From NCBI GenBank assembly GCA_903920435.1, contig CAIXMB010000098.1, positions 1 through 64,000 of the forward strand: a DNA stretch of 64,000 nt, written 5' to 3'. The position numbers and the translations under genes are program-made. Shown piece after piece: positions 1-64,000 of this stretch (positions are counted from its first letter, which is position 1; each line of letters begins with the position of its first letter). This DNA is from an uncultured Actinomycetes bacterium (lineage in GTDB: Bacteria; Actinomycetota; Actinomycetes; Actinomycetales; Microbacteriaceae). Under the pieces are notes generated by a model. The model did not search any database. It was not told the DNA's origin and saw only the letters and a program-made list of their open reading frames with translations.

Positions 1-29
1 CAAGACCGGGGCGCTTCGCACGAGGGGTG

Positions 30-356
30 TTAGCCGCAGGTGATGGTGACACCGTTGTCGAGCTCGTGCACGCCGCTGCCGAGCTCGGCGCACTGGCCGG
101 CGAGGGCCGCTGCGCCACCGGCGACCACGACGATGATGATGACGGTGGCGATGATGCCGAGGATGCCGAGGACGATGCCCACGGTCGCGGGGGTGTTCTT
201 GAAGCCGGCCTTCTTCGACTGGCCGCGGGCGACGATACCCAGGATGAGGCCGATGAGCGAAAGGCCGAGCGGGACGGTGAGAAGGATGGAGACGATCCCG
301 AGAACCTTGCCAGGAACGGTCGCGGGAGCGGCGGGGGCCGGGGCAGCTGCAGTCAT
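30..356 (-). CDS. small DUF4190-like membrane protein
   Basis: Predicted 108-residue integral membrane protein of unknown function. An Ala/Pro-rich cytosolic N-terminus (MTAAAPAPAAPATVPGK) is followed by two hydrophobic segments, roughly residues 18-43 and 55-82, and a short C-terminal tail with two cysteines (GQCAELGSG and the final TCG). Two short glycine-rich helices joined by a basic loop are typical of DUF4190-type proteins; the assignment is by pattern only. The ATG at 356 is preceded by GGAG at good spacing, so I prefer it to the upstream in-frame ATG at 368. It is divergent from pfkA. Confidence 0.7.
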   Translation of the reverse strand: MTAAAPAPAAPATVPGKVLGIVSILLTVPLGLSLIGLILGIVARGQSKKAGFKNTPATVGIVLGILGIIATVIIIVVVAGGAAALAGQCAELGSGVHELDNGVTITCG

Positions 357-489
357 TGATTTCTCCATGAGAGTTCGCGGACTCCACGTTGGCGTCCGTC
401 GGCATGACTCTAGTAGCCGCAAGGTCGTTCGAGATACGTATGAAACGCCGCGGGTGAATCGAATTTGCAGCATGCGCCATGATTGATTC

Positions 490-1515
490 ATGGCAATCGG
501 CATCCTCACCAGCGGCGGCGACTGCCCCGGGCTCAACGCTGTCATCCGCGGCGCTGTGCTCAAGGGCACCCAGATCTACAAGCAGGAGTTCGTGGGCTTC
601 CGCGACGGCTGGCGCGGCGTAGTCGAGGGTGACGTGATTCCCCTCGAGCGCAAAGACATCCAGGGCATCGGCAAGCAGGGCGGCACCATCCTCGGTACGT
701 CGCGCACGAACCCCTTCGAGGGCAACGGCGGCGCCGACGTCGTCAAGGCGAACATGGACCGCCTGGGCGTCGACTCCCTCATCGCCATCGGCGGCGAGGG
801 CACGCTCGCGGCAGCCAAGAGACTGACGGATGCCGGCATCAAGATCGTGGGCGTACCGAAGACCGTCGACAACGACCTGTCCGCCACCGACTACACCTTC
901 GGCTTCGACACCGCGACGCAGATCGCCACCGACGCCATGGACCGCCTGCGCACCACCGGTGACTCGCACGGCAGGTGCATGGTGGCCGAGGTCATGGGCA
1001 GGCACGTGGGCTGGATCGCCCTGCACTCGGGCATGGCGGCGGGCGCGCACGCGATCCTCATCCCCGAGCAGAAGACGAGCATCGAGCAGATCTGCGAGTG
1101 GGTGCAGTCGGCCCGCAACCGCGGGCGGGCACCGCTCGTCGTCGTCGCCGAGGGCTTCAAGCTCGACACCATGGACGACGCGCACTCGGAGCGCGGGCTC
1201 GACGCGTTCGGCCGCCCGCGCCTCGGCGGCATCGGCGACCTGCTCGCGCCCGAGATCGAGGCCCGCACCGGCATCGAGACGCGCGCGACGACGCTCGGCC
1301 ACATCCAGCGCGGCGGAACCCCGACGGCATACGACCGCGTGCTCGCCACCCGGTACGGCATGGCCGCCGTCGACTCGGTGATCCACGGCCGCTGGGGCCG
1401 GATGGTGTCGCTCAGCGGCACCTCGATCACGCACGTCGCCTTCGAAGACGCGCTCGGCAAGCTCAACACGGTGCCGCAGTCGCGCTACGACGAGGCAGCG
1501 ATCCTGTTCGGATAG
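490..1515 (+). CDS. pfkA: 6-phosphofructokinase
   Basis: Cytosolic glycolytic kinase converting fructose 6-phosphate to fructose 1,6-bisphosphate; 341 residues, usual size for the family. Visible motifs are the N-terminal GGDCPGLNAVIRG phosphate loop, GGEGT at 101-105, PKTVDNDL at 123-130 (catalytic Asp127) and MGRHVGW at 169-175. Residue 104 is Gly, which favours ATP over pyrophosphate, while residue 124 is Lys, usual in PPi-dependent enzymes; this Gly/Lys pairing is known from actinobacterial ATP-PFKs. No clear Shine-Dalgarno precedes the ATG, so the transcript may be nearly leaderless (CATGAT lies 6 nt upstream). A DUF1304 gene follows after 16 bp. Confidence 0.95.
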   Translation: MAIGILTSGGDCPGLNAVIRGAVLKGTQIYKQEFVGFRDGWRGVVEGDVIPLERKDIQGIGKQGGTILGTSRTNPFEGNGGADVVKANMDRLGVDSLIAIGGEGTLAAAKRLTDAGIKIVGVPKTVDNDLSATDYTFGFDTATQIATDAMDRLRTTGDSHGRCMVAEVMGRHVGWIALHSGMAAGAHAILIPEQKTSIEQICEWVQSARNRGRAPLVVVAEGFKLDTMDDAHSERGLDAFGRPRLGGIGDLLAPEIEARTGIETRATTLGHIQRGGTPTAYDRVLATRYGMAAVDSVIHGRWGRMVSLSGTSITHVAFEDALGKLNTVPQSRYDEAAILFG

Positions 1516-1531
1516 TGGCACACTGGCGAAC

Positions 1532-1933
1532 ATGACCGTTTTCGCCATTATCGGATCGATCTTCGTCTTCATCGCCGCGGTGATCCACGTGCTCATCTTC
1601 TTCCTCGAGAGCGTGCTCTGGTCGAAGCCGTCCACGTGGAAGCGCTTCGGGCTCAAGACTCAGGCCGAGGCCGACATCGTGCGGCCCATGGCGTTCAACC
1701 AGGGCTTCTACAACCTGTTCCTCGCCATCGGCGTCGGAATCGGCCTCGTGCTGATGGGCGTCGTGGGGGCCAAGCAGCCCGGCATGGCCATTGCGCTGTT
1801 CTCGGCGCTCAGCATGGTGCTCGCCGCGCTCGTGCTGGTGACCTCGTCGCCCAAGCTCGCGCGCTCGGCGGCGATCCAGGGCATCGCACCGCTGATCGGT
1901 GTGATCTTCCTGACCGTCGCCCTGCTGAACTAG
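1532..1933 (+). CDS. DUF1304 family membrane protein
   Basis: 133-residue inner-membrane protein with four predicted helices. The sequence FIAAVIHVLIFFLES near the N-terminus, the polar WKRFGL loop and the following FNQGFYNLFLAIG match the DUF1304 family, whose function is not established. It starts 16 bp after pfkA on the same strand and may be co-transcribed, although CACACT sits 7 nt before the ATG and could give a separate leaderless message. Its stop codon overlaps the convergent hemD stop by 4 bp, leaving no room for an intergenic terminator. Confidence 0.85.
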   Translation: MTVFAIIGSIFVFIAAVIHVLIFFLESVLWSKPSTWKRFGLKTQAEADIVRPMAFNQGFYNLFLAIGVGIGLVLMGVVGAKQPGMAIALFSALSMVLAALVLVTSSPKLARSAAIQGIAPLIGVIFLTVALLN

Positions 1934-2694
1934 GCGGTGTCCTCGCGGGTCGCGTACTCGACGAGCGCGGCCACCAGCGAGTCGGCGGAGCGGTCCTCCG
2001 CGATGAGGTCGACCGTGAGCCCCGCCGCGCGGGCGTCGAACGCCGTGCGCGGGCCGATGCACGCGACGAGCGTGCCCTCGGGCAGCGGAGCGAGCTGAGC
2101 GGCGATCTGCCGCGCGACCGAGCCCGAGCTCACGAGCAGAGCGCCGATGCGGCCGGATGCCACGTCCGCGACGACGTGCTCCGCGACGGGTACCCCCACC
2201 GTGCGGTACGCCGCGATGAACTGCACGTCGAGGCCGAGCTTGCCGAGCCCCGACACGAGGTTCGGCTCGGCGATGTCGGACTGCGGCACGAGCACGCGAC
2301 CGCGGATGTCGGACTGCGGCCACTCCTTCACGAGACCCCGCGCCGAGTTGTCCCCCGCGGGCACGAAGTCGACCCGGTAGCCGGCGAGGGTCAGGGCGGC
2401 GGCGGTCGTCTCGCCCACTGCCGCCACCTTGGTGGTTGCCGGAATCGTCGCGCCCTGGCCGACGAAGACGTCGACGGTGGTCGCGCTCGTGACCACGAGC
2501 CAGTCGAACTGACCGTCCTTGAGCTCGTGCAGGGCGTTCGCGAGGGCAGCACCGTCATCGGCGCTTGCGAAGTTGATCATGGGCGCGATCACCGGGATCG
2601 CGCCGTAGCTCCGGAGGGTTGCCGCGACGCCGTCCCCCCACTTTCCGCCTCGGGGAACGAGCACGCGCCAACCGCCGAGCGGTTTGGCTGCCAT
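1930..2694 (-). CDS. hemD: uroporphyrinogen-III synthase
   Basis: Cyclises hydroxymethylbilane to uroporphyrinogen III in haem synthesis. The 254-residue protein has the low-conservation HemD pattern: WRVLVPRGG at the N-terminus, DWLVVTSATTVDVF near 88-101, VAAVGETTAAAL near 119-130 and a C-terminal VACIGPRTAFDARAAGL. The ATG at 2694 follows GGGGAGGA. Unlike the other hem genes it is not next to hemC; a trio of small envelope proteins and a palindromic repeat separate it from hemL, though all run in the same direction. The assignment rests on motif order and pathway context. Confidence 0.88.
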   Translation of the reverse strand: MAAKPLGGWRVLVPRGGKWGDGVAATLRSYGAIPVIAPMINFASADDGAALANALHELKDGQFDWLVVTSATTVDVFVGQGATIPATTKVAAVGETTAAALTLAGYRVDFVPAGDNSARGLVKEWPQSDIRGRVLVPQSDIAEPNLVSGLGKLGLDVQFIAAYRTVGVPVAEHVVADVASGRIGALLVSSGSVARQIAAQLAPLPEGTLVACIGPRTAFDARAAGLTVDLIAEDRSADSLVAALVEYATREDTA

Positions 2695-2771
2695 GTGCCT
2701 ATCCTCCCCGACCGCGCCGGAGGACGCGAATCGAGGAGGTCACGACTGGCTAACGTGCGCGGGGACGAGAA

Positions 2772-2999
2772 CTACTCGTCGTCCCCGCTGAGGAGTGCCC
2801 ACGCGACGATGCCGGCGACGGCGACGGCCGCCGCGACACCGCCGATGATCCACGGCAGGGGGTTCTTCTCGTACGACGCCTTCACGGTGTCGGTGAGCTC
2901 GCCGAACCGCTTGGGAACGTTGAGCTTGTCCTCGATGGCGTCGAGGGTGGCTTCGAGATCGGCGCGCGCGCTGGCCACGCGGGAGGAGGTGTCGCTCAT
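2772..2999 (-). CDS. DUF3618 family membrane protein
   Basis: 75 residues: an amphipathic N-terminal helix (ARADLEATLDAIEDKLNVPK) followed by one transmembrane helix (about 50-69) and an acidic end, the DUF3618 layout. Function unknown. Its ATG overlaps the stop of the upstream holin-X gene by 4 bp, so the two are translationally coupled. It is the last member of a YtxH/holin-X/DUF3618 trio that lies between hemL and hemD; the 77 bp to hemD carries no obvious terminator. Confidence 0.85.
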   Translation of the reverse strand: MSDTSSRVASARADLEATLDAIEDKLNVPKRFGELTDTVKASYEKNPLPWIIGGVAAAVAVAGIVAWALLSGDDE

Positions 3000-3412
3000 G
3001 AGTTGACTCGCTTTCCGGTGCCCTTGATCACGCGGACATCCTTCTTGATGCTCTTGATGGTTTCGGTGGGCGCCGGGGGCACGCCCTTCTTCAGGCTCGA
3101 GATTCCGATGAGCGCGAGGATCACGGCGATGACGAGGATTCCGCCACCGACGATGAGCGCCGCCGCCCAGGCGGGCAGCACCGTGGCGAGGCCGAGGACC
3201 GCCGCGGCCAGGAACACGAGCAGCGCGAAGAACAGGAACGTCGCGGCGCCGACGAGCAGCCCGATGCCGACACCGGCGAGCTTGAGCTTGCCGATCAGCT
3301 CCTGCTTGAACGACTCGATCTCCCCACGGACCAGGTCCATGAGCAGGCTCGGGATGTCGGCGATGAGCTTGAACAGCCCGCGTCGCTGCACGGGCTCCGG
3401 GGTGCCGGTCAT
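2996..3412 (-). CDS. phage-holin/holin-X superfamily membrane protein
   Basis: 138-residue protein with an amphipathic N-terminal region (LIADIPSLLMDLVRGEIESF) and two long hydrophobic hairpin helices at about 47-75 and 80-105, followed by a basic tail. This matches the actinobacterial holin-X/DUF1469 group. Despite the family name it is a chromosomal envelope protein here, with no lysis genes nearby. It lies 7 bp after the YtxH-like gene and overlaps the DUF3618 gene by 4 bp. Confidence 0.8.
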   Translation of the reverse strand: MTGTPEPVQRRGLFKLIADIPSLLMDLVRGEIESFKQELIGKLKLAGVGIGLLVGAATFLFFALLVFLAAAVLGLATVLPAWAAALIVGGGILVIAVILALIGISSLKKGVPPAPTETIKSIKKDVRVIKGTGKRVNS

Positions 3413-3419
3413 CGCCGGC

Positions 3420-3704
3420 CTACTTCGCGGTCGTTGTCTTCGACGCCGCCGGCTTCTTCGCGGGTGCCTTCGAACCCGACACCTGCGATACCACCTTCTT
3501 CGCGCCGTCCGACAGGAACTCCGCGACCTCGGGGGCCTTGTCCTTCACGAACTCCTCGGCGTTGTTCACCTGCTTCTGCACGCGCGGGTCGTTCCACAGC
3601 TTCTGAGCGGTGGCCTTCATCTGGTCGTACTTCTCGCGGCCGGCGCGCGTGCCGAGCACGTAGCCAATGCCGATTCCGACCACCAGCAGGATCTTGCCTT
3701 TCAC
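3420..3704 (-). CDS. YtxH-like protein with Ala/Lys-rich tail
   Basis: 94 residues. The N-terminal helix KILLVVGIGIGYVLGTRAG resembles the YtxH family membrane anchor, followed by a charged helical region and a low-complexity Ala/Lys/Pro/Thr tail. I chose the GTG at 3704 because CGGAGAA lies at ideal spacing; an upstream in-frame ATG at 3740 lacks this. The family is often linked to general stress in other bacteria, but nothing here proves the role. First gene of the envelope trio. Confidence 0.8.
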   Translation of the reverse strand: MKGKILLVVGIGIGYVLGTRAGREKYDQMKATAQKLWNDPRVQKQVNNAEEFVKDKAPEVAEFLSDGAKKVVSQVSGSKAPAKKPAASKTTTAK

Positions 3705-3848
3705 GGTGTTCTCCGTTTCGTCGTGACGTCTGGTTCCCACAGTAGACCGCGGCCCTCACAGGAACTCTTGGGTTACGCGACAGCGTCGGCGCGACTAAGG
3801 TACATCCTCGCGCATCCATGCCCAGCGCGGAATACGTCAGCGCATGCG

Positions 3849-3926
3849 GGTTGAGTAGGCCGCCCGCGGCCGTATCGAAACCGGTGGTGAGGTTTCGATA
3901 CGCGCGCCAGGGCGCGCTACTCAACC
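3849..3926. repeat. palindromic repeat, family A (complete, two arms)
   Basis: The left arm (3849-3882) begins GGTTGAGTAG and ends CGTATCGAAACC. The right arm (3891-3926) begins GGTTTCGATACG and ends CTACTCAACC, its reverse complement at both ends. Each arm also holds its own GC-rich hairpin (GGCCGCCCGCGGCC and GCGCGCCAGGGCGCGC), so the element can fold as a large branched hairpin. The right arm supplies the last Gly codon and TGA stop of hemL. The left arm recurs exactly at 29969-30002. It may act as a bidirectional terminator or be a REP-like mobile repeat. Confidence 0.85.
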
Positions 3927-5213
3927 AGCCTTGGCGGATGCCGCGGCGCCTGCCGCGGCGGGCAGCGCGTCGAGGATCCGGCCCACTACCGTCGAGTCGT
4001 GCGCCGCCGACACGAACCACGCCTCGAACACGCTCGGCGGGAGGGAGACTCCGGCGTCGAGCATGGCGTGGAAGAACGGCGGGTACCGGAACGCCTCCTG
4101 CGCCTTGACCTGCGCGTAGTCGCGCGGCGGGGTGTGGCGGAACGACACCGAGAACAGGTTCCCTGCGTGCTGGACGGAGTGCGCCACGCCCTCCGCGGCC
4201 AGAGCATCGGAGAGTGCGCCCGAGATCGTGGCCGCCGTCGCGTCGAGGTGCGCGTAGACCGCGGCATCCGTGAGTCGCAGGGTCGCGAGGCCCGCCGCGA
4301 CCGCGACCGGGTTACCGCTCAGCGTGCCCGCCTGGTAGACCGGGCCGAGCGGGGCGAGCAGGTCCATGATCTCGGCGCGACCGCCGAGCGCCGCCAGGGG
4401 GAGGCCGCCGCCGATGACCTTGCCGTACGTGACGAGATCGGGCAGGTACGACGTGTCGAGGCCCCACCAACCGGCCGGGGAGACTCGGAAGCCGGTGAGC
4501 ACCTCGTCGAGGATCACGAGGGCGCCGTGCTCGTGCGCGAGCCGCGTGAGTTCGGCGTTGAAGCCCGGGTCGGGCGGCACGACGCCCATGTTCGCCGCGG
4601 CGGCCTCGACGATCACCGCGGCGATCTCGCGCGTCTCGAGCACCTCGCGCACGGCGTCGAGGTCGTTGTAGGGGATCACGATCGTCTGGGCCGCGATCGC
4701 CTCCGGCACCCCCGCGGAACCCGGGATGGCGAGCGTCGCGAGGCCGGAACCGCCCTCGGCGAGCAGCCCGTCGGAGTGCCCGTGGTAGTGCCCGGCGAAC
4801 TTCACGAGCAGGTCGCGGCCGGTGGCTCCGCGCGCGAGCCGGATCGCCGTCATCGTCGCCTCGGTGCCGGTCGAGACGAGCCGCACCTTCTCGACGAGTG
4901 GGCCCACGCGGTCGCGCACGACCTCGGCGAGCTCAGCCTCGCCGGGCGTCGACGCCCCGAAGCCGAGACCCTTCGCGGCGGCGGCCTGCACGGCGGCGAT
5001 GACCTCCGGATGCGCGTGCCCCAGGATCGCCGGACCCCACGCGCTCACGAGGTCAACGTACTCGGTGCCCTCGACGTCGGTGACGTACGCACCGCGCGCG
5101 CTCACCATCGACCGCGGGGAGCCGCCGACCGAGCCGAAGGCCCGCACGGGGGAGTTGACCCCGCCGGGCAGCACGGCGCGGGCGCGCTCGAAGGCCTGGT
5201 CGTTGGTGGTCAT
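3921..5213 (-). CDS. hemL: glutamate-1-semialdehyde 2,1-aminomutase
   Basis: PLP enzyme converting glutamate-1-semialdehyde to 5-aminolevulinate, the second step of the C5 route started by HemA. 430 residues, normal length. [13 protein letters not shown] lies at 139-151, LDEVLTGFR at 235-243 (Asp236 contacts the PLP nitrogen) and the Schiff-base lysine is K265 in [10 protein letters not shown]. The ATG at 5213 overlaps the hemB stop as ATGA. An open frame continues far upstream but is only a shadow of hemB. The stop codon lies inside a palindromic repeat. Last gene of the hem operon. Confidence 0.96.
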
Positions 5214-6169
5214 AGTGACCGTGCGATCTCGGCCGCGAAGTAGGTGAGCACGGCGTCGGCGCCCGCTCGCCGAATGGAGACCACGGACTCGTGGATAGCG
5301 CGGCTGCGGTCGATCCAGCCGTTGGCCGCGGCGGCCTCGATCATCGCGTACTCGCCAGACACCTGGTAGGCCCACACCGGCACGGGGGAGAGGGCCGCGG
5401 CGTCGGCGAGCACATCCAGGTAGCTCATCGCGGGCTTGACCATGAGGATGTCGGCGCCCTCCTCGATGTCGAGGAGCAGCTCGCGCGTGCCCTCGCGTCG
5501 GTTGGCCGGATCCTGCTGGTACGTCCTGCGGTCGCCGACGAGCGAGGACTGCACGGCCTCGCGGAACGGCCCGTAGAACGCCGAGGCGTACTTGGCCGAG
5601 TAACCGAGTATGGGGGTTTCGTCGAAGTCGTTGCTGTCGAGCACGTCGCGCACCGCGGCGACCTGGCCGTCCATCATGCCGCTGAGGCCGAGGAGCTGCG
5701 AGCCGGATGCGGCCTGCGCGAGCGCCATCTCCCGGTAGCGCTCGAGCGAGGCGTCGTTGTCGACCCTCCCCCGCGAGTCGAGAACGCCGCAGTGCCCGTG
5801 GTCGGTGAACTCGTCGAGGCACAGGTCGGTCTGCACGACGAGCGCGTCTCCCGCCTCCGCGACGGCGACGCGCGTTGCGACGTTCAGGATGCCGTCCGGA
5901 TCAGTGGCACCGCTGCCGACGGCGTCCTTGTGCTCGGGCACACCGAACAGCATGACTCCGCCCAGCCCGAGCTCCGCTGCCTCCGCGACCGCGCCCTTGA
6001 GCGAGTCGAGCGAGTGCTGCACGACCCCCGGCATCGACGAGAGCGGGATGACCTCCGTGGTCCCCTCCCGAACGAAGAGCGGGAGGATCAGGTCGGCCGG
6101 GTGCAGCCGGGTCTCCGCGACGAGGCGGCGCATCGCGGGGGACTGGCGGAGCCGGCGGGGGCGTTCCAT
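5210..6169 (-). CDS. hemB: porphobilinogen synthase (delta-aminolevulinate dehydratase)
   Basis: Condenses two 5-aminolevulinates to porphobilinogen; cytosolic, typically octameric; 319 residues. Active-site lysines are K193 ([17 protein letters not shown]) and K245 (LMVKPAMSY). The metal loop reads C117, D119, C127 ([14 protein letters not shown]), so one of the three cysteines of zinc-type enzymes is aspartate, a mixed type. Its ATG overlaps the hemC stop by one base (TGATG) and its own stop overlaps the hemL start, showing tight coupling in the hem operon. Confidence 0.96.
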
Positions 6170-7113
6170 CAGGACCCTCCTGAGGCACTCGAAGGGGCCA
6201 TCAACTCCCGTGCCCCCAGGTCGAACAGCTCGTTCGAGACGCGCACGGCGAGGTCGCCGGCCGGGTCTTTCACGTCGTCGACGTAGAGGGCGTGCGAGCT
6301 CGTGAGGCGCTCGGTCCCGTCCAGGGTGTACACCCGGGCCGAGAGGAACAGCATTCCGTCGTCGATGAGCGCGTGCGCGCCGACCGGAGCGGAGCATCCG
6401 GCCTCGAGCAGCGCCAGGGTCTGGCGCTCGGCCTCGACGATGATGCGCGTGGTCTTGTGGTCGAGCGCGGCCACGAGCTTCTCGTCGCCCGCGCGCACCT
6501 CGATCGCGAGCGCGCCCTGGCCGGGCGCCGTGGGCCAGCCATCGATCCCGAGGAACTCGGTGATGGCGTCGAGCCGGCCGAGCCGCTCGAGCCCAGCGGC
6601 CGCGAGCACGACGGCATCGAGCTCGCCCGACGCGACCTTCCCGAGGCGGGTGTCGACATTGCCCCGGATGCCGACGACCTCGAGATCGGGCCGGCGGGCC
6701 CTCAGCTGCGCGACCCGTCGGGGCGAGCCCGTACCGACGCGGGCGCCGGGCGGCAGCGTGTCCATCGTCAGGGAGTCCCGCGCGCACAGCGCGTCGCGGG
6801 CATCCGCGCGCTTGGGGATCGCGGCGATGACCAGGCCGGGGTGCGGTGCCGTGGGCAGGTCTTTGAGCGAGTGCACGACCACGTCCACGGTGCCGGCGAG
6901 CAGGGCGTTGCGCAGCGCGGTGGCGAAGACGCCCGTGCCACCGAGCTCGGCGAGCGGGGCGGTCGAGGTGTCGCCCTCCGTCGAGATCGTGACGATCTCC
7001 ACGGTCGCGCCCTTGGCGCCGAGGGCCGACGCGATCGTGTTCGTCTGGGCCACCGCGAGGGCGCTGCCGCGGGTGCCGATCCGCAGCACCGTCCCCTGAG
7101 CTTGAACGGTCAC
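6169..7113 (-). CDS. hemC: hydroxymethylbilane synthase (porphobilinogen deaminase)
   Basis: Polymerises four porphobilinogens to hydroxymethylbilane on a dipyrromethane cofactor. 314 residues from the GTG at 7113, which overlaps the hemH stop as GTGA; the longer open frame upstream belongs to hemH sequence. RIGTRGSALA at 11-20, catalytic D85 in HSLKDLPTA, GTGSPRR at 128-133 and cofactor-binding C240 in EAGCSAPVG are all present. The last residues (APSSASGGS) are encoded by a copy of a palindromic repeat that also occurs inside the GH3 gene. Confidence 0.95.
   Translation of the reverse strand: MTVQAQGTVLRIGTRGSALAVAQTNTIASALGAKGATVEIVTISTEGDTSTAPLAELGGTGVFATALRNALLAGTVDVVVHSLKDLPTAPHPGLVIAAIPKRADARDALCARDSLTMDTLPPGARVGTGSPRRVAQLRARRPDLEVVGIRGNVDTRLGKVASGELDAVVLAAAGLERLGRLDAITEFLGIDGWPTAPGQGALAIEVRAGDEKLVAALDHKTTRIIVEAERQTLALLEAGCSAPVGAHALIDDGMLFLSARVYTLDGTERLTSSHALYVDDVKDPAGDLAVRVSNELFDLGARELMAPSSASGGS
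6179..6197. repeat. 19-bp repeat family C, copy in 3' end of hemC
   Basis: CCTGAGGCACTCGAAGGGG lies inside the hemC reading frame and encodes its C-terminal residues. The same 19 bases occur at 15210-15228 inside the GH3 gene, read in a different frame, so the match is not due to shared protein sequence. It may be a solitary half-element of a palindromic repeat. Confidence 0.6.
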
Positions 7114-8252
7114 GGCTGCAGCCCCGCGAGCGCAGGCTTGAACCCGAGCCGCACGTTCTCGCAGCAGCCCGGGCGGCACACGTCGTACCAGGGGCCGAGG
7201 TCGGTGAGGGCGGGGCGCTCCGCGGTGGGGACGCCGTCGCGACGCTCGAGCACCAGGTCCACGAGCCCGCTCACGAATGCCGCGTGCACGCCGGGCGTGG
7301 GGACGCGCACGGCGAAGACACCGTGCTCCTCAGCGGTCTCGAGGGCCTCGGTGTCGAGATCCCACTTCACCTCCATGTGGTCGGAGATGAAGCCGAGCGG
7401 CACGATGACGACGGCCTTCGTGCCCGCGCCGGCCAGCTCGGTGATGCGGTCGTTGATATCGGGCTCGAGCCACGGCTGCGTGGGCGGGCCGCTGCGCGAC
7501 TGGTACACCAGATCCCAACCGACACTCGGGTGGTCGAGCATGATCACCTCGGCGACCGCGAGGTGCTGCGCCTGGTACGCGTTGCCCTGCGGCCCACTCC
7601 GCTCGGCATCGGCGGTCGGGATCGAGTGCGTCGCGAAGAGCACGTGGGTGTCTTCCGGCCGGATGCCCTGCGCCGCCGCATCCGTGAGCCCCTGTGCCAC
7701 GCCCTCGATGAAGGGCTCGACGAACCCGGGGTGGTCGAAGAACTGCCGAACCTTGTCGATCTGGATGACGCCCTCGAGGCCGGTCTCGGCAAGGGCCATC
7801 GCGTAGTCCTCGCGGTACTGGCGGCAGCTCGAGTACGACGAGTAGGCCGAGGTGCCGATCGCGATGAGCGTCGTGAAGCCGCGCTCGTGCGCCTCGGTCA
7901 GGGCGTCGCGCACGTAGGGGTTCCAGTTGCGGTTGCCCCACAGCACGGGCAGGTCGACGCCGCGACGGGCGAGCTCGGCCTCGAGCGCGGCCTTGAGCTC
8001 GCGGTTCTGGTCGTTGATCGGGCTCACGCCGCCGAACGCGCGGTAGTGGTGGGCGACCTCCTCGAGGCGCTCCTCGGGTATTCCACGGCCGCGCGTGACG
8101 TTGCGCAGGAATGGGATGACGTCGTCCTGCCCTTCCGGCCCACCGAAGCTCGCGAGCAGGATCGCGTCGTAGGCGACGGGCTCCTCGACGTGCTCGGGGC
8201 CGTGCTGGGCGGCGGGGGTGGCTCCGGGTACGAGGCCGTTCGTGATCGTCAC
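7110..8252 (-). CDS. hemH: ferrochelatase (coproporphyrin III ferrochelatase, [2Fe-2S] type)
   Basis: Inserts ferrous iron into the porphyrin; with HemQ present the substrate is most likely coproporphyrin III (CpfC). 380 residues from the GTG at 8252, overlapping the hemQ stop as GTGA. Motifs: ILLASFGGPEG near 31, catalytic His209 in ATHSIP, VYQSRSGPPTQPWLEPDI near 249-266, and DHMEVKWD near 291. Four cysteines, C143, C359, C363 and C364, match the pattern of actinobacterial [2Fe-2S] ferrochelatases (family knowledge; cluster not proven here). The first ~25 residues are a non-conserved extension. Confidence 0.94.
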   Translation of the reverse strand: MTITNGLVPGATPAAQHGPEHVEEPVAYDAILLASFGGPEGQDDVIPFLRNVTRGRGIPEERLEEVAHHYRAFGGVSPINDQNRELKAALEAELARRGVDLPVLWGNRNWNPYVRDALTEAHERGFTTLIAIGTSAYSSYSSCRQYREDYAMALAETGLEGVIQIDKVRQFFDHPGFVEPFIEGVAQGLTDAAAQGIRPEDTHVLFATHSIPTADAERSGPQGNAYQAQHLAVAEVIMLDHPSVGWDLVYQSRSGPPTQPWLEPDINDRITELAGAGTKAVVIVPLGFISDHMEVKWDLDTEALETAEEHGVFAVRVPTPGVHAAFVSGLVDLVLERRDGVPTAERPALTDLGPWYDVCRPGCCENVRLGFKPALAGLQP

Positions 8253-8938
8253 TTCAGGATCTCCGCGACCTCGGCGGCGGCGATGCGGCGGCCGGCGTAG
8301 AACGGGATCTCCTCGCGCACGTGGCGGCGGGCATCCGTCTGACGCAGGTGGCGCATGAGGTCGACCAGGTCGACCAGCTCGGGGGCTTCGAGCGCGAGGA
8401 TCCACTCGTAGTCGCCGAGCGCGAAGCTCGCGACCGTGTTGGCCAGCACCTGCCGGTACTCGGAGCCCTTGCGGCCGTGCTGGCCGAGCATCGCCCGGCG
8501 CTCGTCGTCGGGCAGGAGGTACCACTCGTACGAGCGCACGAACGGGTAGACCGTGAGCCACTGCTCGGGCTCGGCGCCGCGCATGAACGCGGGCAGGTGG
8601 TTGGCGGTGAACTCGGCGTCGCGGTGCACACCCATCGCGTTCCACGTCGGCAGCAGGGTCGGCAGCGCGCGGCGCAGCTCGCGGAGGGCCCACTGCAGCG
8701 TCTCGGGGGTGTCGCCGTGCAGCCAGATCATGAGGTCGGCGTCGGCCCGCAGGCCGGAGACGTCGTAGAAGCCGCGGATGGTCACGCCCGCGCCCTCGAC
8801 CGCCGCGATGGCGGGCTCGAGGTCGACGGACGCCACCGGCCGGATCGGGTCTCGGCGGAGCACGGCCCAGAGTGCGTAGCCGAGACCTTCGGGAGCCTCA
8901 GGAACCGCCGCGGGCCGGGTCTCAGCGCTGTCGCTCAT
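8249..8938 (-). CDS. hemQ: coproheme decarboxylase (chlorite-dismutase-like)
   Basis: Decarboxylates coprohaem III to haem b, the last step of the coproporphyrin-dependent pathway of Gram-positive bacteria. 229 residues; the ATG at 8938 follows GGGGGAGG. LMIWLHGD near 69-76, Tyr131 in TVYPFVRSYEWY (position of the radical tyrosine) and axial His154 in LGQHGRKG are visible. It begins the downstream half of the hem operon; the 138 bp before it hold a palindromic repeat that may separate it from the hemE-hemY half. Confidence 0.94.
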   Translation of the reverse strand: MSDSAETRPAAVPEAPEGLGYALWAVLRRDPIRPVASVDLEPAIAAVEGAGVTIRGFYDVSGLRADADLMIWLHGDTPETLQWALRELRRALPTLLPTWNAMGVHRDAEFTANHLPAFMRGAEPEQWLTVYPFVRSYEWYLLPDDERRAMLGQHGRKGSEYRQVLANTVASFALGDYEWILALEAPELVDLVDLMRHLRQTDARRHVREEIPFYAGRRIAAAEVAEILK

Positions 8939-8986
8939 AGCTCTATCCTCCCCCACGGCGGCTGGGAGTCCGACCGGGAGCAGGGC

Positions 8987-9072
8987 GTCAACAACTCAGG
9001 AAATTCGACGCGGGCGAGCTCGGTCAAGCGCTCGACGGGCCTTTCAGGCGAGATTCTGCCTGAGTTGTTGAC
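8987..9072. repeat. inverted repeat, family B
   Basis: Perfect 14-bp arms GTCAACAACTCAGG (8987-9000) and CCTGAGTTGTTGAC (9059-9072) enclose 58 bp, with partial complementarity continuing inward. It fills the gap between the pentapeptide-repeat gene and hemQ. It could be a processing or attenuation hairpin within the hem transcript, or a dispersed palindromic element; only one copy is in this window. Confidence 0.75.
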
Positions 9073-9076
9073 CGAG

Positions 9077-9664
9077 TCAGTCCTCGCGCACCTGCAGCCC
9101 GAACGCCCCCGCGATCACGATCGCCTGCCGCTCGGTGATGATCGCGCCCCGCAGCGAGACCGTCGCCGGGTCGAAGGCGGAGAGGTCGCTGCCGCGCAGG
9201 TCGGCGAGGTCGAAGTCGGCCTTGGCCACCGACGCTCCGGAGAGGTCGCACGAGAGGAACGAGGCACCCGAGCAGCGCGCCCCGGTGAGGTCGGCCTCGC
9301 GCAGCGTGACCCCGTCGAAGGCCGCCCCGCCGAGCCGCGCACCCGCGAGCGAGACGAAGCCCCAGTTGCCCCCGTCGACCTTCACGATGTCCCACGAGCA
9401 CTCGCGGAACGAGCTGCCCGTGAGCTTGCACCGCGTGAACGTGGCGTCGAAGAAGTTGCAGCCGCGGAAGGTGCAGTTCACGAACGCCGCGTCGGTGTGG
9501 CTCGACACGTTGAACTTCATGTTGACGAAACTGCACTCCTGGAAGATCGTGCCCGCCGTCGTCAACTCGGTGAAGTCGACGTCGATGAACTCGGTGTTCG
9601 CGAAGGTCTCGCGCCCGAGCTCGCGGCCGTACCAGTCTTCGCCGCGCACCGTCTGCTCGATCAC
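9077..9664 (-). CDS. pentapeptide-repeat protein, Qnr/MfpA-like
   Basis: 195 residues from the GTG at 9664, overlapping the hemY stop as GTGA. The whole chain follows the A(D/N)LXX five-residue periodicity of a right-handed beta-helix, e.g. ADLTGARCSGASFLSCDLSG and ADFDLADLRGSDLS. The end LRGAIITERQAIVIAGAFGL resembles the C-terminal cap of Qnr/MfpA proteins, which mimic DNA and bind gyrase (family knowledge). Length is close to MfpA/Qnr. Role in a haem operon is unknown; it may simply be co-transcribed. Confidence 0.85.
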   Translation of the reverse strand: MIEQTVRGEDWYGRELGRETFANTEFIDVDFTELTTAGTIFQECSFVNMKFNVSSHTDAAFVNCTFRGCNFFDATFTRCKLTGSSFRECSWDIVKVDGGNWGFVSLAGARLGGAAFDGVTLREADLTGARCSGASFLSCDLSGASVAKADFDLADLRGSDLSAFDPATVSLRGAIITERQAIVIAGAFGLQVRED

Positions 9665-10848
9665 GCGAGCAGCTCCGCGGCCTTGGCCTCGGCCTGCGCG
9701 ACGATGCCCGCGAGGCCCGTTCCGGCCACCGACTCGCCCACATCGGCCGCACCCTCGAGCGAGCGGGTCCACTCCACGCGGGCGAGGTCGACGGGTGCGG
9801 GCAGCCGCACACCGAGCAGCGCCGAGGCGTCCTGCAGCGCCACCGCGGCGAGGTCGGCGGGCTCGTCGTCGTACGACAGGCGCAGCACATGGCGGCCGTG
9901 CGCCCGCTCGCGCAGCCAAGCCCACTTGGCGGTCGAGTGCGTCAGCGCCCTGGCCCGGATGCCCGCCGCCCCCCGCGCGACGAGCACGCCGGTGCCCCGG
10001 GGTGCGCCGTCGAGCTCCGGTGCCTCGACGACGAGCGTCACGAGCACGACCTTCCTCCCACCGGAGGGCCGCAGCGGCGCAGCCAGCACGACCTCGCCGT
10101 CGAGGCCGGCGGTCGAGCTCACGCGCCTGCCGAGCTGCACGTCGACCCCGTAGGTCTCGAGGTCGGCGACGAGCTCGGTCACGAGCCGGTGCACGCCGCC
10201 GCGGATTCCCGCCACCGCGGATCCCGGGGGAGCGGCCTCGCGCAGCGACCGCACTGCAGCGGCGAGCGAGCCCTCGTGCCGCACGGCGGCGCGCAGGCCC
10301 GGGGCCGCGCGGTCGGCGAGGAGGGCATCCGGATGCACCGAGTGCACCCCGTGCACGACGGGCGCCACGAGCTTGTCGAGCACCGCTGAGCCCATGCGCC
10401 GGCGCACGAGCATGCCGAGCGTGAGTGACGGCGCGGTGGCGAGCGAGGGCAGGAGGGCGTCGAGCTGCGCGCGCAGTGCACCGCCCAGGCCGACGACCGC
10501 GATGACGTCGCGGGCGAGGGGAGTTGCGGGGATTCCCAGGATGCTCGTGGCGGGCAGTCGCACCGCCGGTCCGTGCACGGGCTGGAGCCACGCGCCCGCA
10601 TCGGAGGGCGCGACGAGCTCGGGCCCGAGACCGATCTCGCGCGCGAGTGACTCGACGACGCCGCCGCGCGCCGCGAAGCTCTCGGCGCCCGCGTCGAGAT
10701 CGATGCCGCCCACGATGTGGCTCGCGACGGTGCCACCCAATCGACCGGATGCCTCGAGCAGCGTGACCCTCCGGCCCGCCTTCGCGAGCCTGCGGGCCAC
10801 AACGAGCCCGCCGATGCCTCCGCCGACGACCGAATAGCTAGAGGCCAC
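9661..10848 (-). CDS. hemY: coproporphyrinogen III / protoporphyrinogen oxidase
   Basis: FAD enzyme oxidising coproporphyrinogen III to coproporphyrin III in the HemQ pathway (also called CgoX). 395 residues. The N-terminal dinucleotide fold VVGGGIGGLVVARRL, followed by LLEASGRLGGTV, and the internal LGMLVRRRMGSAVLDKLVAPVVHGVHSV match HemG/HemY-type oxidases, though the protein is shorter than many (about 450). Start is a GTG inside the 3' end of hemE (11-bp overlap). The conserved C-terminal FAD motif is hard to recognise, so catalytic details are uncertain. Confidence 0.88.
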   Translation of the reverse strand: MASSYSVVGGGIGGLVVARRLAKAGRRVTLLEASGRLGGTVASHIVGGIDLDAGAESFAARGGVVESLAREIGLGPELVAPSDAGAWLQPVHGPAVRLPATSILGIPATPLARDVIAVVGLGGALRAQLDALLPSLATAPSLTLGMLVRRRMGSAVLDKLVAPVVHGVHSVHPDALLADRAAPGLRAAVRHEGSLAAAVRSLREAAPPGSAVAGIRGGVHRLVTELVADLETYGVDVQLGRRVSSTAGLDGEVVLAAPLRPSGGRKVVLVTLVVEAPELDGAPRGTGVLVARGAAGIRARALTHSTAKWAWLRERAHGRHVLRLSYDDEPADLAAVALQDASALLGVRLPAPVDLARVEWTRSLEGAADVGESVAGTGLAGIVAQAEAKAAELLA

Positions 10849-11893
10849 CGTGCACCAGCTCGACCATGCGCGTGAGCACGTCGGGGTCGGTCTCCGGCGG
10901 AACCCCGTGGCCGAGGTTCACCACGTGCGCGGGGGCGGACTCGCCGCGCTCCATCACGTCGCGCACGTGCGCCTCGAGAATGCGCCACGGCGCACCGAGC
11001 AGGGCGGGGTCGATGTTGCCCTGCAGGGGAACGCCCGGGATGCGCCGGGCGGCCTCATCGAGGGGCAGGCGCCAGTCCACTCCCATGACGTCCGCGCCGA
11101 TGCCGTGCATCGCACCGAGGAACTCGCCGCCACCGAGGCCGAAGTGCACCTTAGGCACGTCGAACCCGCGCAGGTGCGACAGTGCGCGCTTCGAGTGCGG
11201 CGCCACCCGGCGCACGTACTGCTGCTCACTCAGCGAGCCGACCCAGGAGTCGAAGAGCTGGATCGCGGATGCCCCGGCCTCCACCTGGGCGACGAGGAAC
11301 TCGCCCGCGATGTCGGCGCACCAGTTGAGCAGGCTGGCCCACACCTGCGGCTCGGTGTACATCAGGGTGCGGGTGCGCAGCTGGTCCTTCGACGGGCCGC
11401 CCTCGACGAGGTACGACGCGAGGGTGAAGGGCGCTCCGGCGAATCCGATGAGGGGGGTCGAGCCGAGTTCGGTGACCGCGCGGGCGACGGCCTCGCGGAT
11501 CGGTGCGAGGGAGTCGGGGTCGAGGGGGCGCAGCGCCGCGACATCCGTCGCCGTGCGGATGGGGTTGGCGAAGACCGGACCGCGACCGGGCACGATCTCG
11601 ACCTCCACGCCCGCGAGCTTGGCGGGGATGACGATGTCGCTGAAGAAGATCGCGGCGTCGACCCTGTGCCTGCGCACGGGCTGCAGCGTGATCTCCGCCG
11701 CGAGCTCGGGGGTGAGGCAGGCCTCGAGCATCTCGTTGCCCACGCGCAGCTCGCGGTACTCCGGAAGGGAGCGGCCGGCCTGGCGCATGAACCACACCGG
11801 GGTCGTCTCCGGGCGGTCGCCGCGGTACGCGCGGACGAGCGGGGAGGTGCCGGTGCGGCCGTCGAGGAGCGGATGGTCAGCGGTCAGGGGCAC
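10838..11893 (-). CDS. hemE: uroporphyrinogen decarboxylase
   Basis: Decarboxylates uroporphyrinogen III to coproporphyrinogen III. 351 residues with the family signatures PVWFMRQAGRSLPEYRE near 32-48 and IGFAGAPFTLASYLVEGG near 148-165. The GTG at 11893 lies 17 bp from the divergent hemA start; TAATGT ends 7 nt upstream of it, suggesting a leaderless transcript. First gene of the leftward hem operon, overlapped by hemY. Confidence 0.96.
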   Translation of the reverse strand: MPLTADHPLLDGRTGTSPLVRAYRGDRPETTPVWFMRQAGRSLPEYRELRVGNEMLEACLTPELAAEITLQPVRRHRVDAAIFFSDIVIPAKLAGVEVEIVPGRGPVFANPIRTATDVAALRPLDPDSLAPIREAVARAVTELGSTPLIGFAGAPFTLASYLVEGGPSKDQLRTRTLMYTEPQVWASLLNWCADIAGEFLVAQVEAGASAIQLFDSWVGSLSEQQYVRRVAPHSKRALSHLRGFDVPKVHFGLGGGEFLGAMHGIGADVMGVDWRLPLDEAARRIPGVPLQGNIDPALLGAPWRILEAHVRDVMERGESAPAHVVNLGHGVPPETDPDVLTRMVELVHGGL

Positions 11894-11910
11894 GGGGTTA
11901 ACATTAGGTC
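11894..11910. promoter_or_regulatory. divergent hemA/hemE promoter with overlapping -10 boxes
   Basis: Only 17 bp separate the two GTG starts. TAACAT (11899-11904) lies 6 nt before the hemA GTG, and on the other strand TAATGT (11906-11901) lies 7 nt before the hemE GTG. Both fit leaderless promoters and four bases are shared, so RNA polymerase could occupy only one direction at a time. Inference from spacing; no recognisable Shine-Dalgarno exists for either gene. Confidence 0.65.
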
Positions 11911-13122
11911 GTGCTCCTGTGCCTCAGCTCGAACCATGGCAACGCGAGCTTCGAGCTACTCGAGCAGCTGTCGTTCGTGGCTCCCGGGGCAACAGCAGCA
12001 CTCGTCGACTCGACCGCGTTCGTGAGCGGTGCCGTCGTGCTCGCCACGTGCAACAGGTTCGAGGCGTACCTCGACATCGACGAGCCGCTCACCGCCGCGA
12101 CCACCGTCGCCGTCGAGTCGATGCTCACGACGCTCTCCGACGCGAGCGGCATCCCCGCCGCCGAACTGCGCGCGGGCATCACCGTGCACGAGGGTCCGGA
12201 TGTCGCGGCGCACCTGTTCGCCGTCACGAGCGGACTCGAGTCCGTCGTCGTGGGGGAGGACGAGATCGCGGGCCAGGTCGGCCGCGCTCTCGACCGTGCG
12301 CGGCGGGAGGGCACGACGAGCCGCGACCTCGAGCGCCTCTTCCAGCGCGCCACCCACACCAGCCGCGACGTGAAGAACCTCACCGCCATCGGGGGCGCGG
12401 GCCGCTCGCTCGTCCGGCTCTCGCTCGAGCTGGCCTCGAGCCGCGTGGGGGACTGGGCCGATGCCCGGGTGCTCCTCATCGGTACGGGGCAGTACGCGGC
12501 CACCACGGTCGCCGCGCTGCGCGACAAGGGCGCGCGCGACATCCGTGTGTTCAGCCGCACGGGCCGCGGGCCGGCCTTCGCGGCGAAGCACGGTCTCACG
12601 CACGACCACTCGTTCGATGTCGACGTCGTCATCGCGTGCACGGCCAACACGGTGATCGGCCCCGAGCTCTTCACCGGCACGCACCGCCGTCTGGTGATCG
12701 ACCTCGGCCTGCCCCGCAACATCGACCCGGCGGTCGGCCAGGTGGAGGGCGTCGAGCTCCTCGACCTCGAGACGGTGCGGCTGCACGCCCCGCTGGAGCA
12801 GCTCTCCGAGAAGGCCCACGACCTGGTGCGCACCGCCGCGGCGGAGTTCACCGCCGCGAGCGCAGCGGAGCCCGCCATCGTCGCGCTGCGCACCCACGTG
12901 TTCGAGCTCCTCGACGCCGAGATCGCGCGCGCCCGGTCGCGCGGCGCCGGGGACGAGACCGAAGCCGCGCTGCGCCACTTGGCGGGGGTGCTCCTGCACG
13001 AGCCATCCGTGCGCGCTCGCGAACTGGCAGCGCAGGGCCGGCTCGCCGACTTCGTCGCGGGGCTCGACGCCCTGCACGGGGTTCGACCCGCGGAGGCCGA
13101 GCGCAAGGCGGAGACGGCGTGA
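11911..13122 (+). CDS. hemA: glutamyl-tRNA reductase
   Basis: NADPH-dependent first enzyme of C5 tetrapyrrole synthesis: Glu-tRNA to glutamate-1-semialdehyde. 403 residues. The catalytic Cys47 lies in LATCNRFEAY, then GLESVVVGEDEIAGQVG near 110-126, the NADP fold VLLIGTGQYAATTV near 186-199, and the C-terminal dimerisation helix. Start is a GTG with no Shine-Dalgarno but an ideally spaced -10 box. It is followed with a GTGA overlap by a GNAT gene. Confidence 0.95.
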   Translation: MLLCLSSNHGNASFELLEQLSFVAPGATAALVDSTAFVSGAVVLATCNRFEAYLDIDEPLTAATTVAVESMLTTLSDASGIPAAELRAGITVHEGPDVAAHLFAVTSGLESVVVGEDEIAGQVGRALDRARREGTTSRDLERLFQRATHTSRDVKNLTAIGGAGRSLVRLSLELASSRVGDWADARVLLIGTGQYAATTVAALRDKGARDIRVFSRTGRGPAFAAKHGLTHDHSFDVDVVIACTANTVIGPELFTGTHRRLVIDLGLPRNIDPAVGQVEGVELLDLETVRLHAPLEQLSEKAHDLVRTAAAEFTAASAAEPAIVALRTHVFELLDAEIARARSRGAGDETEAALRHLAGVLLHEPSVRARELAAQGRLADFVAGLDALHGVRPAEAERKAETA

Positions 13123-13673
13123 TCCCCTGGGACTTCGAGCCCATCACGACCGAGCGGCTCACCCTACGGCTCATGGTCGACGCCGACCTCGACGACGTGC
13201 TCGCCTGGATGTCTGACGAGGAGGTCACGCGCTACCAGCTCTACGATCCCCGCTCGCCGCAGCAGGTGCAGGAGCACATCGACAAGGTCAAAGACGCGCG
13301 CCACCTCGAGAACGACGACGACTTCGTCGAGTTCGCGCTCGACCTCAACGGCACAGTGATCGGCTGCCTGTACTTCGTGCTCAAGAGCGCGGAGAACGAG
13401 ACCGTCGAGCTCGGGTGGGCGCTCACCGCGGCCTATCAGGGCAAGGGCTACGCGTTCGAAGCGGCGCGGGCGGGGCTCGAGCTCGCCTTCGACCGGATGC
13501 GCGCGCACCGCGTCACCGCGGAACTCGACCCGCGCAACTCCCCCTCGATCGCACTGTGCCACCGCCTCGGCATGCGCGAAGAGGCGCACTACGTCGAGGA
13601 TCTCAAGTTCAAGGGCGCCTGGGCCGACACCGGCGTGTACGCGATCCTCGACCGCGAGTACCGCGCCCGGTAG
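13119..13673 (+). CDS. GNAT N-acetyltransferase (RimJ/RimL type)
   Basis: 184 residues beginning at a GTG that overlaps the hemA stop. ITTERLTLRLM near the N-terminus, the acetyl-CoA loop QGKGYAFEAA and the C-terminal NSPSIALCHRLGMREEAHY are standard for RimJ/RimL-type acetyltransferases acting on amines or protein N-termini. The substrate is unknown. Coupled translation with hemA is positional only; a link to haem regulation is not shown. The C-terminus is hydrophilic and complete. Confidence 0.9.
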   Translation: MIPWDFEPITTERLTLRLMVDADLDDVLAWMSDEEVTRYQLYDPRSPQQVQEHIDKVKDARHLENDDDFVEFALDLNGTVIGCLYFVLKSAENETVELGWALTAAYQGKGYAFEAARAGLELAFDRMRAHRVTAELDPRNSPSIALCHRLGMREEAHYVEDLKFKGAWADTGVYAILDREYRAR

Positions 13674-13774
13674 GCGCCCGGGGCGGCCGTCGCTCCCGCC
13701 GTGGCTCCGGCCATCGGCGTGCATTGAGTCTGACGCACAGTGCTGCGCCGGAAAGCCCCGACTGATCCCATGAA

Positions 13775-13810
13775 TTGTACGGTGTACAACGTCAATTGTA
13801 CCGTGTCCAA
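13775..13810. promoter_or_regulatory. tandem palindromic operators
   Basis: TTGTACGGTGTACAA (13775-13789) is a perfect 6-3-6 palindrome; TTGTACCGTGTCCAA (13796-13810) is a one-mismatch copy exactly 21 bp later, two DNA turns apart. This is the layout of a TetR-type repressor binding site. It lies between two convergent genes (GNAT and GH3), where no gene starts, so the regulated gene or the repressor gene may have been lost. The rest of 13674-13866 shows no coding signal. Confidence 0.6.
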
Positions 13811-13866
13811 TACATAACGACTCGCGTTCTCGCGGGCACGCTGAAGAGCGCCGTGACCAGCACTTC

Positions 13867-16104
13867 TTAGCGGCGACGGAAGAGGCTCGCGACACCCCGG
13901 ACGACCGGGTTGTTCGCCAGGGCGATGAGCACGCCCACCCGCTTGAACGATTCGCCGACGCCCGGGAAGCGCATGAGGCGCCGCATCGGCATCGACGCGA
14001 CCATCCCCAGGAGGTTGGTGCTCTCGCCGTCCTCGGCTCCGCCCGCGGCCCGCGCGAGGATCGGACCGGTGACCGGATGCCCGAGGAAGTCGCTCACGCG
14101 CGAGTCGAGGGTGAGCCGTTCCGGCCGCGGTGGTGCCAGTTCCACGGGCGCAGAGGCGACGATGTCGTGCGCCGAGCGCCCGATTTCCACGAAATAGCGC
14201 CCGCCGGCGACCACCCAGGCCTTCCTGGAGACGTCCCAGTGGCTGAAAGCGCGATTTTCGAGCTCGAAATGCACGCGGATCGCCTCAGAAGGCTCCAGGG
14301 AGATCTTCTCGAAGCCCTTGAGCTCCCGTTTCGGCACCGGTACGCCACCCGCCGGGGCCGCCACGTAGAGCTGCACGACCTCACGACCGGCACGGTCGCC
14401 GGTGTTCGTGACGGTGACGGCCGCCGTGCGTCCGTCTGCCGACACCTCGAGGTCGGTGTACGAGAACGTCGTGTAGGTGAGGCCGTGCCCGAACGGGTAG
14501 CGCACCGGGAGGTCGACGGTCTCGTAGTAGCGGTACCCGACGAAGATGCCCTCGCCGTAGCGCACGGTGTCGCCCTCGCCCGGGAAGTTCAGGTACGACG
14601 GGGTGTCTTGCAGGCGCAGGGGGATGCTCTCCGCCAACCGCCCCGACGGTGCGACCCGCCCGAACAGCACGTCGGCCACCGCCGAGCCCCCGGCCTGGCC
14701 GAGCAGCCACGCCTCCACGATCGCGGGCACGGAATCGTGCCACGGCTCGAGCGACACCACTCCGCCGTTGGTGAGCACGACGGCCGTGCGCGGGTTGGCC
14801 GCGGCGACGGCGCGGATGAGCCGCACCTGTGCCGCGGGCAGGTCGAGGTCCGTGCGGTCGTAGCCCTCCGACTCGTCACGCGCCGGCAGCCCCACGAACA
14901 GCAGCACGGCATCGGACCGGGCGGCGACCGCGACCGCCTCGGCGATGAGCGGCTCGGGGTGGACGCGGGGGTCGAGGCTGTAGCCGGGCGCGAACTCGAC
15001 GGGCGCGACGGCGCCGATCGACTCGAGTGCGCTGTCGACGCGCGTGGCGTTGACCTGCGACGAACCGGCCCCCTGGATGCGCGGGGTGCGGGCGAACTCG
15101 CCGATGACACCGATCGCCTGCGCGGTGTCGAGGGGGAGGAGCGCGCCCTCGTTGCGCAGCAGCACCATCGACTCGGCGGCGGCCTCGCGCGCGAGGGCGT
15201 GGTGCGCGCCCTGAGGCACTCGAAGGGGGTCGGGTTCGTCGAGCTCATTCGAGAGCCTCAGGGAGCGCTCGGCCAACGCCCGCACCCGCCGGACGGCGTT
15301 GTCGAGCACCTCGGTGCGCAACTCACCCGAGCGCACGGCGGCCACGATGGCGGCCGCGCTGTCGCCCTGCGGGCCGGGCATCTCGAGGTCGAGCCCCGCC
15401 GTGAGCGCGGGCACGCGGTGCTCGACCGCTCCCCAGTCGGAGACGACCAGCCCGCGGAATCCCCACTCGTCGCGCAGCACCTCGGTGAGCAGCCAGTGGT
15501 TCTCGGCGGCGGCGACCCCGTTGATGCGGTTGTACGAGGACATGACCGTCCACGGCTGCTCGCGCGTCACCACGCGCTCGAACGCGGGCAGGTAGATCTC
15601 GCGCAGCGTGCGCTCGTCCACCTCCGCGCTGACCGTCATGCGGTTGGTCTCCTGGTTGTTCGCGGCGAAGTGCTTGAGCGACGCACCGACGCCGCGCGAC
15701 TGGACGCCGCGCACCCACGCGGCGCCGAGCTCGCCGCTCAGCAGCGGGTCCTCGGAGAAGTACTCGAAGTTGCGCCCGCACAGCGGCGAGCGCTTGATGT
15801 TGACGCCGGGGCCGAGCAGCACGCCCACACCCTCCGCCCGGGATTCCTCGCCGAGCGCGACACCCACCCGCTCGACGAGCGCCGGGTTCCAGCTCGACGC
15901 GAGGCCCGCCGCCGGGGGGAAGCAGGTGGCGGGAACGCTCTCGCCGATACCCAGCGCGTCGCCGCCCGCGCGCTGCAGACGCACTCCGTGGGGTCCGTCC
16001 GTGATGACGACGGCGGGGATGCCCGCACTCTCGACCGCGACGGTGCTCCAGAAACCGGCCCCGACGACGAGCGCGGCTTTCTGCTCGAGCGTGAGGTCCT
16101 GCAT
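13867..16104 (-). CDS. glycoside hydrolase family 3 beta-glycosidase
   Basis: 745-residue exo-acting glycosidase, probably cytosolic (no signal peptide). The GH3 N-terminal domain has ITDGPHGVR near 34-42, KHFAANNQET at 144-153 and the nucleophile Asp223 in VVSDWGAVEH. The second domain starts near HHALAREAAAESMVLLRNEG, followed by a fibronectin-III-like domain (about 560-660) and an extra ~60-residue basic tail. Residues about 283-299 are encoded by a palindromic repeat. It follows an MFS transporter by 4 bp, suggesting uptake and hydrolysis of a glycoside; substrate unknown. Confidence 0.93.
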   Translation of the reverse strand: MQDLTLEQKAALVVGAGFWSTVAVESAGIPAVVITDGPHGVRLQRAGGDALGIGESVPATCFPPAAGLASSWNPALVERVGVALGEESRAEGVGVLLGPGVNIKRSPLCGRNFEYFSEDPLLSGELGAAWVRGVQSRGVGASLKHFAANNQETNRMTVSAEVDERTLREIYLPAFERVVTREQPWTVMSSYNRINGVAAAENHWLLTEVLRDEWGFRGLVVSDWGAVEHRVPALTAGLDLEMPGPQGDSAAAIVAAVRSGELRTEVLDNAVRRVRALAERSLRLSNELDEPDPLRVPQGAHHALAREAAAESMVLLRNEGALLPLDTAQAIGVIGEFARTPRIQGAGSSQVNATRVDSALESIGAVAPVEFAPGYSLDPRVHPEPLIAEAVAVAARSDAVLLFVGLPARDESEGYDRTDLDLPAAQVRLIRAVAAANPRTAVVLTNGGVVSLEPWHDSVPAIVEAWLLGQAGGSAVADVLFGRVAPSGRLAESIPLRLQDTPSYLNFPGEGDTVRYGEGIFVGYRYYETVDLPVRYPFGHGLTYTTFSYTDLEVSADGRTAAVTVTNTGDRAGREVVQLYVAAPAGGVPVPKRELKGFEKISLEPSEAIRVHFELENRAFSHWDVSRKAWVVAGGRYFVEIGRSAHDIVASAPVELAPPRPERLTLDSRVSDFLGHPVTGPILARAAGGAEDGESTNLLGMVASMPMRRLMRFPGVGESFKRVGVLIALANNPVVRGVASLFRRR
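15210..15262. repeat. palindromic repeat family C inside the GH3 gene
   Basis: CCTGAGGCACTCGAAGGGG (15210-15228), identical to 6179-6197, is followed 19 bp later by TTCGAGAGCCTCAGG (15248-15262). The outer 15 bases pair with one mismatch, giving a long hairpin. It is in frame and encodes about LSNELDEPDPLRVPQG in the linker between the two GH3 domains. Confidence 0.7.
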
Positions 16105-16108
16105 CCGG

Positions 16109-17344
16109 CTACTTTACGGCGCGGATCGGTGCGATCAACCCCGCACCGAGCAACGACAGCACCGCACCGGCGAGGAAGAGCGCCGTGTAGTTGCCGCCGC
16201 CACCGATGGCGAGGAACAGCGGTGCCATCGCCGGCGCCACCGACTGGGGCAGCGAGTTGGCGATGTTGAAGATACCCATGTCTTTCGCCGCGGCGTGCTC
16301 CTTGTCGGGCAGCACGTCGGTGATGAGCGCGAGGTCGACGGCGAAGTAGGCGCCGATGCCGACACCCATCACCACCGCCGCGACGTAGAAGGCGGGCAGC
16401 GAAGCCGTGAGTGCGAGCATCGCCAGCGCGACGGCGACGATGGCCGCGGCCCCGAAGACGAACGGCTTGCGCCGGCCCGTGCGGTCTGACGCGCGGCCGC
16501 ACAGCACGGCGCTCACGGTGAGCGACGCCGCGAAGATGAGCAGCGCGATGAGCTGCTGGAGGATGAGGTCGGCTTCCGCGACCCCGAGCCGGTCGGTGAT
16601 GAAGTACGGCTGGTAGGTCGTGTAGACGGCGAACCCGAGGATGACGAAGAACCTGCCGAACCACGTCCACGCGACGTCGTAGCGCTTGCCCTTCGGTATC
16701 GCGAAGCCACGGATGAACGCCCCGAGCGAGAACGGCGGTACCGCGTCGTGCGGCACATCCCGGATCATGACGGCCAGCAGGATCATGAGTGCGGCGCCCA
16801 CGATGCCCGGGATGAGGATCTGGTTGGCGATGCCGAGGCCGGTCACACCGTAGGCGAGGCCGATGCCGACGACGGGCGAGACCTGCTGCGCGATGCCGAG
16901 CACGGCACTCACCCGCGCGCGCTGCTCGAGGGGAACCTGATCGGGCAGCAGCGCCTGCAGCGCGGCGAGCACCATGTTGAGGGTGAGTTGCGCGAGCGCC
17001 CACCCCACGGCGACGACCGCGAGGTTGGGCGCGTAGCCCATGACGGCGAGGGCGCCGACCCCGCCGAGGGCGCCACCGATGATCCACGGGCGGCGGCGGC
17101 CGAGGCGCGACGTGGTGCGATCGCTCGCGGCGCCCGTGAGGAGGTTGGAGAAGATCGCGACGAGGGCGCCGAGCGCGGCGATAAGCCCGAGGCTCGTCTC
17201 CTTGCCGACGGGGTCGAGGTCGGCGACCTTGAGGGCGAGGGTCGTGACGACGGGAGTGATGAGCGCGACGTACGCCCCCACGTACCCGATCGCGTAGAGC
17301 GCGATGAATCGCGGACGGGCAACGGGTATCGACGTCGTCGTCAT
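16109..17344 (-). CDS. MFS transporter (probable glycoside uptake)
   Basis: 411 residues with about twelve hydrophobic helices and the MFS loop ASDRTTSRLGRRRPW after helix 2, repeated as RASDRTGRRKPF in the second half. The GRRRPW form is typical of sugar/glycoside carriers. It is upstream of and nearly abuts the GH3 gene, so the pair probably handles a glycoside. The ATG at 17344 is preceded by TACATT at 7 nt, consistent with a leaderless operon mRNA. No regulator gene is adjacent. Confidence 0.88.
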   Translation of the reverse strand: MTTTSIPVARPRFIALYAIGYVGAYVALITPVVTTLALKVADLDPVGKETSLGLIAALGALVAIFSNLLTGAASDRTTSRLGRRRPWIIGGALGGVGALAVMGYAPNLAVVAVGWALAQLTLNMVLAALQALLPDQVPLEQRARVSAVLGIAQQVSPVVGIGLAYGVTGLGIANQILIPGIVGAALMILLAVMIRDVPHDAVPPFSLGAFIRGFAIPKGKRYDVAWTWFGRFFVILGFAVYTTYQPYFITDRLGVAEADLILQQLIALLIFAASLTVSAVLCGRASDRTGRRKPFVFGAAAIVAVALAMLALTASLPAFYVAAVVMGVGIGAYFAVDLALITDVLPDKEHAAAKDMGIFNIANSLPQSVAPAMAPLFLAIGGGGNYTALFLAGAVLSLLGAGLIAPIRAVK

Positions 17345-17351
17345 GATCTCG

Positions 17352-17357
17352 AATGTA
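17352..17357 (-). promoter_or_regulatory. -10 box of MFS-GH3 operon
   Basis: TACATT on the minus strand, 7 nt before the ATG of the MFS gene; leaderless promoter by spacing. No convincing -35. Confidence 0.5.
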
Positions 17358-17384
17358 GACCCGCGCGCCCCGGAAACGCGGGAA

Positions 17385-17408
17385 GGCCCCGGTACGAATA
17401 CCGAGGCC
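17385..17408 (-). terminator. hairpin terminator after the surface-protein gene
   Basis: On the minus strand GGCCTCGGTA, loop TTCG, TACCGGGGCC: a 10-bp stem with one G-T wobble and a stable tetraloop, 25 bp beyond the stop of the LAXTG gene. No long T-run follows, as is common in high-GC actinobacteria. Confidence 0.65.
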
Positions 17409-17432
17409 CTCCCTCCCCTGTGAGGCGGTGTG

Positions 17433-19226
17433 TTACTCCGCCTCGACCTTGCTCTCGGTCCACTTGCGGCGGGCGATGAAGAGGCCGCCGATGCCGATGA
17501 AGACCATGCCGCCCGCGAGACCCAGCTGGCCGATCGAGCCGGAGCCCGTGTAGGCCAGCGTCTCGAGCTCGCAGCCGATGCTCGCGGCCGGGAACTTCAG
17601 TACGGTCGGGTTCGCCCAGGCCGGGTCGAGCCCGTTCTTGGGGTCGGTCGGCGCGGCGACGAGCGTGACGTCACCGGCCGTCGTGACCTTGTAGGTACCG
17701 GCAGCGGCAGGGGTGCCGTTGACGGTCCAGGTCACGGTGCCGGGGGTGACGGCCCCGATCGTGTAGGTCGCGGCCGAGGTGCAGGTGGCGGGCGTCTGCG
17801 AGACCGTGGGGGTCACGATCGCCAGCGTGGGCGGGTCGCACTTCGAGTTGTCCTGCACGAAGAACGTCCAGGCACGCGATGCCGTCGGCTGCAGCTCGTA
17901 GCCCGTCGCGGCAACCGCCGAGACGATGTACTTGCCCGCGTCGACCGCCGTGTACTGCGCGGTGGGGGTCGTGACGACACCGGTCACGGTGTTGGTGATC
18001 GTGTAGACGACGCGCGGGTCGATTCCGACCTGGATCCAGCTCGTGAGCGCGGTGTTGGGGTCGGTGATGAAGCACTGCGAGGCGCTGGGGTCGGTGCTGA
18101 CCTTCACACCGCACTCCGACGAGACCTCCGCTGCGGTGAGCGGGCGGTGACTGATGACCGGCGCGCCCTTGACCTCGGCCTGCTCGACCCACTCGAGCTT
18201 CGTGGTGTCGAAGGCGTAGTCGGTCGTGTAGGTGATGGTCGTGACGGTGGCGTCGTTCGCCGTGCAGTCGTAGAGGGCCGTCGACTCGTCGCGCTGCTTG
18301 GGCGTCGGCTTGTCGTACGGGGGGCACGGGCTGGCGACGAGGTCGAACGTCGCGCTGTCTGCGGTCACCTGGTAGGTGACCCCGGCGGCGGGCGCGTTCG
18401 GCAGGTCGACGGTCACGCTCTTGCCTGCGGCGACGGTGGTGTCGTACGCGGGGTAGCCGACCACCTGGAACAGCACCGCCTTGTTGCTCTGGGTGTTGTC
18501 GAAGGTGATCGAGAACGTGCGGTCGCCGGCGGTGCCGGCGGCCGTGTAGACGCACTCGCCCACGACGGCGACCGGTCGCGGCTTCACGTTGCAGTCGTAG
18601 GTGACGCCCACGTTGCCGGTGAAGGTGATGACCTGGTCTGCGTCACCCTTGAAGAAGTAGCCCGTGGCCGGCGTCGCGGTGACCGTGTAGTCACCGGTCT
18701 TCGGCTCGAACGCGACGGCGTACACGACGCCCTCGGTCGTTGCGGGAGTGACGGAGCCCTGCGTGCCGCAGTCGGTGACCTTGACCACGTCGGGGGCGAC
18801 GGGGGTGACGTCCTTCGGTCCGCAGTCGGCCGGGAACGTGCTGAACGTGAGGTTCTGCGAGTTGGTCGGAGTGTTGTTCGTCTTGAACCAGCTGACCGTG
18901 ATCGCGAGGTTGACGGCCGCATTGGTCGTGACGTGCTGCACGTACGTGGTCGGCACGGACTTCGTCTTGTCGGCGCCGTAGTAGTTGGGGTTCGCGGGGA
19001 GGATCGTTCCTACGGGAACTGCCGCGTTGTTCGACGAGGTGACCTTGCCCTCGAAGTTCTCGGAGTTCATCACGCTCCACGTGATGTCCCACCCGCCGCC
19101 GGTGTTGCACACGGCGGTCGCGGTGAGGTCTGTGTGGTGCGCGGACGCGGGGGCGGCCACCGCAACGAGGGCGAGGCCTCCGGCGATAAGCAGCGCGGAC
19201 GCTACTGCAAGGAATTTCTTGAACAC
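17433..19226 (-). CDS. secreted LAXTG-anchored surface protein
   Basis: 597 residues from the GTG at 19226 (CTGGAGAT upstream). The first ~30 residues are a signal peptide (KK, hydrophobic core, cleavage near APASAHH). The body is Thr/Val/Pro-rich with regularly spaced single cysteines and repeated beta-sandwich-like modules. The C-terminus has the sorting signal LAYTG, a hydrophobic helix and the basic tail ARRKWTESK. LAXTG is the motif of class E sortases (family knowledge), and such a sortase is encoded at 47509-48267. Binding target unknown. Confidence 0.85.
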   Translation of the reverse strand: MFKKFLAVASALLIAGGLALVAVAAPASAHHTDLTATAVCNTGGGWDITWSVMNSENFEGKVTSSNNAAVPVGTILPANPNYYGADKTKSVPTTYVQHVTTNAAVNLAITVSWFKTNNTPTNSQNLTFSTFPADCGPKDVTPVAPDVVKVTDCGTQGSVTPATTEGVVYAVAFEPKTGDYTVTATPATGYFFKGDADQVITFTGNVGVTYDCNVKPRPVAVVGECVYTAAGTAGDRTFSITFDNTQSNKAVLFQVVGYPAYDTTVAAGKSVTVDLPNAPAAGVTYQVTADSATFDLVASPCPPYDKPTPKQRDESTALYDCTANDATVTTITYTTDYAFDTTKLEWVEQAEVKGAPVISHRPLTAAEVSSECGVKVSTDPSASQCFITDPNTALTSWIQVGIDPRVVYTITNTVTGVVTTPTAQYTAVDAGKYIVSAVAATGYELQPTASRAWTFFVQDNSKCDPPTLAIVTPTVSQTPATCTSAATYTIGAVTPGTVTWTVNGTPAAAGTYKVTTAGDVTLVAAPTDPKNGLDPAWANPTVLKFPAASIGCELETLAYTGSGSIGQLGLAGGMVFIGIGGLFIARRKWTESKVEAE

Positions 19227-19371
19227 GGTCGATCTCCAGGGGGAAGGAGTTCGGGCACAACCGTATGACGCTCGCGGTTTCGGGACGCGATCGTGAATTC
19301 GGGTACTCGACTGCACCGTTTCGGATCTCCTGCAGGGGTTTCGGGCTCGGCAGGAGCGGCGCAAGATCAGG
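19227..19371 (-). promoter_or_regulatory. upstream region of the LAXTG gene
   Basis: 145 bp without a supported gene. It contains two similar blocks, CCCGAAACC and TCCGAAACGG, around a GC-rich hairpin-forming CCTGCAGG, and ends in the CTGGAGAT ribosome site. No convincing -10/-35 was identified. Possible 5' leader of the surface-protein mRNA. Confidence 0.3.
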
Positions 19372-19421
19372 TTAGGGTGTCCCCCCTAATGCGGACAAAA
19401 CCCCAATAAGGGGGGTCCGCA
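19372..19421 (-). terminator. double hairpin after the serine-hydrolase gene
   Basis: Two adjacent stems: TGCGGAC/GTCCGCA (19390-19421) with an inner CCCC/GGGG stem, and TTAGGG/CCCTAA (19372-19389, loop TGTCCC). They follow the stop of the gene ending at 19442 by about 20 bp and precede the surface-protein leader, so termination is likely; attenuation of the downstream gene is possible. Confidence 0.5.
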
Positions 19422-19441
19422 CTTTGGGGGACTGTACCCCT

Positions 19442-20350
19442 TCAGTGAACGTACTCGAGAAGGTCGTAGCCGACGGTGCGCATGGCGTCGAGGACGCGCA
19501 TCCGTGCCGCAAGCCCGTCATCGTTGAACTGCACGGACACGGCGTACGACACGGCACGGCGACCGCCGCGCAGGGCGCCGGCCTCGGCTCGTACCCCGAT
19601 GTCGGTGCCCGTCTTGTTCACGAGGAGGGTCGCGTGGTCCGTACCCCGGTGCGAGAGGGGGTCGAGGCCGAACGCGCTCGCGACCATCGACAGGTCGCTG
19701 TTGAGCGAGAGCCAGCCCATGACGCGCTGGCTCGTGAGGGAGTCCACGATCTCGTTACGGGCGAGCGCGCCGAAGAGCCAGCTCAGCTCGGCGGTCGAAC
19801 CGACGGAGAGTTGCGGCGCGTCATCCGGCCCCCTGCTGTCGCGCACGAGGTCGAGGAGCGCGGTCCGCATGAGGCCGAGCGACTCGGTTCGGGCGCGCAC
19901 CGCGGCGAGGCCCACCTGGCGCAGCAGCACGTTGGTCGCGAGGTTGTCGCTCGTCGAGCCGACGAGGGTCGCGAGGTCGGCGACCGGCAGCGACGGCGCC
20001 TGCAGGTGCTGCCAGATGCCGGAGTCGCCGACGGCGTCGCGCGGCGTCTTGTCGAGGATGCCGAACCCCGAGAAGTCGCGCGAGGTCAGTCGTGCCGAGA
20101 CTTCGATGAGCAGGAGGATCTTGCCGATGCTCGCCGTAGGCAGCACGATGCGGTCGTCGATGGCGAGCAGCGTCTTGCCCGAGTTCAGGTCGACGGCGCT
20201 GGCCGAGACCTGGGCGCCCTCATAGGCGAGCCTTCCGAGCGCGGCAAAGGTGCTGGCGAAGTTCGCGACGTCGCCAGCACCAGCGTGACGGGCGGGCCTG
20301 GGGGCGCGCACCCGTTCGCTGCGTTCACGGATTCGGGCTGTTTCTACCAA
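19442..20350 (-). CDS. class A beta-lactamase-fold serine hydrolase
   Basis: 302 residues with the penicillin-recognising triad: S74-I-G-K77, S134-D-N136 and K246-T-G248, in class A order and spacing. No signal peptide or lipobox is visible, so it appears cytosolic, unlike true beta-lactamases; a housekeeping esterase/peptidase-like role is possible. The annotated start is TTG at 20350, overlapping the M13 peptidase stop by 7 bp; an in-frame GTG at 20311 is an alternative. Coupled to the upstream peptidase gene. Confidence 0.82.
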   Translation of the reverse strand: MVETARIRERSERVRAPRPARHAGAGDVANFASTFAALGRLAYEGAQVSASAVDLNSGKTLLAIDDRIVLPTASIGKILLLIEVSARLTSRDFSGFGILDKTPRDAVGDSGIWQHLQAPSLPVADLATLVGSTSDNLATNVLLRQVGLAAVRARTESLGLMRTALLDLVRDSRGPDDAPQLSVGSTAELSWLFGALARNEIVDSLTSQRVMGWLSLNSDLSMVASAFGLDPLSHRGTDHATLLVNKTGTDIGVRAEAGALRGGRRAVSYAVSVQFNDDGLAARMRVLDAMRTVGYDLLEYVH

Positions 20351-22311
20351 ATAGTGACGCGTTCTTTCGGGTCAAGCCAGAGAGAGTCAGTTTCGGTTAC
20401 GGCAAATGTCTCATAGAACTCGTCGATGTTGCGGACGATTTGGTTGCATCTGAACTCATTGGGCGAGTGCGGGTCGATCGAGATGAGACGGATGACCTCC
20501 TCATCCCGCGCTTTCAGCTGCCACGCCTGCGCCCACGACAGGAAGAACCGCTGTGCCCCGGTGAGCCCGTCGATCACGGGCGGCTCGGCGCCGGCGAGGG
20601 AGAGCAGGTACGCCTTCCACGCGATGCTCAGGCCGCCCAGGTCGCCGATGTTCTCGCCGATGGTGAGGGCGCCGTTGACGTGGTGGTCGGGCACCTGCGC
20701 CGGCGCGAGGGCGTCGTACTGCGCGATGAGCGACTTCGTGCGCTCCTCGAAGGCCGCGCGGTCGGCGGGCGTCCACCAGTCGGTGAGGCGGCCGTCGCCG
20801 TCGTACTTGGATCCCTGGTCGTCGAACCCGTGCCCGATCTCGTGCCCGATGACGGCGCCGATGGCGCCGTAGTTCGCCGCGGCATCCCTCGTCTCGTCGA
20901 AGAACGGGAACTGCAGGATGGCCGCGGGGAACACGATCTCGTTGAAGCCCGGGTTGTAGTACGCGTTGATCGTCTGCGGGGTCATGAACCACTCGTCGCG
21001 GTCCAACGGCTTGCCGATCTTGCCGAGCTCGCGCTGGAACTCGTACTCGCTCGTCGCGCGCACGTTGCCGATCAGGTCGGTCGCGTCGATCGACAGCGAC
21101 GAGTAGTCGCGCCACTTCACCGGGTAGCCGATCTTGGGCGTGAACTTGTCGAGCTTGTCGAGCGCCCGCGTCTTGGTGTCTGCCGTCATCCAGTCGAGGG
21201 CGATGATCGACTGGCGGTAGGCCTCGACGAGGTTCGCAACGAGCACGTCCATCGCGGTCTTCGCCGCGTCGGGGAAGTGGCGTTCGACGTAGATGCGGCC
21301 GACGGCCTCGCCGAGCGCACCCTCGACGAGCGAGACGCCGCGCTTCCAGCGGGCGCGCAGCTCGGGCGTGCCCGTGAGGGTCTTGCCGTAGAAGTCGAAG
21401 TTCGCGTCCACGAAGTCCTGCGAGAGGTACGCGGCGTTCGAGCGGATGACCTGCCAGGCCAGCCAGTCCTTCCACGACTGAAGGTTTGCCTCCTGGAGCA
21501 CGGACTCGAGGCCCGTCATGAAGGTGGGCTGGCGCACGACGACCTCGGCGAACGACTTGTCGGGCACACCGAGGGCGTTCAGCCAGATGTCGAGGTCGAC
21601 GTCGCCCACGAGGGCGTTCGCGGCAGACCACGCCATGGGGTTGTAGGTCTTCTCGCTGTCGCGCGTCGCGACGTTGTCCCAGTGGTGCGAGGCGATCTGG
21701 GTCTCGAGGGCGACGATCCGGGCGGCACGAGCAGCGGCATCGTCGAGACCGGCGAGGGTGAGCATCCGTTCCAGGTACGCGACGTACTTCTCACGGATGT
21801 CGGCGAACTTCTCCTCGCGGTAGTACGACTCGTCCGGCAGGCCGAGCCCGCCCTGCTCGACGAAGACGAGGTAGCGCTCGGGCTCGCCCGGGTCGTTGTC
21901 GACGAAGAGCTGGAAGAATCCGCTCGCCCCGCCGCGCTCCAGGCGACCCAGGGTCTCCAGCAGCGAGTCGATCGAGGTGACGGCTGCAGCTTCGGCGAGC
22001 GCCGGCTGAATGGGCTGCGCGCCGAGCGCGTTGACGCGGGCCTCATCGAGGAAGCTCGCGTACAGATCCCCGACCTTGCGGCCCTCGGTGCCGGGCGCCG
22101 CGGACTGCGACTCGATGATGATGTCGCGAACCGCCTTCTCCGCCTCCTCCGCGAGGAGGTAGAACGAGCCGTAGCGGGCCTTGTCACTCGGGATCTCGGT
22201 GCGGGCTATCCACTTGCCATTGACGTGGCGGAACAGGTCGTCCTGAGGGCGGATGGCGGAGTCGAGCTCCTCCTGGTCGATACCTGACGAGAGGGAACTA
22301 TCGAGACTCAT
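20344..22311 (-). CDS. M13 family zinc metallopeptidase (PepO/neprilysin-like)
   Basis: 655 residues, normal for bacterial M13 peptidases, which cleave oligopeptides. The zinc site HEIGH (near residue 489, in VIGHEIGHGFDDQG) and the third ligand in ENIGDLGGL are present, as are NAYYNP upstream and the C-terminal SPNEFRCN substrate region. No signal peptide: probably cytosolic. The ATG is preceded by TAGGCT at 6 nt, which overlaps the stop codon of the upstream regulator gene. Followed in a 7-bp overlap by a serine hydrolase. Confidence 0.95.
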   Translation of the reverse strand: MSLDSSLSSGIDQEELDSAIRPQDDLFRHVNGKWIARTEIPSDKARYGSFYLLAEEAEKAVRDIIIESQSAAPGTEGRKVGDLYASFLDEARVNALGAQPIQPALAEAAAVTSIDSLLETLGRLERGGASGFFQLFVDNDPGEPERYLVFVEQGGLGLPDESYYREEKFADIREKYVAYLERMLTLAGLDDAAARAARIVALETQIASHHWDNVATRDSEKTYNPMAWSAANALVGDVDLDIWLNALGVPDKSFAEVVVRQPTFMTGLESVLQEANLQSWKDWLAWQVIRSNAAYLSQDFVDANFDFYGKTLTGTPELRARWKRGVSLVEGALGEAVGRIYVERHFPDAAKTAMDVLVANLVEAYRQSIIALDWMTADTKTRALDKLDKFTPKIGYPVKWRDYSSLSIDATDLIGNVRATSEYEFQRELGKIGKPLDRDEWFMTPQTINAYYNPGFNEIVFPAAILQFPFFDETRDAAANYGAIGAVIGHEIGHGFDDQGSKYDGDGRLTDWWTPADRAAFEERTKSLIAQYDALAPAQVPDHHVNGALTIGENIGDLGGLSIAWKAYLLSLAGAEPPVIDGLTGAQRFFLSWAQAWQLKARDEEVIRLISIDPHSPNEFRCNQIVRNIDEFYETFAVTETDSLWLDPKERVTIW

Positions 22312-22317
22312 GCCGAA

Positions 22318-22323
22318 AGCCTA
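22318..22323 (-). promoter_or_regulatory. -10 box of the M13 peptidase gene
   Basis: TAGGCT on the minus strand, 6 nt before the ATG; the TAG doubles as the stop codon of the GbsR-type regulator gene. Suggests a leaderless internal promoter. Confidence 0.5.
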
Positions 22324-22779
22324 GTTCGGGCGACTACCCCGCATGGCGTTCCACTCGTCGAGTACCTGCGGCAGTCGCGCCTGCAGGAACTCGAAGAAGG
22401 CCGCCATCTCGTCCATCTGCGCCGAACCGCGCGGTCCGAGCGTCGCCGACGCCCTGCGCGCGAGGTCGACGATGACCCCGTAGAGCTCGTTCTTGCCGAT
22501 CGAGACGGTGTACCACGGATGCTCCGGCAGCTCGTAGACGTAGCGGCGGCTGCCCGGCAGAACGTGACGGCGGACCATGCCGATCGTCGTGAGGTAGCGC
22601 ACCGCCCCCGAGATCGCCGCGGGACTCGACTGCGTGCGCTCGGCGAGCGCCTCCGCGGTGAGCTCGCCCTCCTCGCTCGTCATGAGCGTCATGAGCACGC
22701 TTGCCGGCAGGCGCGGGAAGCCGTTGGCGGCGAGCGCGCTCACCGCCTGCGCGACGGGGTCGTCTTTCAGTGCGCTCAT
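22321..22779 (-). CDS. GbsR/MarR-family transcriptional regulator
   Basis: 152-residue winged-helix DNA-binding protein. LTAEALAERTQSSPAAISGA (about 37-56) is the helix-turn-helix and RRHVLPGSRRYVYEL the wing; the C-terminal helices probably dimerise. Its ATG overlaps the stop of the ABC permease gene by 4 bp, so it is the third gene of an exporter operon and most likely its autoregulator. A candidate operator lies upstream of the ATPase gene. Ligand unknown. Confidence 0.88.
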   Translation of the reverse strand: MSALKDDPVAQAVSALAANGFPRLPASVLMTLMTSEEGELTAEALAERTQSSPAAISGAVRYLTTIGMVRRHVLPGSRRYVYELPEHPWYTVSIGKNELYGVIVDLARRASATLGPRGSAQMDEMAAFFEFLQARLPQVLDEWNAMRGSRPN

Positions 22780-24377
22780 GCAGTCAATTGTCGCCTGCGG
22801 AGGGCAAGTACCGAGATCGCCACGACTACGACCGAGACGGCGGTGACCACGAGCGCCGGACCCCAGTCGGCGTCAGCGCCGGGCACCTGAGGCGTGTGGG
22901 CGAACGGGCTCGCGTCGCGCACGGCGTCGGGCAGCCCCACGAGCGCGCCGAACTGGCCGACGAACGCGCCGAGCGACACGAGACCCCATCCGGCGGCGAC
23001 GGTGAGGCGCGGCAGTACAGCGAAGACGAGCGCCGTGACGGCGGTGAAGGCGAACGCCGCCGGCAGCTGGGCGACACCGGCAGCCAGGCTCGACCCGAAC
23101 CGGTCGGGGTCGCCCGCCGCGACGAACGACAGGCCGGCGCCGAGCCCAGCGGCGAGCGCGACCGCCGCAGCCGACACGAGCGCGACGAGCACGTAACCGA
23201 GGAGCCACCCGGCGCGGGTCACCGGCGCCGCGAGCACGAGCTCGGCGCGGCCGTCGGCCTCCTCACCGCGGGCCCGGATGACCGCCTGCGCGCCCGCAAA
23301 CGCGGCGAGGATCCCGGCGACCCCCACGACCGCGATGACGAGCATGTCGGTGAGCTGCCCCTTCCCACCCGGTATGAACAGCTCGAGGATGCGCTGGAGT
23401 TGGGCGCTCAGGTCGCCCGCACTCACGATGCTGCCCGACAGCGTGCCCGCGAGGGACCCGAGGACGAGACCGCCCACCGCCCAGCCGACGACGCTCGGCC
23501 ACTGCAGGCGCCAGGCGAGGCCGATGCTCGAGGTGATGCGGCCCTCGGCGCGGCCGCTGCGCTCGCGCAGCACGCTCGACCCGAGGTCGCGCCGCGACTG
23601 CGCGGCGAGCGCGGCGGCAGCGCTGACGACGGCGAGGGCAACCGACAGGAGCAGGGGTGCGAGATCCGCACGCGTGAACGCGAAGACGTGCTGGCCCCAG
23701 CCGATGGGCGAGAGCCAGCTCGGCCACGCGCTCGTGACCGTGATCGCGTCGGGGTCGGGCGTGCCCGTGGCATCCCCGACCGCCCGCAGCACGAAAGCGA
23801 CGCCGACGAGCGCCGCGGAGGTGCCGTTCGCCCCGCGGGACGTGGGGGCGAGCTGCGCGACCACCGCCGCGACACCGACGAACGCGAGACCGGTGGCGCC
23901 GGTGGCGAGACCCGCTGCCCACGACCCCTGAGCCGGAAGCCCACCGCCCTGCAGTCCCAGCGCGACCAGCACCGCCAGCGCCGCGTTGGCGAGCACGCCC
24001 CACGCGAGAGTCGCCGCGAGCGGAGCCGCCCTGCCGACGGCGGTCGCGCCCACGAGCTCGAGCCGACCGCGCTCCTCGTCGGCGCGGGAGTGCCGCGTGA
24101 CGAGGAACGTGCTCATGAGCGCGGCCATGATCGCGAGATAGCAGAACACCTGGAAGTAGACGTAGGCCCCGAGGGTCGCGCCGTCGGGGAGGCCGCGGAG
24201 GGCGAGGAGCGAAGGCGTCACGACCGCGATCTGCAGCACGGCACCGCGATCGGCGTCCGTCGGGAACTCGGTCTGCACGCCCGCCGCCCCCGCGTAGGCG
24301 AGCAGTGCCGTGGCGGCCACCCACACCGGCACGATCACGCGGTCCCGACGGGCACGCGCGAGGAGGAGGAGCAGCAT
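22776..24377 (-). CDS. ABC-type multidrug/polyketide exporter permease
   Basis: 533 residues with about twelve hydrophobic helices in two repeats of six, the size of the two-domain exporter permeases found beside DrrA-like ATPases. Loops such as VTRHSRADEERGRLELVGA and RARGEEADGRAELVLAAPV occupy equivalent positions in each half, showing internal duplication. The ATG at 24377 overlaps the ATPase stop by one base (TGATG); a GTG one codon earlier is possible. The longer open frame upstream is a shadow of the ATPase gene. Confidence 0.9.
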   Translation of the reverse strand: MLLLLLARARRDRVIVPVWVAATALLAYAGAAGVQTEFPTDADRGAVLQIAVVTPSLLALRGLPDGATLGAYVYFQVFCYLAIMAALMSTFLVTRHSRADEERGRLELVGATAVGRAAPLAATLAWGVLANAALAVLVALGLQGGGLPAQGSWAAGLATGATGLAFVGVAAVVAQLAPTSRGANGTSAALVGVAFVLRAVGDATGTPDPDAITVTSAWPSWLSPIGWGQHVFAFTRADLAPLLLSVALAVVSAAAALAAQSRRDLGSSVLRERSGRAEGRITSSIGLAWRLQWPSVVGWAVGGLVLGSLAGTLSGSIVSAGDLSAQLQRILELFIPGGKGQLTDMLVIAVVGVAGILAAFAGAQAVIRARGEEADGRAELVLAAPVTRAGWLLGYVLVALVSAAAVALAAGLGAGLSFVAAGDPDRFGSSLAAGVAQLPAAFAFTAVTALVFAVLPRLTVAAGWGLVSLGAFVGQFGALVGLPDAVRDASPFAHTPQVPGADADWGPALVVTAVSVVVVAISVLALRRRQLTA

Positions 24378-25264
24378 CACTGCTCCTCGCCGTAGTGGCG
24401 CAGGAAGAGCTCCTCGAGCGACGGGGGTGTGACTGTGAGGGAGTGCACGGGGCGCTTCGTGAGCTGCGCGAGGGCGGCGGCCGTGGCATCCGTCTCGACG
24501 TCGAACAGCAGGGCGTCGCCGTCGCGGCGCACGTGCAGCACGCCCGGGATCGACTCGAAGGCGTCGACGGGCGCGTCGGTGACCGCGCGCACGGCGTTGC
24601 TGGTGAGGTGCCGGAGGTCGGCTAGCGTGCCGCGCTCGACCGCCTTCCCCGCCCGGATGATCGTGACGCGGTCGCACAGCTCCTCGACCTCGCTCAGGAT
24701 GTGGCTCGAGAGCAGCACCGTCGCGCCCTCCGCCGTGACGCGCTTCACCTGAGCGCGGAAGACCGCCTCCATCACCGGGTCGAGTCCGCTCGTGGGCTCG
24801 TCGAGCACATAGACGGATGCCCGGCGCGCGAACGCCGCGACGAGGGCGACCTTCTGCCGATTGCCCTTCGAGTAGCTGCGGCCCTTCTTGCGCACGTCGA
24901 GCTCGAAGTCGTCGATGAGCCGCGCCCGCAGCTGCCTGTCGGCCCCGCCACGGAGGCCCGTGAGCAGGTCGATCGTCTCGCCACCGGAGAGGTTGGGCCA
25001 CAGGCTCACATCGCCCGGGACGTACGCGAGCTCCCGATGGATCGCCACGGCGCTCGACCACGGGTTCTTGCCGAGCACGGCCACGTCGCCCCCGCTCGCG
25101 CGCATGAGGCCCAGGAGCACCCTGATGGTCGTGGACTTGCCCGCGCCGTTCGGCCCGAGGAAGCCGTGCACCTCGCCAGCGTCGACCGACAGGTCGAGCC
25201 CGTCGAGGGCGTGCACACTACCGAAGTTCTTGCGGAGGCCCGTGGCCTCGATCACTGCTGCCAT
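24377..25264 (-). CDS. ABC transporter ATP-binding protein (exporter)
   Basis: 295 residues. Walker A GPNGAGKST near 38-46, a signature region YSKGNRQKVALVAAFARR (KGNRQ in place of LSGGQ), Walker B VYVLDEPTSGLDP and the switch histidine in LLSSHILSEVEELC. A C-terminal ~70-residue domain as in drug-exporter ATPases follows. Its partner permease and a GbsR-type regulator are translationally coupled downstream. Start ATG at 25264, 7 nt after a TAGCAT -10 box. Confidence 0.93.
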   Translation of the reverse strand: MAAVIEATGLRKNFGSVHALDGLDLSVDAGEVHGFLGPNGAGKSTTIRVLLGLMRASGGDVAVLGKNPWSSAVAIHRELAYVPGDVSLWPNLSGGETIDLLTGLRGGADRQLRARLIDDFELDVRKKGRSYSKGNRQKVALVAAFARRASVYVLDEPTSGLDPVMEAVFRAQVKRVTAEGATVLLSSHILSEVEELCDRVTIIRAGKAVERGTLADLRHLTSNAVRAVTDAPVDAFESIPGVLHVRRDGDALLFDVETDATAAALAQLTKRPVHSLTVTPPSLEELFLRHYGEEQ

Positions 25265-25271
25265 GAGCGCG

Positions 25272-25309
25272 ATGCTACGCCCGATTCATAATTTTGTGAA
25301 TGTTATGAA
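25272..25309 (-). promoter_or_regulatory. exporter operon promoter and candidate GbsR operator
   Basis: On the minus strand TTCACA (25300-25295), 17-bp spacer, TAGCAT (25277-25272), then 7 nt to the ATG: a good sigma-70-type leaderless promoter. An AT-rich inverted repeat, TTCATAA (25285-25291) and TTATGAA (25303-25309), encloses the -35 and overlaps the lacI-type stop codon. A regulator bound there would block the -35. Confidence 0.6.
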
Positions 25310-26385
25310 ATTGCCGGGCCGGTCGTGTTGCCCACCCGGAACTCGCTCGTGAACGCGCGCGGCGCCGGGGTCTGCCCGGCGAGCAACTCCACGATCGCCG
25401 ACCCGGCCGCGCGGCCCTTCTCGACCGCGGGCTGCACGAGGGTCGTGAGCTCGTACGGGGCCGCGCCCTCGATGCGCACGCCGTCGAAGCCGACGACGCT
25501 CAACTCCTCGGGCACCCGGATGCCCCGCTCCTGGGCCGCGCGGATCACCCCGAGCGCGAGCAGGTCGCTCTGGGCGATGACCGCGGTGGGGGCATCCCCC
25601 GAGCCGAGCAGCTCCCGCCCGGCGATGAGCCCCTCCTCGACGGAACTCCCGGCCGCGACCACGCCGCCGATGGCGGGGAAGACGTCGCGCGCCCCGCGGA
25701 TCCGCTCGCGCGAGGTGAACGCCGTGGAGGCGGCGATGCGCTCCTCGGTGAGTGCGCCCCGGGGGTGCGTGGGCTCGAGCGGGAGGGTCACCAGGGCCAC
25801 GCGGGTGTGGCCGAGCTCGTGGAGGTGGCGGGCGGCGCGGGCCGTGGCATCCCTGTTGTCGAGGTCCACGGCGAGCACGTCGACCATGGGCTCCGCCTCG
25901 ATCGCGACGACGGGGATGCCGCGCTGGTGCAGGGCCACAACCGATCTGTCGAGCTGCGTGCTGCAGCCGACGAGCACGACGGCATCCATGGGTGCGAGCG
26001 AGAGCTCGGGCCCGCCGCTGCCCGGCTCGGTGAGGAGCAGGAGCCCCAGCCCGGCGGTGCCGAGCTCGTCAGCCAGTCCGTCGAGCATGGCGACGTTCAT
26101 CGGATCGCGGAATGCCTCGCGCAGGCGATCCTCCATGACGACGCCGACGATGCCCGAGCGGCCGCGCCGCAGCGATTGCGCGCGCGGGTCGGGCCCGCCG
26201 TAGTTGAGCTGCTCGGCCGCCGCGAGGACCTTGGCGCGCGTCGCGTCGGAGACGGGGCCGGCGCCGCTGAACGCGAGCGAGGCCGTGGACGCCGAGACTC
26301 CCGCGAGCGCGGCGACGGCGGCGAGATTGGGTCTCGCGGCGCTGTTCTTGCCGCCTGCACGCGTGGCGCTTGCTCCGGCCTCCAT
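25303..26385 (-). CDS. LacI-family transcriptional regulator
   Basis: 360 residues. The N-terminal helix-turn-helix reads LAAVAALAGVSASTASLAFSGAG and is followed by VLAAAEQLNYGGPDPRAQSLR; the remainder is a periplasmic-binding-like effector domain (MDAVVLVG, VPVVAIEAEP, ELSVVGFDG). The ATG at 26385 is chosen because the helix-turn-helix starts soon after; the open frame continues upstream only as a shadow of the MFS gene. It is divergent from an MFS exporter across 60 bp containing a palindromic operator. Effector unknown. Confidence 0.93.
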   Translation of the reverse strand: MEAGASATRAGGKNSAARPNLAAVAALAGVSASTASLAFSGAGPVSDATRAKVLAAAEQLNYGGPDPRAQSLRRGRSGIVGVVMEDRLREAFRDPMNVAMLDGLADELGTAGLGLLLLTEPGSGGPELSLAPMDAVVLVGCSTQLDRSVVALHQRGIPVVAIEAEPMVDVLAVDLDNRDATARAARHLHELGHTRVALVTLPLEPTHPRGALTEERIAASTAFTSRERIRGARDVFPAIGGVVAAGSSVEEGLIAGRELLGSGDAPTAVIAQSDLLALGVIRAAQERGIRVPEELSVVGFDGVRIEGAAPYELTTLVQPAVEKGRAAGSAIVELLAGQTPAPRAFTSEFRVGNTTGPAIS

Positions 26386-26393
26386 GGCGTTGT

Positions 26394-26428
26394 AGCTTAG
26401 TCGAATCGAATCGATCGAATCGATTCGA
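26394..26428. promoter_or_regulatory. LacI-type operator and promoter between lacI gene and MFS gene
   Basis: TCGAATCGATTCGA (26415-26428) is a perfect 14-bp palindrome in a run of TCGAAT repeats. On the minus strand TAAGCT (26399-26394) lies 8 nt before the regulator ATG, so the palindrome sits just upstream of that -10. The MFS gene lies 18 bp to the right. Autoregulation plus control of the MFS gene is likely. Confidence 0.65.
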
Positions 26429-26445
26429 GAACGACTGGGAGAAGC

Positions 26446-27702
26446 ATGAGCAACACCACCGCCGCACTGACGCGGCCGCAGATCGTCGCCTGGCGCAACG
26501 CCGTCTTCGCGATCTTCGTGCTGCCCGGAATCGCGATCTCGAGCTGGGTGGCCCGCCTCCCCGCCGCGCGCGACGCGCTCGAGGTCGGGCCGGCCCAGGT
26601 CGGCTTCCTCATCTTCGGCATCGCCGCCGGCTCGATCGTGGGCCTCCTCGCCTCGAGCCACATCGTCGCGCGCTTCGGCGCACGGGCGACGATCGCGGGC
26701 GGCATGATCGCCAACGCGCTCGGCCTCGCGATCGCCGGCTTCGGCGCGACCTTCGGCCCCAGCTTCGCCGTGGCCTTCGCCGGCCTCTTGGTCTTCGGCG
26801 CGGCGGCAGGCTGCACGGATGTCGCGATGAACATCTCCGGTGCGGCGAACGAGCGCGCCCTCGGTCGGGCGATCATGCCCGTCTTCCACGCGTTCTTCAG
26901 CTTCGGAACGATGATCGGTGCGGGCCTCGGCGCCCTCGCCGAGGCGCTCGGCGTGCCCATCGCCCTGCACCTCGGCCTCATCGCCGTCATCATGATCGTC
27001 GGCACGCTGGTGACGCGACCGTTCGTGCAGGACGAGCACGTGCTCGGCGACGACGGCGAGCCCGTGCCTGACGACGACCACTCCAAGACCTGGCGCGGGC
27101 GCCTCGCCATCTGGAAAGACCCGCGCACGATCCTCATCGGCGTGCTCGTGCTCGGGGCGGCGTTCGCCGAGGGCTCGGCCAACGACTGGCTCGCAATCGC
27201 CATGGTCGACGGCCACGGCGTCTCCAACGCCACCGGCGCCCTCGTCTTCGGAATCTTCGTCACGGCGATGACGGTGGGCCGCCTCACCGGCGTCTTCCTG
27301 CTCGACAAGTTCGGTCGCGTGCCCGTGCTGCGGGGCTCGTTCCTGCTCGCGTCGGCCGGCCTTCTCGTCGTCATCTTCGTGCCGAACCCCTACATCGCCA
27401 TGGGCGGCGCCGTGCTCTGGGGCCTCGGCTCCGCGCTCGGGTTCCCCGTGGGCATGTCGGCCGCGGCCGACGACCCGCGCACCGCCGCCGCACGCGTGAG
27501 CGCGGTCGCGACGATCGGCTACTTCGCGTTCCTCGTGGGCCCGCCCGTGATCGGTCTCATCGGCGAGCACACGGGGGTGCTCCGTGCCCTGCTCGTGGTG
27601 CTCGTGCTGTGCGCCGTAGGCGCCATCGTGGCGGGCGGGGCTCGCGAGCCGAAACTGCGGGCCGCGGCATCCGTCGACACCTTCGCCGACCCGCAGTCGT
27701 AA
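26446..27702 (+). CDS. MFS transporter (YbjJ-like), paralogue 1
   Basis: 418 residues, about twelve helices. Features include GISSWVARLPAARDAL-like start, VARFGARATIAGG and LDKFGRVPVLRG after helices 2 and 8, and LGSALGFPVGMSAAADDPR near the end, matching the YbjJ-type subgroup. GGGAGA lies before the ATG. A second transporter at 28101-29255 is clearly related along its length. Controlled probably by the divergent LacI-type regulator. Substrate unknown. Confidence 0.88.
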   Translation: MSNTTAALTRPQIVAWRNAVFAIFVLPGIAISSWVARLPAARDALEVGPAQVGFLIFGIAAGSIVGLLASSHIVARFGARATIAGGMIANALGLAIAGFGATFGPSFAVAFAGLLVFGAAAGCTDVAMNISGAANERALGRAIMPVFHAFFSFGTMIGAGLGALAEALGVPIALHLGLIAVIMIVGTLVTRPFVQDEHVLGDDGEPVPDDDHSKTWRGRLAIWKDPRTILIGVLVLGAAFAEGSANDWLAIAMVDGHGVSNATGALVFGIFVTAMTVGRLTGVFLLDKFGRVPVLRGSFLLASAGLLVVIFVPNPYIAMGGAVLWGLGSALGFPVGMSAAADDPRTAAARVSAVATIGYFAFLVGPPVIGLIGEHTGVLRALLVVLVLCAVGAIVAGGAREPKLRAAASVDTFADPQS

Positions 27703-27705
27703 TCT
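27700..27705 (+). promoter_or_regulatory. -10 box of the SseB-like gene
   Basis: TAATCT, 6 nt before the ATG at 27712; overlaps the MFS stop codon. Leaderless by spacing. Confidence 0.5.
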
Positions 27706-27711
27706 GAACGG

Positions 27712-28104
27712 ATGCTCGTAGACAACGCCGCCCTTCGCGAGGCGATGGCGCGAGGGGCATCGAGCGACGAGCTGTTCGCGCTGCTCGGTGAGGGCGACCT
27801 CCTGCTCGACATCACCGGATCGTCGATCGAGCACACGACCGTCGAGGGCGGGCCCGCGATCGCCGCCGGTTCCACGTTCCGCGTGCACGAGGCGGAGCGC
27901 GACGACGGGTCGCGCATCCTGTTCGCGTTCACGCGGCAGGAGGAGGTGATCCGGATGCACGCCGAGACCCCGAACGACGTGCAGACCCTGGGCCAGCCCG
28001 CATCCGGACTGCTCGAGTTCGCCGCCTCCCAGGGCTACCGCTGGCTGTACCTCGACCCGGAGAGTCCCGCGACCGCCGCACTCGACCTCGCGCGCCGAGG
28101 ATGA
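27712..28104 (+). CDS. SseB N-terminal-domain-like protein
   Basis: 130 residues, soluble and acidic. The second half, ILFAFTRQEEVIRMH followed by LLEFAASQGYRWLYLDPES, resembles the SseB N-terminal domain, a small alpha/beta fold of unknown biochemical role found widely in actinobacteria. The call is tentative. It starts 10 bp after an MFS gene and overlaps the next MFS gene by ATGA, so it is bracketed by two related transporters. Confidence 0.55.
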   Translation: MLVDNAALREAMARGASSDELFALLGEGDLLLDITGSSIEHTTVEGGPAIAAGSTFRVHEAERDDGSRILFAFTRQEEVIRMHAETPNDVQTLGQPASGLLEFAASQGYRWLYLDPESPATAALDLARRG

Positions 28105-29255
28105 CTCGCTGGCGCGCCGCGGTGGTGCTGCTGTTCCTGTTCAACGGGATCGGCACGGGCACGTGGGCGTCGCGCACCCCGGCCATCGCCGACGGGCTCG
28201 GGATCGGCGTCATCCACATGGGCGGGCTCATCACGGGCATGCCAGTCGGGTCGATCATTGCGATCCTGGTGTCGAGCCACGTGCTGCACGCGCTCAAGGT
28301 GCGCTGGACGATGCGGATGTCCCTGCTCATCTCGGCGCTCGGGCTCGCCACCGTCGGCATCGCCGCGGGCATGCTCGGCAGCTACGCCCTGTGCTTCGCC
28401 GCTTTCGTCGTCTACGGCTTCGGCAACTCGCTGTCGAACATCTCGCTCAACGTCGAAGCCGCCGAGATCGATCGGGCGGGTGCGCGCACGCTCCTGCCCC
28501 TCTTCCACGCGACCTGGTCGATCGGCACGTTCGCGGGGTCGGGCCTCGGCGCCCTCGCGACTCTCGGCGGGCTCGTGCTGCCCGCGCATCTCGGACTCGC
28601 CGCCGCCCTCCTGCTCGCGGGCGCCGGCCTCTTCGTCTCGCTCTTCCCCGCCGTGGACGTCGACGCCCCCCGGCACGCGCCCACGACCTTCGCGGAGCGC
28701 ACGAAGGTGTGGGTGGAGCCGCGCACGCTCCTCATCGGCGTCATGGTGCTCGGGGCCGCCTTCACCGAGGGGACCGCGACCAACTGGCTCGCGCTATCGC
28801 TCTTCCAGGAGCGCGCGTTCACGGCGAGCGCCGGCGCGGCCTTCCTCGCAGTGTTCACGGGAGCGATGACGATCGGGCGCTTCGTCGGGGGCCCGATCGT
28901 GGATCGCATCGGGCGGGTGGCGACTCTGCGCGCCTGCTTCGCCCTGGCGGCCGCGGGGGTACTCGTCGTGGTGCTCGTTCCGTCGCCCGTCGCTATCTTC
29001 GTGGGGGTCGTGCTGTGGGGGCTCGGTGCGAGCCTCGGCTACCCGCTCGGCATCTCCGCCGCTGCGGACAACCCAGTGAACTCGGCCGCGCGGGTGAGCG
29101 CCGTCGCCGCCCTCGCCTCGATCGCGTTCCTCTCCGGCCCGTCGATCATCGGTCTGCTCGGCGAGCACGTCGGGCTGCTCGGGGCGTTCCTCTTCGTGGT
29201 GGGGCTACTGGTCGTCGCGCTGTCGGTGTCCAGTGCCGCGAGGCGCCCCGCATAG
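28101..29255 (+). CDS. MFS transporter (YbjJ-like), paralogue 2
   Basis: 384 residues, about twelve helices. It parallels the protein at 26446: [16 protein letters not shown] at the start, [21 protein letters not shown] against WKDPRTILIGVLVLGAAFAEG in the middle, and [18 protein letters not shown] near the end. The pair probably arose by tandem duplication around the SseB-like gene. Start ATG overlaps the previous stop. Substrate unknown. Confidence 0.88.
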
Positions 29256-29258
29256 ACT
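29253..29258 (+). promoter_or_regulatory. -10 box of nucS
   Basis: TAGACT, 7 nt before the nucS GTG, beginning at the stop codon of the MFS gene. Leaderless by spacing. Confidence 0.5.
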
Positions 29259-29265
29259 CGACGCC

Positions 29266-29961
29266 GTGCGTCTCGTCATTGCCCGCTGCTCCGTCGATTA
29301 CGCGGGCCGGCTCAGCGCGCACCTCCCGCTCGCCACGCGCCTGCTCCTGGTGAAGGCCGACGGCTCGGTGCTCGTGCACAGCGACTCGCTGAGCTACAAG
29401 CCGCTCAACTGGATGAGCCCGCCCTGCACCCTCACCGTCATGGAACCCGAACCCGAGCAGGCCAATGCCGGCGTCGTCGAACTCTGGCGCGTCGCCCAGG
29501 CGAAGACCGCCGACCTGCTCGTCATCTCGATCCACGAGATCGTGCACGACAGCGCGCACGAGCTCGGCGTCGACCCCGGCCTGCAGAAGGACGGCGTCGA
29601 GGCGCACCTGCAGAAACTCCTCGCCGAGCAGATCGAGCTCCTGGGCGACGGGCACCGGCTGGTACGGCGCGAGTACATGACCGCGATCGGCCCCGTCGAC
29701 ATCCTCGCCACGGATGCCACCGGCGCCAGCGTGGCCGTCGAGATCAAGCGGCGCGGCGACATCGACGGCGTCGAACAGCTCACTCGCTACCTCGAGCTCA
29801 TGAATCGTGACCCGCTGCTCGCCCCCGTGACCGGGGTGTTCGCGGCCCAGGAGATCAAACCGCAAGCACGCACCCTGGCCCAGGACCGCGGCATCCGGTG
29901 CCTGCTTCTGGACTACGACGCGATGCGCGGGCTCGACGACGCGGACTCGCGCCTGTTCTGA
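29266..29961 (+). CDS. nucS: endonuclease NucS (mismatch-specific)
   Basis: 231-residue nuclease of the non-canonical mismatch-repair pathway that replaces MutS/MutL in most actinobacteria; it is known to act with the sliding clamp. The N-terminal beta domain is followed by the RecB-like nuclease core: [16 protein letters not shown] with the first catalytic Asp, then [21 protein letters not shown] with the E-x-K pair. The C-terminus is DDADSRLF, a hydrophobic end that could contact the clamp. GTG start, no Shine-Dalgarno. Confidence 0.95.
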
Positions 29962-29968
29962 TCAGGCC

Positions 29969-30002
29969 GGTTGAGTAGGCCGCCCGCGGCCGTATCGAAA
30001 CC
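29969..30002. repeat. palindromic repeat family A, single arm
   Basis: Exact 34-bp copy of the left arm of the element at 3849-3882 (GGTTGAGTAG ... CGTATCGAAACC), with its internal GC-rich hairpin but without the partner arm. It lies between the convergent nucS gene and the gene ending at 30002, reaching the first base of the latter's stop codon. Confidence 0.85.
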
Positions 30003-30373
30003 TAGCCGACATACGTGTCGTGCGCGTTGTTCGAGATGCCCGTCAGCAGCAGGATCGCCACTCCCGCCACGATCTGCACGGCGAGGATCAGGAAGGGCAG
30101 CTTGAGAGTGTCGAGCGACCGCGACTGGCGGTAGGCCAGCACGAAGAGCACGACGATCACGATCACGATGAGCCCGAGTGAGCCGAAGCCGAACCCGAGC
30201 AGCTCGCGCAAGTAGGCCAGGCCGTTGGTGATGTCGACCTCAGCGGGGTTGCCCGCGAAGAGAGCCGCCTTCACGAGCGAGCTGACGAGAAGGGGAAACG
30301 CGATGAGCAGTGAGCTCGCGAGAGTGGCAAGGTCATGCAGCCGGCGACGGGGAGTGTGCGTGGTGTCTGACAT
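30002..30373 (-). CDS. three-helix membrane protein of unknown function
   Basis: 123 residues: a hydrophilic N-terminus with basic residues (TPRRRLHD), then three hydrophobic helices at about 17-37, 56-80 and 92-112 separated by short loops. I recognise no family. The ATG at 30373 is preceded by TACCGT at 6 nt. It diverges from the HAD phosphatase gene and ends in a palindromic repeat. Confidence 0.7.
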   Translation of the reverse strand: MSDTTHTPRRRLHDLATLASSLLIAFPLLVSSLVKAALFAGNPAEVDITNGLAYLRELLGFGFGSLGLIVIVIVVLFVLAYRQSRSLDTLKLPFLILAVQIVAGVAILLLTGISNNAHDTYVG

Positions 30374-30379
30374 GCCCCC

Positions 30380-30385
30380 ACGGTA
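30380..30385 (-). promoter_or_regulatory. -10 box of the three-helix membrane-protein gene
   Basis: TACCGT on the minus strand, 6 nt before the ATG at 30373. Confidence 0.45.
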
Positions 30386-30408
30386 AGCCCCGGGTGCCCT
30401 CACGCGGT

Positions 30409-30414
30409 TAGGCT
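30409..30414 (+). promoter_or_regulatory. -10 box of the HAD phosphatase gene
   Basis: TAGGCT, 6 nt before the GTG at 30421; leaderless by spacing. Confidence 0.45.
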
Positions 30415-30420
30415 TACCCG

Positions 30421-31074
30421 GTGCCACAGTTCAGCTGTATCCTGTTCGACCTCGATGGCACGATAGTCGACTCGGCCCCCGGTATCACGGCCACCCTCGC
30501 CTACACGTTCGAGCAGCTCCGCCTCCCTGTGCCGAGCCCCGCGGAACTCGTCGCCTACGTCGGCCCGCCCATCCTCGACTCGTTCCGCGATCTCGCGCGC
30601 TTCACCCCCGAGCAGTCCCAGCGCGCCCTCGAGATCTACCGCGTGCAGTACCTCAAGACCGGGGTGTTCGACGCGACCGTGTATCCGGGCGTCGCCGACG
30701 TGCTGAAGGCCATCCGCGCGCACGACGTGCCGCTCTCGCTCGCAACGTCGAAGCCCGAGACACCCGCGACGCTCATCCTCGAGCACTACGACCTGCTCAA
30801 GTACTTCGATGTCATCACCGGCGCCTCCGACGACGAGAAGCGCAGCGCGAAGGCCGACGTGGTCGAGGAGGCACTCAAGCGGCTCACGGAGCACGGCGCC
30901 GACATCTCGCGGCCCGTCATGGTCGGTGACCGGCACCACGACGTCGTCGGCGCGGCCGCGCACGAGGTGCCGACGATCTTCGTGCGGTGGGGCTACGGCG
31001 CGCCCGCCGAGGAGGTCGGCACGATCGGCGTGGTCGACTCCGCCGCCGAGCTGCAGCGGCTGCTACTGGGCTAG
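30421..31074 (+). CDS. HAD-superfamily phosphatase, Gph-like
   Basis: 217 residues. HAD motif I DLDGTIVDS (the first Asp is the nucleophile), motif II SLATSKPETPA, motif III lysine in KRSAKADVVEEAL and motif IV PVMVGDRHHDVVGA. The helical cap between motifs I and II matches phosphoglycolate-phosphatase-type enzymes; the true substrate (phosphoglycolate or another sugar phosphate) is not certain. GTG start without Shine-Dalgarno. Confidence 0.88.
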   Translation: MPQFSCILFDLDGTIVDSAPGITATLAYTFEQLRLPVPSPAELVAYVGPPILDSFRDLARFTPEQSQRALEIYRVQYLKTGVFDATVYPGVADVLKAIRAHDVPLSLATSKPETPATLILEHYDLLKYFDVITGASDDEKRSAKADVVEEALKRLTEHGADISRPVMVGDRHHDVVGAAAHEVPTIFVRWGYGAPAEEVGTIGVVDSAAELQRLLLG

Positions 31075-31076
31075 CG

Positions 31077-31283
31077 TCAGGCGGCGACCGGGCAGTGCAT
31101 CCGGGTCGCGTGGTGGTCCTGGCTGCGCTCGAAGGTGTGCCCGCTCATGGGCATGCCGCACAGCGGGCACGGCTTCTCAGCGACCGAGGGCAGCGGCGGT
31201 TCGTCGAACGGCCCGAGTTGTGCCGGGCCCAGGTAGGGGAAGAGCGCCTTGTTGAGGCGCTGCCACCACAGTAGTTTGCTCAC
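31077..31283 (-). CDS. small zinc-ribbon-like protein
   Basis: 68 residues from the GTG at 31283. The C-terminal half has CPLCGMPM, then HTFERSQDHHATRMHCP, a CxxC plus His/Cys arrangement able to bind zinc. The N-terminus (SKLLWWQRLNKALFPYLGP) is amphipathic. I recognise no family. TACTAT ends 6 nt before the start, and the promoter region overlaps that of the divergent OhrR-like gene, so both are probably controlled together. A longer start at 31298 would place the start inside the promoter. Confidence 0.7.
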   Translation of the reverse strand: MSKLLWWQRLNKALFPYLGPAQLGPFDEPPLPSVAEKPCPLCGMPMSGHTFERSQDHHATRMHCPVAA

Positions 31284-31289
31284 GAATAG

Positions 31290-31305
31290 ATAGTACACTA
31301 ACTAT
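31290..31305. promoter_or_regulatory. divergent promoter and candidate OhrR operator
   Basis: The inverted repeat ATAGT-6-ACTAT (31290-31305) covers both -10 boxes: TACACT (31294-31299), 6 nt before the regulator ATG, and TACTAT (31295-31290, minus strand), 6 nt before the small zinc-ribbon gene. A bound repressor would block both directions. Confidence 0.6.
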
Positions 31306-31734
31306 ATGACGGATGCCCTCGCCCTCGACCGCCAGGTCTGCTTCGCCCTCGCTGCCGCCTCCCGCAGCGTGATCGGCCTGTACCGCCCGGTGCTCGAGCC
31401 CCTGGGGCTCACGCATCCGCAGTACCTCGTCATGCTCGCCCTCTGGGAGCGCAGCCCGCGCACCGTGCGCAACATCGGCGAGGCGCTCTACCTCGAGCCC
31501 GCGACCCTCTCGCCGCTGCTCAAGCGCCTCGAGTCGGCCGGGCTCCTCACGCGCGCACGCAGCAGCACGGATGAACGCGCCCTCGATGTGGCACTCACCC
31601 CCGCCGGGGCTGCCCTGCGCACCGAGGCGGAGAAGGTGCCCGCGCAGATCGTCGCACGGCTCGGCATGCAGGTCTCGGAGCTGGAGGCGATCCGCGACGG
31701 TCTCACCCGGTTGCTCGCCGCCTCTAGCGCCTGA
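31306..31734 (+). CDS. MarR-family regulator, OhrR-like
   Basis: 142 residues. The N-terminus LDRQVCFALAAASRSVIGLY has the single reactive Cys (Cys12 here) at the place of the peroxide-sensing cysteine of OhrR, and GLTHPQYLVMLALWE is also characteristic. Winged helix: LYLEPATLSPLLKRLESAGLL, then STDERALDVALT. OhrR normally represses an ohr peroxidase gene, but none is adjacent; a small zinc-ribbon gene is divergent instead. Target therefore uncertain. Confidence 0.85.
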   Translation: MTDALALDRQVCFALAAASRSVIGLYRPVLEPLGLTHPQYLVMLALWERSPRTVRNIGEALYLEPATLSPLLKRLESAGLLTRARSSTDERALDVALTPAGAALRTEAEKVPAQIVARLGMQVSELEAIRDGLTRLLAASSA

Positions 31735-31752
31735 CCCCCTCGGCCCGTCAGG

Positions 31753-32634
31753 ATGGGCGCCATGGGATCAGCGTTGACCACCATCGGATTGCCCGTCGCC
31801 TTAGGCATCATCATGTTCGGCCTGGGCCTGAGCCTCACCCCCGCGGACTTCGCGCGGGTGGCGAAGCATCCCAAGGCGGTGATCATCGCCCTGGTGTGCC
31901 AGCTCGTGCTGCTGCCGGCCCTGTGCTTCGGGCTCGTGCTGCTCTTCCGCCTCCCGCCCGTGCTCGCGGTCGGCATGATGATCCTCGCCGCGTCGCCCGG
32001 CGGCACCACCGCGAACCTCTACAGCCACCTGTTCCGCGGTGACATCGCCCTCAACATCTCGCTCACGGCGATCAACTCCGTGATCTCCGTGGTCACGCTG
32101 CCGTTCATCGTCAACCTCTCGCTCGGGTACTTCTACCCCGCGGGCGGCCAGGTCGGCATCGATGTGGTCGAGGCCCTCAAGGTATTCGCGATCGTGCTCG
32201 TGCCCGTCGTGCTCGGCATGCTCGCCCGCCGCGCCAACCCCCGGTTTGCCGACCGCATGGACAAGCCCGTGCGCATCGCCTCGATCGTCATCCTCGTCAT
32301 CGTGATCGCCGGCGCCGTGGTCGCCAACCTCAAGCCCCTCATGGAGAACATCGGCGCGCTCGCTGGCATCACCGTGGTGTTCTGCCTCGCCTCGCTCACC
32401 CTGGGCTTCGTCATCCCGCGGCTGTTCCGCGTGAACCGCCCGCAGGCTGTGGCGAGCTCGTTCGAGATCGGCATTCACAACGCGACACTGGCGATCGTCA
32501 TCGCCCAATCGGTGCTCGGCAACTTCGAGATGTCGCTTCCGGGCGCCGTCTACGGGGTGCTGATGTTCTTCATCGCGGCCGCGTTCGGGCTCGTGCTCAC
32601 CCGGGTCGTGGGCCGCGCTCCGGCGCCGGCCTGA
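31753..32634 (+). CDS. bile acid:sodium symporter family transporter
   Basis: 293 residues with nine or ten hydrophobic helices. The family hallmarks are visible: GIIMFGLGLSLTPADF near the start, ILAASPGGTTANLYSHLFRGD in the crossover region, and FEIGIHNATLAIVIAQSVL near the end. Natural substrates in actinobacteria are generally organic anions; the actual one is unknown. The upstream ATG is annotated; the second ATG, three codons later, is equally possible. It lies 18 bp after the OhrR-like gene. Confidence 0.9.
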   Translation: MGAMGSALTTIGLPVALGIIMFGLGLSLTPADFARVAKHPKAVIIALVCQLVLLPALCFGLVLLFRLPPVLAVGMMILAASPGGTTANLYSHLFRGDIALNISLTAINSVISVVTLPFIVNLSLGYFYPAGGQVGIDVVEALKVFAIVLVPVVLGMLARRANPRFADRMDKPVRIASIVILVIVIAGAVVANLKPLMENIGALAGITVVFCLASLTLGFVIPRLFRVNRPQAVASSFEIGIHNATLAIVIAQSVLGNFEMSLPGAVYGVLMFFIAAAFGLVLTRVVGRAPAPA

Positions 32635-32661
32635 GGCGCCCGCGCGCAACAGCGACTCCTG

Positions 32662-33678
32662 CTAGCGCGCGAGCCGCTCTACGACCGACCCGTACAGCCC
32701 GGGCAGCGCGCGCGACAGCGGCACGATCGCGCCCCGAGCCGGCGAGGTCGCCGCGAGCACGAGCCGCGAGGTGAGCATTCGGAAGTCGCGGGTCGTGCGG
32801 CGCCACTGACGGTCGTAGTCGCCAGTCCCGAGCGCGTGCGCGACGGCGAGCCGCGCCTGGTCGAACCCGAGCCGCAGCCCCTCGCCCGTGATCGCGTCCA
32901 CGTACCCTGAGGCATCGCCCACCAGCAGCACCCGCCCGCGCGAGGGCGCCACGGCCCGCTGCCGGAACGGGCCCGCTCCCTTGAGCTTCGTCGACGACTC
33001 ACCGAGGTGCGCGAGCGCCGGGATCCCGGCGACCGTCTCATCGAAGTCCGTGCGCGGTGCCCCGAGCAACGCCACCCCGACCAGGTCGGGCGCGAGCGGC
33101 GTGACGTACACCTCGGCGCGCGGCGCCCAGTGCACCTCGATGAGGTCGCTCCACGGCTCGACGGCGAAGTGCCTCGTGATGCCGAACCGGCGGCGGGCGC
33201 GCGGCGCTCCGCGATCGAGGCCCGCGAGCCGTCGCACAGTCGAGTGCAGCCCGTCGGCCCCGAAGAGCCACGAGCCACGGATGCCCGCGGCAACGACCCC
33301 GTCGGCATCCGTCTCGACGCTCTCGACCCGGGCGTCCACCCGCTCCACACCGAGCTCGGCAGCGCGCGCCGCCAGCGCGGAGTGCAGCACGGTCCGGCGC
33401 ACGCCGCGCCCGATGCCCGTCGCGAACACGTGATCCGCCCGGCGCCCGCGCGCGTTGTAGCTGACCCCGCGCAACGGCATGCCCGCGGGGTCGACGCCGA
33501 GGCGCGCGAGCAGCGGCAGCGCCCCGGGCATGAGGCCCTCGCCGCACGCTTTGTCGATGACTCCCTCGCGCGGTTCGACGAGCGCGACCGTCAGGCCGGC
33601 AAGCCGCGCCTCGATGGCCGACGCGAGCCCCACCGGCCCGCCACCCGCCACGATGACGTCGACGTCAGCCGAGCTCAC
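32662..33678 (-). CDS. FAD-dependent oxidoreductase, SrsC-like
   Basis: 338 residues. FAD-binding VIVAGGGPVGLASAIEARLAG at the N-terminus, the second motif GSWLFGADGLHSTVRRLAG, and the GD motif VLLVGDASGYVDAITGEG are typical of p-hydroxybenzoate-hydroxylase/geranylgeranyl-reductase-type flavoproteins. It is the third gene after a type III polyketide synthase and a methyltransferase, the srsABC order in which SrsC hydroxylates alkylresorcinols toward quinones (known from Streptomyces). GTG start, 14-bp overlap with the methyltransferase gene. Confidence 0.88.
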   Translation of the reverse strand: MSSADVDVIVAGGGPVGLASAIEARLAGLTVALVEPREGVIDKACGEGLMPGALPLLARLGVDPAGMPLRGVSYNARGRRADHVFATGIGRGVRRTVLHSALAARAAELGVERVDARVESVETDADGVVAAGIRGSWLFGADGLHSTVRRLAGLDRGAPRARRRFGITRHFAVEPWSDLIEVHWAPRAEVYVTPLAPDLVGVALLGAPRTDFDETVAGIPALAHLGESSTKLKGAGPFRQRAVAPSRGRVLLVGDASGYVDAITGEGLRLGFDQARLAVAHALGTGDYDRQWRRTTRDFRMLTSRLVLAATSPARGAIVPLSRALPGLYGSVVERLAR

Positions 33679-34186
33679 GCAGCGCCCGATCCTCGGTGGG
33701 GATGCGGAAGCCCAGCAGCAGCACGGCGTTCAGCACCGTGAAGGCGATGGCGGTGACCCACGCGGTGTGCACGAGCGGCAGGGCGACGCCCTCGATCGCG
33801 ACGATCACGTAGTTGGAGTGCCGCAGGAACCGGTACAGGCCGCGCGCCGTCACCCGCCCGGCACCGGGGACGACGATGACCCGCGTGTTCCACTGCGGGC
33901 CGAGCGAGCTGATCACCGAGTAGCGACCGACCTGGCACAGCAGCGCGATCACGAGCATGGGCCAGCCGAGCCACGGGATGAACGGCCGCGCGGCGAACAC
34001 GACCTCCGCGATGCACGCGAGCAGGAGCCCGGTGTGCAGCACGACCATGAACGGGAAGTGCCGCAGCCCGTACTCCTTGCCGCCGCGGGCCATCGCCGCT
34101 GCCGCATTGCGCTTCGAGATGACGAGCTCGACGATGCGCTCCCCGCCCGTGAGCAGGATGAAGATCACGTAGAGAACGACGCTCAC
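33665..34186 (-). CDS. isoprenylcysteine-carboxyl-methyltransferase-family enzyme, SrsB-like
   Basis: 173-residue membrane methyltransferase with four or five helices from the GTG at 34186, overlapping the synthase stop as GTGA. The C-terminal PGAGRVTARGLYRFLRHSNY followed by VIVAIEGVALP is the cofactor-binding region of the ICMT/phospholipid-methyltransferase family. In the comparable Streptomyces srs operon this enzyme O-methylates alkylresorcinol. Here the role is inferred from position. The extended open frame upstream is a shadow. Confidence 0.88.
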   Translation of the reverse strand: MSVVLYVIFILLTGGERIVELVISKRNAAAAMARGGKEYGLRHFPFMVVLHTGLLLACIAEVVFAARPFIPWLGWPMLVIALLCQVGRYSVISSLGPQWNTRVIVVPGAGRVTARGLYRFLRHSNYVIVAIEGVALPLVHTAWVTAIAFTVLNAVLLLGFRIPTEDRALRELG

Positions 34187-35229
34187 GGCCACTCCAGGAG
34201 CACGAACTCGGCGCTCACCCCGGGGCCGAGCGCGAACAGCAGTCCGCGCGCGCCTGCCGGCTGCTGCCACATGTCGGCCAGCACGTGCAGCACGGCCGCG
34301 GAGGAGAGGTTGCCCACGCGATCCAGCGTCGCCCACGACGTGCGGAACGCCTCTGCGGGAACGTCGAGCGAGTGCGCGAACGCGTCGAGCACGCGCGGCC
34401 CGCCCGGGTGGGCGACCCAGGCCGTGACATCCGTGGTCTGCAGTCCGTGCTCGCCGAGGAACGCGGCGACCTCCGACGGGAAGTGCCGCTCGATCACATC
34501 GGCGACCCCCGCCGTGAGCACGATCTCGAAACCGGTGCCGCCCACGTGCCAGCCGATCACATCGGTGGTGTCGGGGTAGAAGCCCGAGCGGGTGTCGACG
34601 ATACGGATGCCCGGCTCCTGCCGGTCGTCGCCCACGAGCACGACGGCCGCAGCCCCGTCGCCGAAGAGCCCGGTCGCGACGAAGTTGGCGATCGTCTCGT
34701 CGTCGCGCTGGAGGGTGAGCGAGCACAGCTCGACGCTCAGCAGCACTCCGACCTCGTCCGGATGCCCGGCCAGGTAGTCGTTGACGCGCGCGATGCCCGA
34801 CGCTCCCGCGACGCACCCCAGGCCGAACGACGGCATGCGCTTCACGTCCGGGCGCAGCCCGAGGCGGGAGACCAGGAGCGCGTCGATCGACGGCGCCGCG
34901 ATTCCGGTCACCGAGGTGAACATCACGAAGTCGACGTCCGGCGGCTCGAGGCCCGCGTCGGCGAGCGCCGTGCGCAGTGCGCGCTCGGCGAGATCGGTGG
35001 CAACCTCGATGAAGATGTCGTTGGACTCCCGGAACGTGCCGAGGTCGCGGTAGCGCTCGATCGGCAGCGCGGTGTGCCGCGTGCCGATGCCGCTCGCGGC
35101 GTGCATCCGTTCGAGAACGGCGCGCTTGCCGGGCACCGACGAGATCAACGGGGCGAGCTCATGCGTGATCTGCGCCTGGGTGTAGACGTGCTCGGGGAGC
35201 ACGGGCGCCACCGCCACTATTCGGGACAT
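34183..35229 (-). CDS. type III polyketide synthase, SrsA-like
   Basis: 348 residues of the chalcone/stilbene-synthase superfamily. Catalytic triad Cys139 (FGLGCVAGASGI), His274 (WVAHPGGPRV) and Asn307 (RVGNLSSAAVL), all present; C-terminal GPGVSAEFVLLEW. Extends a starter acyl chain with malonyl-CoA. With the ICMT-like and flavin genes that follow, alkylresorcinol or related phenolic lipid synthesis is the best inference. TACCGT ends 6 nt before the ATG. Confidence 0.93.
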   Translation of the reverse strand: MSRIVAVAPVLPEHVYTQAQITHELAPLISSVPGKRAVLERMHAASGIGTRHTALPIERYRDLGTFRESNDIFIEVATDLAERALRTALADAGLEPPDVDFVMFTSVTGIAAPSIDALLVSRLGLRPDVKRMPSFGLGCVAGASGIARVNDYLAGHPDEVGVLLSVELCSLTLQRDDETIANFVATGLFGDGAAAVVLVGDDRQEPGIRIVDTRSGFYPDTTDVIGWHVGGTGFEIVLTAGVADVIERHFPSEVAAFLGEHGLQTTDVTAWVAHPGGPRVLDAFAHSLDVPAEAFRTSWATLDRVGNLSSAAVLHVLADMWQQPAGARGLLFALGPGVSAEFVLLEWP

Positions 35230-35235
35230 TTGCTG

Positions 35236-35241
35236 ACGGTA
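35236..35241 (-). promoter_or_regulatory. -10 box of the polyketide operon
   Basis: TACCGT on the minus strand, 6 nt before the synthase ATG; leaderless by spacing. Confidence 0.5.
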
Positions 35242-35273
35242 GCACCGCGCGTGGGGTTCCCCTTAGCGCTTGA

Positions 35274-35678
35274 CTACCGGCCGGAACCGCCGAGGTTTCC
35301 GCCGGCCGGAACGGGTGTCACCTTGAGCGTGAACACGACGTTCTGGATGCCGCCGTCCTTGTTCGAGAGGGTGACCTCGGTCTCGCCCACCTTCTTGGGA
35401 GTGATGCCGGGGTTGAAGGTCGCGGAACCGTCCTCCTTGCCCTGCACGAACTCGCCGATCGACGGGTCGGCGATCTCGGCGGTGTAGCTGTCGACGGCGA
35501 GCGAGCCCGTGTTGATCACGAGGGTGCTGTTGAGGGGAACGGTGACGACCGAGTCCTGGATGTCGCCGGCGTTCACGACGACCGGCGTGACGACTGGGGT
35601 GTTGCCGGCACAGCCCGCGATACCGACGAGCAGAACGGATGCCGCGGCGGCAGCCGCGAGAAGGCGACGGAGTCTCAT
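35274..35678 (-). CDS. lipoprotein with Ig-like domain
   Basis: 134 residues. Lipoprotein signal peptide with lipobox VGIAGC (Cys23 lipidated). The mature part is a single all-beta domain (VVTVPLNSTLVINTG, VDSYTAEIADPSIGEF, VGETEVTLSNKDG) reminiscent of the chagasin/I42 inhibitor fold; this likeness is weak. Lies 44 bp upstream of the polyketide synthase on the same strand, but the synthase has its own -10. Confidence 0.7.
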   Translation of the reverse strand: MRLRRLLAAAAAASVLLVGIAGCAGNTPVVTPVVVNAGDIQDSVVTVPLNSTLVINTGSLAVDSYTAEIADPSIGEFVQGKEDGSATFNPGITPKKVGETEVTLSNKDGGIQNVVFTLKVTPVPAGGNLGGSGR

Positions 35679-35838
35679 GCCGCAAGTATGGCGCCGAGGT
35701 TGGGCGCGGGCAATGGGCGGGTTGCGCCTCAGTCGAGCGGCAAGCGCGGCCCACGCGCCGGTTTCGGGCCCGCGCGCCCACGCGCGTCGGCGCGTTCGCG
35801 AGAAAGCGGCGCGGGGCCGCGCGCCCGTCGGTTAAACG

Positions 35839-35870
35839 AGAGAAGGACGCCTCACTGGGCGTCCTTCTCT
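35839..35870 (-). terminator. terminator after tRNA-Leu
   Basis: Perfect stem of 12 bp (GAGAAGGACGC with GCGTCCTTCTC, plus A-T) with an 8-nt loop, just 3' of the tRNA on the minus strand and followed by a short T-rich CGTTT. Confidence 0.8.
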
Positions 35871-35871
35871 T

Positions 35872-35958
35872 TGGTGCGCGAGGGGGGACTTGAACCCCCA
35901 TGCCCTCACGGGCACACGGACCTGAACCGTGCGCGTCTGCCAATTTCGCCACTCGCGC
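35872..35958 (-). tRNA. tRNA-Leu (CAG)
   Basis: Class II tRNA with long variable arm. Acceptor stem GCGCGAG pairs with CTCGCGC; anticodon stem CACGG/CCGTG with loop TTCAGGT gives anticodon CAG, decoding CTG. The T loop GGGGGTTCAAGTCCCCC is intact and the CCA end is encoded. The region 35679-35838 upstream of the lipoprotein is very GC-rich and shows no convincing gene. Confidence 0.95.
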
Positions 35959-35996
35959 TCACCTGCCGGTAGCGAGCCACCGACTGAGCGAGATTA

Positions 35997-36704
35997 TCAC
36001 AGTGCGAGGAGTTCATCCCCGACGGAGATCGGCCCCGGGTTGAGCACGGATGCCCCGACCGCTAGCTTGCCGCCGCGCTCACGGTGGATGGTGCGCAGCA
36101 CGTCGAGATCCTTGTCCACGCCGCCCGGCTGGGGGCGGGTCACCATGACGCACCTGCCCACCCGCTTCGTGATCTCGACGACGGCGCCACCGAGGCTCGC
36201 CCGGGTGCCGACGAGGTCGTCCTCACCGGAGTCGCTGAGCAGGACGTTCGACCGGAACCGCCGGCGGTCCCAGCCGTGCAGCGTGCCCTCCGAGACCAGC
36301 GAGACCACGGTCGCCTCGCTGTCGCGGAACGACCCCGAGGCGCCCTCGAAGGGGTCCCAATCCGCGTCGTTCTCGAAGTCGTCCGGGCTCTCGTAGCGGC
36401 GCGAGACGTTCTCGTCCGTCGAGCGCAGGGTCACCGCGCGGCCGAGCCAGTCGCTGAGCGCAGCGTCATCCGTCGCGATCTCTCCAGAAGGCAGCACGAT
36501 CTCGAGGGCACCCGAGGCCGAGTAGCGCGCGGCGCCGAACAGCAGCTCGGGCACGCGTCGGCCGGTGAGCCCGAAGCCCGACTCGACATCGAAGATCGCG
36601 TACCGGCGGTCGCCCTCGACGCCCTGCGGGGTGAGTGCCGCCGACTGCAGCAGCTCGCCCTGCAGCGACTTGACCGGATATCGCCACAGTTCCTGAACGC
36701 GCAC
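35997..36704 (-). CDS. MOSC-domain protein
   Basis: 235 residues. N-terminal VQELWRYPVKSLQGELL is the MOSC N-terminal barrel; then GVEGDRRYAIFD, and the C-terminal MOSC domain with RSNVLLS near 155 and CVMVTRPQPGGVDKDLDVLRTI containing the conserved Cys for molybdenum-cofactor sulfur chemistry. Probably a molybdenum-dependent reductase accessory or mARC-like oxidoreductase. GTG start with TACCGT 6 nt upstream. Divergent from an MFS gene. Confidence 0.9.
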   Translation of the reverse strand: MRVQELWRYPVKSLQGELLQSAALTPQGVEGDRRYAIFDVESGFGLTGRRVPELLFGAARYSASGALEIVLPSGEIATDDAALSDWLGRAVTLRSTDENVSRRYESPDDFENDADWDPFEGASGSFRDSEATVVSLVSEGTLHGWDRRRFRSNVLLSDSGEDDLVGTRASLGGAVVEITKRVGRCVMVTRPQPGGVDKDLDVLRTIHRERGGKLAVGASVLNPGPISVGDELLAL

Positions 36705-36710
36705 CCCACA

Positions 36711-36720
36711 ACGGTAGCGT
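36711..36720. promoter_or_regulatory. divergent MOSC/MFS promoter with overlapping -10 boxes
   Basis: Minus strand TACCGT (36716-36711) lies 6 nt before the MOSC GTG. Plus strand TAGCGT (36715-36720) lies 10 nt before the ATG of the MFS gene. The boxes share two bases, as at hemA/hemE. Confidence 0.5.
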
Positions 36721-36730
36721 TGTGAGAACT

Positions 36731-37912
36731 ATGGCAGTGGGCACGCGCGGCGTCGCGATCAACGCGACCCTCATCGTGATCGCGCAGAGTACTCAAGCCA
36801 TCGCGGTCGGTGCGATAGCGCTGTTCCTGCCGCTGATCCGCTCCGACCTCGGCCTGACCTTCACGCAGGCCGGATTGCTCGCCGCCGTCGCGACGCTCTC
36901 CTACGCCCTCATGCAGGTACCCGCGGGGGTGCTCGCCGACCGCGTCAGCCCCAAGAAGCTGTTCGTGATCGGTGTGCTCGGTGCCAACGCGTTCGCGATC
37001 CTGTTCGCGCTCGCCAACGACTTCGCGCTCATGCTCGTCATCCAGGCCGTGGCGGGCATCTTCCGCGCGGCGATGTTCATCCCCGGAATGCTGCTCATGA
37101 CGCGGCACTTCTCGCAGAAGCGCCGGGCGACCGCCATGGGCCTGTTCGTGGCTGGCGGCTTCTCCTCCAACATCGTCATCAACCTCATCGGCCCGCTTCT
37201 CGTGGGCCCGCTCGGCTGGCAGGGCGTGATCGTCGCCTCGTCGATCGTGGGACTGCTGTTCGCCGCGGCGCTCTGGTTCTTCGGCGACGACGTGCCCGCC
37301 CACGAGACGGATGCCCCGGCGCCGACGAAGTGGGTCTGGCGCACTCCGGCGTGGTGGCTCCTGGCGGTCATCCAGTTCGCGCGCCTAACGGCGGTCTCGG
37401 GCTACGGCCTCTGGCTGCCCGCCTTCCTCATCGAGGAGCGCGGCCTGCCGCTGGCCACGGCCGGACTGATCGTCGCCGTCTCGGCCGCGATCACCGCGCC
37501 GAGCAACATCGGCGGCGGCATCCTCTCCGACCGGCTGGGGCGGCCACTGCTCGTGATCGCCGTCTCGCTCGTCGCGCTCACCGTGCTCTTCTCCGTCGTG
37601 GGCGAGGTGACGAGCATCCCCCTCCTCCTGATCGTCATGGGGCTCATCGCCGTCTTCATCCAGCTCTACTTCGGGCCGCTGTTCGCGATTCCGCGCACGC
37701 TGTTCGGCCCGGGGCTCGCGGGGCTGAGCTCGGGCTTCGGCAACTTCACCGCAAACCTCGGCGGGTTCTCGGCGGCGTTCATCCTCGGCCTACTCAAAGA
37801 CGTCACCGGCGACTTCACCGCGGGCTTCTACTACCTCGCGGCGGTGGTGCTCGTGGGGGCCGTCGCGGCCCTCGTGCTGTGGCGACAGCCCTCGCCACGG
37901 CCCACCAGCTAA
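36731..37912 (+). CDS. MFS transporter
   Basis: 393 residues with about twelve helices. VPAGVLADRVSPKKLFVIG after helix 2 and GILSDRLGRPLLVI after helix 8 are the MFS signature loops; IPGMLLMTRHFSQKRRATAMG lies in helix 4-5. The subgroup resembles nitrate/cyanate or anion carriers, but the substrate is not determined. The ATG at 36731 is preferred; a GTG at 36722 is in frame. Ends where the -10 box of the fhaA operon begins. Confidence 0.87.
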   Translation: MAVGTRGVAINATLIVIAQSTQAIAVGAIALFLPLIRSDLGLTFTQAGLLAAVATLSYALMQVPAGVLADRVSPKKLFVIGVLGANAFAILFALANDFALMLVIQAVAGIFRAAMFIPGMLLMTRHFSQKRRATAMGLFVAGGFSSNIVINLIGPLLVGPLGWQGVIVASSIVGLLFAAALWFFGDDVPAHETDAPAPTKWVWRTPAWWLLAVIQFARLTAVSGYGLWLPAFLIEERGLPLATAGLIVAVSAAITAPSNIGGGILSDRLGRPLLVIAVSLVALTVLFSVVGEVTSIPLLLIVMGLIAVFIQLYFGPLFAIPRTLFGPGLAGLSSGFGNFTANLGGFSAAFILGLLKDVTGDFTAGFYYLAAVVLVGAVAALVLWRQPSPRPTS

Positions 37913-37915
37913 CAT
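37910..37915 (+). promoter_or_regulatory. candidate -10 of the fhaA-pknB operon
   Basis: TAACAT, starting at the MFS stop codon, about 34 nt before the fhaA GTG, giving a short leader that contains GGGAG. No clear -35. Confidence 0.4.
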
Positions 37916-37949
37916 TCGTCTTACCGACACGAGCAATCTTGGGAGAGCT

Positions 37950-38621
37950 GTGGGCCTGCTGGACAACTTCGAGAAGGGTCTCGAGCGTGCCGTCAATGGC
38001 GCCTTCGCCAAGACCTTCAAGAGCGGTCTGCAGCCCGTCGAGATCACGGCGGCCCTCCGGCGCGAGCTCGACACCAAGGCCGCGGTCGTCGCGCGCGACC
38101 GCATCCTCGTGCCCAACACCTTCACCGTGCGGCTGTCGAAGACCGACTACGACCGCATGATCGCGCTCGGTTCGACGCTCACCGACGAGCTCACGCAGCT
38201 CGTGCAGCGCCACGCCGCCGCGCAGCACTACTCCTTCGCGGGCGGCATCTCCATCACCCTCTCCGAGGATCCGAGCCTCAGCGCCGGCATGCTCGAGATC
38301 CGCTCCGCCAATGAGCAGGGCGAGGTCGCGTGGACGCCCGTGCTCGAGATCAACGGCAAGAACCACCCCATCGTGCACTCGCACACCGTGATCGGGCGCG
38401 GCAGCGACGCCGACATCACGGTCGACGACACGGGCATCTCGCGCCGGCACGTCGAGATCCTCTGGGACGGCACCCGGGCCCAGGTCAACGACCTCGGCTC
38501 GACGAACGGCTCGCTGCTCAACGGCAATCGCGTCTCGAAGGCGCCCCTCCCGCCCGACTCGGTGATCGACATCGGCCGCACGCGCATCATCTTCCGCGTG
38601 CTCGCACAGGCGAGGTCGTAA
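37950..38621 (+). CDS. fhaA: FHA-domain protein FhaA (DUF3662 + FHA)
   Basis: 223 residues. The N-terminal DUF3662 domain (LLDNFEKGLERAVNGAFAKTF) precedes a C-terminal FHA phosphothreonine-binding domain: VIGRGSDADITVDDTGISRRHVEI with the conserved Gly-Arg and Ser-x-x-His, then NDLGSTNGSLLNG. It is known to bind phosphorylated partners of PknA/PknB in cell-wall synthesis. The linker between domains is shorter than in mycobacteria. GTG start after GGGAG. First gene of the operon. Confidence 0.94.
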   Translation: MGLLDNFEKGLERAVNGAFAKTFKSGLQPVEITAALRRELDTKAAVVARDRILVPNTFTVRLSKTDYDRMIALGSTLTDELTQLVQRHAAAQHYSFAGGISITLSEDPSLSAGMLEIRSANEQGEVAWTPVLEINGKNHPIVHSHTVIGRGSDADITVDDTGISRRHVEILWDGTRAQVNDLGSTNGSLLNGNRVSKAPLPPDSVIDIGRTRIIFRVLAQARS

Positions 38622-39136
38622 TGGGCGAACTCACCCTCCTCATCCTGCGCGTGGCGTTCCTCGTGGTGCTGTGGGCGTTCGTCTTCGCGATCGTCTACGC
38701 GCTGCGCTCCGACCTCTTCGGCCAGAAGGTGCGCCGGATGCCCGCCCCGGTCGCCGCGCCGGCACCCCAGGTCACGGCTCCCGCGGCCCCCGTCGCTGCG
38801 GCGCCCAGGCCCGCGGTCGCGCGCCCCCAGCCCGGATCGTCGCTCGACGCGAAGCGCCTCGTCATCACGTCCGGCGCGAAGGAGGGGCTCGAGATCGACC
38901 TCCCCGACGAGCTGCTCACCATCGGCCGGTCGAATGAGTCGGGGCTGGTCATCCGTGACGACTACACCTCGACGCACCACGCACGCCTGCTTCTCTGGGC
39001 CGACGGCTGGGTAATCCAGGACCTAGACTCGACGAACGGCACGTTCCTCGACGGAACCCGAGTGATTGTTCCCACGCAGGTGCCGCTCAACACGCCGGTC
39101 AAGATCGGTACGACAAGTTTCGAACTCCGGCGGTAG
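38621..39136 (+). CDS. fhaB: FHA-domain protein FhaB
   Basis: 171 residues. An N-terminal transmembrane helix (about 5-27) is followed by a Pro/Ala-rich linker and an FHA domain: LLTIGRSNESGLVIRDDYTS, THHARLL and QDLDSTNGTFLDGTRV. Known homologues recruit phosphorylated division proteins at the septum. TAATG overlap with fhaA couples translation. The FHA phosphate-binding Arg and Ser/His are intact. Confidence 0.94.
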   Translation: MGELTLLILRVAFLVVLWAFVFAIVYALRSDLFGQKVRRMPAPVAAPAPQVTAPAAPVAAAPRPAVARPQPGSSLDAKRLVITSGAKEGLEIDLPDELLTIGRSNESGLVIRDDYTSTHHARLLLWADGWVIQDLDSTNGTFLDGTRVIVPTQVPLNTPVKIGTTSFELRR

Positions 39137-39140
39137 GTGA

Positions 39141-40385
39141 ATGGCGACTACGGGCAAGAGCGCCGCCGTCTCCCACGTCGGGAAGATCCGCTCCAACAAC
39201 CAGGACAGCGGATACGCCGGCCGGTACCTCTTCGTCGTCGCCGACGGCATGGGCGGCCACGCGGGCGGCGATGTCGCCTCGGCAATCGCGGTCAAGCGCA
39301 TAGCGGAGACCGACCGCCAGTACGCCTCGCCCAACGACGCGGAGTTCGCCCTGCGCTCGGCGCTGTTGGCCGCGAACTCGCTGCTCGCCGAGACCGTGTT
39401 CGAGCACGGCGAGCTCACGGGCATGGGCACGACGGTGAGCGGTATCGTGCGCGTCGACGACCATGTGGCCATCGCGCACATCGGCGACTCGCGCATCTAC
39501 CTGTTCCGGGGCGGCGTGCTCCAGCAGATCACCGCCGACCACACCTTCGTGCAGCGCCTCGTCGACAGCGGCCGCATCACGCCCGAGGAGGCGGCCGTGC
39601 ATCCGCGGCGCTCGGTGCTCATGCGCGTGCTCGGCGACGTCGACGCGTCGCCGGAGATCGACACGACGGTCATGAAGACGCAGCCCGGCGACCGCTGGCT
39701 CATCTGCTCCGACGGCCTCAGCAGCTACGTCGCCGAGGAGAAGATCCAGGCGGTGCTCACCGCGATCCCCACCGCGCAGGATGCCGCGGAGCGACTGATC
39801 AAGGAGAGCCTCGATCAGGGCGCCCCCGACAACGTGACGATCGTGCTGCTCGATATCGACGAGACCGGCGATTCCGCGCACGAGCCGCCCGTGACCGTGG
39901 GGTCGGCCGCCGTGCCGCTCGTGTTCGAGACCGACAGCGTGCGCCGTCCGCTTCGCCTGCCGAGCCTTCTGCTGCACCCGTTGAAGGCGACCCCCGCCGA
40001 CGACAGCCACTTCGAGCCGGAGTCGGACGAGTACCTCGATGCGCTGATCCTCGAAGACCGTCGTCGGGCGCGCAAGCGCCGCATCTCGTGGCTCGCGTTC
40101 GTGCTCATCGTCATCGCGGTCATCGTCGCGGCGGGCATCCTCGGCTACCAGTTCACGCAGCGCCACTACTACGTCGGCGCCGACAACGGGCGGGTGGCGA
40201 TCTTCCAGGGCGTGCAGCAGGACATCGGTCCGATCAAGCTCTCGCACGTCTACTTCACGTCCACCCTGAGCCTCGACGACCTCTCGCAGTACCAGCAGCA
40301 GCAGGTCGAGGGAACCATCAACGCCACGGACCTGGCCAACGCCAAGGACATACTGGAGCAGCTCTCGGATGCCCGAAAGCCCTAG
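39141..40385 (+). CDS. pstP: PP2C-type serine/threonine phosphatase
   Basis: 414 residues. PPM motifs: RSNNQDSGYAG near 18-28, VVADGMGGHAGGDVAS near 34-49, GMGTTVSG, IGDSRIYLF, and QGAPDNVTIVLLDID; metal-binding Asp residues are conserved. A transmembrane helix lies at about 318-338, followed by an extracellular ~75 residues. It reverses phosphorylation by the kinases PknA/PknB encoded downstream. Starts 4 bp after fhaB. Confidence 0.96.
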   Translation: MATTGKSAAVSHVGKIRSNNQDSGYAGRYLFVVADGMGGHAGGDVASAIAVKRIAETDRQYASPNDAEFALRSALLAANSLLAETVFEHGELTGMGTTVSGIVRVDDHVAIAHIGDSRIYLFRGGVLQQITADHTFVQRLVDSGRITPEEAAVHPRRSVLMRVLGDVDASPEIDTTVMKTQPGDRWLICSDGLSSYVAEEKIQAVLTAIPTAQDAAERLIKESLDQGAPDNVTIVLLDIDETGDSAHEPPVTVGSAAVPLVFETDSVRRPLRLPSLLLHPLKATPADDSHFEPESDEYLDALILEDRRRARKRRISWLAFVLIVIAVIVAAGILGYQFTQRHYYVGADNGRVAIFQGVQQDIGPIKLSHVYFTSTLSLDDLSQYQQQQVEGTINATDLANAKDILEQLSDARKP

Positions 40386-41811
40386 CAGCGCGGCCGCGAC
40401 CGGCACCCTGTCGACGTTCACGTCGACGATTCGACTCCGCCTGAAAGTGCCGGCCAAGCTGCGCAATCTCGAGCTCGTGCTGCTCGTCCTGGCCCTCGGG
40501 CTCGACCTCGGGGCGATAGCCCTCGTGCAGCTCGGTGTCTTCGGTTCCCTCGGCTTCGGCATGCTCGGCATGTTCGCCCTGGTGGGCGTGCTCATCCTCG
40601 GCATGCACTTCGCGATGCGTGTCGCTGCACCGGATGCCGACCCGCTCATCCTGCCCGTCATCACCGTGCTCAACGGCCTGGGCATCGCGATGATCTACCG
40701 CATCGATCTCGCCTACGGCCTCTCCGGTTGGGACAACGGAGGGGTGCGCCAGCTCGCCTGGACGGCCCTCGCCGTCACCATCGCGATCGTCGTGCTCCTG
40801 GGCGTGCGCAACCACCGCGTGCTGCAGCGCTACCGCTACATCGCCATGCTCGCCGGCATCGTGCTGCTCATCCTCCCCGCGCTGCCCCTGATCGGAAGCG
40901 ACCTCGGCACGAGCGCGCGGCTGTGGATCGCCGTCGGGCCATTCTCGTTCCAGCCCGGCGAGCTCGGCAAAGTCGCCCTCGCCATCTTCTTCGCGGGCTA
41001 CCTCGTGACCGCCCGTGACTCGCTCTCCATGGTGGGCAAGCGGATCCTCGGGATGCGCTTCCCGCGCGCCCGCGACCTCGGGCCCATCCTCGTGGTCTTC
41101 GCCGCCTCGATGCTCGTACTCGTCTTCCAGCGCGACCTCGGCACGGCGCTTCTCTACTTCGGACTGTTCCTCGTCATGCTCTACGTGGCGACGGGCCGCT
41201 CGAGCTGGATCGTGCTCGGGCTCACCCTGTTCGGCATCGGCGCGTTCACCGCCTCGCGGCTGCTCAGCTACGTGGGCGGCCGTGTCGATGCCTGGCTCAA
41301 CCCGTTCGACCCCGACATCTACGACGCCTTCGGCGGCAGCTACCAACTGGTGCAGGGTCTCTTCGGCCTCGCCGACGGCGGTCTCATCGGCACGGGCCTC
41401 GGCCGGGGCAGCCCCGACATCACTCCCCTCGCCGAGAGCGACTACATCATCTCGGCCCTCGGCGAGGAGCTGGGGCTGGTCGGCCTGTTCGCGATCCTCG
41501 GGCTCTACCTGCTCTTCGTGTCGCGCGGCTTCCGCATCGGCTTCGCCGGTCAGGACGACTTCGGCCGCCTCCTCGGTGTCGGCCTCTCGTTCGTCATCGC
41601 CCTGCAGGTCTTCGTCGTGATCGGCGGCGTCACGCGCGTGATTCCGCTCACCGGGCTCACCACGCCGTTCCTCGCCGCCGGTGGCTCGTCCCTCGTCGCC
41701 AACTGGATCATCGCGGCGCTGCTGCTGCGCCTGTCGGACACGGTGCGGAATCAGCCGCGCCTCGTCGTCGATGAGCTCGCGCCATCCGACCGATTGGTGG
41801 TGGGCCAGTGA
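40369..41811 (+). CDS. rodA: SEDS peptidoglycan glycosyltransferase RodA/FtsW
   Basis: 480 residues with about ten helices. The SEDS motifs DLGTSARLWIAVGPFSFQPGE and GRGSPDITPLAESDYIISALGEELG (written here in parts: GLGRGSPD, ITPLAESDYI, LGEELGLVG) are clear. Polymerises lipid II with its cognate class B PBP encoded next. Its start overlaps pstP by 17 bp and its end overlaps pbpA by 4 bp. Confidence 0.95.
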   Translation: MPESPSSAAATGTLSTFTSTIRLRLKVPAKLRNLELVLLVLALGLDLGAIALVQLGVFGSLGFGMLGMFALVGVLILGMHFAMRVAAPDADPLILPVITVLNGLGIAMIYRIDLAYGLSGWDNGGVRQLAWTALAVTIAIVVLLGVRNHRVLQRYRYIAMLAGIVLLILPALPLIGSDLGTSARLWIAVGPFSFQPGELGKVALAIFFAGYLVTARDSLSMVGKRILGMRFPRARDLGPILVVFAASMLVLVFQRDLGTALLYFGLFLVMLYVATGRSSWIVLGLTLFGIGAFTASRLLSYVGGRVDAWLNPFDPDIYDAFGGSYQLVQGLFGLADGGLIGTGLGRGSPDITPLAESDYIISALGEELGLVGLFAILGLYLLFVSRGFRIGFAGQDDFGRLLGVGLSFVIALQVFVVIGGVTRVIPLTGLTTPFLAAGGSSLVANWIIAALLLRLSDTVRNQPRLVVDELAPSDRLVVGQ

Positions 41812-43262
41812 ACAAGGAGCTCAAGCGGGTCAGCACCGTCGTGCTGCTCATGTTCCTCAGCCTGTTCCTGTCGACGACCATCATCCAGGTCGTCACCGCA
41901 GACTCGCTCAAGGCCGACGGCCGCAACGCACGCACCCTGTACGCGAGCTACTCGGCCGAGCGGGGGCCGATCCTCGTCGATGGCCAGCCCATCGCCTACT
42001 CGCAGCCCGTCGACGACGACTACAAGTTCCAGCGCGTCTACGCGAACGGGCCGCTTTACGCGCCGGTGACCGGATACCTCACGCTCAACCAGGGCAACAC
42101 GGGAATCGAGAGCGCGCTCAACAGCTACCTCACGGGCACGTCGAACGACCAGTTCTTCGACCAGATCAACGCGGTACTGACGGGACAGAACCCGAAGGGC
42201 GCCTCCGTCGAGTTGACCATCGACCCCGCAGTCCAGCAAGCGGCGTGGGACGCGCTCGGCGACTACCAGGGCGCCGTGATCGCGATCAAGCCGAAGACGG
42301 GCGAGATCATCGCCATGGTCTCGAAGCCCACGTTCGACCCCAACCTGCTCGCGGTGCACGACACCGACCAGGTGATCGACACCTACAACCAGCTGCTCGA
42401 CGACCCGCTCGACCCGCTCATCAACCGCACGCTCGCGGGGGCGCTCGACCCGCCCGGTTCCACCTTCAAGCTCGTCGTCGCGTCGGCCGCTCTCGAGAGC
42501 GGCAAGTACACCGCCGCCAGCGAGTTCCCCAACCCTGCGACGCTCACGCTGCCCGAGACGAACTTCGACATCAGCAACTCCGACGAGGGAACGTGCGGGC
42601 CGGGCGAGAACGCGACCATTGCCACCGCGATTCGGCTCTCGTGCAACATCCCGATGGCCGAGCTCGGCGCGCAGCTCGGGTACCGGGCGATCCTCGACCA
42701 GGCGAACAAGTTCGGCTTCAACGAGTCGATCGACGTTCCCCTCACCTCGACCGAGAGCGTCTACCCGCGCGTGCTCGACGCTCCGCAGACCATGCTCTCG
42801 GCGTTCGGGCAGTCGGATGTGCGGGCATCCCCGCTGCAGATGGCGATGGTCTCGATGGCGATCGCGAACGGCGGCACGATCATGAAACCCAACCTCGTCG
42901 AGAGCGTGGTCTCGTCGAACCTCACGACCATCCAGTCGTTCCAGCCCGAGGTCTACAAGCAGGCGATCAGCCGCGAGACGGCCGCCGCCATGACCCAGAT
43001 GATGGTCGATGCAGTAGCCAACGGCGCGGCGAGTAATGCCACAATAGACGGAGTCGCAGTCGCCGGTAAGACGGGTACAGCACAGAACGACGGCGACAAT
43101 CCGTACACGCTCTGGTTCACGGGGTTCGCTCCGGCAGATGACCCGGAAGTCGTCGTCGCGGTTGTTGTGCAAAACGGAGGCGGTCTCGGCCAAGACGGGA
43201 CCTCGAGTGGGATCTCGGCTCCGATCGGCAGGAAAGTACTAGAGGCGGTGCTAGGCAGATGA
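41808..43262 (+). CDS. pbpA: class B penicillin-binding protein PbpA
   Basis: 484 residues. One N-terminal transmembrane helix (about 8-30), then a short dimerisation/pedestal domain and the transpeptidase domain: S218-T-F-K221 active site, S278-C-N280 and K421-T-G423. Cross-links peptidoglycan and pairs with RodA. The length matches actinobacterial PbpA. ATG/GTG start in a 4-bp overlap with rodA; the 3' end overlaps pknA by 4 bp. Confidence 0.95.
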   Translation: MNKELKRVSTVVLLMFLSLFLSTTIIQVVTADSLKADGRNARTLYASYSAERGPILVDGQPIAYSQPVDDDYKFQRVYANGPLYAPVTGYLTLNQGNTGIESALNSYLTGTSNDQFFDQINAVLTGQNPKGASVELTIDPAVQQAAWDALGDYQGAVIAIKPKTGEIIAMVSKPTFDPNLLAVHDTDQVIDTYNQLLDDPLDPLINRTLAGALDPPGSTFKLVVASAALESGKYTAASEFPNPATLTLPETNFDISNSDEGTCGPGENATIATAIRLSCNIPMAELGAQLGYRAILDQANKFGFNESIDVPLTSTESVYPRVLDAPQTMLSAFGQSDVRASPLQMAMVSMAIANGGTIMKPNLVESVVSSNLTTIQSFQPEVYKQAISRETAAAMTQMMVDAVANGAASNATIDGVAVAGKTGTAQNDGDNPYTLWFTGFAPADDPEVVVAVVVQNGGGLGQDGTSSGISAPIGRKVLEAVLGR

Positions 43263-44917
43263 GACCCTCCAGTGGCCTCACGTTCGGGGGCAGGTACCAG
43301 CTCTCCAGTCGCGTTGCGATCGGGGGCATGGGCGAGGTGTGGCAGGCCACAGACCTCGTTATCGGCCGCACCGTTGCCATCAAGATCCTCAAGGACGAGT
43401 ACCTGGGCGACCCCGGCTTCCTCGAGCGCTTCCGCGCGGAGGCCCGGCACGCCGCGCTCGTCAACCACGAGGGCATCGCCAACGTCTTCGACTACGGCGA
43501 AGAGGACGGCAGCGCCTACCTCGTCATGGAGCTCGTTCCGGGTGAGGCACTGAGTGCCGTGCTCGAGCGCGAACGGCAGCTCCCGCCCGACCGGGTGCTC
43601 GACATCGTCGCCCAGACGGCGATGGCGCTGCAGGCGGCCCACGCCGCCGGACTCGTGCACCGCGACATCAAGCCGGGCAACCTGCTGATCACCCCCGACG
43701 GCCGTGTCAAGATCACCGACTTCGGTATCGCGCGCATCGCCGACCAGGTGCCCTTGACCGCCACCGGGCAGGTCATGGGTACCGTGCAGTACCTCTCTCC
43801 CGAGCAGGCGAGCGGGCATCCGGCCTCGCCCACCACCGACATCTACTCGCTCGGCATCGTCGCCTACGAGGCCCTCGCCGGCCGACGCCCGTTCACGGGT
43901 GAGTCGCAGGTCGCGATCGCGATGGCCCAGATCAACGAGACGCCGCCCGAGCTGGCGTCGACGATCCCGGAGCCGGTGCGCAACCTCGTGTACGCGTGCA
44001 TCGCCAAGAACCCCGCCGACCGCCCGGCGTCGGCAGCTCACCTCGCTCGCGCAGCCCAGGCCCTCCGGCGCGGCGACGTGGAGGCGGCCGCCGCGGCGGT
44101 CCCGGGAATCCTCGGAGCCGGGCACGCCGCCACCATCGGGCCGAACTACGGGCAGAACACCCAGGTCACCCGCGCGCTTCCTGCGAACGGACCCGTGACG
44201 ACGCCGGCCCTGCCCACCGAGGTGAAGCGCCGCAACCCGTGGACGTGGCCGCTCGTTGCCCTTGTCTCCCTGCTGGCGATCGTGCTCATCGGCACGATCA
44301 TCGCGCTGCTCGCGACGCCGCAGGACGGTGACGCGAACCCGTCCGGTTCGCCCAGCAGCTCCCAGACCAAGCCGACCCCGTCGACCACACCGACGGGCAG
44401 CAACCTCGTGCTGCTCGACGACACCCAGGTCATCGGCCGCACACAGGACGTGGTGGCCGACTACCTCGCGAGCCTCAAGCTCAACCTCGTGCCCAAGGTC
44501 GGAACCGTCGCCCCGACCGAAGACCAGGTGGGCCTCGCGTACAGCGTGAACCCCAAGGGCAACGTGCGCGTCGGCGAGAACATCACCGTGTCGTTCTACG
44601 CCGAGATCCCGCCGCCCGCCGAGGCCACCAAGCCCAGCGCGATGACGGTCTCGGCCGGCCCCTACACCGTGGGCGGCACCGTCACTTTCAGCTGGACGAG
44701 CTACAACGGATGCCCCGCCGGCCAGAGCCTCAACGGGTTCAGCGTCCAGGTGCAGAACGGCACGTTCGTCACCGGCAACGCCAACCGTCCCGCGACCGAT
44801 ACCTCCGTGGACATCGTGCTCACGGGGCCGGCCGGAACGCCGACATCCGTGACGTACTCGGCGCTGTGCAGCGAGGTCGAATCGCCCCAGTCCGACCCCG
44901 TGAGCGCAACTCCGTAG
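43259..44917 (+). CDS. pknA: serine/threonine protein kinase PknA with extended ectodomain
   Basis: 552 residues. Kinase domain 12-270: glycine loop AIGGMGEVWQA, Lys42, HRD 134-136, DFG 154-156, and activation loop with Thr residues near 167-175. Transmembrane helix about 330-352. The extracellular ~200 residues contain a Ser/Thr/Pro-rich linker, a PASTA-like module (about 380-450) and an Ig-like domain with two cysteines, longer than the ectodomain of mycobacterial PknA. Regulates cell shape with PknB. Overlaps pbpA by 4 bp. Confidence 0.93.
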   Translation: MRPSSGLTFGGRYQLSSRVAIGGMGEVWQATDLVIGRTVAIKILKDEYLGDPGFLERFRAEARHAALVNHEGIANVFDYGEEDGSAYLVMELVPGEALSAVLERERQLPPDRVLDIVAQTAMALQAAHAAGLVHRDIKPGNLLITPDGRVKITDFGIARIADQVPLTATGQVMGTVQYLSPEQASGHPASPTTDIYSLGIVAYEALAGRRPFTGESQVAIAMAQINETPPELASTIPEPVRNLVYACIAKNPADRPASAAHLARAAQALRRGDVEAAAAAVPGILGAGHAATIGPNYGQNTQVTRALPANGPVTTPALPTEVKRRNPWTWPLVALVSLLAIVLIGTIIALLATPQDGDANPSGSPSSSQTKPTPSTTPTGSNLVLLDDTQVIGRTQDVVADYLASLKLNLVPKVGTVAPTEDQVGLAYSVNPKGNVRVGENITVSFYAEIPPPAEATKPSAMTVSAGPYTVGGTVTFSWTSYNGCPAGQSLNGFSVQVQNGTFVTGNANRPATDTSVDIVLTGPAGTPTSVTYSALCSEVESPQSDPVSATP

Positions 44918-44935
44918 GCCGTCAGGCTCAGCGGT

Positions 44936-44941
44936 TACACT
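44936..44941 (+). promoter_or_regulatory. possible internal promoter -10 before pknB
   Basis: TACACT in the 73-bp gap between pknA and pknB, about 50 nt before the pknB GTG. No clear -35; weak evidence. Confidence 0.3.
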
Positions 44942-44990
44942 GGCTGGGGCATAGTCCGGCTGACGGTGCCATCGGTAAGGGGTGATTGTC

Positions 44991-46712
44991 GTGGTCGAAG
45001 GCGTTGCACAGGGCGTGCGCCAGCTCGCTGGTCGCTACCAGGTCGGCGAACTGATCGGTCGCGGCGGCATGGCCGACGTGCACGTCGGCCAAGACACCCG
45101 TCTCGGTCGTCGCGTGGCGATCAAGCTGCTCAAGCCGGCGCTCGCCAACGACCCGGCCTTCCGCACGCGCTTCCGCCGCGAGGCGCAGGACGCCGCCAAA
45201 ATGGCGCACCCCACGATCGTGCGCATCTTCGACGCCGGCGAGGAGACCGTGCGCGACGCCAACGGCGCCGAGAGCCTGGTGCCGTTCATCGTCATGGAGT
45301 ACGTCGACGGCCGCCTGCTCAAAGACATCATCGCCGAGGGCCCGCTCGAGCCGGCCGAGGCGTGCCGCATCATCGAGCAGGTGCTGACGGCACTCGAGTA
45401 CTCGCACCGTGCTGGGGTCGTGCACCGCGACATCAAGCCCGGCAACATCATGATCGCCTCCAACGGCCAGGTGAAGGTCATGGACTTCGGCATCGCGCGC
45501 GCGATCTCCGACTCGTCGGCGACCATCGCCGAGACGAGTGCGATCGTCGGCACCGCCTCCTACTTCTCACCGGAGCAAGCGCGCGGCGAGACGGTGGATG
45601 CCCGCACCGACCTGTACTCCACCGGCATCGTGTTCTTCGAGCTCCTCACCGGTCGCGCACCGTTCCGCGGCGACAACCCCGTCGCCGTCGCGTACCAGCA
45701 CGTCAACTCGGAGGCCGTGCCGCCGAGCTCACTCAACCCGAGGGTCTCGCCGGCACTGGACGCCGTGGTACTGCGCGCCCTGTCCAAAGACCGTTTCGAG
45801 CGCTACCAGAGCGCTAGCGAGTTCCGGGAGGATGTCGAGTCGGCAGCCGCCGGCTCGGTGCCCGCGCGCAAGCAGGTAGCGGTCAGCGACTTCAACGCGA
45901 CGCTCTTCGGCGTCAACCCGAGCTCGGTCGCGGGCTCCGAAGCGGCGCTGCGCCAGCTGACCGTCGATGAAGACGAGCGTCTGGTCCGCACGCAGAACCG
46001 CCCGCCCGTCGCCTGGATCTGGGCCGGAATCGCGAGCATGGTGGTCATCATCGTCGCCGTCGTGTTCTGGACCTTCAACCTCCAGCCCCAGCAGCTCGCG
46101 CCCAACGTCTCGACGGAGGTGCCGAGCGTTACCGGTCAAACCTTCGAAGACGCCTCGGCCGCGCTCGACAAGGCCAAGCTGCAGGTGACACGCGTCGACG
46201 AGTCGAGCACGACAGTCGCCGAGGGCGTCGTGCTGCGTACCGATCCGGAGGCGGGCACGACCGTCGCCCCGAACTTCACCGTCAAGGTCTATGTCTCGTC
46301 CGGCCAGGTGTCGGTGGCCGTACCCGACGTCACCCGCATGACCGAGGCCGATGCCATCAACGCACTGAAGGCCGCCAAGCTCACCTACGGCACTACGACG
46401 CTGTCGTACTCGCCCGACCTCGCCCAGGGCGTCGTCATCGGGTCCGACCCCGCCGCCGGCGCGACTGTAGCGGGCGGCAAGCCCATCCGCGAGGGCTCGA
46501 CCGTCAACCTCTCGGTCTCCAACGGCCTGGTGAATGTGCCGGATGTCACAGGGCAGGCCATCGCCGCAGCCAATGCCGCGCTCAGCCCCCTGCAGCTCAA
46601 CGTCAAGGTGACCGTGGACACGAGTTGCACGGGCGGCACAGTGGCCTCGCAGTCGATTGTGGGCGATCAGGCCCAGAAGTCGACGATCACGCTCGTCTAC
46701 TGCGGCGGCTAG
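44991..46712 (+). CDS. pknB: serine/threonine protein kinase PknB with three PASTA domains
   Basis: 573 residues from the GTG at 44991, preceded by AAGGGGTGA; an in-frame GTG at 44982 lacks this. Kinase domain 15-285: GRGGMADVHVG, Lys45, HRD 145-147, DFG 165-167, activation-loop Ser/Thr 173-182. Transmembrane helix about 341-362. Three extracellular PASTA repeats (about 372-440, 441-513, 514-573) that in homologues bind muropeptide/lipid II. The last repeat ends in a Cys-containing CGG tail. Last gene of the operon. Confidence 0.95.
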   Translation: MVEGVAQGVRQLAGRYQVGELIGRGGMADVHVGQDTRLGRRVAIKLLKPALANDPAFRTRFRREAQDAAKMAHPTIVRIFDAGEETVRDANGAESLVPFIVMEYVDGRLLKDIIAEGPLEPAEACRIIEQVLTALEYSHRAGVVHRDIKPGNIMIASNGQVKVMDFGIARAISDSSATIAETSAIVGTASYFSPEQARGETVDARTDLYSTGIVFFELLTGRAPFRGDNPVAVAYQHVNSEAVPPSSLNPRVSPALDAVVLRALSKDRFERYQSASEFREDVESAAAGSVPARKQVAVSDFNATLFGVNPSSVAGSEAALRQLTVDEDERLVRTQNRPPVAWIWAGIASMVVIIVAVVFWTFNLQPQQLAPNVSTEVPSVTGQTFEDASAALDKAKLQVTRVDESSTTVAEGVVLRTDPEAGTTVAPNFTVKVYVSSGQVSVAVPDVTRMTEADAINALKAAKLTYGTTTLSYSPDLAQGVVIGSDPAAGATVAGGKPIREGSTVNLSVSNGLVNVPDVTGQAIAAANAALSPLQLNVKVTVDTSCTGGTVASQSIVGDQAQKSTITLVYCGG

Positions 46713-46715
46713 CCC

Positions 46716-47351
46716 CTACAGCTTGACGAGGGGCGTGAGCCCGCGCGCGGTCTCGGCAGCCTCGGGAAGTCCGGCGACGGCGAGCCAGTTGCCGAGCATC
46801 CGATAGCCGCCCTGGGTGAGCACCGACTCGGGGTGGAACTGCACGCCGTAGATCGGGGCGGTCTCATGACGCAACCCCATGATCACGCCGCCCTGGGTGC
46901 GCGACGTGACGATGAGCTCACGCGGCACGGTCGAGTCGACGACGGCGAGCGAGTGGTACCGCGTGGCGGTGAAGGGCTGGGGCACCCCGTCGTAGAACGC
47001 GCTGTCATCGTGTTCGATGAGCGAAGTCTTGCCGTGCATGAGTTCTTCGGCGTGCGTGACCGTGGCGCCGAGCGCCTCGGCGATCGCCTGGTGACCGAGG
47101 CACACGCCGAGCAGCGGTTGACCCGACTCCAGCGCCGCGGTGACGATCGGGATGCTCACGCCTGCGGCCGCCGGAGTTCCGGGGCCGGGGGAGAGCAGCA
47201 CGGCGTCGTACTCCGCGATCACGTGCGCCGCGTCATCCGTGCTGAAAGCGTCGTTGCGCAGCACCGTTGTCTCGGCGCCCAGCTGGATGAGGTACCCGTT
47301 GAGCGTGTAGACGAAGCTGTCGTAGTTGTCGATGACGAGTACGCGGGTCAT
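46716..47351 (-). CDS. pabA: glutamine amidotransferase (aminodeoxychorismate/anthranilate synthase component II)
   Basis: 211-residue class I amidotransferase supplying ammonia for folate or tryptophan synthesis. Oxyanion-hole motif SPGPGTP, nucleophile Cys in LLGVCLGHQAIAEALG, and His-Glu in GVQFHPESVLT. Synteny next to pknB is classical in actinobacteria (annotated trpG or pabA there); which chorismate enzyme it serves cannot be told. Convergent with pknB after 3 bp. Its ATG overlaps the small upstream gene by 4 bp. Confidence 0.93.
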   Translation of the reverse strand: MTRVLVIDNYDSFVYTLNGYLIQLGAETTVLRNDAFSTDDAAHVIAEYDAVLLSPGPGTPAAAGVSIPIVTAALESGQPLLGVCLGHQAIAEALGATVTHAEELMHGKTSLIEHDDSAFYDGVPQPFTATRYHSLAVVDSTVPRELIVTSRTQGGVIMGLRHETAPIYGVQFHPESVLTQGGYRMLGNWLAVAGLPEAAETARGLTPLVKL

Positions 47352-47509
47352 GGTGTTTCTACAGTAACGTCCTGCGGCGTGATGAATTGATCGACGAAGG
47401 GGAAGACGAAGGTCACGAGTGCTGCGGTGATGGCGGCCACCATGACGAGCACGATGATGAGCCGCACCCACCAGGGGCCGGGCAGGACTCGCCAGAGTGC
47501 ACCGTACAT
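47348..47509 (-). CDS. 53-residue single-helix membrane protein
   Basis: Starts at the ATG at 47509, which overlaps the sortase stop by one base (TGATG), and ends overlapping pabA by 4 bp, so it is translationally coupled on both sides. Sequence: a short basic/aromatic N-terminus (MYGALWRVLPGPWW), one hydrophobic helix of about 24 residues and a polar end. No family recognised. Position between the sortase and pabA suggests a small sortase-locus or envelope component. Confidence 0.75.
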   Translation of the reverse strand: MYGALWRVLPGPWWVRLIIVLVMVAAITAALVTFVFPFVDQFITPQDVTVETP

Positions 47510-48267
47510 CAGCTCGACGCTCCCACGAGTGCGGCGATCTCGGCCGGCGCGCCACTCGCGCGCGGGTACCACGTGTCGTAGACGCCGTACACGACGATGC
47601 GCTCGGAGGCCGTGAACACCGGGTTGCAGCTGGTGAGGGTCAGGATGCGGTCGGTGGGCTCTACCCCGGGCAGCTGCGGAACGGGCGCGAGCACGCCTAC
47701 GCCCGTCGGCTGCACGTACTCGAGACTGCGGACGCTGTACTGGTACCAGCCGGCCTCCGTCTCGAGGTAGACGTGGTCGCCGAGCTGCAGCTTCTCGATA
47801 TCGAAGAAGGGCGAGCCGTGACCCGTGCGGTGGGCGGCGAACGCGGTGTTGCCCACGGCGCCCGGCATCGCGGTACCGGGGTAGTGGCCCACCCCGTAGC
47901 GCAGTACGTCGTCTACGCCGATGCCCTCGGCGATCGGCCGGATGTAATCGGCGCCGAAGCGCGGGATGATCATGTTGCCGAACTGCTCGGCGTTGCCCGG
48001 GGCGGTCCCGACGACGGGAGGGCCGGGGTCGGGTCGCTCGTTGGTGGCGGCGACCGGCTTGTCACCCTTGTTCCACGTCTGGCTCAGCGCTACGGATTCG
48101 TCCTTCTGCGCGTTGCCGTCGATGAGGTTGCCGAGCCACACCTGCCAGCCGAGGAACATCAGCACGAGCACGCCGGCGGTGATGAACAGCTCGCCCAGGA
48201 CCCCGACGACGCTCACCCGGCGACGCGGCGGCCGTGCGCGCCGAGTGCGCTTCTCCTCGATGGCCAT
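47509..48267 (-). CDS. srtE: class E sortase
   Basis: 252 residues. Basic cytosolic N-terminus, one transmembrane anchor (about 20-42), then the sortase beta-barrel. Catalytic His146 (AAHRTGHGSP), Cys214 (LTLTSCNPVF) and Arg223 (SERIVVYG) are in place. Class E enzymes recognise LAXTG and anchor surface proteins to peptidoglycan (family knowledge); the LAYTG protein at 17433-19226 is a candidate substrate. TACAAT is 7 nt before the ATG. Confidence 0.93.
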   Translation of the reverse strand: MAIEEKRTRRARPPRRRVSVVGVLGELFITAGVLVLMFLGWQVWLGNLIDGNAQKDESVALSQTWNKGDKPVAATNERPDPGPPVVGTAPGNAEQFGNMIIPRFGADYIRPIAEGIGVDDVLRYGVGHYPGTAMPGAVGNTAFAAHRTGHGSPFFDIEKLQLGDHVYLETEAGWYQYSVRSLEYVQPTGVGVLAPVPQLPGVEPTDRILTLTSCNPVFTASERIVVYGVYDTWYPRASGAPAEIAALVGASS

Positions 48268-48274
48268 AGGGTCG

Positions 48275-48280
48275 ATTGTA
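48275..48280 (-). promoter_or_regulatory. -10 box of the sortase gene
   Basis: TACAAT on the minus strand, 7 nt before the sortase ATG. Leaderless by spacing. Confidence 0.55.
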
Positions 48281-48336
48281 AGCCGTCACCTCGTTCCGGT
48301 ACCTCCCCCGAACAGGCCACTCCTAGGGGTTCACGC

Positions 48337-48342
48337 TAAGAT
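48337..48342 (+). promoter_or_regulatory. -10 box of crgA
   Basis: TAAGAT, 7 nt before the crgA ATG. Leaderless by spacing. Confidence 0.55.
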
Positions 48343-48349
48343 CGTCGCC

Positions 48350-48595
48350 ATGGCCCGTACGACAGCACGCACCAAGACCGCCCGTCCCGTCGAGGCTCGC
48401 TCCGGCGAGCAGGCTCCCAACCCGGTGTGGTTCAAGCCGGTCATGTTCGGGTTCATGCTGCTCGGGCTCATCTGGATCATCGTGTTCTACGTGAGCGGCA
48501 ACACCCTGCCCATTCAGTCGCTCGGGCCGTGGAACATCCTCGTCGGCTTCGGCATCATGTTCATCGGCTTCCTCATGACGACGCGCTGGCGCTGA
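48350..48595 (+). CDS. crgA: cell division protein CrgA
   Basis: 81 residues: a basic N-terminal tail, then two transmembrane helices (about 30-50 and 62-78) with the CrgA features NPVWFKPVMFGFMLLGL and LPIQSLGPWNILVGFG. It is known to help recruit septal PBPs and FtsW-type proteins. Located as usual between pknB/sortase and ppiA genes. ATG without Shine-Dalgarno, 7 nt after TAAGAT. The frame is open far upstream only as a shadow of the sortase gene. Confidence 0.93.
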   Translation: MARTTARTKTARPVEARSGEQAPNPVWFKPVMFGFMLLGLIWIIVFYVSGNTLPIQSLGPWNILVGFGIMFIGFLMTTRWR

Positions 48596-48641
48596 TCGGG
48601 CCGAGTTACACGGGTGTAGTTATACCCACTGTGGAGGAGCC

Positions 48642-48650
48642 TGTGGATAA
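48642..48650 (-). other. consensus DnaA box outside the origin
   Basis: TGTGGATAA, the exact complement of TTATCCACA, lies alone in the short gap between crgA and the convergent rhomboid gene, about 12 kb from dnaA. Function, if any (DnaA titration or local control), is unknown. Confidence 0.55.
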
Positions 48651-48662
48651 CTTCCGAGCTTC

Positions 48663-49514
48663 TCAGACTCCCGCGTAGACGGCCAGCAGAAGTCTGATCG
48701 CCACGATCGCGATGAGGGCCGCGACGATGAGCACGACGAGGCCCACCTGCAGAGTGCGCTGACTGGCCTTCCGGGTCCGCAAGTACACGAAGGCGACCGC
48801 GGCGCCGGCGATCAAACCGCCGAGATGGCCCTGCCACGAGATGTTCGTCCCCGGCAGGAACCCGATCGCGAGGTTGAGGCCGATCAGGATGAGCAGTTGG
48901 GTGGTGTTGCCGCCCAGCTTCCTCTGGATGATGAAGACCGCACCCAGCAGGCCGAAGATCGCACCGGATGCCCCGACCACCGAGCCGCCCGGCGCGAGCA
49001 GGAGTACGGCGACCGCGCCGCCGATGGCGCTCACCAGGTAGAGGGCGAGGTACCGGATCTTCCCCACGGTCTGCTCGAGCACCGGGCCGAACAAGAACAG
49101 CGACAGCATGTTGAGCCCGATGTGGGCGATGCTGCCGGGGGAGTGCACGAAGGCGTAGGTGATCATGCGCCACGGCTCGGTCGCCGCGTATGGCAAGCCC
49201 GCGAGATAGGCGAGCGCCCCGGTCACGGGGCTGCCCGGCAGGATCTGCAGGATGTAGATCACCACGCAGAGCGCCATGATCGACCACGTCACCCACGGCT
49301 GGTCGCCGCCGCGAAGTCGCGCGAGGGGGTTCCATTGCGTGCGCGGCGCGCTCGCTCGACCCTCGCGCACGCACTCGGGGCAGTGCACCCCCACAGCGGC
49401 CTGAGTCTGGCACTGCGGGCAGATCGTGCGGCCGCAGCGCTGGCAGAGGATGAAGCTCTGCCGATCAGGGTGCCGGTAGCAGTAGTTGGCCGAGGAACTC
49501 GGCGCGCTCGTCAC
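48663..49514 (-). CDS. rhomboid intramembrane protease with N-terminal zinc ribbon
   Basis: 283 residues. An N-terminal CxxC-type ribbon (CYRHPDRQSFILCQRCGRT, CPQCQTQ, HCPEC) precedes a six-helix rhomboid domain. The catalytic Ser is in GASGAIFGLLG and the His in GHLGGLIAG; HIGLNMLSLF lies in helix 2. Cleaves membrane proteins; substrate unknown. GTG start 6 bp after the cyclophilin stop, so the two are probably co-transcribed. Confidence 0.93.
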   Translation of the reverse strand: MTSAPSSSANYCYRHPDRQSFILCQRCGRTICPQCQTQAAVGVHCPECVREGRASAPRTQWNPLARLRGGDQPWVTWSIMALCVVIYILQILPGSPVTGALAYLAGLPYAATEPWRMITYAFVHSPGSIAHIGLNMLSLFLFGPVLEQTVGKIRYLALYLVSAIGGAVAVLLLAPGGSVVGASGAIFGLLGAVFIIQRKLGGNTTQLLILIGLNLAIGFLPGTNISWQGHLGGLIAGAAVAFVYLRTRKASQRTLQVGLVVLIVAALIAIVAIRLLLAVYAGV

Positions 49515-49520
49515 CGAGGA

Positions 49521-50054
49521 TCAGGCCTCGTCGATCGTGATGCTCTCGATGACCACGTCGGTCAGAGGCTTGTCACGGCCATCCGTCTCGACTGCCTCGA
49601 TCGCGTCGACGACGCGCTTGGACTCCTCGTCGGCCACGACGCCGAAGATCGTGTGCTTGCCCTGGAGCCACTGGGTCGGCACCGTGGTGATGAAGAACTG
49701 CGAGCCGTTGGTGCCCTTGCCACCGCGGATGCCAGCGTTGGCCATCGCGAGCACGTACGGCTCGTTGAAGGTGAGCTCGCCGTTGATCTCGTCGTCGAAC
49801 TCGTAGCCCGGTCCGCCGATGCCCTGACCCAGCGGGTCGCCGCCCTGGAGCATGAACTGCTTGATGATGCGGTGGAAGATCACGCCGTTGTACAGCGGGT
49901 CGGTGGAGGTCTTGCCCGTCGCCGGGTGCGTCCACTCCTTCGTACCCGTGGCGAGACCCGTGAAGTTCGCAACGGTCTTCGGCGCGTGGTTGCCGAAGAG
50001 GTTGAGCTTGATGGTCCCGAGGTTGGTCTTCATGGTGGCGACGGCGGTATGCAT
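49521..50054 (-). CDS. ppiA: peptidyl-prolyl cis-trans isomerase (cyclophilin)
   Basis: 177-residue cytosolic cyclophilin. Active-site residues lie in VIFHRIIKQFMLQGGDP (Arg, Phe, Met, Gln), AMANAG and GSQFFITT; HTIFGVV near the end. No signal peptide. Assists folding. TACGCT lies 6 nt before the ATG. Conserved position between gyrA and crgA in actinobacteria. Confidence 0.95.
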   Translation of the reverse strand: MHTAVATMKTNLGTIKLNLFGNHAPKTVANFTGLATGTKEWTHPATGKTSTDPLYNGVIFHRIIKQFMLQGGDPLGQGIGGPGYEFDDEINGELTFNEPYVLAMANAGIRGGKGTNGSQFFITTVPTQWLQGKHTIFGVVADEESKRVVDAIEAVETDGRDKPLTDVVIESITIDEA

Positions 50055-50060
50055 ACAGCA

Positions 50061-50066
50061 AGCGTA
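50061..50066 (-). promoter_or_regulatory. -10 box of ppiA
   Basis: TACGCT on the minus strand, 6 nt before the ppiA ATG. Leaderless by spacing. Confidence 0.5.
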
Positions 50067-50167
50067 CCGTTAGCACCCTGCTAGCCCACTGGCAATGCTT
50101 TCGCCCGGATGCGGGTGCCGTGCCAGTATGGGAACCACGGATTTGATACCCCACTGGAGGTTTCCCC

Positions 50168-50722
50168 ATGGCACTATCGCGCAAGCGCCGGAAAGAGCTC
50201 AACCGGCTGAAGAGCCAGGCAGAGGATCTGTGGGAGGACCAGAAGGAACTCCTCGATCACGCATCGAAGGTCGTTCGTGACGCGAGCCGCCAGGCTGCGC
50301 ACTATGCCCGGGAGGAAGTCGGGCCCCGAGTGCGCGACACCTTCGAGGACACGGTGCGCCCCGCGGTGAGTTCCGGCTTCCGCACCGCACGATCCGCGGC
50401 CGAGAGTGGTCGCGAGCGGCTCGTGAGCGATGTGCTCCCGGCGATGAGCTCGGCCCTCGGCACCGCCCTCGCGGCGATCGAGGTGGCGAAGAACCGCCAG
50501 GTGCGCGACGCCCTCAGCCGCGCGACCAAGATCGGAACGGATGTCGGCACGAGCGTCGGCATCATCAAGCCCAAGCCCGCCGGCCCCGGCCGGTACATCC
50601 TCATCGGTGTCGGCGTCGTCGCATTCGCCGCTGTCGCCTACGCGGCCTGGCAGACGCTGCGCGCCGACGACGATCTCTGGATCGACGACGAGCCGGAGAC
50701 CCCGCTGGCCGACGAGGCCTGA
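50168..50722 (+). CDS. membrane-anchored helical protein of unknown function
   Basis: 184 residues. Basic start (MALSRKRRKELNRLK), a long charged helical region likely to form coiled coil (about 10-130, YtxH/apolipophorin-like composition), one transmembrane helix (about 142-162) and an acidic C-terminus (DDDLWIDDEPETPLADEA). No enzyme motif seen. GGAGG at good distance before the ATG indicates a leadered message. Followed by a parS-like palindrome and terminator. Confidence 0.8.
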   Translation: MALSRKRRKELNRLKSQAEDLWEDQKELLDHASKVVRDASRQAAHYAREEVGPRVRDTFEDTVRPAVSSGFRTARSAAESGRERLVSDVLPAMSSALGTALAAIEVAKNRQVRDALSRATKIGTDVGTSVGIIKPKPAGPGRYILIGVGVVAFAAVAYAAWQTLRADDDLWIDDEPETPLADEA

Positions 50723-50728
50723 CAAGTA

Positions 50729-50742
50729 GTTCCACGTGGAAC
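50729..50742. other. parS-like centromere site
   Basis: GTTCCACGTGGAAC is a perfect 14-bp palindrome matching the GTTNCACGTGNAAC core of ParB-binding parS sites. It sits just after a stop codon about 11 kb from dnaA, where parS clusters normally occur. It partly overlaps the following terminator stem. No other full match was found in the window. Confidence 0.55.
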
Positions 50743-50765
50743 GCCGGCCCCTCGGGGTCGGCGTT
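50740..50765 (+). terminator. terminator after the coiled-coil membrane-protein gene
   Basis: AACGCCGGCCC pairs with GGGTCGGCGTT (one G-T) around a CTCG loop, followed by CTTCGCGTTT. Eleven-bp stem, 18 bp after the stop codon. Confidence 0.8.
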
Positions 50766-50781
50766 CTTCGCGTTTGTGGCC

Positions 50782-50997
50782 CTACTTCTCGGGCTGGGCG
50801 GCGAATCCCCAGCCCTTGCCGGCACCCCATCGCCACACGACGAGCGTCGCGATCGTCCAGAAGGTCAGCGACTCGAGGTTGGCTACGATCTGCCCGCCCG
50901 ACAGGATCGGCACGAGGACCATGGTCAGCCAGATGATCGCGGACACGGCGAAGAGCAGCATCGCCGTGAAGCCGATGATGGTGCGGAGCTGGCGCAT
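50782..50997 (-). CDS. 71-residue two-helix membrane protein
   Basis: From the ATG at 50997, preceded by AGGA. Helix 1 is about 5-30 and helix 2 about 41-58; the C-terminus is GKGWGFAAQPEK. Similar small genes occur at this gyrA-ppiA locus in relatives (recollection, not searched). Function unknown. The open frame continues upstream through the tRNA-Ala gene, which is not coding. Confidence 0.7.
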   Translation of the reverse strand: MRQLRTIIGFTAMLLFAVSAIIWLTMVLVPILSGGQIVANLESLTFWTIATLVVWRWGAGKGWGFAAQPEK

Positions 50998-51057
50998 CTG
51001 CTGATCCTGATCGCCGTCGCTGGGAAGTCGCTGGGGCCGGGGTACCGGGTTAGACGA

Positions 51058-51086
51058 AGAACGCCGCCAAGACCTGGCGGCGTTCT
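51058..51086 (-). terminator. terminator after tRNA-Ala
   Basis: Perfect 12-bp stem AGAACGCCGCCA / TGGCGGCGTTCT with a 5-nt loop, 9 bp beyond the tRNA-Ala 3' end on the minus strand. Confidence 0.85.
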
Positions 51087-51094
51087 CTGGTTTG

Positions 51095-51167
51095 TGGAGC
51101 CTAGGGGAATCGAACCCCTGACCTCCTGCTTGCAAAGCAGGCGCTCTACCAATTGAGCTAAGGCCCC
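51095..51167 (-). tRNA. tRNA-Ala (TGC)
   Basis: 73 nt. Acceptor GGGGCCT/AGGCTCC, D arm TTAGCTCAATTGGTAGAG, anticodon stem CTGCT-TTGCAA-GCAG with anticodon TGC, T arm GGGGTTCGATTCCCC. CCA is not encoded. Confidence 0.95.
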
Positions 51168-51191
51168 ATGGCCCTGGAAGTGAAGTACTAA

Positions 51192-51212
51192 GGAACCTCT
51201 TGTGGAGGTTCC
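51192..51212 (-). terminator. hairpin between tRNA-Ile and tRNA-Ala
   Basis: Perfect 8-bp stem GGAACCTC / GAGGTTCC with a 5-nt loop in the 47-bp spacer between the two tRNAs. It may be a partial terminator or a processing signal. Confidence 0.55.
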
Positions 51213-51214
51213 AG

Positions 51215-51288
51215 TGGGGATACGAGGACTTGAACCTCGGACCTCTTCGTTATCAGCGAAGCGCTCTAACCGCCTGAGCTATATCCCC
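51215..51288 (-). tRNA. tRNA-Ile (GAT)
   Basis: 74 nt. Acceptor GGGGATA/TATCCCC, D arm TAGCTCAGGCGGTTAGAG, anticodon loop CTGATAA giving GAT, T arm CGAGGTTCAAGTCCTCG. CCA is not encoded. Followed by tRNA-Ala, the usual pair downstream of gyrA in actinobacteria. Confidence 0.95.
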
Positions 51289-51337
51289 TTGAGACCCATA
51301 AGAACTTACCCCATGGGACTTCGTTTGGCGTAATCGT

Positions 51338-51745
51338 CTAGTTGTTGGTGAAACCGACCAGGAGTCCACCGGTGAGGCGAACGCTGAAGTTGTACAGCAT
51401 GCTCGCGATTGCGCCGAGAGCGGTGCCGACCACGACGTTCAACACCGCGATGATGAACGAGAACAGCGCAACGGTGCCGAGTGAGAACGTGCTCGTGACG
51501 CTGAACTTCGGGTCACCGAGGATGTCGACCATGATGCCGTTGAGGCTCGAGAAGATGCCCGTCGAGTTGAGGACGATCCACACCAGGATCGACGCCACGA
51601 TGAGCACGATACCCAGGGATACCGCGATCAGGAACGAGAGCTTGACCGCCGACCAGAAGTCGACATAGACGAGCTTGAGGCGCACCTGCTTCACTGCCAC
51701 CTGGCGCTGGTTCTTGCGCTGGAGTTTCTCCGCGACACTACTCAT
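51338..51745 (-). CDS. DUF3566 membrane protein
   Basis: 135 residues with two transmembrane segments (about 33-58 and 90-118). [19 protein letters not shown] and the C-terminal [15 protein letters not shown] are diagnostic of DUF3566, a family almost always encoded directly after gyrA in actinobacteria; function unknown. Its start overlaps the gyrA stop by 8 bp. Confidence 0.93.
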
Positions 51746-54308
51746 CTACTGACTCGTCCTTCCCAGTGGTCTCGATGTCATCCTGCTCGGCAGGCTGGTC
51801 GAGATCCGGATTCTCCACATTACGTTCACTGTTTTTGGCGATCGCGATGATCCTGTCGTCCTCGGCGAACCGGGCGAACACCACACCCATGGTGTCACGA
51901 CCCTTGGCCGGAACCTCAGCGACAGACGAGCGTACCACCTTGCCGCTGGCAAGAACCACGAGAACCTCGTCGTCCTCGTCCACGATGAGGGCGCCCGCGA
52001 GGATGCCACGATCGTCGTTGAGCTTGGCGACTTTAATGCCCAGGCCTCCGCGATTCTGTGCGCGGTACTGGTCGACCGAGGTGCGCTTCGCGTAGCCGCC
52101 CTCGGTGACCACGAACACGAAACCGGAGTCTGTGACGACGCTCGCCGAGAGCAGTGTGTCATCCTCGCGGAAGTCCATGCCCTTCACGCCCGACGTCGAT
52201 CGACCCATGGGGCGCATCGCGGAGTCGGAGGCGAGGAAGCGGATCGACTGGCCCTTGCGCGAGACCAGCAGCACCTCGGAGTCGTTCTCGACGAGCATCG
52301 CCGAGACCACCTCGTCGTCTTCGCGGAGGTTGATGGCGATGATGCCGCCCGTGCGATTCGTGTCGTACTCGCTGAGCTGCGTCTTCTTGACGAGACCGCC
52401 CCTCGTGGCCAGCACGAGGTACTTGGCTGCGGTGTAATCCCTGATGTCGAGAATCTGCGCGATCTCCTCGCCCGGCTGCATCGCGAGCAGGTTGGCCACG
52501 TGCTGGCCCTTGGCATCGCGGCCGGCTTCCTGCAGCTCGTAAGCCTTGGCCCGGTACACGCGACCGGTGTTCGTGAAGAACAGCAGCCAGTGGTGGGTCG
52601 TCGTCACGAAGAAGTGGTCGACGACGTCGTCGGCGCGTAGCTGCGCACCGCGAACGCCCTTTCCGCCGCGGTGCTGGCTGCGATAGTTGTCGCTCCGCGT
52701 GCGCTTGATGTAGCCGCCGCGGGTCACGGTGACCACCATCTCCTCCTCGGGGATGAGGTCTTCGACGCTCATGTCACCGTCGAACCCGAACATGATCTCG
52801 GTGCGGCGGTCGTCCCCGTACTTCGCGATGAGCTCGGTGAGCTCCTCACTCACGATGTCGCGCTGGCGCTGCGGGCTCTCGAGGATCACCTTGTACTCGG
52901 CGATCTCGACCTCGATCTCGGCCAGCTCGTCCATGATCTTCTGGCGCTCGAGCGCCGCGAGCCGGCGCAGCTGCATCTCGAGGATGGCGCGCGCCTGCAG
53001 CTCGTCGATGTCGAGGAGCTTGATCAGCCCGTCGCGCGCGTCCTCGACGGTGGCCGAGCGACGGATGAGGGCGATGACCTCGTCGAGCGCATCGAGCGCC
53101 TTGACGTAGCCGCGCAAGATGTGGGCCCGCTCCTCGGCCTTGCGCAAGCGGAACCGCGTACGCCGCACGATGACTTCGATCTGGTGCTCGGCCCACGCCG
53201 TGATGAACCCGTCGAGTGCGAGCGTGCGCGGGATGCCATCCACGATCGCGAGCATGTTCGCGCCGAAGTTCTCCTGCAGCTGCGTGTGCTTGTAGAGGTT
53301 GTTGAGCACGACCTTCGCCACGGCGTCGCGCTTGAGCACGATGACCAGGCGCTGACCGGTGCGGCCGGATGTCTCGTCCCTGATGTCTGCGATACCGGAG
53401 AGCTTGCCCTCCTTCACCAGGTCGGCGATCTTGAGGGCGAGGTTGTCCGGGTTCACCTGGTAGGGGAGCTCGGTGACCACGAGGCACGTGCGCCCCTGGA
53501 GTTCCTCGACGGTGACGACGGCCCGCATCGTGATCGAGCCGCGGCCCGTGCGGTAGGCATCCTGGATTCCCTTGATCCCCAGGATCTGCGCACCGGTGGG
53601 GAAGTCGGGGCCCTTGACGCGCTGGATGAGCGCGTCGAGGAGCTCCTCGCGCGAGGCATCCGGGTGCGCAAGGTGCCAGAGCGCGGCCTCGCCCACCTCG
53701 CGCAGGTTGTGCGGGGGGATGTTGGTCGCCATGCCAACCGCGATGCCGACCGACCCGTTGACGAGCAGGTTCGGGAAGCGGCTGGGCAGAACCGTCGGCT
53801 CCTGGGTCCGGCCGTCGTAGTTGTCCTGGAAGTCGACGGTCTCTTCCTCGATGTCCCGGACCATCTCCATGGCCAGCGGCGCCATCTTGGTCTCGGTGTA
53901 CCGGTGGGCGGCGGCACCGTCGTTGCCGGGCGAGCCGAAGTTGCCCTGACCCAGCGCCAATGGGTACCGCAGGCTCCAGGGCTGCACGAGTCGCACGAGC
54001 GCGTCGTACACCGACGAGTCACCGTGCGGGTGGAATTGGCCCATGACGTCGCCGATGACGCGGGTGCACTTCGAGAAGCCCTTGTCGGGGCGGTAACCGC
54101 CGTCGTACATCGCGTAGATCACGCGGCGGTGCACGGGCTTGAGCCCGTCGCGCACCTCGGGCAGGGCACGGCCGACGATGACGCTCATCGCGTAGTCGAG
54201 GTACGACCGCTGCATCTCGAGCTGCAGGTCGACCTGCGAGATCTTGTCGTGGGCCGTGTCGACGACGCGGTCGTCGAAGGTCGGCTCTTCAGGAGTTACG
54301 TCAGCCAT
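51738..54308 (-). CDS. gyrA: DNA gyrase subunit A
   Basis: 856 residues. Breakage-reunion domain with catalytic Tyr137 ([10 protein letters not shown]); the quinolone-determining region reads [10 protein letters not shown] (93-102), with Ser and Asp at the usual resistance positions, so no resistance change is seen. The GyrA box appears as [10 protein letters not shown] near 560, followed by the C-terminal beta-pinwheel (repeats [21 protein letters not shown]). It ends in an acidic tail. Supercoils DNA with GyrB. Confidence 0.97.
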
Positions 54309-54322
54309 GGGCTACTTTCGGT

Positions 54323-54342
54323 GATCGAGCGAAGTCGAGATC
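54323..54342. repeat. short dyad in the gyrB-gyrA spacer
   Basis: GATCGAGCGAAGTCGAGATC occupies half of the 40-bp gap between gyrB and gyrA. It is an imperfect dyad that resembles dispersed repeat cores of this family; no second copy was found in the window. Confidence 0.35.
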
Positions 54343-54348
54343 AAGAGA

Positions 54349-56564
<2,216 letters not shown>

Positions 56565-57065
56565 CTAGCCGTAAGTATCGCGCGGTCCCCGGCCTGGAAT
56601 CGATCTGGGGCCGCGTTTCCAGGACGGGGCGTTGGGGCCGTCAAAGCGCACCGACTCGATCCCGGCGTCGGGGAACCGCTGGGCGATGGTAGTCGTGACC
56701 TGCGCCCGCATGAGCCGCAACTGGGTCGCCCACGCGGTCGAGTCGCAGCGCACGGCGAGCACACCATCCTCGATACCCACCGGTTCGGAGTGCTCTGCGG
56801 TCTCGTCGCCGACTATCGAAGCCCACGACGCGAGGAGCTCCGACTTGGCGAGCGACGACGTCCACCCCATCTTGAGAGCGAGCCCGTCCATGACGTCGCC
56901 GAGGCCGTGCGGATCGCGCCCGGGAGCGAAGGGCACGCTCGCGCCCTCCTTCTTGGTCTTCCGCTTGCGGGCCATCACCGAGCGACCGGTCGCGTCGCCG
57001 AACACCCGGCGGAACCTCAAGTACACGGCGACGTGCTCTTCCCGCTCGAGATCGTCGTCACTCAT
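56565..57065 (-). CDS. dciA: DUF721/DciA-type helicase-loading protein
   Basis: 166 residues from the ATG at 57065, overlapping the recF stop by 8 bp. The DUF721 core reads LASWASIVGDETAEHSEPVGIEDGVL and the following LAVRCDSTAWATQLRLM; the N-terminal basic region (ARKRKTKKEG) and C-terminal disordered tail flank it. DciA proteins load the replicative helicase in bacteria lacking DnaC (family knowledge). Position between recF and gyrB is conserved in actinobacteria. Confidence 0.9.
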   Translation of the reverse strand: MSDDDLEREEHVAVYLRFRRVFGDATGRSVMARKRKTKKEGASVPFAPGRDPHGLGDVMDGLALKMGWTSSLAKSELLASWASIVGDETAEHSEPVGIEDGVLAVRCDSTAWATQLRLMRAQVTTTIAQRFPDAGIESVRFDGPNAPSWKRGPRSIPGRGPRDTYG

Positions 57066-58212
57066 CGTCCACCACCGCACCGGCACGAATACGGATGACG
57101 TGCGACGCGAGCTCGTCGGGAACATCGTCGAACACCGCCGCGGTGATGAGCACCTGCTCGAAGTCCGCGACGGCGGCCGCGAGTCGCCCGCGACGGGATT
57201 CGTCGAGCTCGGCGAACACGTCGTCCAGGATGAGCACGGGGTCGCCCGCGCTCGCCTCCCGGCGCAGCACAGCGGCCGACGCGAGCTTCAGCGCCAGCGC
57301 GAATGACCAGGATTCGCCGTGGCTCGCATACCCGCGTGCGGGCAAGTCGTTCAGTTCGAGCACGAGATCGTCGCGATGGGGGCCCGCGAGAGTCACACCG
57401 CGGTCAAGTTCTGCGCGCCGGAGGCGCGCGAGCGCGGAGCGGAAGCCCTCGACGACCGCGGGGAGCTCGAGCGGTCCCGCTCGCGTGGCCGCGGCATCCG
57501 GCACATCGTCGTCGGTCGTGGAGGAGAAGATGCTGAGCTGACTGGAGAGCCGCGCCGCGTGGTCCGCGCCCGCGATCGCGGAGTAGGCACTGGTCACCTC
57601 GGGACTGAGCTCGTCGACGAGCCAGCTTCGGGCGATGATGATCTCGGAACCGAGGGCCACCAGCCGGTCATCCCAGATCTCGAGCGTCGACAGGTCGCCG
57701 CGCGCATTACGGGCCGTCTTCAGCAGGGTGTTGCGCTGGCGGAGCACGCGCTCGTAGTCGGCCACCACGGCACTCATCCTCGGCGTACGCAGAATCAGCA
57801 GCTCGTCGAGGAAGCGGCGCCGGCCGGACGGCTCGCCGCGTACCAGCGCCAGATCCTCCGGAGCGAACAGCACGCTCGAGAAGTAGCGCGGCAGCTCGCG
57901 CGTCTTGATCGCCGACCTGTTCACCTGCGCGCGATTGGCACCCGATCGGTTGATCTGGACCTCGGCCAGGATCTCGCGATCGTCATGGGAGAGCCGGGCG
58001 CGCACGATCGCGGCATCCTGGCCCTGGCGGATCATCGCGTGGTCGACCGAGACGCGGTGCGAGCCCAGTGTGCTCAAGTAGCCCAGCGCTTCGACGAGGT
58101 TCGTCTTGCCCTGCCCGTTGCTGCCGACGAAGAGGTTCGCGCCGCGGCGCAACTCCACGTCCAGGTGGGCGTAGTTCCTGAAATCCGTCAGGTTGAGATG
58201 AGTGACGATCAC
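57058..58212 (-). CDS. recF: DNA replication/repair protein RecF
   Basis: 384 residues from a GTG at 58212; an in-frame upstream ATG at 58254 would overlap gnd. Walker A FVGSNGQGKTNLVEALGYLS, signature TLAGPHRDDL near 285, and Walker B VLILDDVFAELDESRRGRL. Loads RecA onto gaps with RecO/RecR. Thirteen bp after gnd, overlapping dciA. The TLAGPHRDDL motif is intact. Confidence 0.94.
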   Translation of the reverse strand: MIVTHLNLTDFRNYAHLDVELRRGANLFVGSNGQGKTNLVEALGYLSTLGSHRVSVDHAMIRQGQDAAIVRARLSHDDREILAEVQINRSGANRAQVNRSAIKTRELPRYFSSVLFAPEDLALVRGEPSGRRRFLDELLILRTPRMSAVVADYERVLRQRNTLLKTARNARGDLSTLEIWDDRLVALGSEIIIARSWLVDELSPEVTSAYSAIAGADHAARLSSQLSIFSSTTDDDVPDAAATRAGPLELPAVVEGFRSALARLRRAELDRGVTLAGPHRDDLVLELNDLPARGYASHGESWSFALALKLASAAVLRREASAGDPVLILDDVFAELDESRRGRLAAAVADFEQVLITAAVFDDVPDELASHVIRIRAGAVVDDE

Positions 58213-58225
58213 GGCGTGAGCGCGC

Positions 58226-59110
58226 TCAGCTCTTTCGAACGGCGTGGCCACCAAACTGGTTGCGGAGAGCAGCGACGGCCTTCATCGACGGCGAATCCTT
58301 CTGGCGCGACACGAACCGCGCGAAGATAGCCGCACTGATCGTCGGCACCGGAACCGCACGGTCGAGTGCGTCGTGCACGGTCCAGCGGCCCTCCCCGGAA
58401 TCTTCGACGTAGCCGGCGATGTCCTTGAATTCCGGATCTTCCTCGAGCGCCTTGACGAGCAGGTCGAGAAGCCACGACCGCACGACAGTGCCGCGCTGCC
58501 AGGCCTTGAACGATCCCGTGACGTCGGTCACCAGGTCCTTGCGGCTGTCGAGGAGCTCGTAACCCTCGGCCCAGGCCTGCATAAGTGCGTACTCGATGCC
58601 ATTGTGAACCATTTTCACGTAATGGCCGGCGCCGATCGGACCCGCGTGCACGAAGCCCTCCTCGCGGGGGCCCTCCGGCCGCAGGCCGTCGAAGATCGGC
58701 ATCGCGCGTTGCACATCGTCGGCGTCTCCGCCGGCCATGAGGCCGTAACCGTTCTCAAGCCCCCAGATTCCGCCGGACACTCCGACGTCCATGAACTTGA
58801 TCCCCTTGGTCGCAAGGAATTCGCCGTGAATCGCGTCATCGGTGAAGCGCGAGTTGCCGCCGTCGATCACGAGGTCACCCGGCTCGAGTACCTCGGCCAC
58901 GTTGTGGATCACCTGGTCGGTGATCGCGCCCGACGGCACCATCACCCACACGATGCGCGGCGTGGGCAGCGCGGCCGCGAGATCCTGGAGCGAGGCGACA
59001 TCCGTCACCGCGGGGTTCGGGTCGAAACCCGTGACCTCGACGCCGTTCTTCTGGAGCCGGGCACGCATGTTGTTGCCCATCTTGCCCAGGCCGATGATGC
59101 CGATGTGCAT
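58226..59110 (-). CDS. gnd: 6-phosphogluconate dehydrogenase, decarboxylating (short form)
   Basis: 294 residues, the short GndA/YqeC-like form (E. coli Gnd has about 470). NADP fold MHIGIIGLGKMGNNM; VIDGGNSRFTDD; FMDVGVSGGIWGLENGYGLMAGG; catalytic Lys in GHYVKMVHNGIEYALM. Makes ribulose 5-phosphate in the pentose phosphate pathway. Located between dnaN and recF as in many actinobacteria. Confidence 0.94.
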   Translation of the reverse strand: MHIGIIGLGKMGNNMRARLQKNGVEVTGFDPNPAVTDVASLQDLAAALPTPRIVWVMVPSGAITDQVIHNVAEVLEPGDLVIDGGNSRFTDDAIHGEFLATKGIKFMDVGVSGGIWGLENGYGLMAGGDADDVQRAMPIFDGLRPEGPREEGFVHAGPIGAGHYVKMVHNGIEYALMQAWAEGYELLDSRKDLVTDVTGSFKAWQRGTVVRSWLLDLLVKALEEDPEFKDIAGYVEDSGEGRWTVHDALDRAVPVPTISAAIFARFVSRQKDSPSMKAVAALRNQFGGHAVRKS

Positions 59111-59127
59111 CGATACTTCCTTATTGG

Positions 59128-60273
59128 TCAGCGCAGGAGAAGGTTCGGCTGCAGCAGGTACTTGTAGTTGTCGGCGCCCGGCTGGTCTTTCGACGACTGG
59201 CTCGTGATGAGCACGGGGCCGGGCTTGTTCGGGTTCTCGGTCTTGGTGAACGAGATGCGCACGAACTCCGAGTGCACCGAGCTCAAACCGTCGAGCAGGA
59301 ACTGCGGCTTGAGCGAGACGACAGTGTCTGTTCCGGTGAGGAATGCGTCGATCGACTCGGATGCCTGGGCCTGCTCCGAACCGATTGCCTCGAGGGTCAC
59401 GCCCTCGATCGTGAAGGTGAACCGCAGGGCCGCCTCGCGCTCAAGCACGAGTGACACGCGGCGGACGGCCTCAATCAGCTCAGCGGTGTTGATCACCGCA
59501 TAGTTGTCGACGACCTCGGGGAAAAGTCGCTTGACCGGGGGGAAGTTGCCCTTGATGAGCAGCGACGTGACGGTCTTCTTGTCGGCCTGGAAGGCGATGA
59601 GCTCGCGGTCGTCGGTGCTCGTGATCGCGACGGAAACCGTGCCGCTGTGACCGAAGGTCTTGCCGATCTCGATCAGCGTGCGCGACGGCACGAGTGCGGT
59701 CGCGGTCTCGAGACCGGAGTTGCCGGCATCCCAGGCGATCTCGCGGACCGCGACGCGGTACCGATCGGTGGCAACGAGGGAGATGCTGTTCTCGGAGACC
59801 TCGAGCTGCACGCCCGTGATGACCGGAGTCACGTCGTCCCGCGAAGCGGCGACGGCGACTTGCGAGATCGCGGCGGCGAAGTCCTCCGCCTGGAGCAGGC
59901 CCGCACGGTCGGATACCTGGGGGAGGGTCGGGTACTCATCGACGGGCATGCTCAGGAGGGTGAACTGGCCGGCGCCGCAGGCCACGGTGATACGGCCCTC
60001 GTCGGTGGAGAACGTCACGGGAGCGTTCGGGAGGCGGCTGGCGATGTCGGCGAGCAGGCGACCCGAGACGAGAACGCGCCCCGGCTCCTCGACCTTCGCG
60101 CTGATCTCGGTACGAGCAGATACCTCATAGTCGAACGACGAGAGGACCAGCCCATCGTCGGATGCCTCGATGAGAACACCGCTCAGAATGGGGAGCGTGG
60201 TGCGCTGGGGCAGCAACTTGACGGCGAACGAAACGGCCTCGCTGAAGACGTCGCGATTGACCTGGAACTTCAC
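59128..60273 (-). CDS. dnaN: DNA polymerase III beta subunit (sliding clamp)
   Basis: 381 residues starting at the GTG at 60273 (MKFQVNRDVF), preceded by AGGGG at good distance; in-frame GTG codons further up are less likely. Three clamp domains; LPILSGVLIEA and the C-terminal PVLITSQSSKDQPG...YKYLLQPNLLLR pattern are typical. Ring-shaped dimer holding polymerases on DNA; also the partner of NucS. Confidence 0.96.
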   Translation of the reverse strand: MKFQVNRDVFSEAVSFAVKLLPQRTTLPILSGVLIEASDDGLVLSSFDYEVSARTEISAKVEEPGRVLVSGRLLADIASRLPNAPVTFSTDEGRITVACGAGQFTLLSMPVDEYPTLPQVSDRAGLLQAEDFAAAISQVAVAASRDDVTPVITGVQLEVSENSISLVATDRYRVAVREIAWDAGNSGLETATALVPSRTLIEIGKTFGHSGTVSVAITSTDDRELIAFQADKKTVTSLLIKGNFPPVKRLFPEVVDNYAVINTAELIEAVRRVSLVLEREAALRFTFTIEGVTLEAIGSEQAQASESIDAFLTGTDTVVSLKPQFLLDGLSSVHSEFVRISFTKTENPNKPGPVLITSQSSKDQPGADNYKYLLQPNLLLR

Positions 60274-60617
60274 TTCATTCACCCCTGACACGGATCGGTG
60301 GTCTGGGCGTTAATACTGGCACAGCCGGGTGGGCCGCGGACCATGGGTTGTCTCGCTCAAGAATCTGTTCTTTAAAGGGACAACATTCTTAACCGCTGTG
60401 CGAACTGTGAGTAACTCAGCCGAGCACGCTCAAGTGTTGGGAACTACAACGGTGTGAGATGTGGGCGACGCCGTCGAAATGTCGCACAGTCGCGGGGACG
60501 CTGAGGTGAACGCGATTCGTTTTCCACAGAAACGAATTCTGAATGAACAGGTTGTCCGGTGTGTCGCCCTAGTTATCCACAGGTTCTGCACACTGTGTGT
60601 AAACCGCTGCTTGAGAC
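60274..60617. other. dnaN-dnaA intergenic region, candidate oriC
   Basis: 344 bp without a gene. It holds a perfect DnaA box TTATCCACA (60573-60581), a near-match TTTTCCACA (60520-60528) and an AT-rich segment around 60361-60400 (TTCTTTAAAGGGACAACATTC) that could be the unwinding site. Few boxes match fully, so the extent of the origin is uncertain. The dnaN promoter is probably near TATTAA at the left edge. Confidence 0.7.
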
Positions 60618-62030
60618 CTAGCCCTTGTAGCGGTGGTTCTGCTTGATGCGGCTCGTGAGCTCGGTGACCTGGTTGTAGATCGAGCGGCGCTCTTTCATGA
60701 GCTCGGTGATCTTCTTGTTCGCGTACATCACCGTGGTGTGGTCGCGGTTGCCGAACAGCTGGCCGATCTTCGGCAGCGACAGGTTCGTCATCTCACGGCA
60801 GAGGTACATCGCGATCTGTCGTGCGGTGGCCACGGCCTGCGAGCGCGACGAGCCGTACAGGTCGTCGACCGTGAGCTTGAAGTACTCCGCGGTGTGGTTG
60901 ATGATGTCGACCGGTGCGATGACGTTGTCTTCGTCGAGAGTGATGAGGTCTTTGAGCACCGTCTGCACGAGAGCGAGATCGACGGCCGTCTTGTTCAGGC
61001 TCGCGAAGGCGGTGACCCGAATGAGTGTGCCCTCGAGCTCACGGATGTTCGACGACACCTTGGTCGCCATGTACTCCAGGATGTCGTTGCCGATCTGCAG
61101 CTTCTCGCTCTGGGCCTTCTTGCGGAGGATGGCGATGCGGGTTTCGAGATCGGGCGCCTGCACGTCGGTGATGAGGCCCCACTCGAAGCGCGAGCGCATC
61201 CGGTCCTCGAAGCCGGTGAGGTGCTTGGGCGGCAGGTCGCTGGTGATGACCACCTGCTTGTTGTGGTCATGCAGTGTGTTGAACGTGTGGAAGAACGCCT
61301 CCTGCGTCGAATCCTTGCCCTGGAGGAACTGGATGTCGTCGATCAGGAGGATGTCGATCTCGCGGTAGCGCGACTGGAACACCGAGGCCCGGTTGTTCGC
61401 GATCGAGTTGATGAAGTCGTTGGTGAACTCCTCGGAGCTGACGTACCGAACACGGATGCCCGGGTAGAGGCTCTCCGCATAGTGGCCGATCGCGTGCAGG
61501 AGGTGGGTCTTGCCGAGGCCGGACTCCCCGTAGATGAAGAGCGGGTTGTAGGCCTTCGCGGGTGCTTCGGCCACGGCCACGGCGGCCGCGTGCGCGAAGC
61601 GGTTGGAGCCGCCGATGACGAAGTTATCAAAGCTGTACTTGGGGTTGAGCCTCGAGTCCGACCGGCGCGCCTGGCTGTCGATGGGAGGAACAACGGTGGG
61701 CTCGATGTACGGCTGGGAGTCGACGGGATCGATGCTCTGCTCGAGGACGTCGTGCTGGATCTCCGGGTTGACGACAATCGCGAAGTTCGACACCTCCTCG
61801 TCGTCGCTCAGGCCGGCGATGGCGTTGAGCAGGGGCATCCGGATGCGCTGCTCCAGCATGCCGCGGGTGAGCTCGTTGGGCACCTCGAGATAGAGGGTTC
61901 CTGCCATGATGCCCTTGGGCTCGACGAGGTTGATGAAGCCGAGGAGCTGCGGAGTGATGCGGTCATCGGACGTCAGGCGCGACAGCACTGACTGCCAGAT
62001 GCCTCTCGTCGTGTCCGGGGTCTCCGACAT
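60618..62030 (-). CDS. dnaA: chromosomal replication initiator protein DnaA
   Basis: 470 residues. N-terminal domain I (IWQSVLSRLTSDDRI), a short linker, then AAA+ domain with Walker A GESGLGKTHLLHAIGHY (168-) and Walker B ILLIDDIQFLQGK, and the C-terminal DNA-binding domain with YLCREMTNLSLPKIGQLFGN followed by RDHTTVMYA. AGGAAGTG precedes the ATG. Binds DnaA boxes found on both sides. Phased repeats lie in its leader. Confidence 0.97.
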   Translation of the reverse strand: MSETPDTTRGIWQSVLSRLTSDDRITPQLLGFINLVEPKGIMAGTLYLEVPNELTRGMLEQRIRMPLLNAIAGLSDDEEVSNFAIVVNPEIQHDVLEQSIDPVDSQPYIEPTVVPPIDSQARRSDSRLNPKYSFDNFVIGGSNRFAHAAAVAVAEAPAKAYNPLFIYGESGLGKTHLLHAIGHYAESLYPGIRVRYVSSEEFTNDFINSIANNRASVFQSRYREIDILLIDDIQFLQGKDSTQEAFFHTFNTLHDHNKQVVITSDLPPKHLTGFEDRMRSRFEWGLITDVQAPDLETRIAILRKKAQSEKLQIGNDILEYMATKVSSNIRELEGTLIRVTAFASLNKTAVDLALVQTVLKDLITLDEDNVIAPVDIINHTAEYFKLTVDDLYGSSRSQAVATARQIAMYLCREMTNLSLPKIGQLFGNRDHTTVMYANKKITELMKERRSIYNQVTELTSRIKQNHRYKG

Positions 62031-62328
62031 TGCTGCACTTCCTCTTTTGCTACGTGTATTGCTACGTGATTGCTACCGGACCGCTGCGTGTCCACAGGTT
62101 TATCCACCGTTGGGGATGGCCACCCGACCCCCGAAACGGCTGGGTTTCACCTTAGTTCTCCACAGGGTGTCGTTACCAACCCCAGTTACTCTGGTGTGGA
62201 TAATGCGAATCCAGGCCCGCAAAGTTTGACCGCGTGGGTTTAACGCCGTACTTTTAATCAGTTGACTTCCAGCCTTCGGGCTTACCCCTTCTTTCCGGCC
62301 TTCAGAGCTGGGCTTTGGAGATACCGCT
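62031..62328. other. dnaA-rpmH intergenic region, candidate oriC arm
   Basis: 298 bp without a gene. DnaA-box-like sites: GTGTCCACA (62088-62096), TTATCCACC (62100-62108), TTCTCCACA (62156-62164) and a perfect TGTGGATAA (62195-62203, other strand). Four sites in 116 bp suggest DnaA binding for replication or for control of dnaA and rpmH. TTGACT at 62263-62268 is a candidate rpmH -35. Confidence 0.65.
62047..62076 (-). promoter_or_regulatory. phased direct repeats in the dnaA leader
   Basis: TTGCTAC occurs at 62047, 62059 and 62070 (periods 12 and 11 bp; the first two as TTGCTACGTG), 17-46 nt upstream of the dnaA start. The helical phasing suggests a protein-binding site or an origin-unwinding element. 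Confidence 0.5.
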
Positions 62329-62466
62329 ATGAGCAAGAGAACTTTCCAGCCGAACAACCGCCGTCGTGCGAAGGTTCACGGCTTCCGCCTCCGCATGCGC
62401 ACCCGCGCGGGCCGTGCCATCCTTGCTGCTCGTCGCCGCAAGGGTCGCACCGAACTGTCCGCGTAG
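62329..62466 (+). CDS. rpmH: ribosomal protein L34
   Basis: 45 residues, [19 protein letters not shown] then [20 protein letters not shown] and TELSA: the highly basic L34 sequence is nearly invariant. GGAG lies before the ATG. Part of the large ribosomal subunit; first gene of the conserved rpmH-rnpA-yidD-yidC operon pointing away from the origin. Confidence 0.97.
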
Positions 62467-62475
62467 TACCTTCGC

Positions 62476-62814
62476 GTGCTCGCCAGGGCGAACCGGGTAA
62501 CTCTTCCCGCCGACTTCCGCACCGCGGTTCGTCGCGGTCGTCGGGTCGGTACGTCTGCGGCAGTGCTTCACATCCTGGAACGGCCCGGCTCTGAGCCGAG
62601 CCGTTTCGGCTTTATCGTGACGAAAGCCGTAGGCAACGCCGTGACTCGCAACCTCGTGCGCCGCCGGCTGCGGTCTGTGGGCCGCGAGGTGCTCGCCGAG
62701 TCGCCCACCGGAACCGATGTGGTCATGCGTGCGCTGCCAGGTTCCGAGCAGGTTCCGTGGGCTACCCTGCACGCGGAGATCTCCGACGGTCTCAGGAAGC
62801 GGTCGAGAGCATGA
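62476..62814 (+). CDS. rnpA: ribonuclease P protein component
   Basis: 112 residues. The RNA-binding signature appears as AVGNAVTRNLVRRRLRSVGRE (RNxxRR-type motif), after FGFIVTKAV. Cofactor of the RNase P ribozyme that matures tRNA 5' ends. GTG start 9 bp after rpmH; ends in a 4-bp overlap with yidD. Confidence 0.95.
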   Translation: MLARANRVTLPADFRTAVRRGRRVGTSAAVLHILERPGSEPSRFGFIVTKAVGNAVTRNLVRRRLRSVGREVLAESPTGTDVVMRALPGSEQVPWATLHAEISDGLRKRSRA

Positions 62815-63137
62815 ACCCCACGGTGGCGTTCGTCCTCCTCGCACCTCGCAATGTCTGTGTCGCGATTCTCAAGGTCTACCGCACGGTGATCTCCCCCCTG
62901 TACGGCGACGTCTGCCGCTACTACCCGACGTGCTCGCACTACGCGATGCAGGCCATCCAGCAGCACGGAGTCGTGCGCGGGGTCTGGCTGGGCACCCGCC
63001 GTATCGCGCGCTGTCATCCGTGGGCGGAGGGCGGCATCGACGATGTCCCCGAGCGCGCCCACGACCGCTACTCGATCACGCGCTTCGGCTTCGTGGTCGC
63101 CAATCCCCACTTCGCCAGTAGCCACGGAAAGGGCTGA
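62811..63137 (+). CDS. yidD: membrane protein insertion efficiency factor YidD
   Basis: 108 residues starting at the ATG that overlaps the rnpA stop (ATGA). The YidD core YRTVISPLYGDVCRYYPTCS and HYAMQAIQQHG, then RIARCHPW, with three conserved cysteines. The C-terminus is about 25 residues longer than the shortest homologues. Assists YidC in the membrane. Confidence 0.95.
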   Translation: MNPTVAFVLLAPRNVCVAILKVYRTVISPLYGDVCRYYPTCSHYAMQAIQQHGVVRGVWLGTRRIARCHPWAEGGIDDVPERAHDRYSITRFGFVVANPHFASSHGKG

Positions 63138-63142
63138 CCCGC

Positions 63143-64000
63143 ATGCCGGACTTTATCGGAACAATTCTCTGGCCCATCAAATGGGTCATCGAGGCGATCC
63201 TCGTCGCCTTCCACTGGTTCTGGAGCGAGGTCATCGGCCTCGATGCCACCGCCGGTATCACCTGGGTGCTCTCGATCGTCGGCCTCGTGCTCGTGGTGCG
63301 TGCGGCCCTCATCCCGATCTTCGTCCGCCAGATCAAGAGCCAGCGCCGCATGCTCGAGGTGGCGCCGCAGCTCAAGAAGATCCAGGACAAGTACAAGGGC
63401 AAGAAGGATCAGTTCTCCCGCGAGGCGATGTCGCGCGAGACCATGGAGATGTACAAGAAGACGGGCACCAACCCGCTCGCCTCGTGCCTGCCGCTCCTCA
63501 TCCAGATGCCGATCTTCTTCAGCCTCTTCTCCGTGCTCCAGGAGGCGAACAAGGGCCAGACCGGTATCGGCTTCCTGACGAAGGACCTCTCCGAGAACTT
63601 CGGCAAGGCCTCGCTGTTCGGCATCGCACCCCTCCACGACAGCATCCAGAGTGCCGCCGCCAAGAACCCGGTGGAGGTGGTTGTCATTGTCATCGCCGTG
63701 GTGATGGTGATCATCATGACCGCGTCGCAGTTCATCACGCAGCTGCAGATCATGTCGCGCAACCAGTCGGCCGAGATGAAGGCCAGCCCGATGTACCGCC
63801 AGCAGCGCATCCTGCTGTACATCCTCCCCCTCGTGTTCGCGTTCTCCGGTTTCGCCTTCCCCATCGGCGTCATGTTCTACTGGCTCACCTCGAACATCTG
63901 GACCATGGTCCAGCAGTTCCTCGTCATCCGGAACATGCCCACGCCCGGCAGCGAGGCCGCCCTCGCCCGTGAAGCGCGACTCGCCAAGCGGGCCCAGCGC
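63143..64000 (+). CDS. yidC: membrane protein insertase YidC (3' end beyond window)
   Basis: 286 residues seen, truncated by the window end. Short N-terminus typical of Gram-positive YidC/Oxa1 (no large periplasmic domain); helix 1 LVVRAALIPIFV, the charged cytosolic hairpin QLKKIQDKYKGKKDQFSREA, NPLASCLPLLIQMPIFFSLF, and three further helices to MFYWLTSNIWTMVQQF. A conserved Arg in helix 1 (VVRAAL) is present. Inserts membrane proteins with or without Sec. Confidence 0.95.
   Translation, partial: MPDFIGTILWPIKWVIEAILVAFHWFWSEVIGLDATAGITWVLSIVGLVLVVRAALIPIFVRQIKSQRRMLEVAPQLKKIQDKYKGKKDQFSREAMSRETMEMYKKTGTNPLASCLPLLIQMPIFFSLFSVLQEANKGQTGIGFLTKDLSENFGKASLFGIAPLHDSIQSAAAKNPVEVVVIVIAVVMVIIMTASQFITQLQIMSRNQSAEMKASPMYRQQRILLYILPLVFAFSGFAFPIGVMFYWLTSNIWTMVQQFLVIRNMPTPGSEAALAREARLAKRAQR

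Follow-up and report, generated by a model that had tools for sequence, protein, structure and literature searches.

A conserved pair of a His-type OhrR-like regulator and a small zinc-knuckle-type protein as a putative redox switch in Microbacteriaceae

OhrR is the textbook sensor of organic peroxides, and its target is a peroxidase induced in response. One locus in a 64,000-nucleotide stretch of DNA from an uncultured Actinomycetes bacterium (hereafter the window, meaning this stretch at its full length) raises the question of what an OhrR-like sensor might control when no ohr gene is found beside it. The original prediction, made from the sequence of the window, described an OhrR-like sensor with a conserved cysteine, a divergent 68-residue CxxC/H/C protein in place of the usual peroxidase and a single inverted repeat under both ‒10 boxes, and proposed that the zinc-ribbon protein could be a new member of a peroxide response. 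We analysed the pair and its repeat in the genome of origin and in genomes of the same family, which we take to be Microbacteriaceae.

Layout of the locus

All three described features were recovered (Table 1). The regulator is an OhrR-type MarR protein, of which Cys12 aligns with Cys15, the N-terminal reactive cysteine of Bacillus subtilis OhrR. The divergent ORF carries the pattern C39xxC42-H49-C64, and both candidate ‒10 hexamers lie within the 12-bp palindrome of the repeat. Leaderless starts are plausible for the regulator and the small gene, because each candidate ‒10 hexamer is located 6 nt from a start codon.

Table 1. Features of the regulator–small gene locus and its neighbours (positions in the window)
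Feature	Position	Strand	Remarks
OhrR-like MarR regulator, His-type subfamily, 142 aa	31306..31734	+	Cys12; LTHPQY, versus LTYPQY in canonical OhrR
Small CxxC-H-C (zinc-knuckle-type) protein, 68 aa	31283..31077	-	GTG start 31283; stop 31077-31079
Operator core ATAGTACACTAA, 12-bp palindrome (consensus TTAGTRYACTAA)	31290..31301		Overlaps both candidate ‒10 hexamers
Inverted repeat ATAGT-N6-ACTAT, 16 bp	31290..31305		Contains conserved core ATAGTACACTAA
Candidate ‒10 TACACT, regulator gene	31294..31299	+	6 nt 5' of ATG 31306; predicted from sequence
Candidate ‒10 TACTAT, small gene	31295..31290	-	6 nt 5' of GTG 31283; predicted from sequence
HAD (phosphoglycolate-phosphatase-like) hydrolase	30421..31074	+	Convergent with small gene; context, not core
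BASS-family transporter	31753..32634	+	18 bp 3' of regulator; not core

Most close relatives also have the HAD gene next to the small gene, while the BASS transporter gene is present at the pair in only some of them. Neither was retained as an essential part of the system, the transporter gene being found in some relatives only, and the HAD gene, for all its conservation, being convergent and having no operator. Further upstream, shortly before the HAD gene, a NucS endonuclease gene (Pfam NucS_N and NucS_C) is located at 29272-29961, and a similar NucS/HAD order was visible at another locus, where the small gene was found without an adjacent regulator. On the minus strand at 32662-35229 there is a possible small biosynthetic cluster, including an FAD geranylgeranyl-reductase-type protein and, as judged by eye, an isoprenylcysteine-methyltransferase-like ORF and a type III polyketide synthase-like ORF.

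Conservation of the pair and of its operator

The small-protein family was present in 204 of the 300 family genomes, representing 61 of 85 genera, and the regulator was found at 29 of the 30 best small-protein loci. A second count started from the regulator and is independent of the small protein: of the 150 best regulator matches, 111 had a listed small gene no more than 600 bp away, in divergent orientation in 106 of the 111. Most of the other 39 loci were fetched, and about 30 also proved to be paired on inspection, which brings the paired regulators to about 141 of these 150 within the family; two of the remaining unpaired regulators are second paralogues. By a tally made by eye, the pair spans about 50 genera, and four further families of the class also contain it. 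MAGs of Rhodoglobus, Leifsonia and Salinibacterium are the nearest relatives that carry a name; Rhodoglobus is a member of Microbacteriaceae, hence our reading of the family. Within the genus of the window itself the distribution is patchy, with a close match to both genes in one of five other sampled genomes. The refuting outcome named in the original prediction, a pair not conserved in relatives, is decisively contradicted: together with the operator, the pair is kept across the family and beyond.

Based on alignment of 90 loci, the operator consensus is wTnnTTAGTRYACTAAnnAw, with the core TTAGTRYACTAA. The operator of the window, ATAGTACACTAA, has one mismatch to this core and was the only credible site when the genome of 3.16 Mb was searched, as the original prediction had proposed to do. 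The only other pattern match in this genome (C193:1059) was discarded, since it has one mismatch and lacks the RY centre. Across the family, the exact core was detected in 56 of 200 genomes, always as one copy per genome. Fifty-two of these 56 copies are located at the genes of the pair (48 by position lists near the small or regulator gene, two more at pairs and another two on fetching), and the other four have neither gene nearby. A regulon with many sites was rejected, because the genome of the window and those of its relatives have one site each. Being the only credible site in the genome and conserved across the family, the repeat at 31290-31305 is, as we judge from these comparisons, not a chance occurrence.

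An operator with no more than one mismatch was found upstream of 90 of 113 small genes located beside the regulator, versus 3 of 40 small genes not beside it (Fisher p about 3e-16 with loci treated as independent, a value that overstates the significance as the loci are related and include a few duplicates). These three exceptions match a genus in which the two genes have become separated. In this genus (four genomes), the two genes are no longer linked, but each is still preceded by the operator or a close copy of it. In tandem and convergent rearrangements, the operator stays ahead of the small gene, and small-protein paralogues without the regulator are also without the operator. These natural experiments are the strongest evidence for control of the small gene by the regulator, which is well supported by the retention of the operator before both separated genes and before the rearranged small gene, and by its absence from the regulator-less paralogues.

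The regulator and its small partners

The regulator matched the Pfam MarR model (1e-13), indicating membership of the MarR winged-helix family, and the NCBIfam OhrR model at E=1.4e-41, with a score below the cut-off of the model. Its best structure matches were OhrR structures, namely those of B. subtilis (1Z91/1Z9C) and Xanthomonas campestris (2PEX/2PFB). In an alignment of 113 paired regulators, the sensor cysteine was kept in all 113, the QxC context around it was invariant and the equivalent of Tyr29 (B. subtilis numbering) was likewise kept in 113 of 113; this cysteine is usually the only one in the protein. The Tyr29/Tyr40 pocket of OhrR was not found, as the Tyr40 position is occupied by His in all 113 sequences, and the Tyr19 position by Ala, Val or Ser. 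Tyr is present at position 40 in the OhrRs of B. subtilis and X. campestris and in a second OhrR of the same genome. In B. subtilis OhrR, Tyr40 contacts the sensor cysteine. Because this residue is replaced by His in every paired regulator, these proteins may respond to something other than an organic hydroperoxide.

His-type and Tyr-type sequences were separated on a FastTree tree with a support of 0.999, taken from the tree before rerooting (the value of 0.152 on a rerooted tree is a rerooting artefact). The two types also differ in gene neighbourhood. Among 151 distinct loci with a His-type regulator, the small gene was present at 130 and an OsmC/Ohr gene was nearby at none, while among 45 loci with a Tyr-type regulator the counts were none and 39, respectively; the His-type set was enriched for small-gene loci through fetching, which does not explain the absence of OsmC/Ohr. 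His-type regulators accordingly lack the linked Ohr/OsmC peroxidase target of OhrR, and the OhrRs that lie beside an Ohr/OsmC gene in large-genome relatives are Tyr-type. Assignment of the regulator to a separate subfamily, rather than to ordinary OhrR minus ohr, is well supported by these comparisons.

The original prediction had also stated that ohr is missing. This was correct for the locus and, in the strict sense, for the genome, in which no protein passed the cut-off of the Ohr model (TIGR03561) in a genome-wide search. The same genome encodes three OsmC-family proteins, of which two exceed the cut-off of the OsmC model (TIGR03562). A second OhrR with the canonical TYPQY motif is located directly upstream of an OsmC peroxiredoxin gene, at a distance of about 20 bp (contig C132:28917-29775), where it is truncated by the contig end. 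A canonical OhrR–OsmC module therefore exists elsewhere in this genome.

The small protein is composed of an N-terminal helix, a GPAQLGP motif and a CPLCG...H...HCP region. C39, C42, H49 and C64 were invariant in 27 sequences; among 72 sequences, C39, C42 and H49 were invariant and C64 was kept in at least 90%. Four conserved Cys/His ligands, as in a zinc ribbon or knuckle protein, are therefore present, and from this CxxC-H-C pattern the small protein quite probably binds zinc. No family for it was found in Pfam or NCBIfam. An AF2 model of moderate confidence (pLDDT 83.8, pTM 0.43) places a helix at residues 5-18 and surrounds the ligands with small beta elements, and Foldseek gave no match to PDB folds at E<=0.001. 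Sequence matches to zinc knuckles were weak, the best (E 7e-4) resting on two CPxCG stretches. A Lar-type match (E 0.099) and a match to the N-terminal domain of ClpG/ClpK (8P66, E 0.38, with no significant fold match) were rejected as noise. Paralogues of the small family without OhrR or operator were observed at two loci in or beside a dihydroxyacetone-kinase-like (dhaK/L/M) cluster; paralogues near dhaK/L/M often adjoin an SDR gene, and similar neighbours were seen at five further loci.

In other families within this class, different tiny proteins lie opposite the His-type regulator and an operator of the same kind. These include Cys-free proteins of 60-95 aa that share only the helix-GPAQL part with the small protein (three loci; this likeness is weak, a test on four sequences giving HMM E-values of 6e-6, 1e-3 and 0.03), single-TM-like proteins of 57-62 aa with an HGPAKW motif (three loci) and a DUF5313 membrane protein (one locus). 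This exchange of partners indicates that the stable core of the system is the regulator with its operator, and that the partner varies. Since Cys-free proteins are among the partners outside the family, an output based on zinc cannot be common to all of these systems.

A candidate one-target switch and its relation to known systems

Comparative genomics supports the pairing, the operator, its retention after separation of the genes and the distinct subfamily. We consider a one-target redox switch likely, in which the His-type OhrR would repress itself and a small zinc-knuckle-type effector until Cys12 is oxidized. In this mechanism, a dimer of the regulator would bind TTAGTRYACTAA between the divergent genes, covering both ‒10 boxes, and would thereby repress, rather than activate, its own gene and the small gene. 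Oxidation or S-thiolation of Cys12 would release the DNA and induce both genes; in an actinobacterium, the chemistry would most likely proceed through sulfenic acid to a mycothiol mixed disulfide. The CxxC-H-C site of the induced protein is predicted to hold zinc, and its amphipathic, Trp-rich N-terminal helix together with GPAQLGP might, as a guess, dock it on a partner or a membrane. That the induced protein acts as the effector is likewise a guess.

Three other explanations were considered. That the regulator is an ordinary OhrR which has merely lost its ohr neighbour, next to an unrelated or spurious ORF, agrees with the local absence of ohr and the small size of the ORF. This explanation is highly improbable, being contradicted by the conserved pair: the small family is widespread with invariant ligands, adjacency and operator are conserved, the latter even where the genes are separated, and the regulator belongs to a distinct subfamily. 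Another explanation leaves the circuit unchanged and replaces the signal, by another thiol-reactive compound (hypochlorite, a quinone or another electrophile) or by a ligand. The invariant His and the Ala/Val/Ser substitutions in the pocket, the separate clade that never lies beside ohr or osmC and the Tyr-type OhrR–OsmC pair already present in the same genome all point in this direction; the invariant Cys15 and Tyr29 equivalents with the QxC context, and true OhrRs as the closest solved relatives, point the other way. We regard a different signal as possible but somewhat doubtful, and organic peroxide as perhaps the inducer, with the chances evenly divided.

The small protein could also act back on the regulator, as an anti-regulator or redox partner in a feedback loop, instead of being a stress effector. 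The almost exclusive one-to-one pairing and the single operator per genome are consistent with feedback. Regulator-less small paralogues persist elsewhere, however, as in the dihydroxyacetone-kinase-like cluster, and the regulator stays while its partner changes in other families, so feedback appears rather unlikely. The original prediction thus stands in part: control of the CxxC/H/C protein by its OhrR-type neighbour is well supported by the conserved pair and operator. The regulator itself is assigned to a separate subfamily and not to ordinary OhrR.

The pair points to an undescribed oxidative-stress output under a sister subfamily of OhrR. This subfamily has an operator of its own, a changed sensing pocket and, in each genome, a single tiny target dedicated to it. 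What is gained by inducing a 68-residue zinc-type protein, or a tiny membrane protein, under presumed thiol oxidation is the question that this subfamily raises. Its extent may be wider: it is an even call whether a class-wide actinobacterial OhrR-type thiol-switch subfamily (His-type, operator TTAGTRYACTAA) exists that usually controls one tiny partner and not peroxidases. That partner would be the CxxC-H-C zinc microprotein for Microbacteriaceae as well as for some other families, and elsewhere its place would be taken by further small proteins, some of them membrane-spanning. If so, this class-wide His-type subfamily would represent a second kind of OhrR response, whose output is not an enzyme. 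In the literature searched, we found no paper on an OhrR-linked small zinc protein, and none with the operator TTAGTRYACTAA in a matching context.

Compared with the OhrRs of B. subtilis and X. campestris, the regulator has full-length homology, the N-terminal sensor cysteine and the Tyr29 equivalent in common, and differs in the residues at the Tyr40 and Tyr19 positions, the usually single Cys and the lack of an ohr target. The small protein shares the CPxCG knuckle with zinc-ribbon and knuckle domains, such as those of ClpG/ClpK and the rubredoxin type, with weak sequence similarity. The OhrR–ohr system of Streptomyces avermitilis (PMC6034001) is likewise actinobacterial, with a divergent regulator and target and a shared promoter operator, but its target is a peroxidase and its operator is different. 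Published OhrR boxes are TACAATTNAATTGTA or ACAATTNAATTGT (PMC6034001), from which TTAGTRYACTAA differs; the operator here is not of the ACAATTNAATTGT type. A further parallel is OspR–gpx of Pseudomonas aeruginosa (PMC4999210), where an OhrR homologue is dedicated to a non-ohr target in a genome that also encodes OhrR–ohr. The target of OspR is a glutathione peroxidase, whereas that of the regulator described here would be a tiny zinc-knuckle-type protein.
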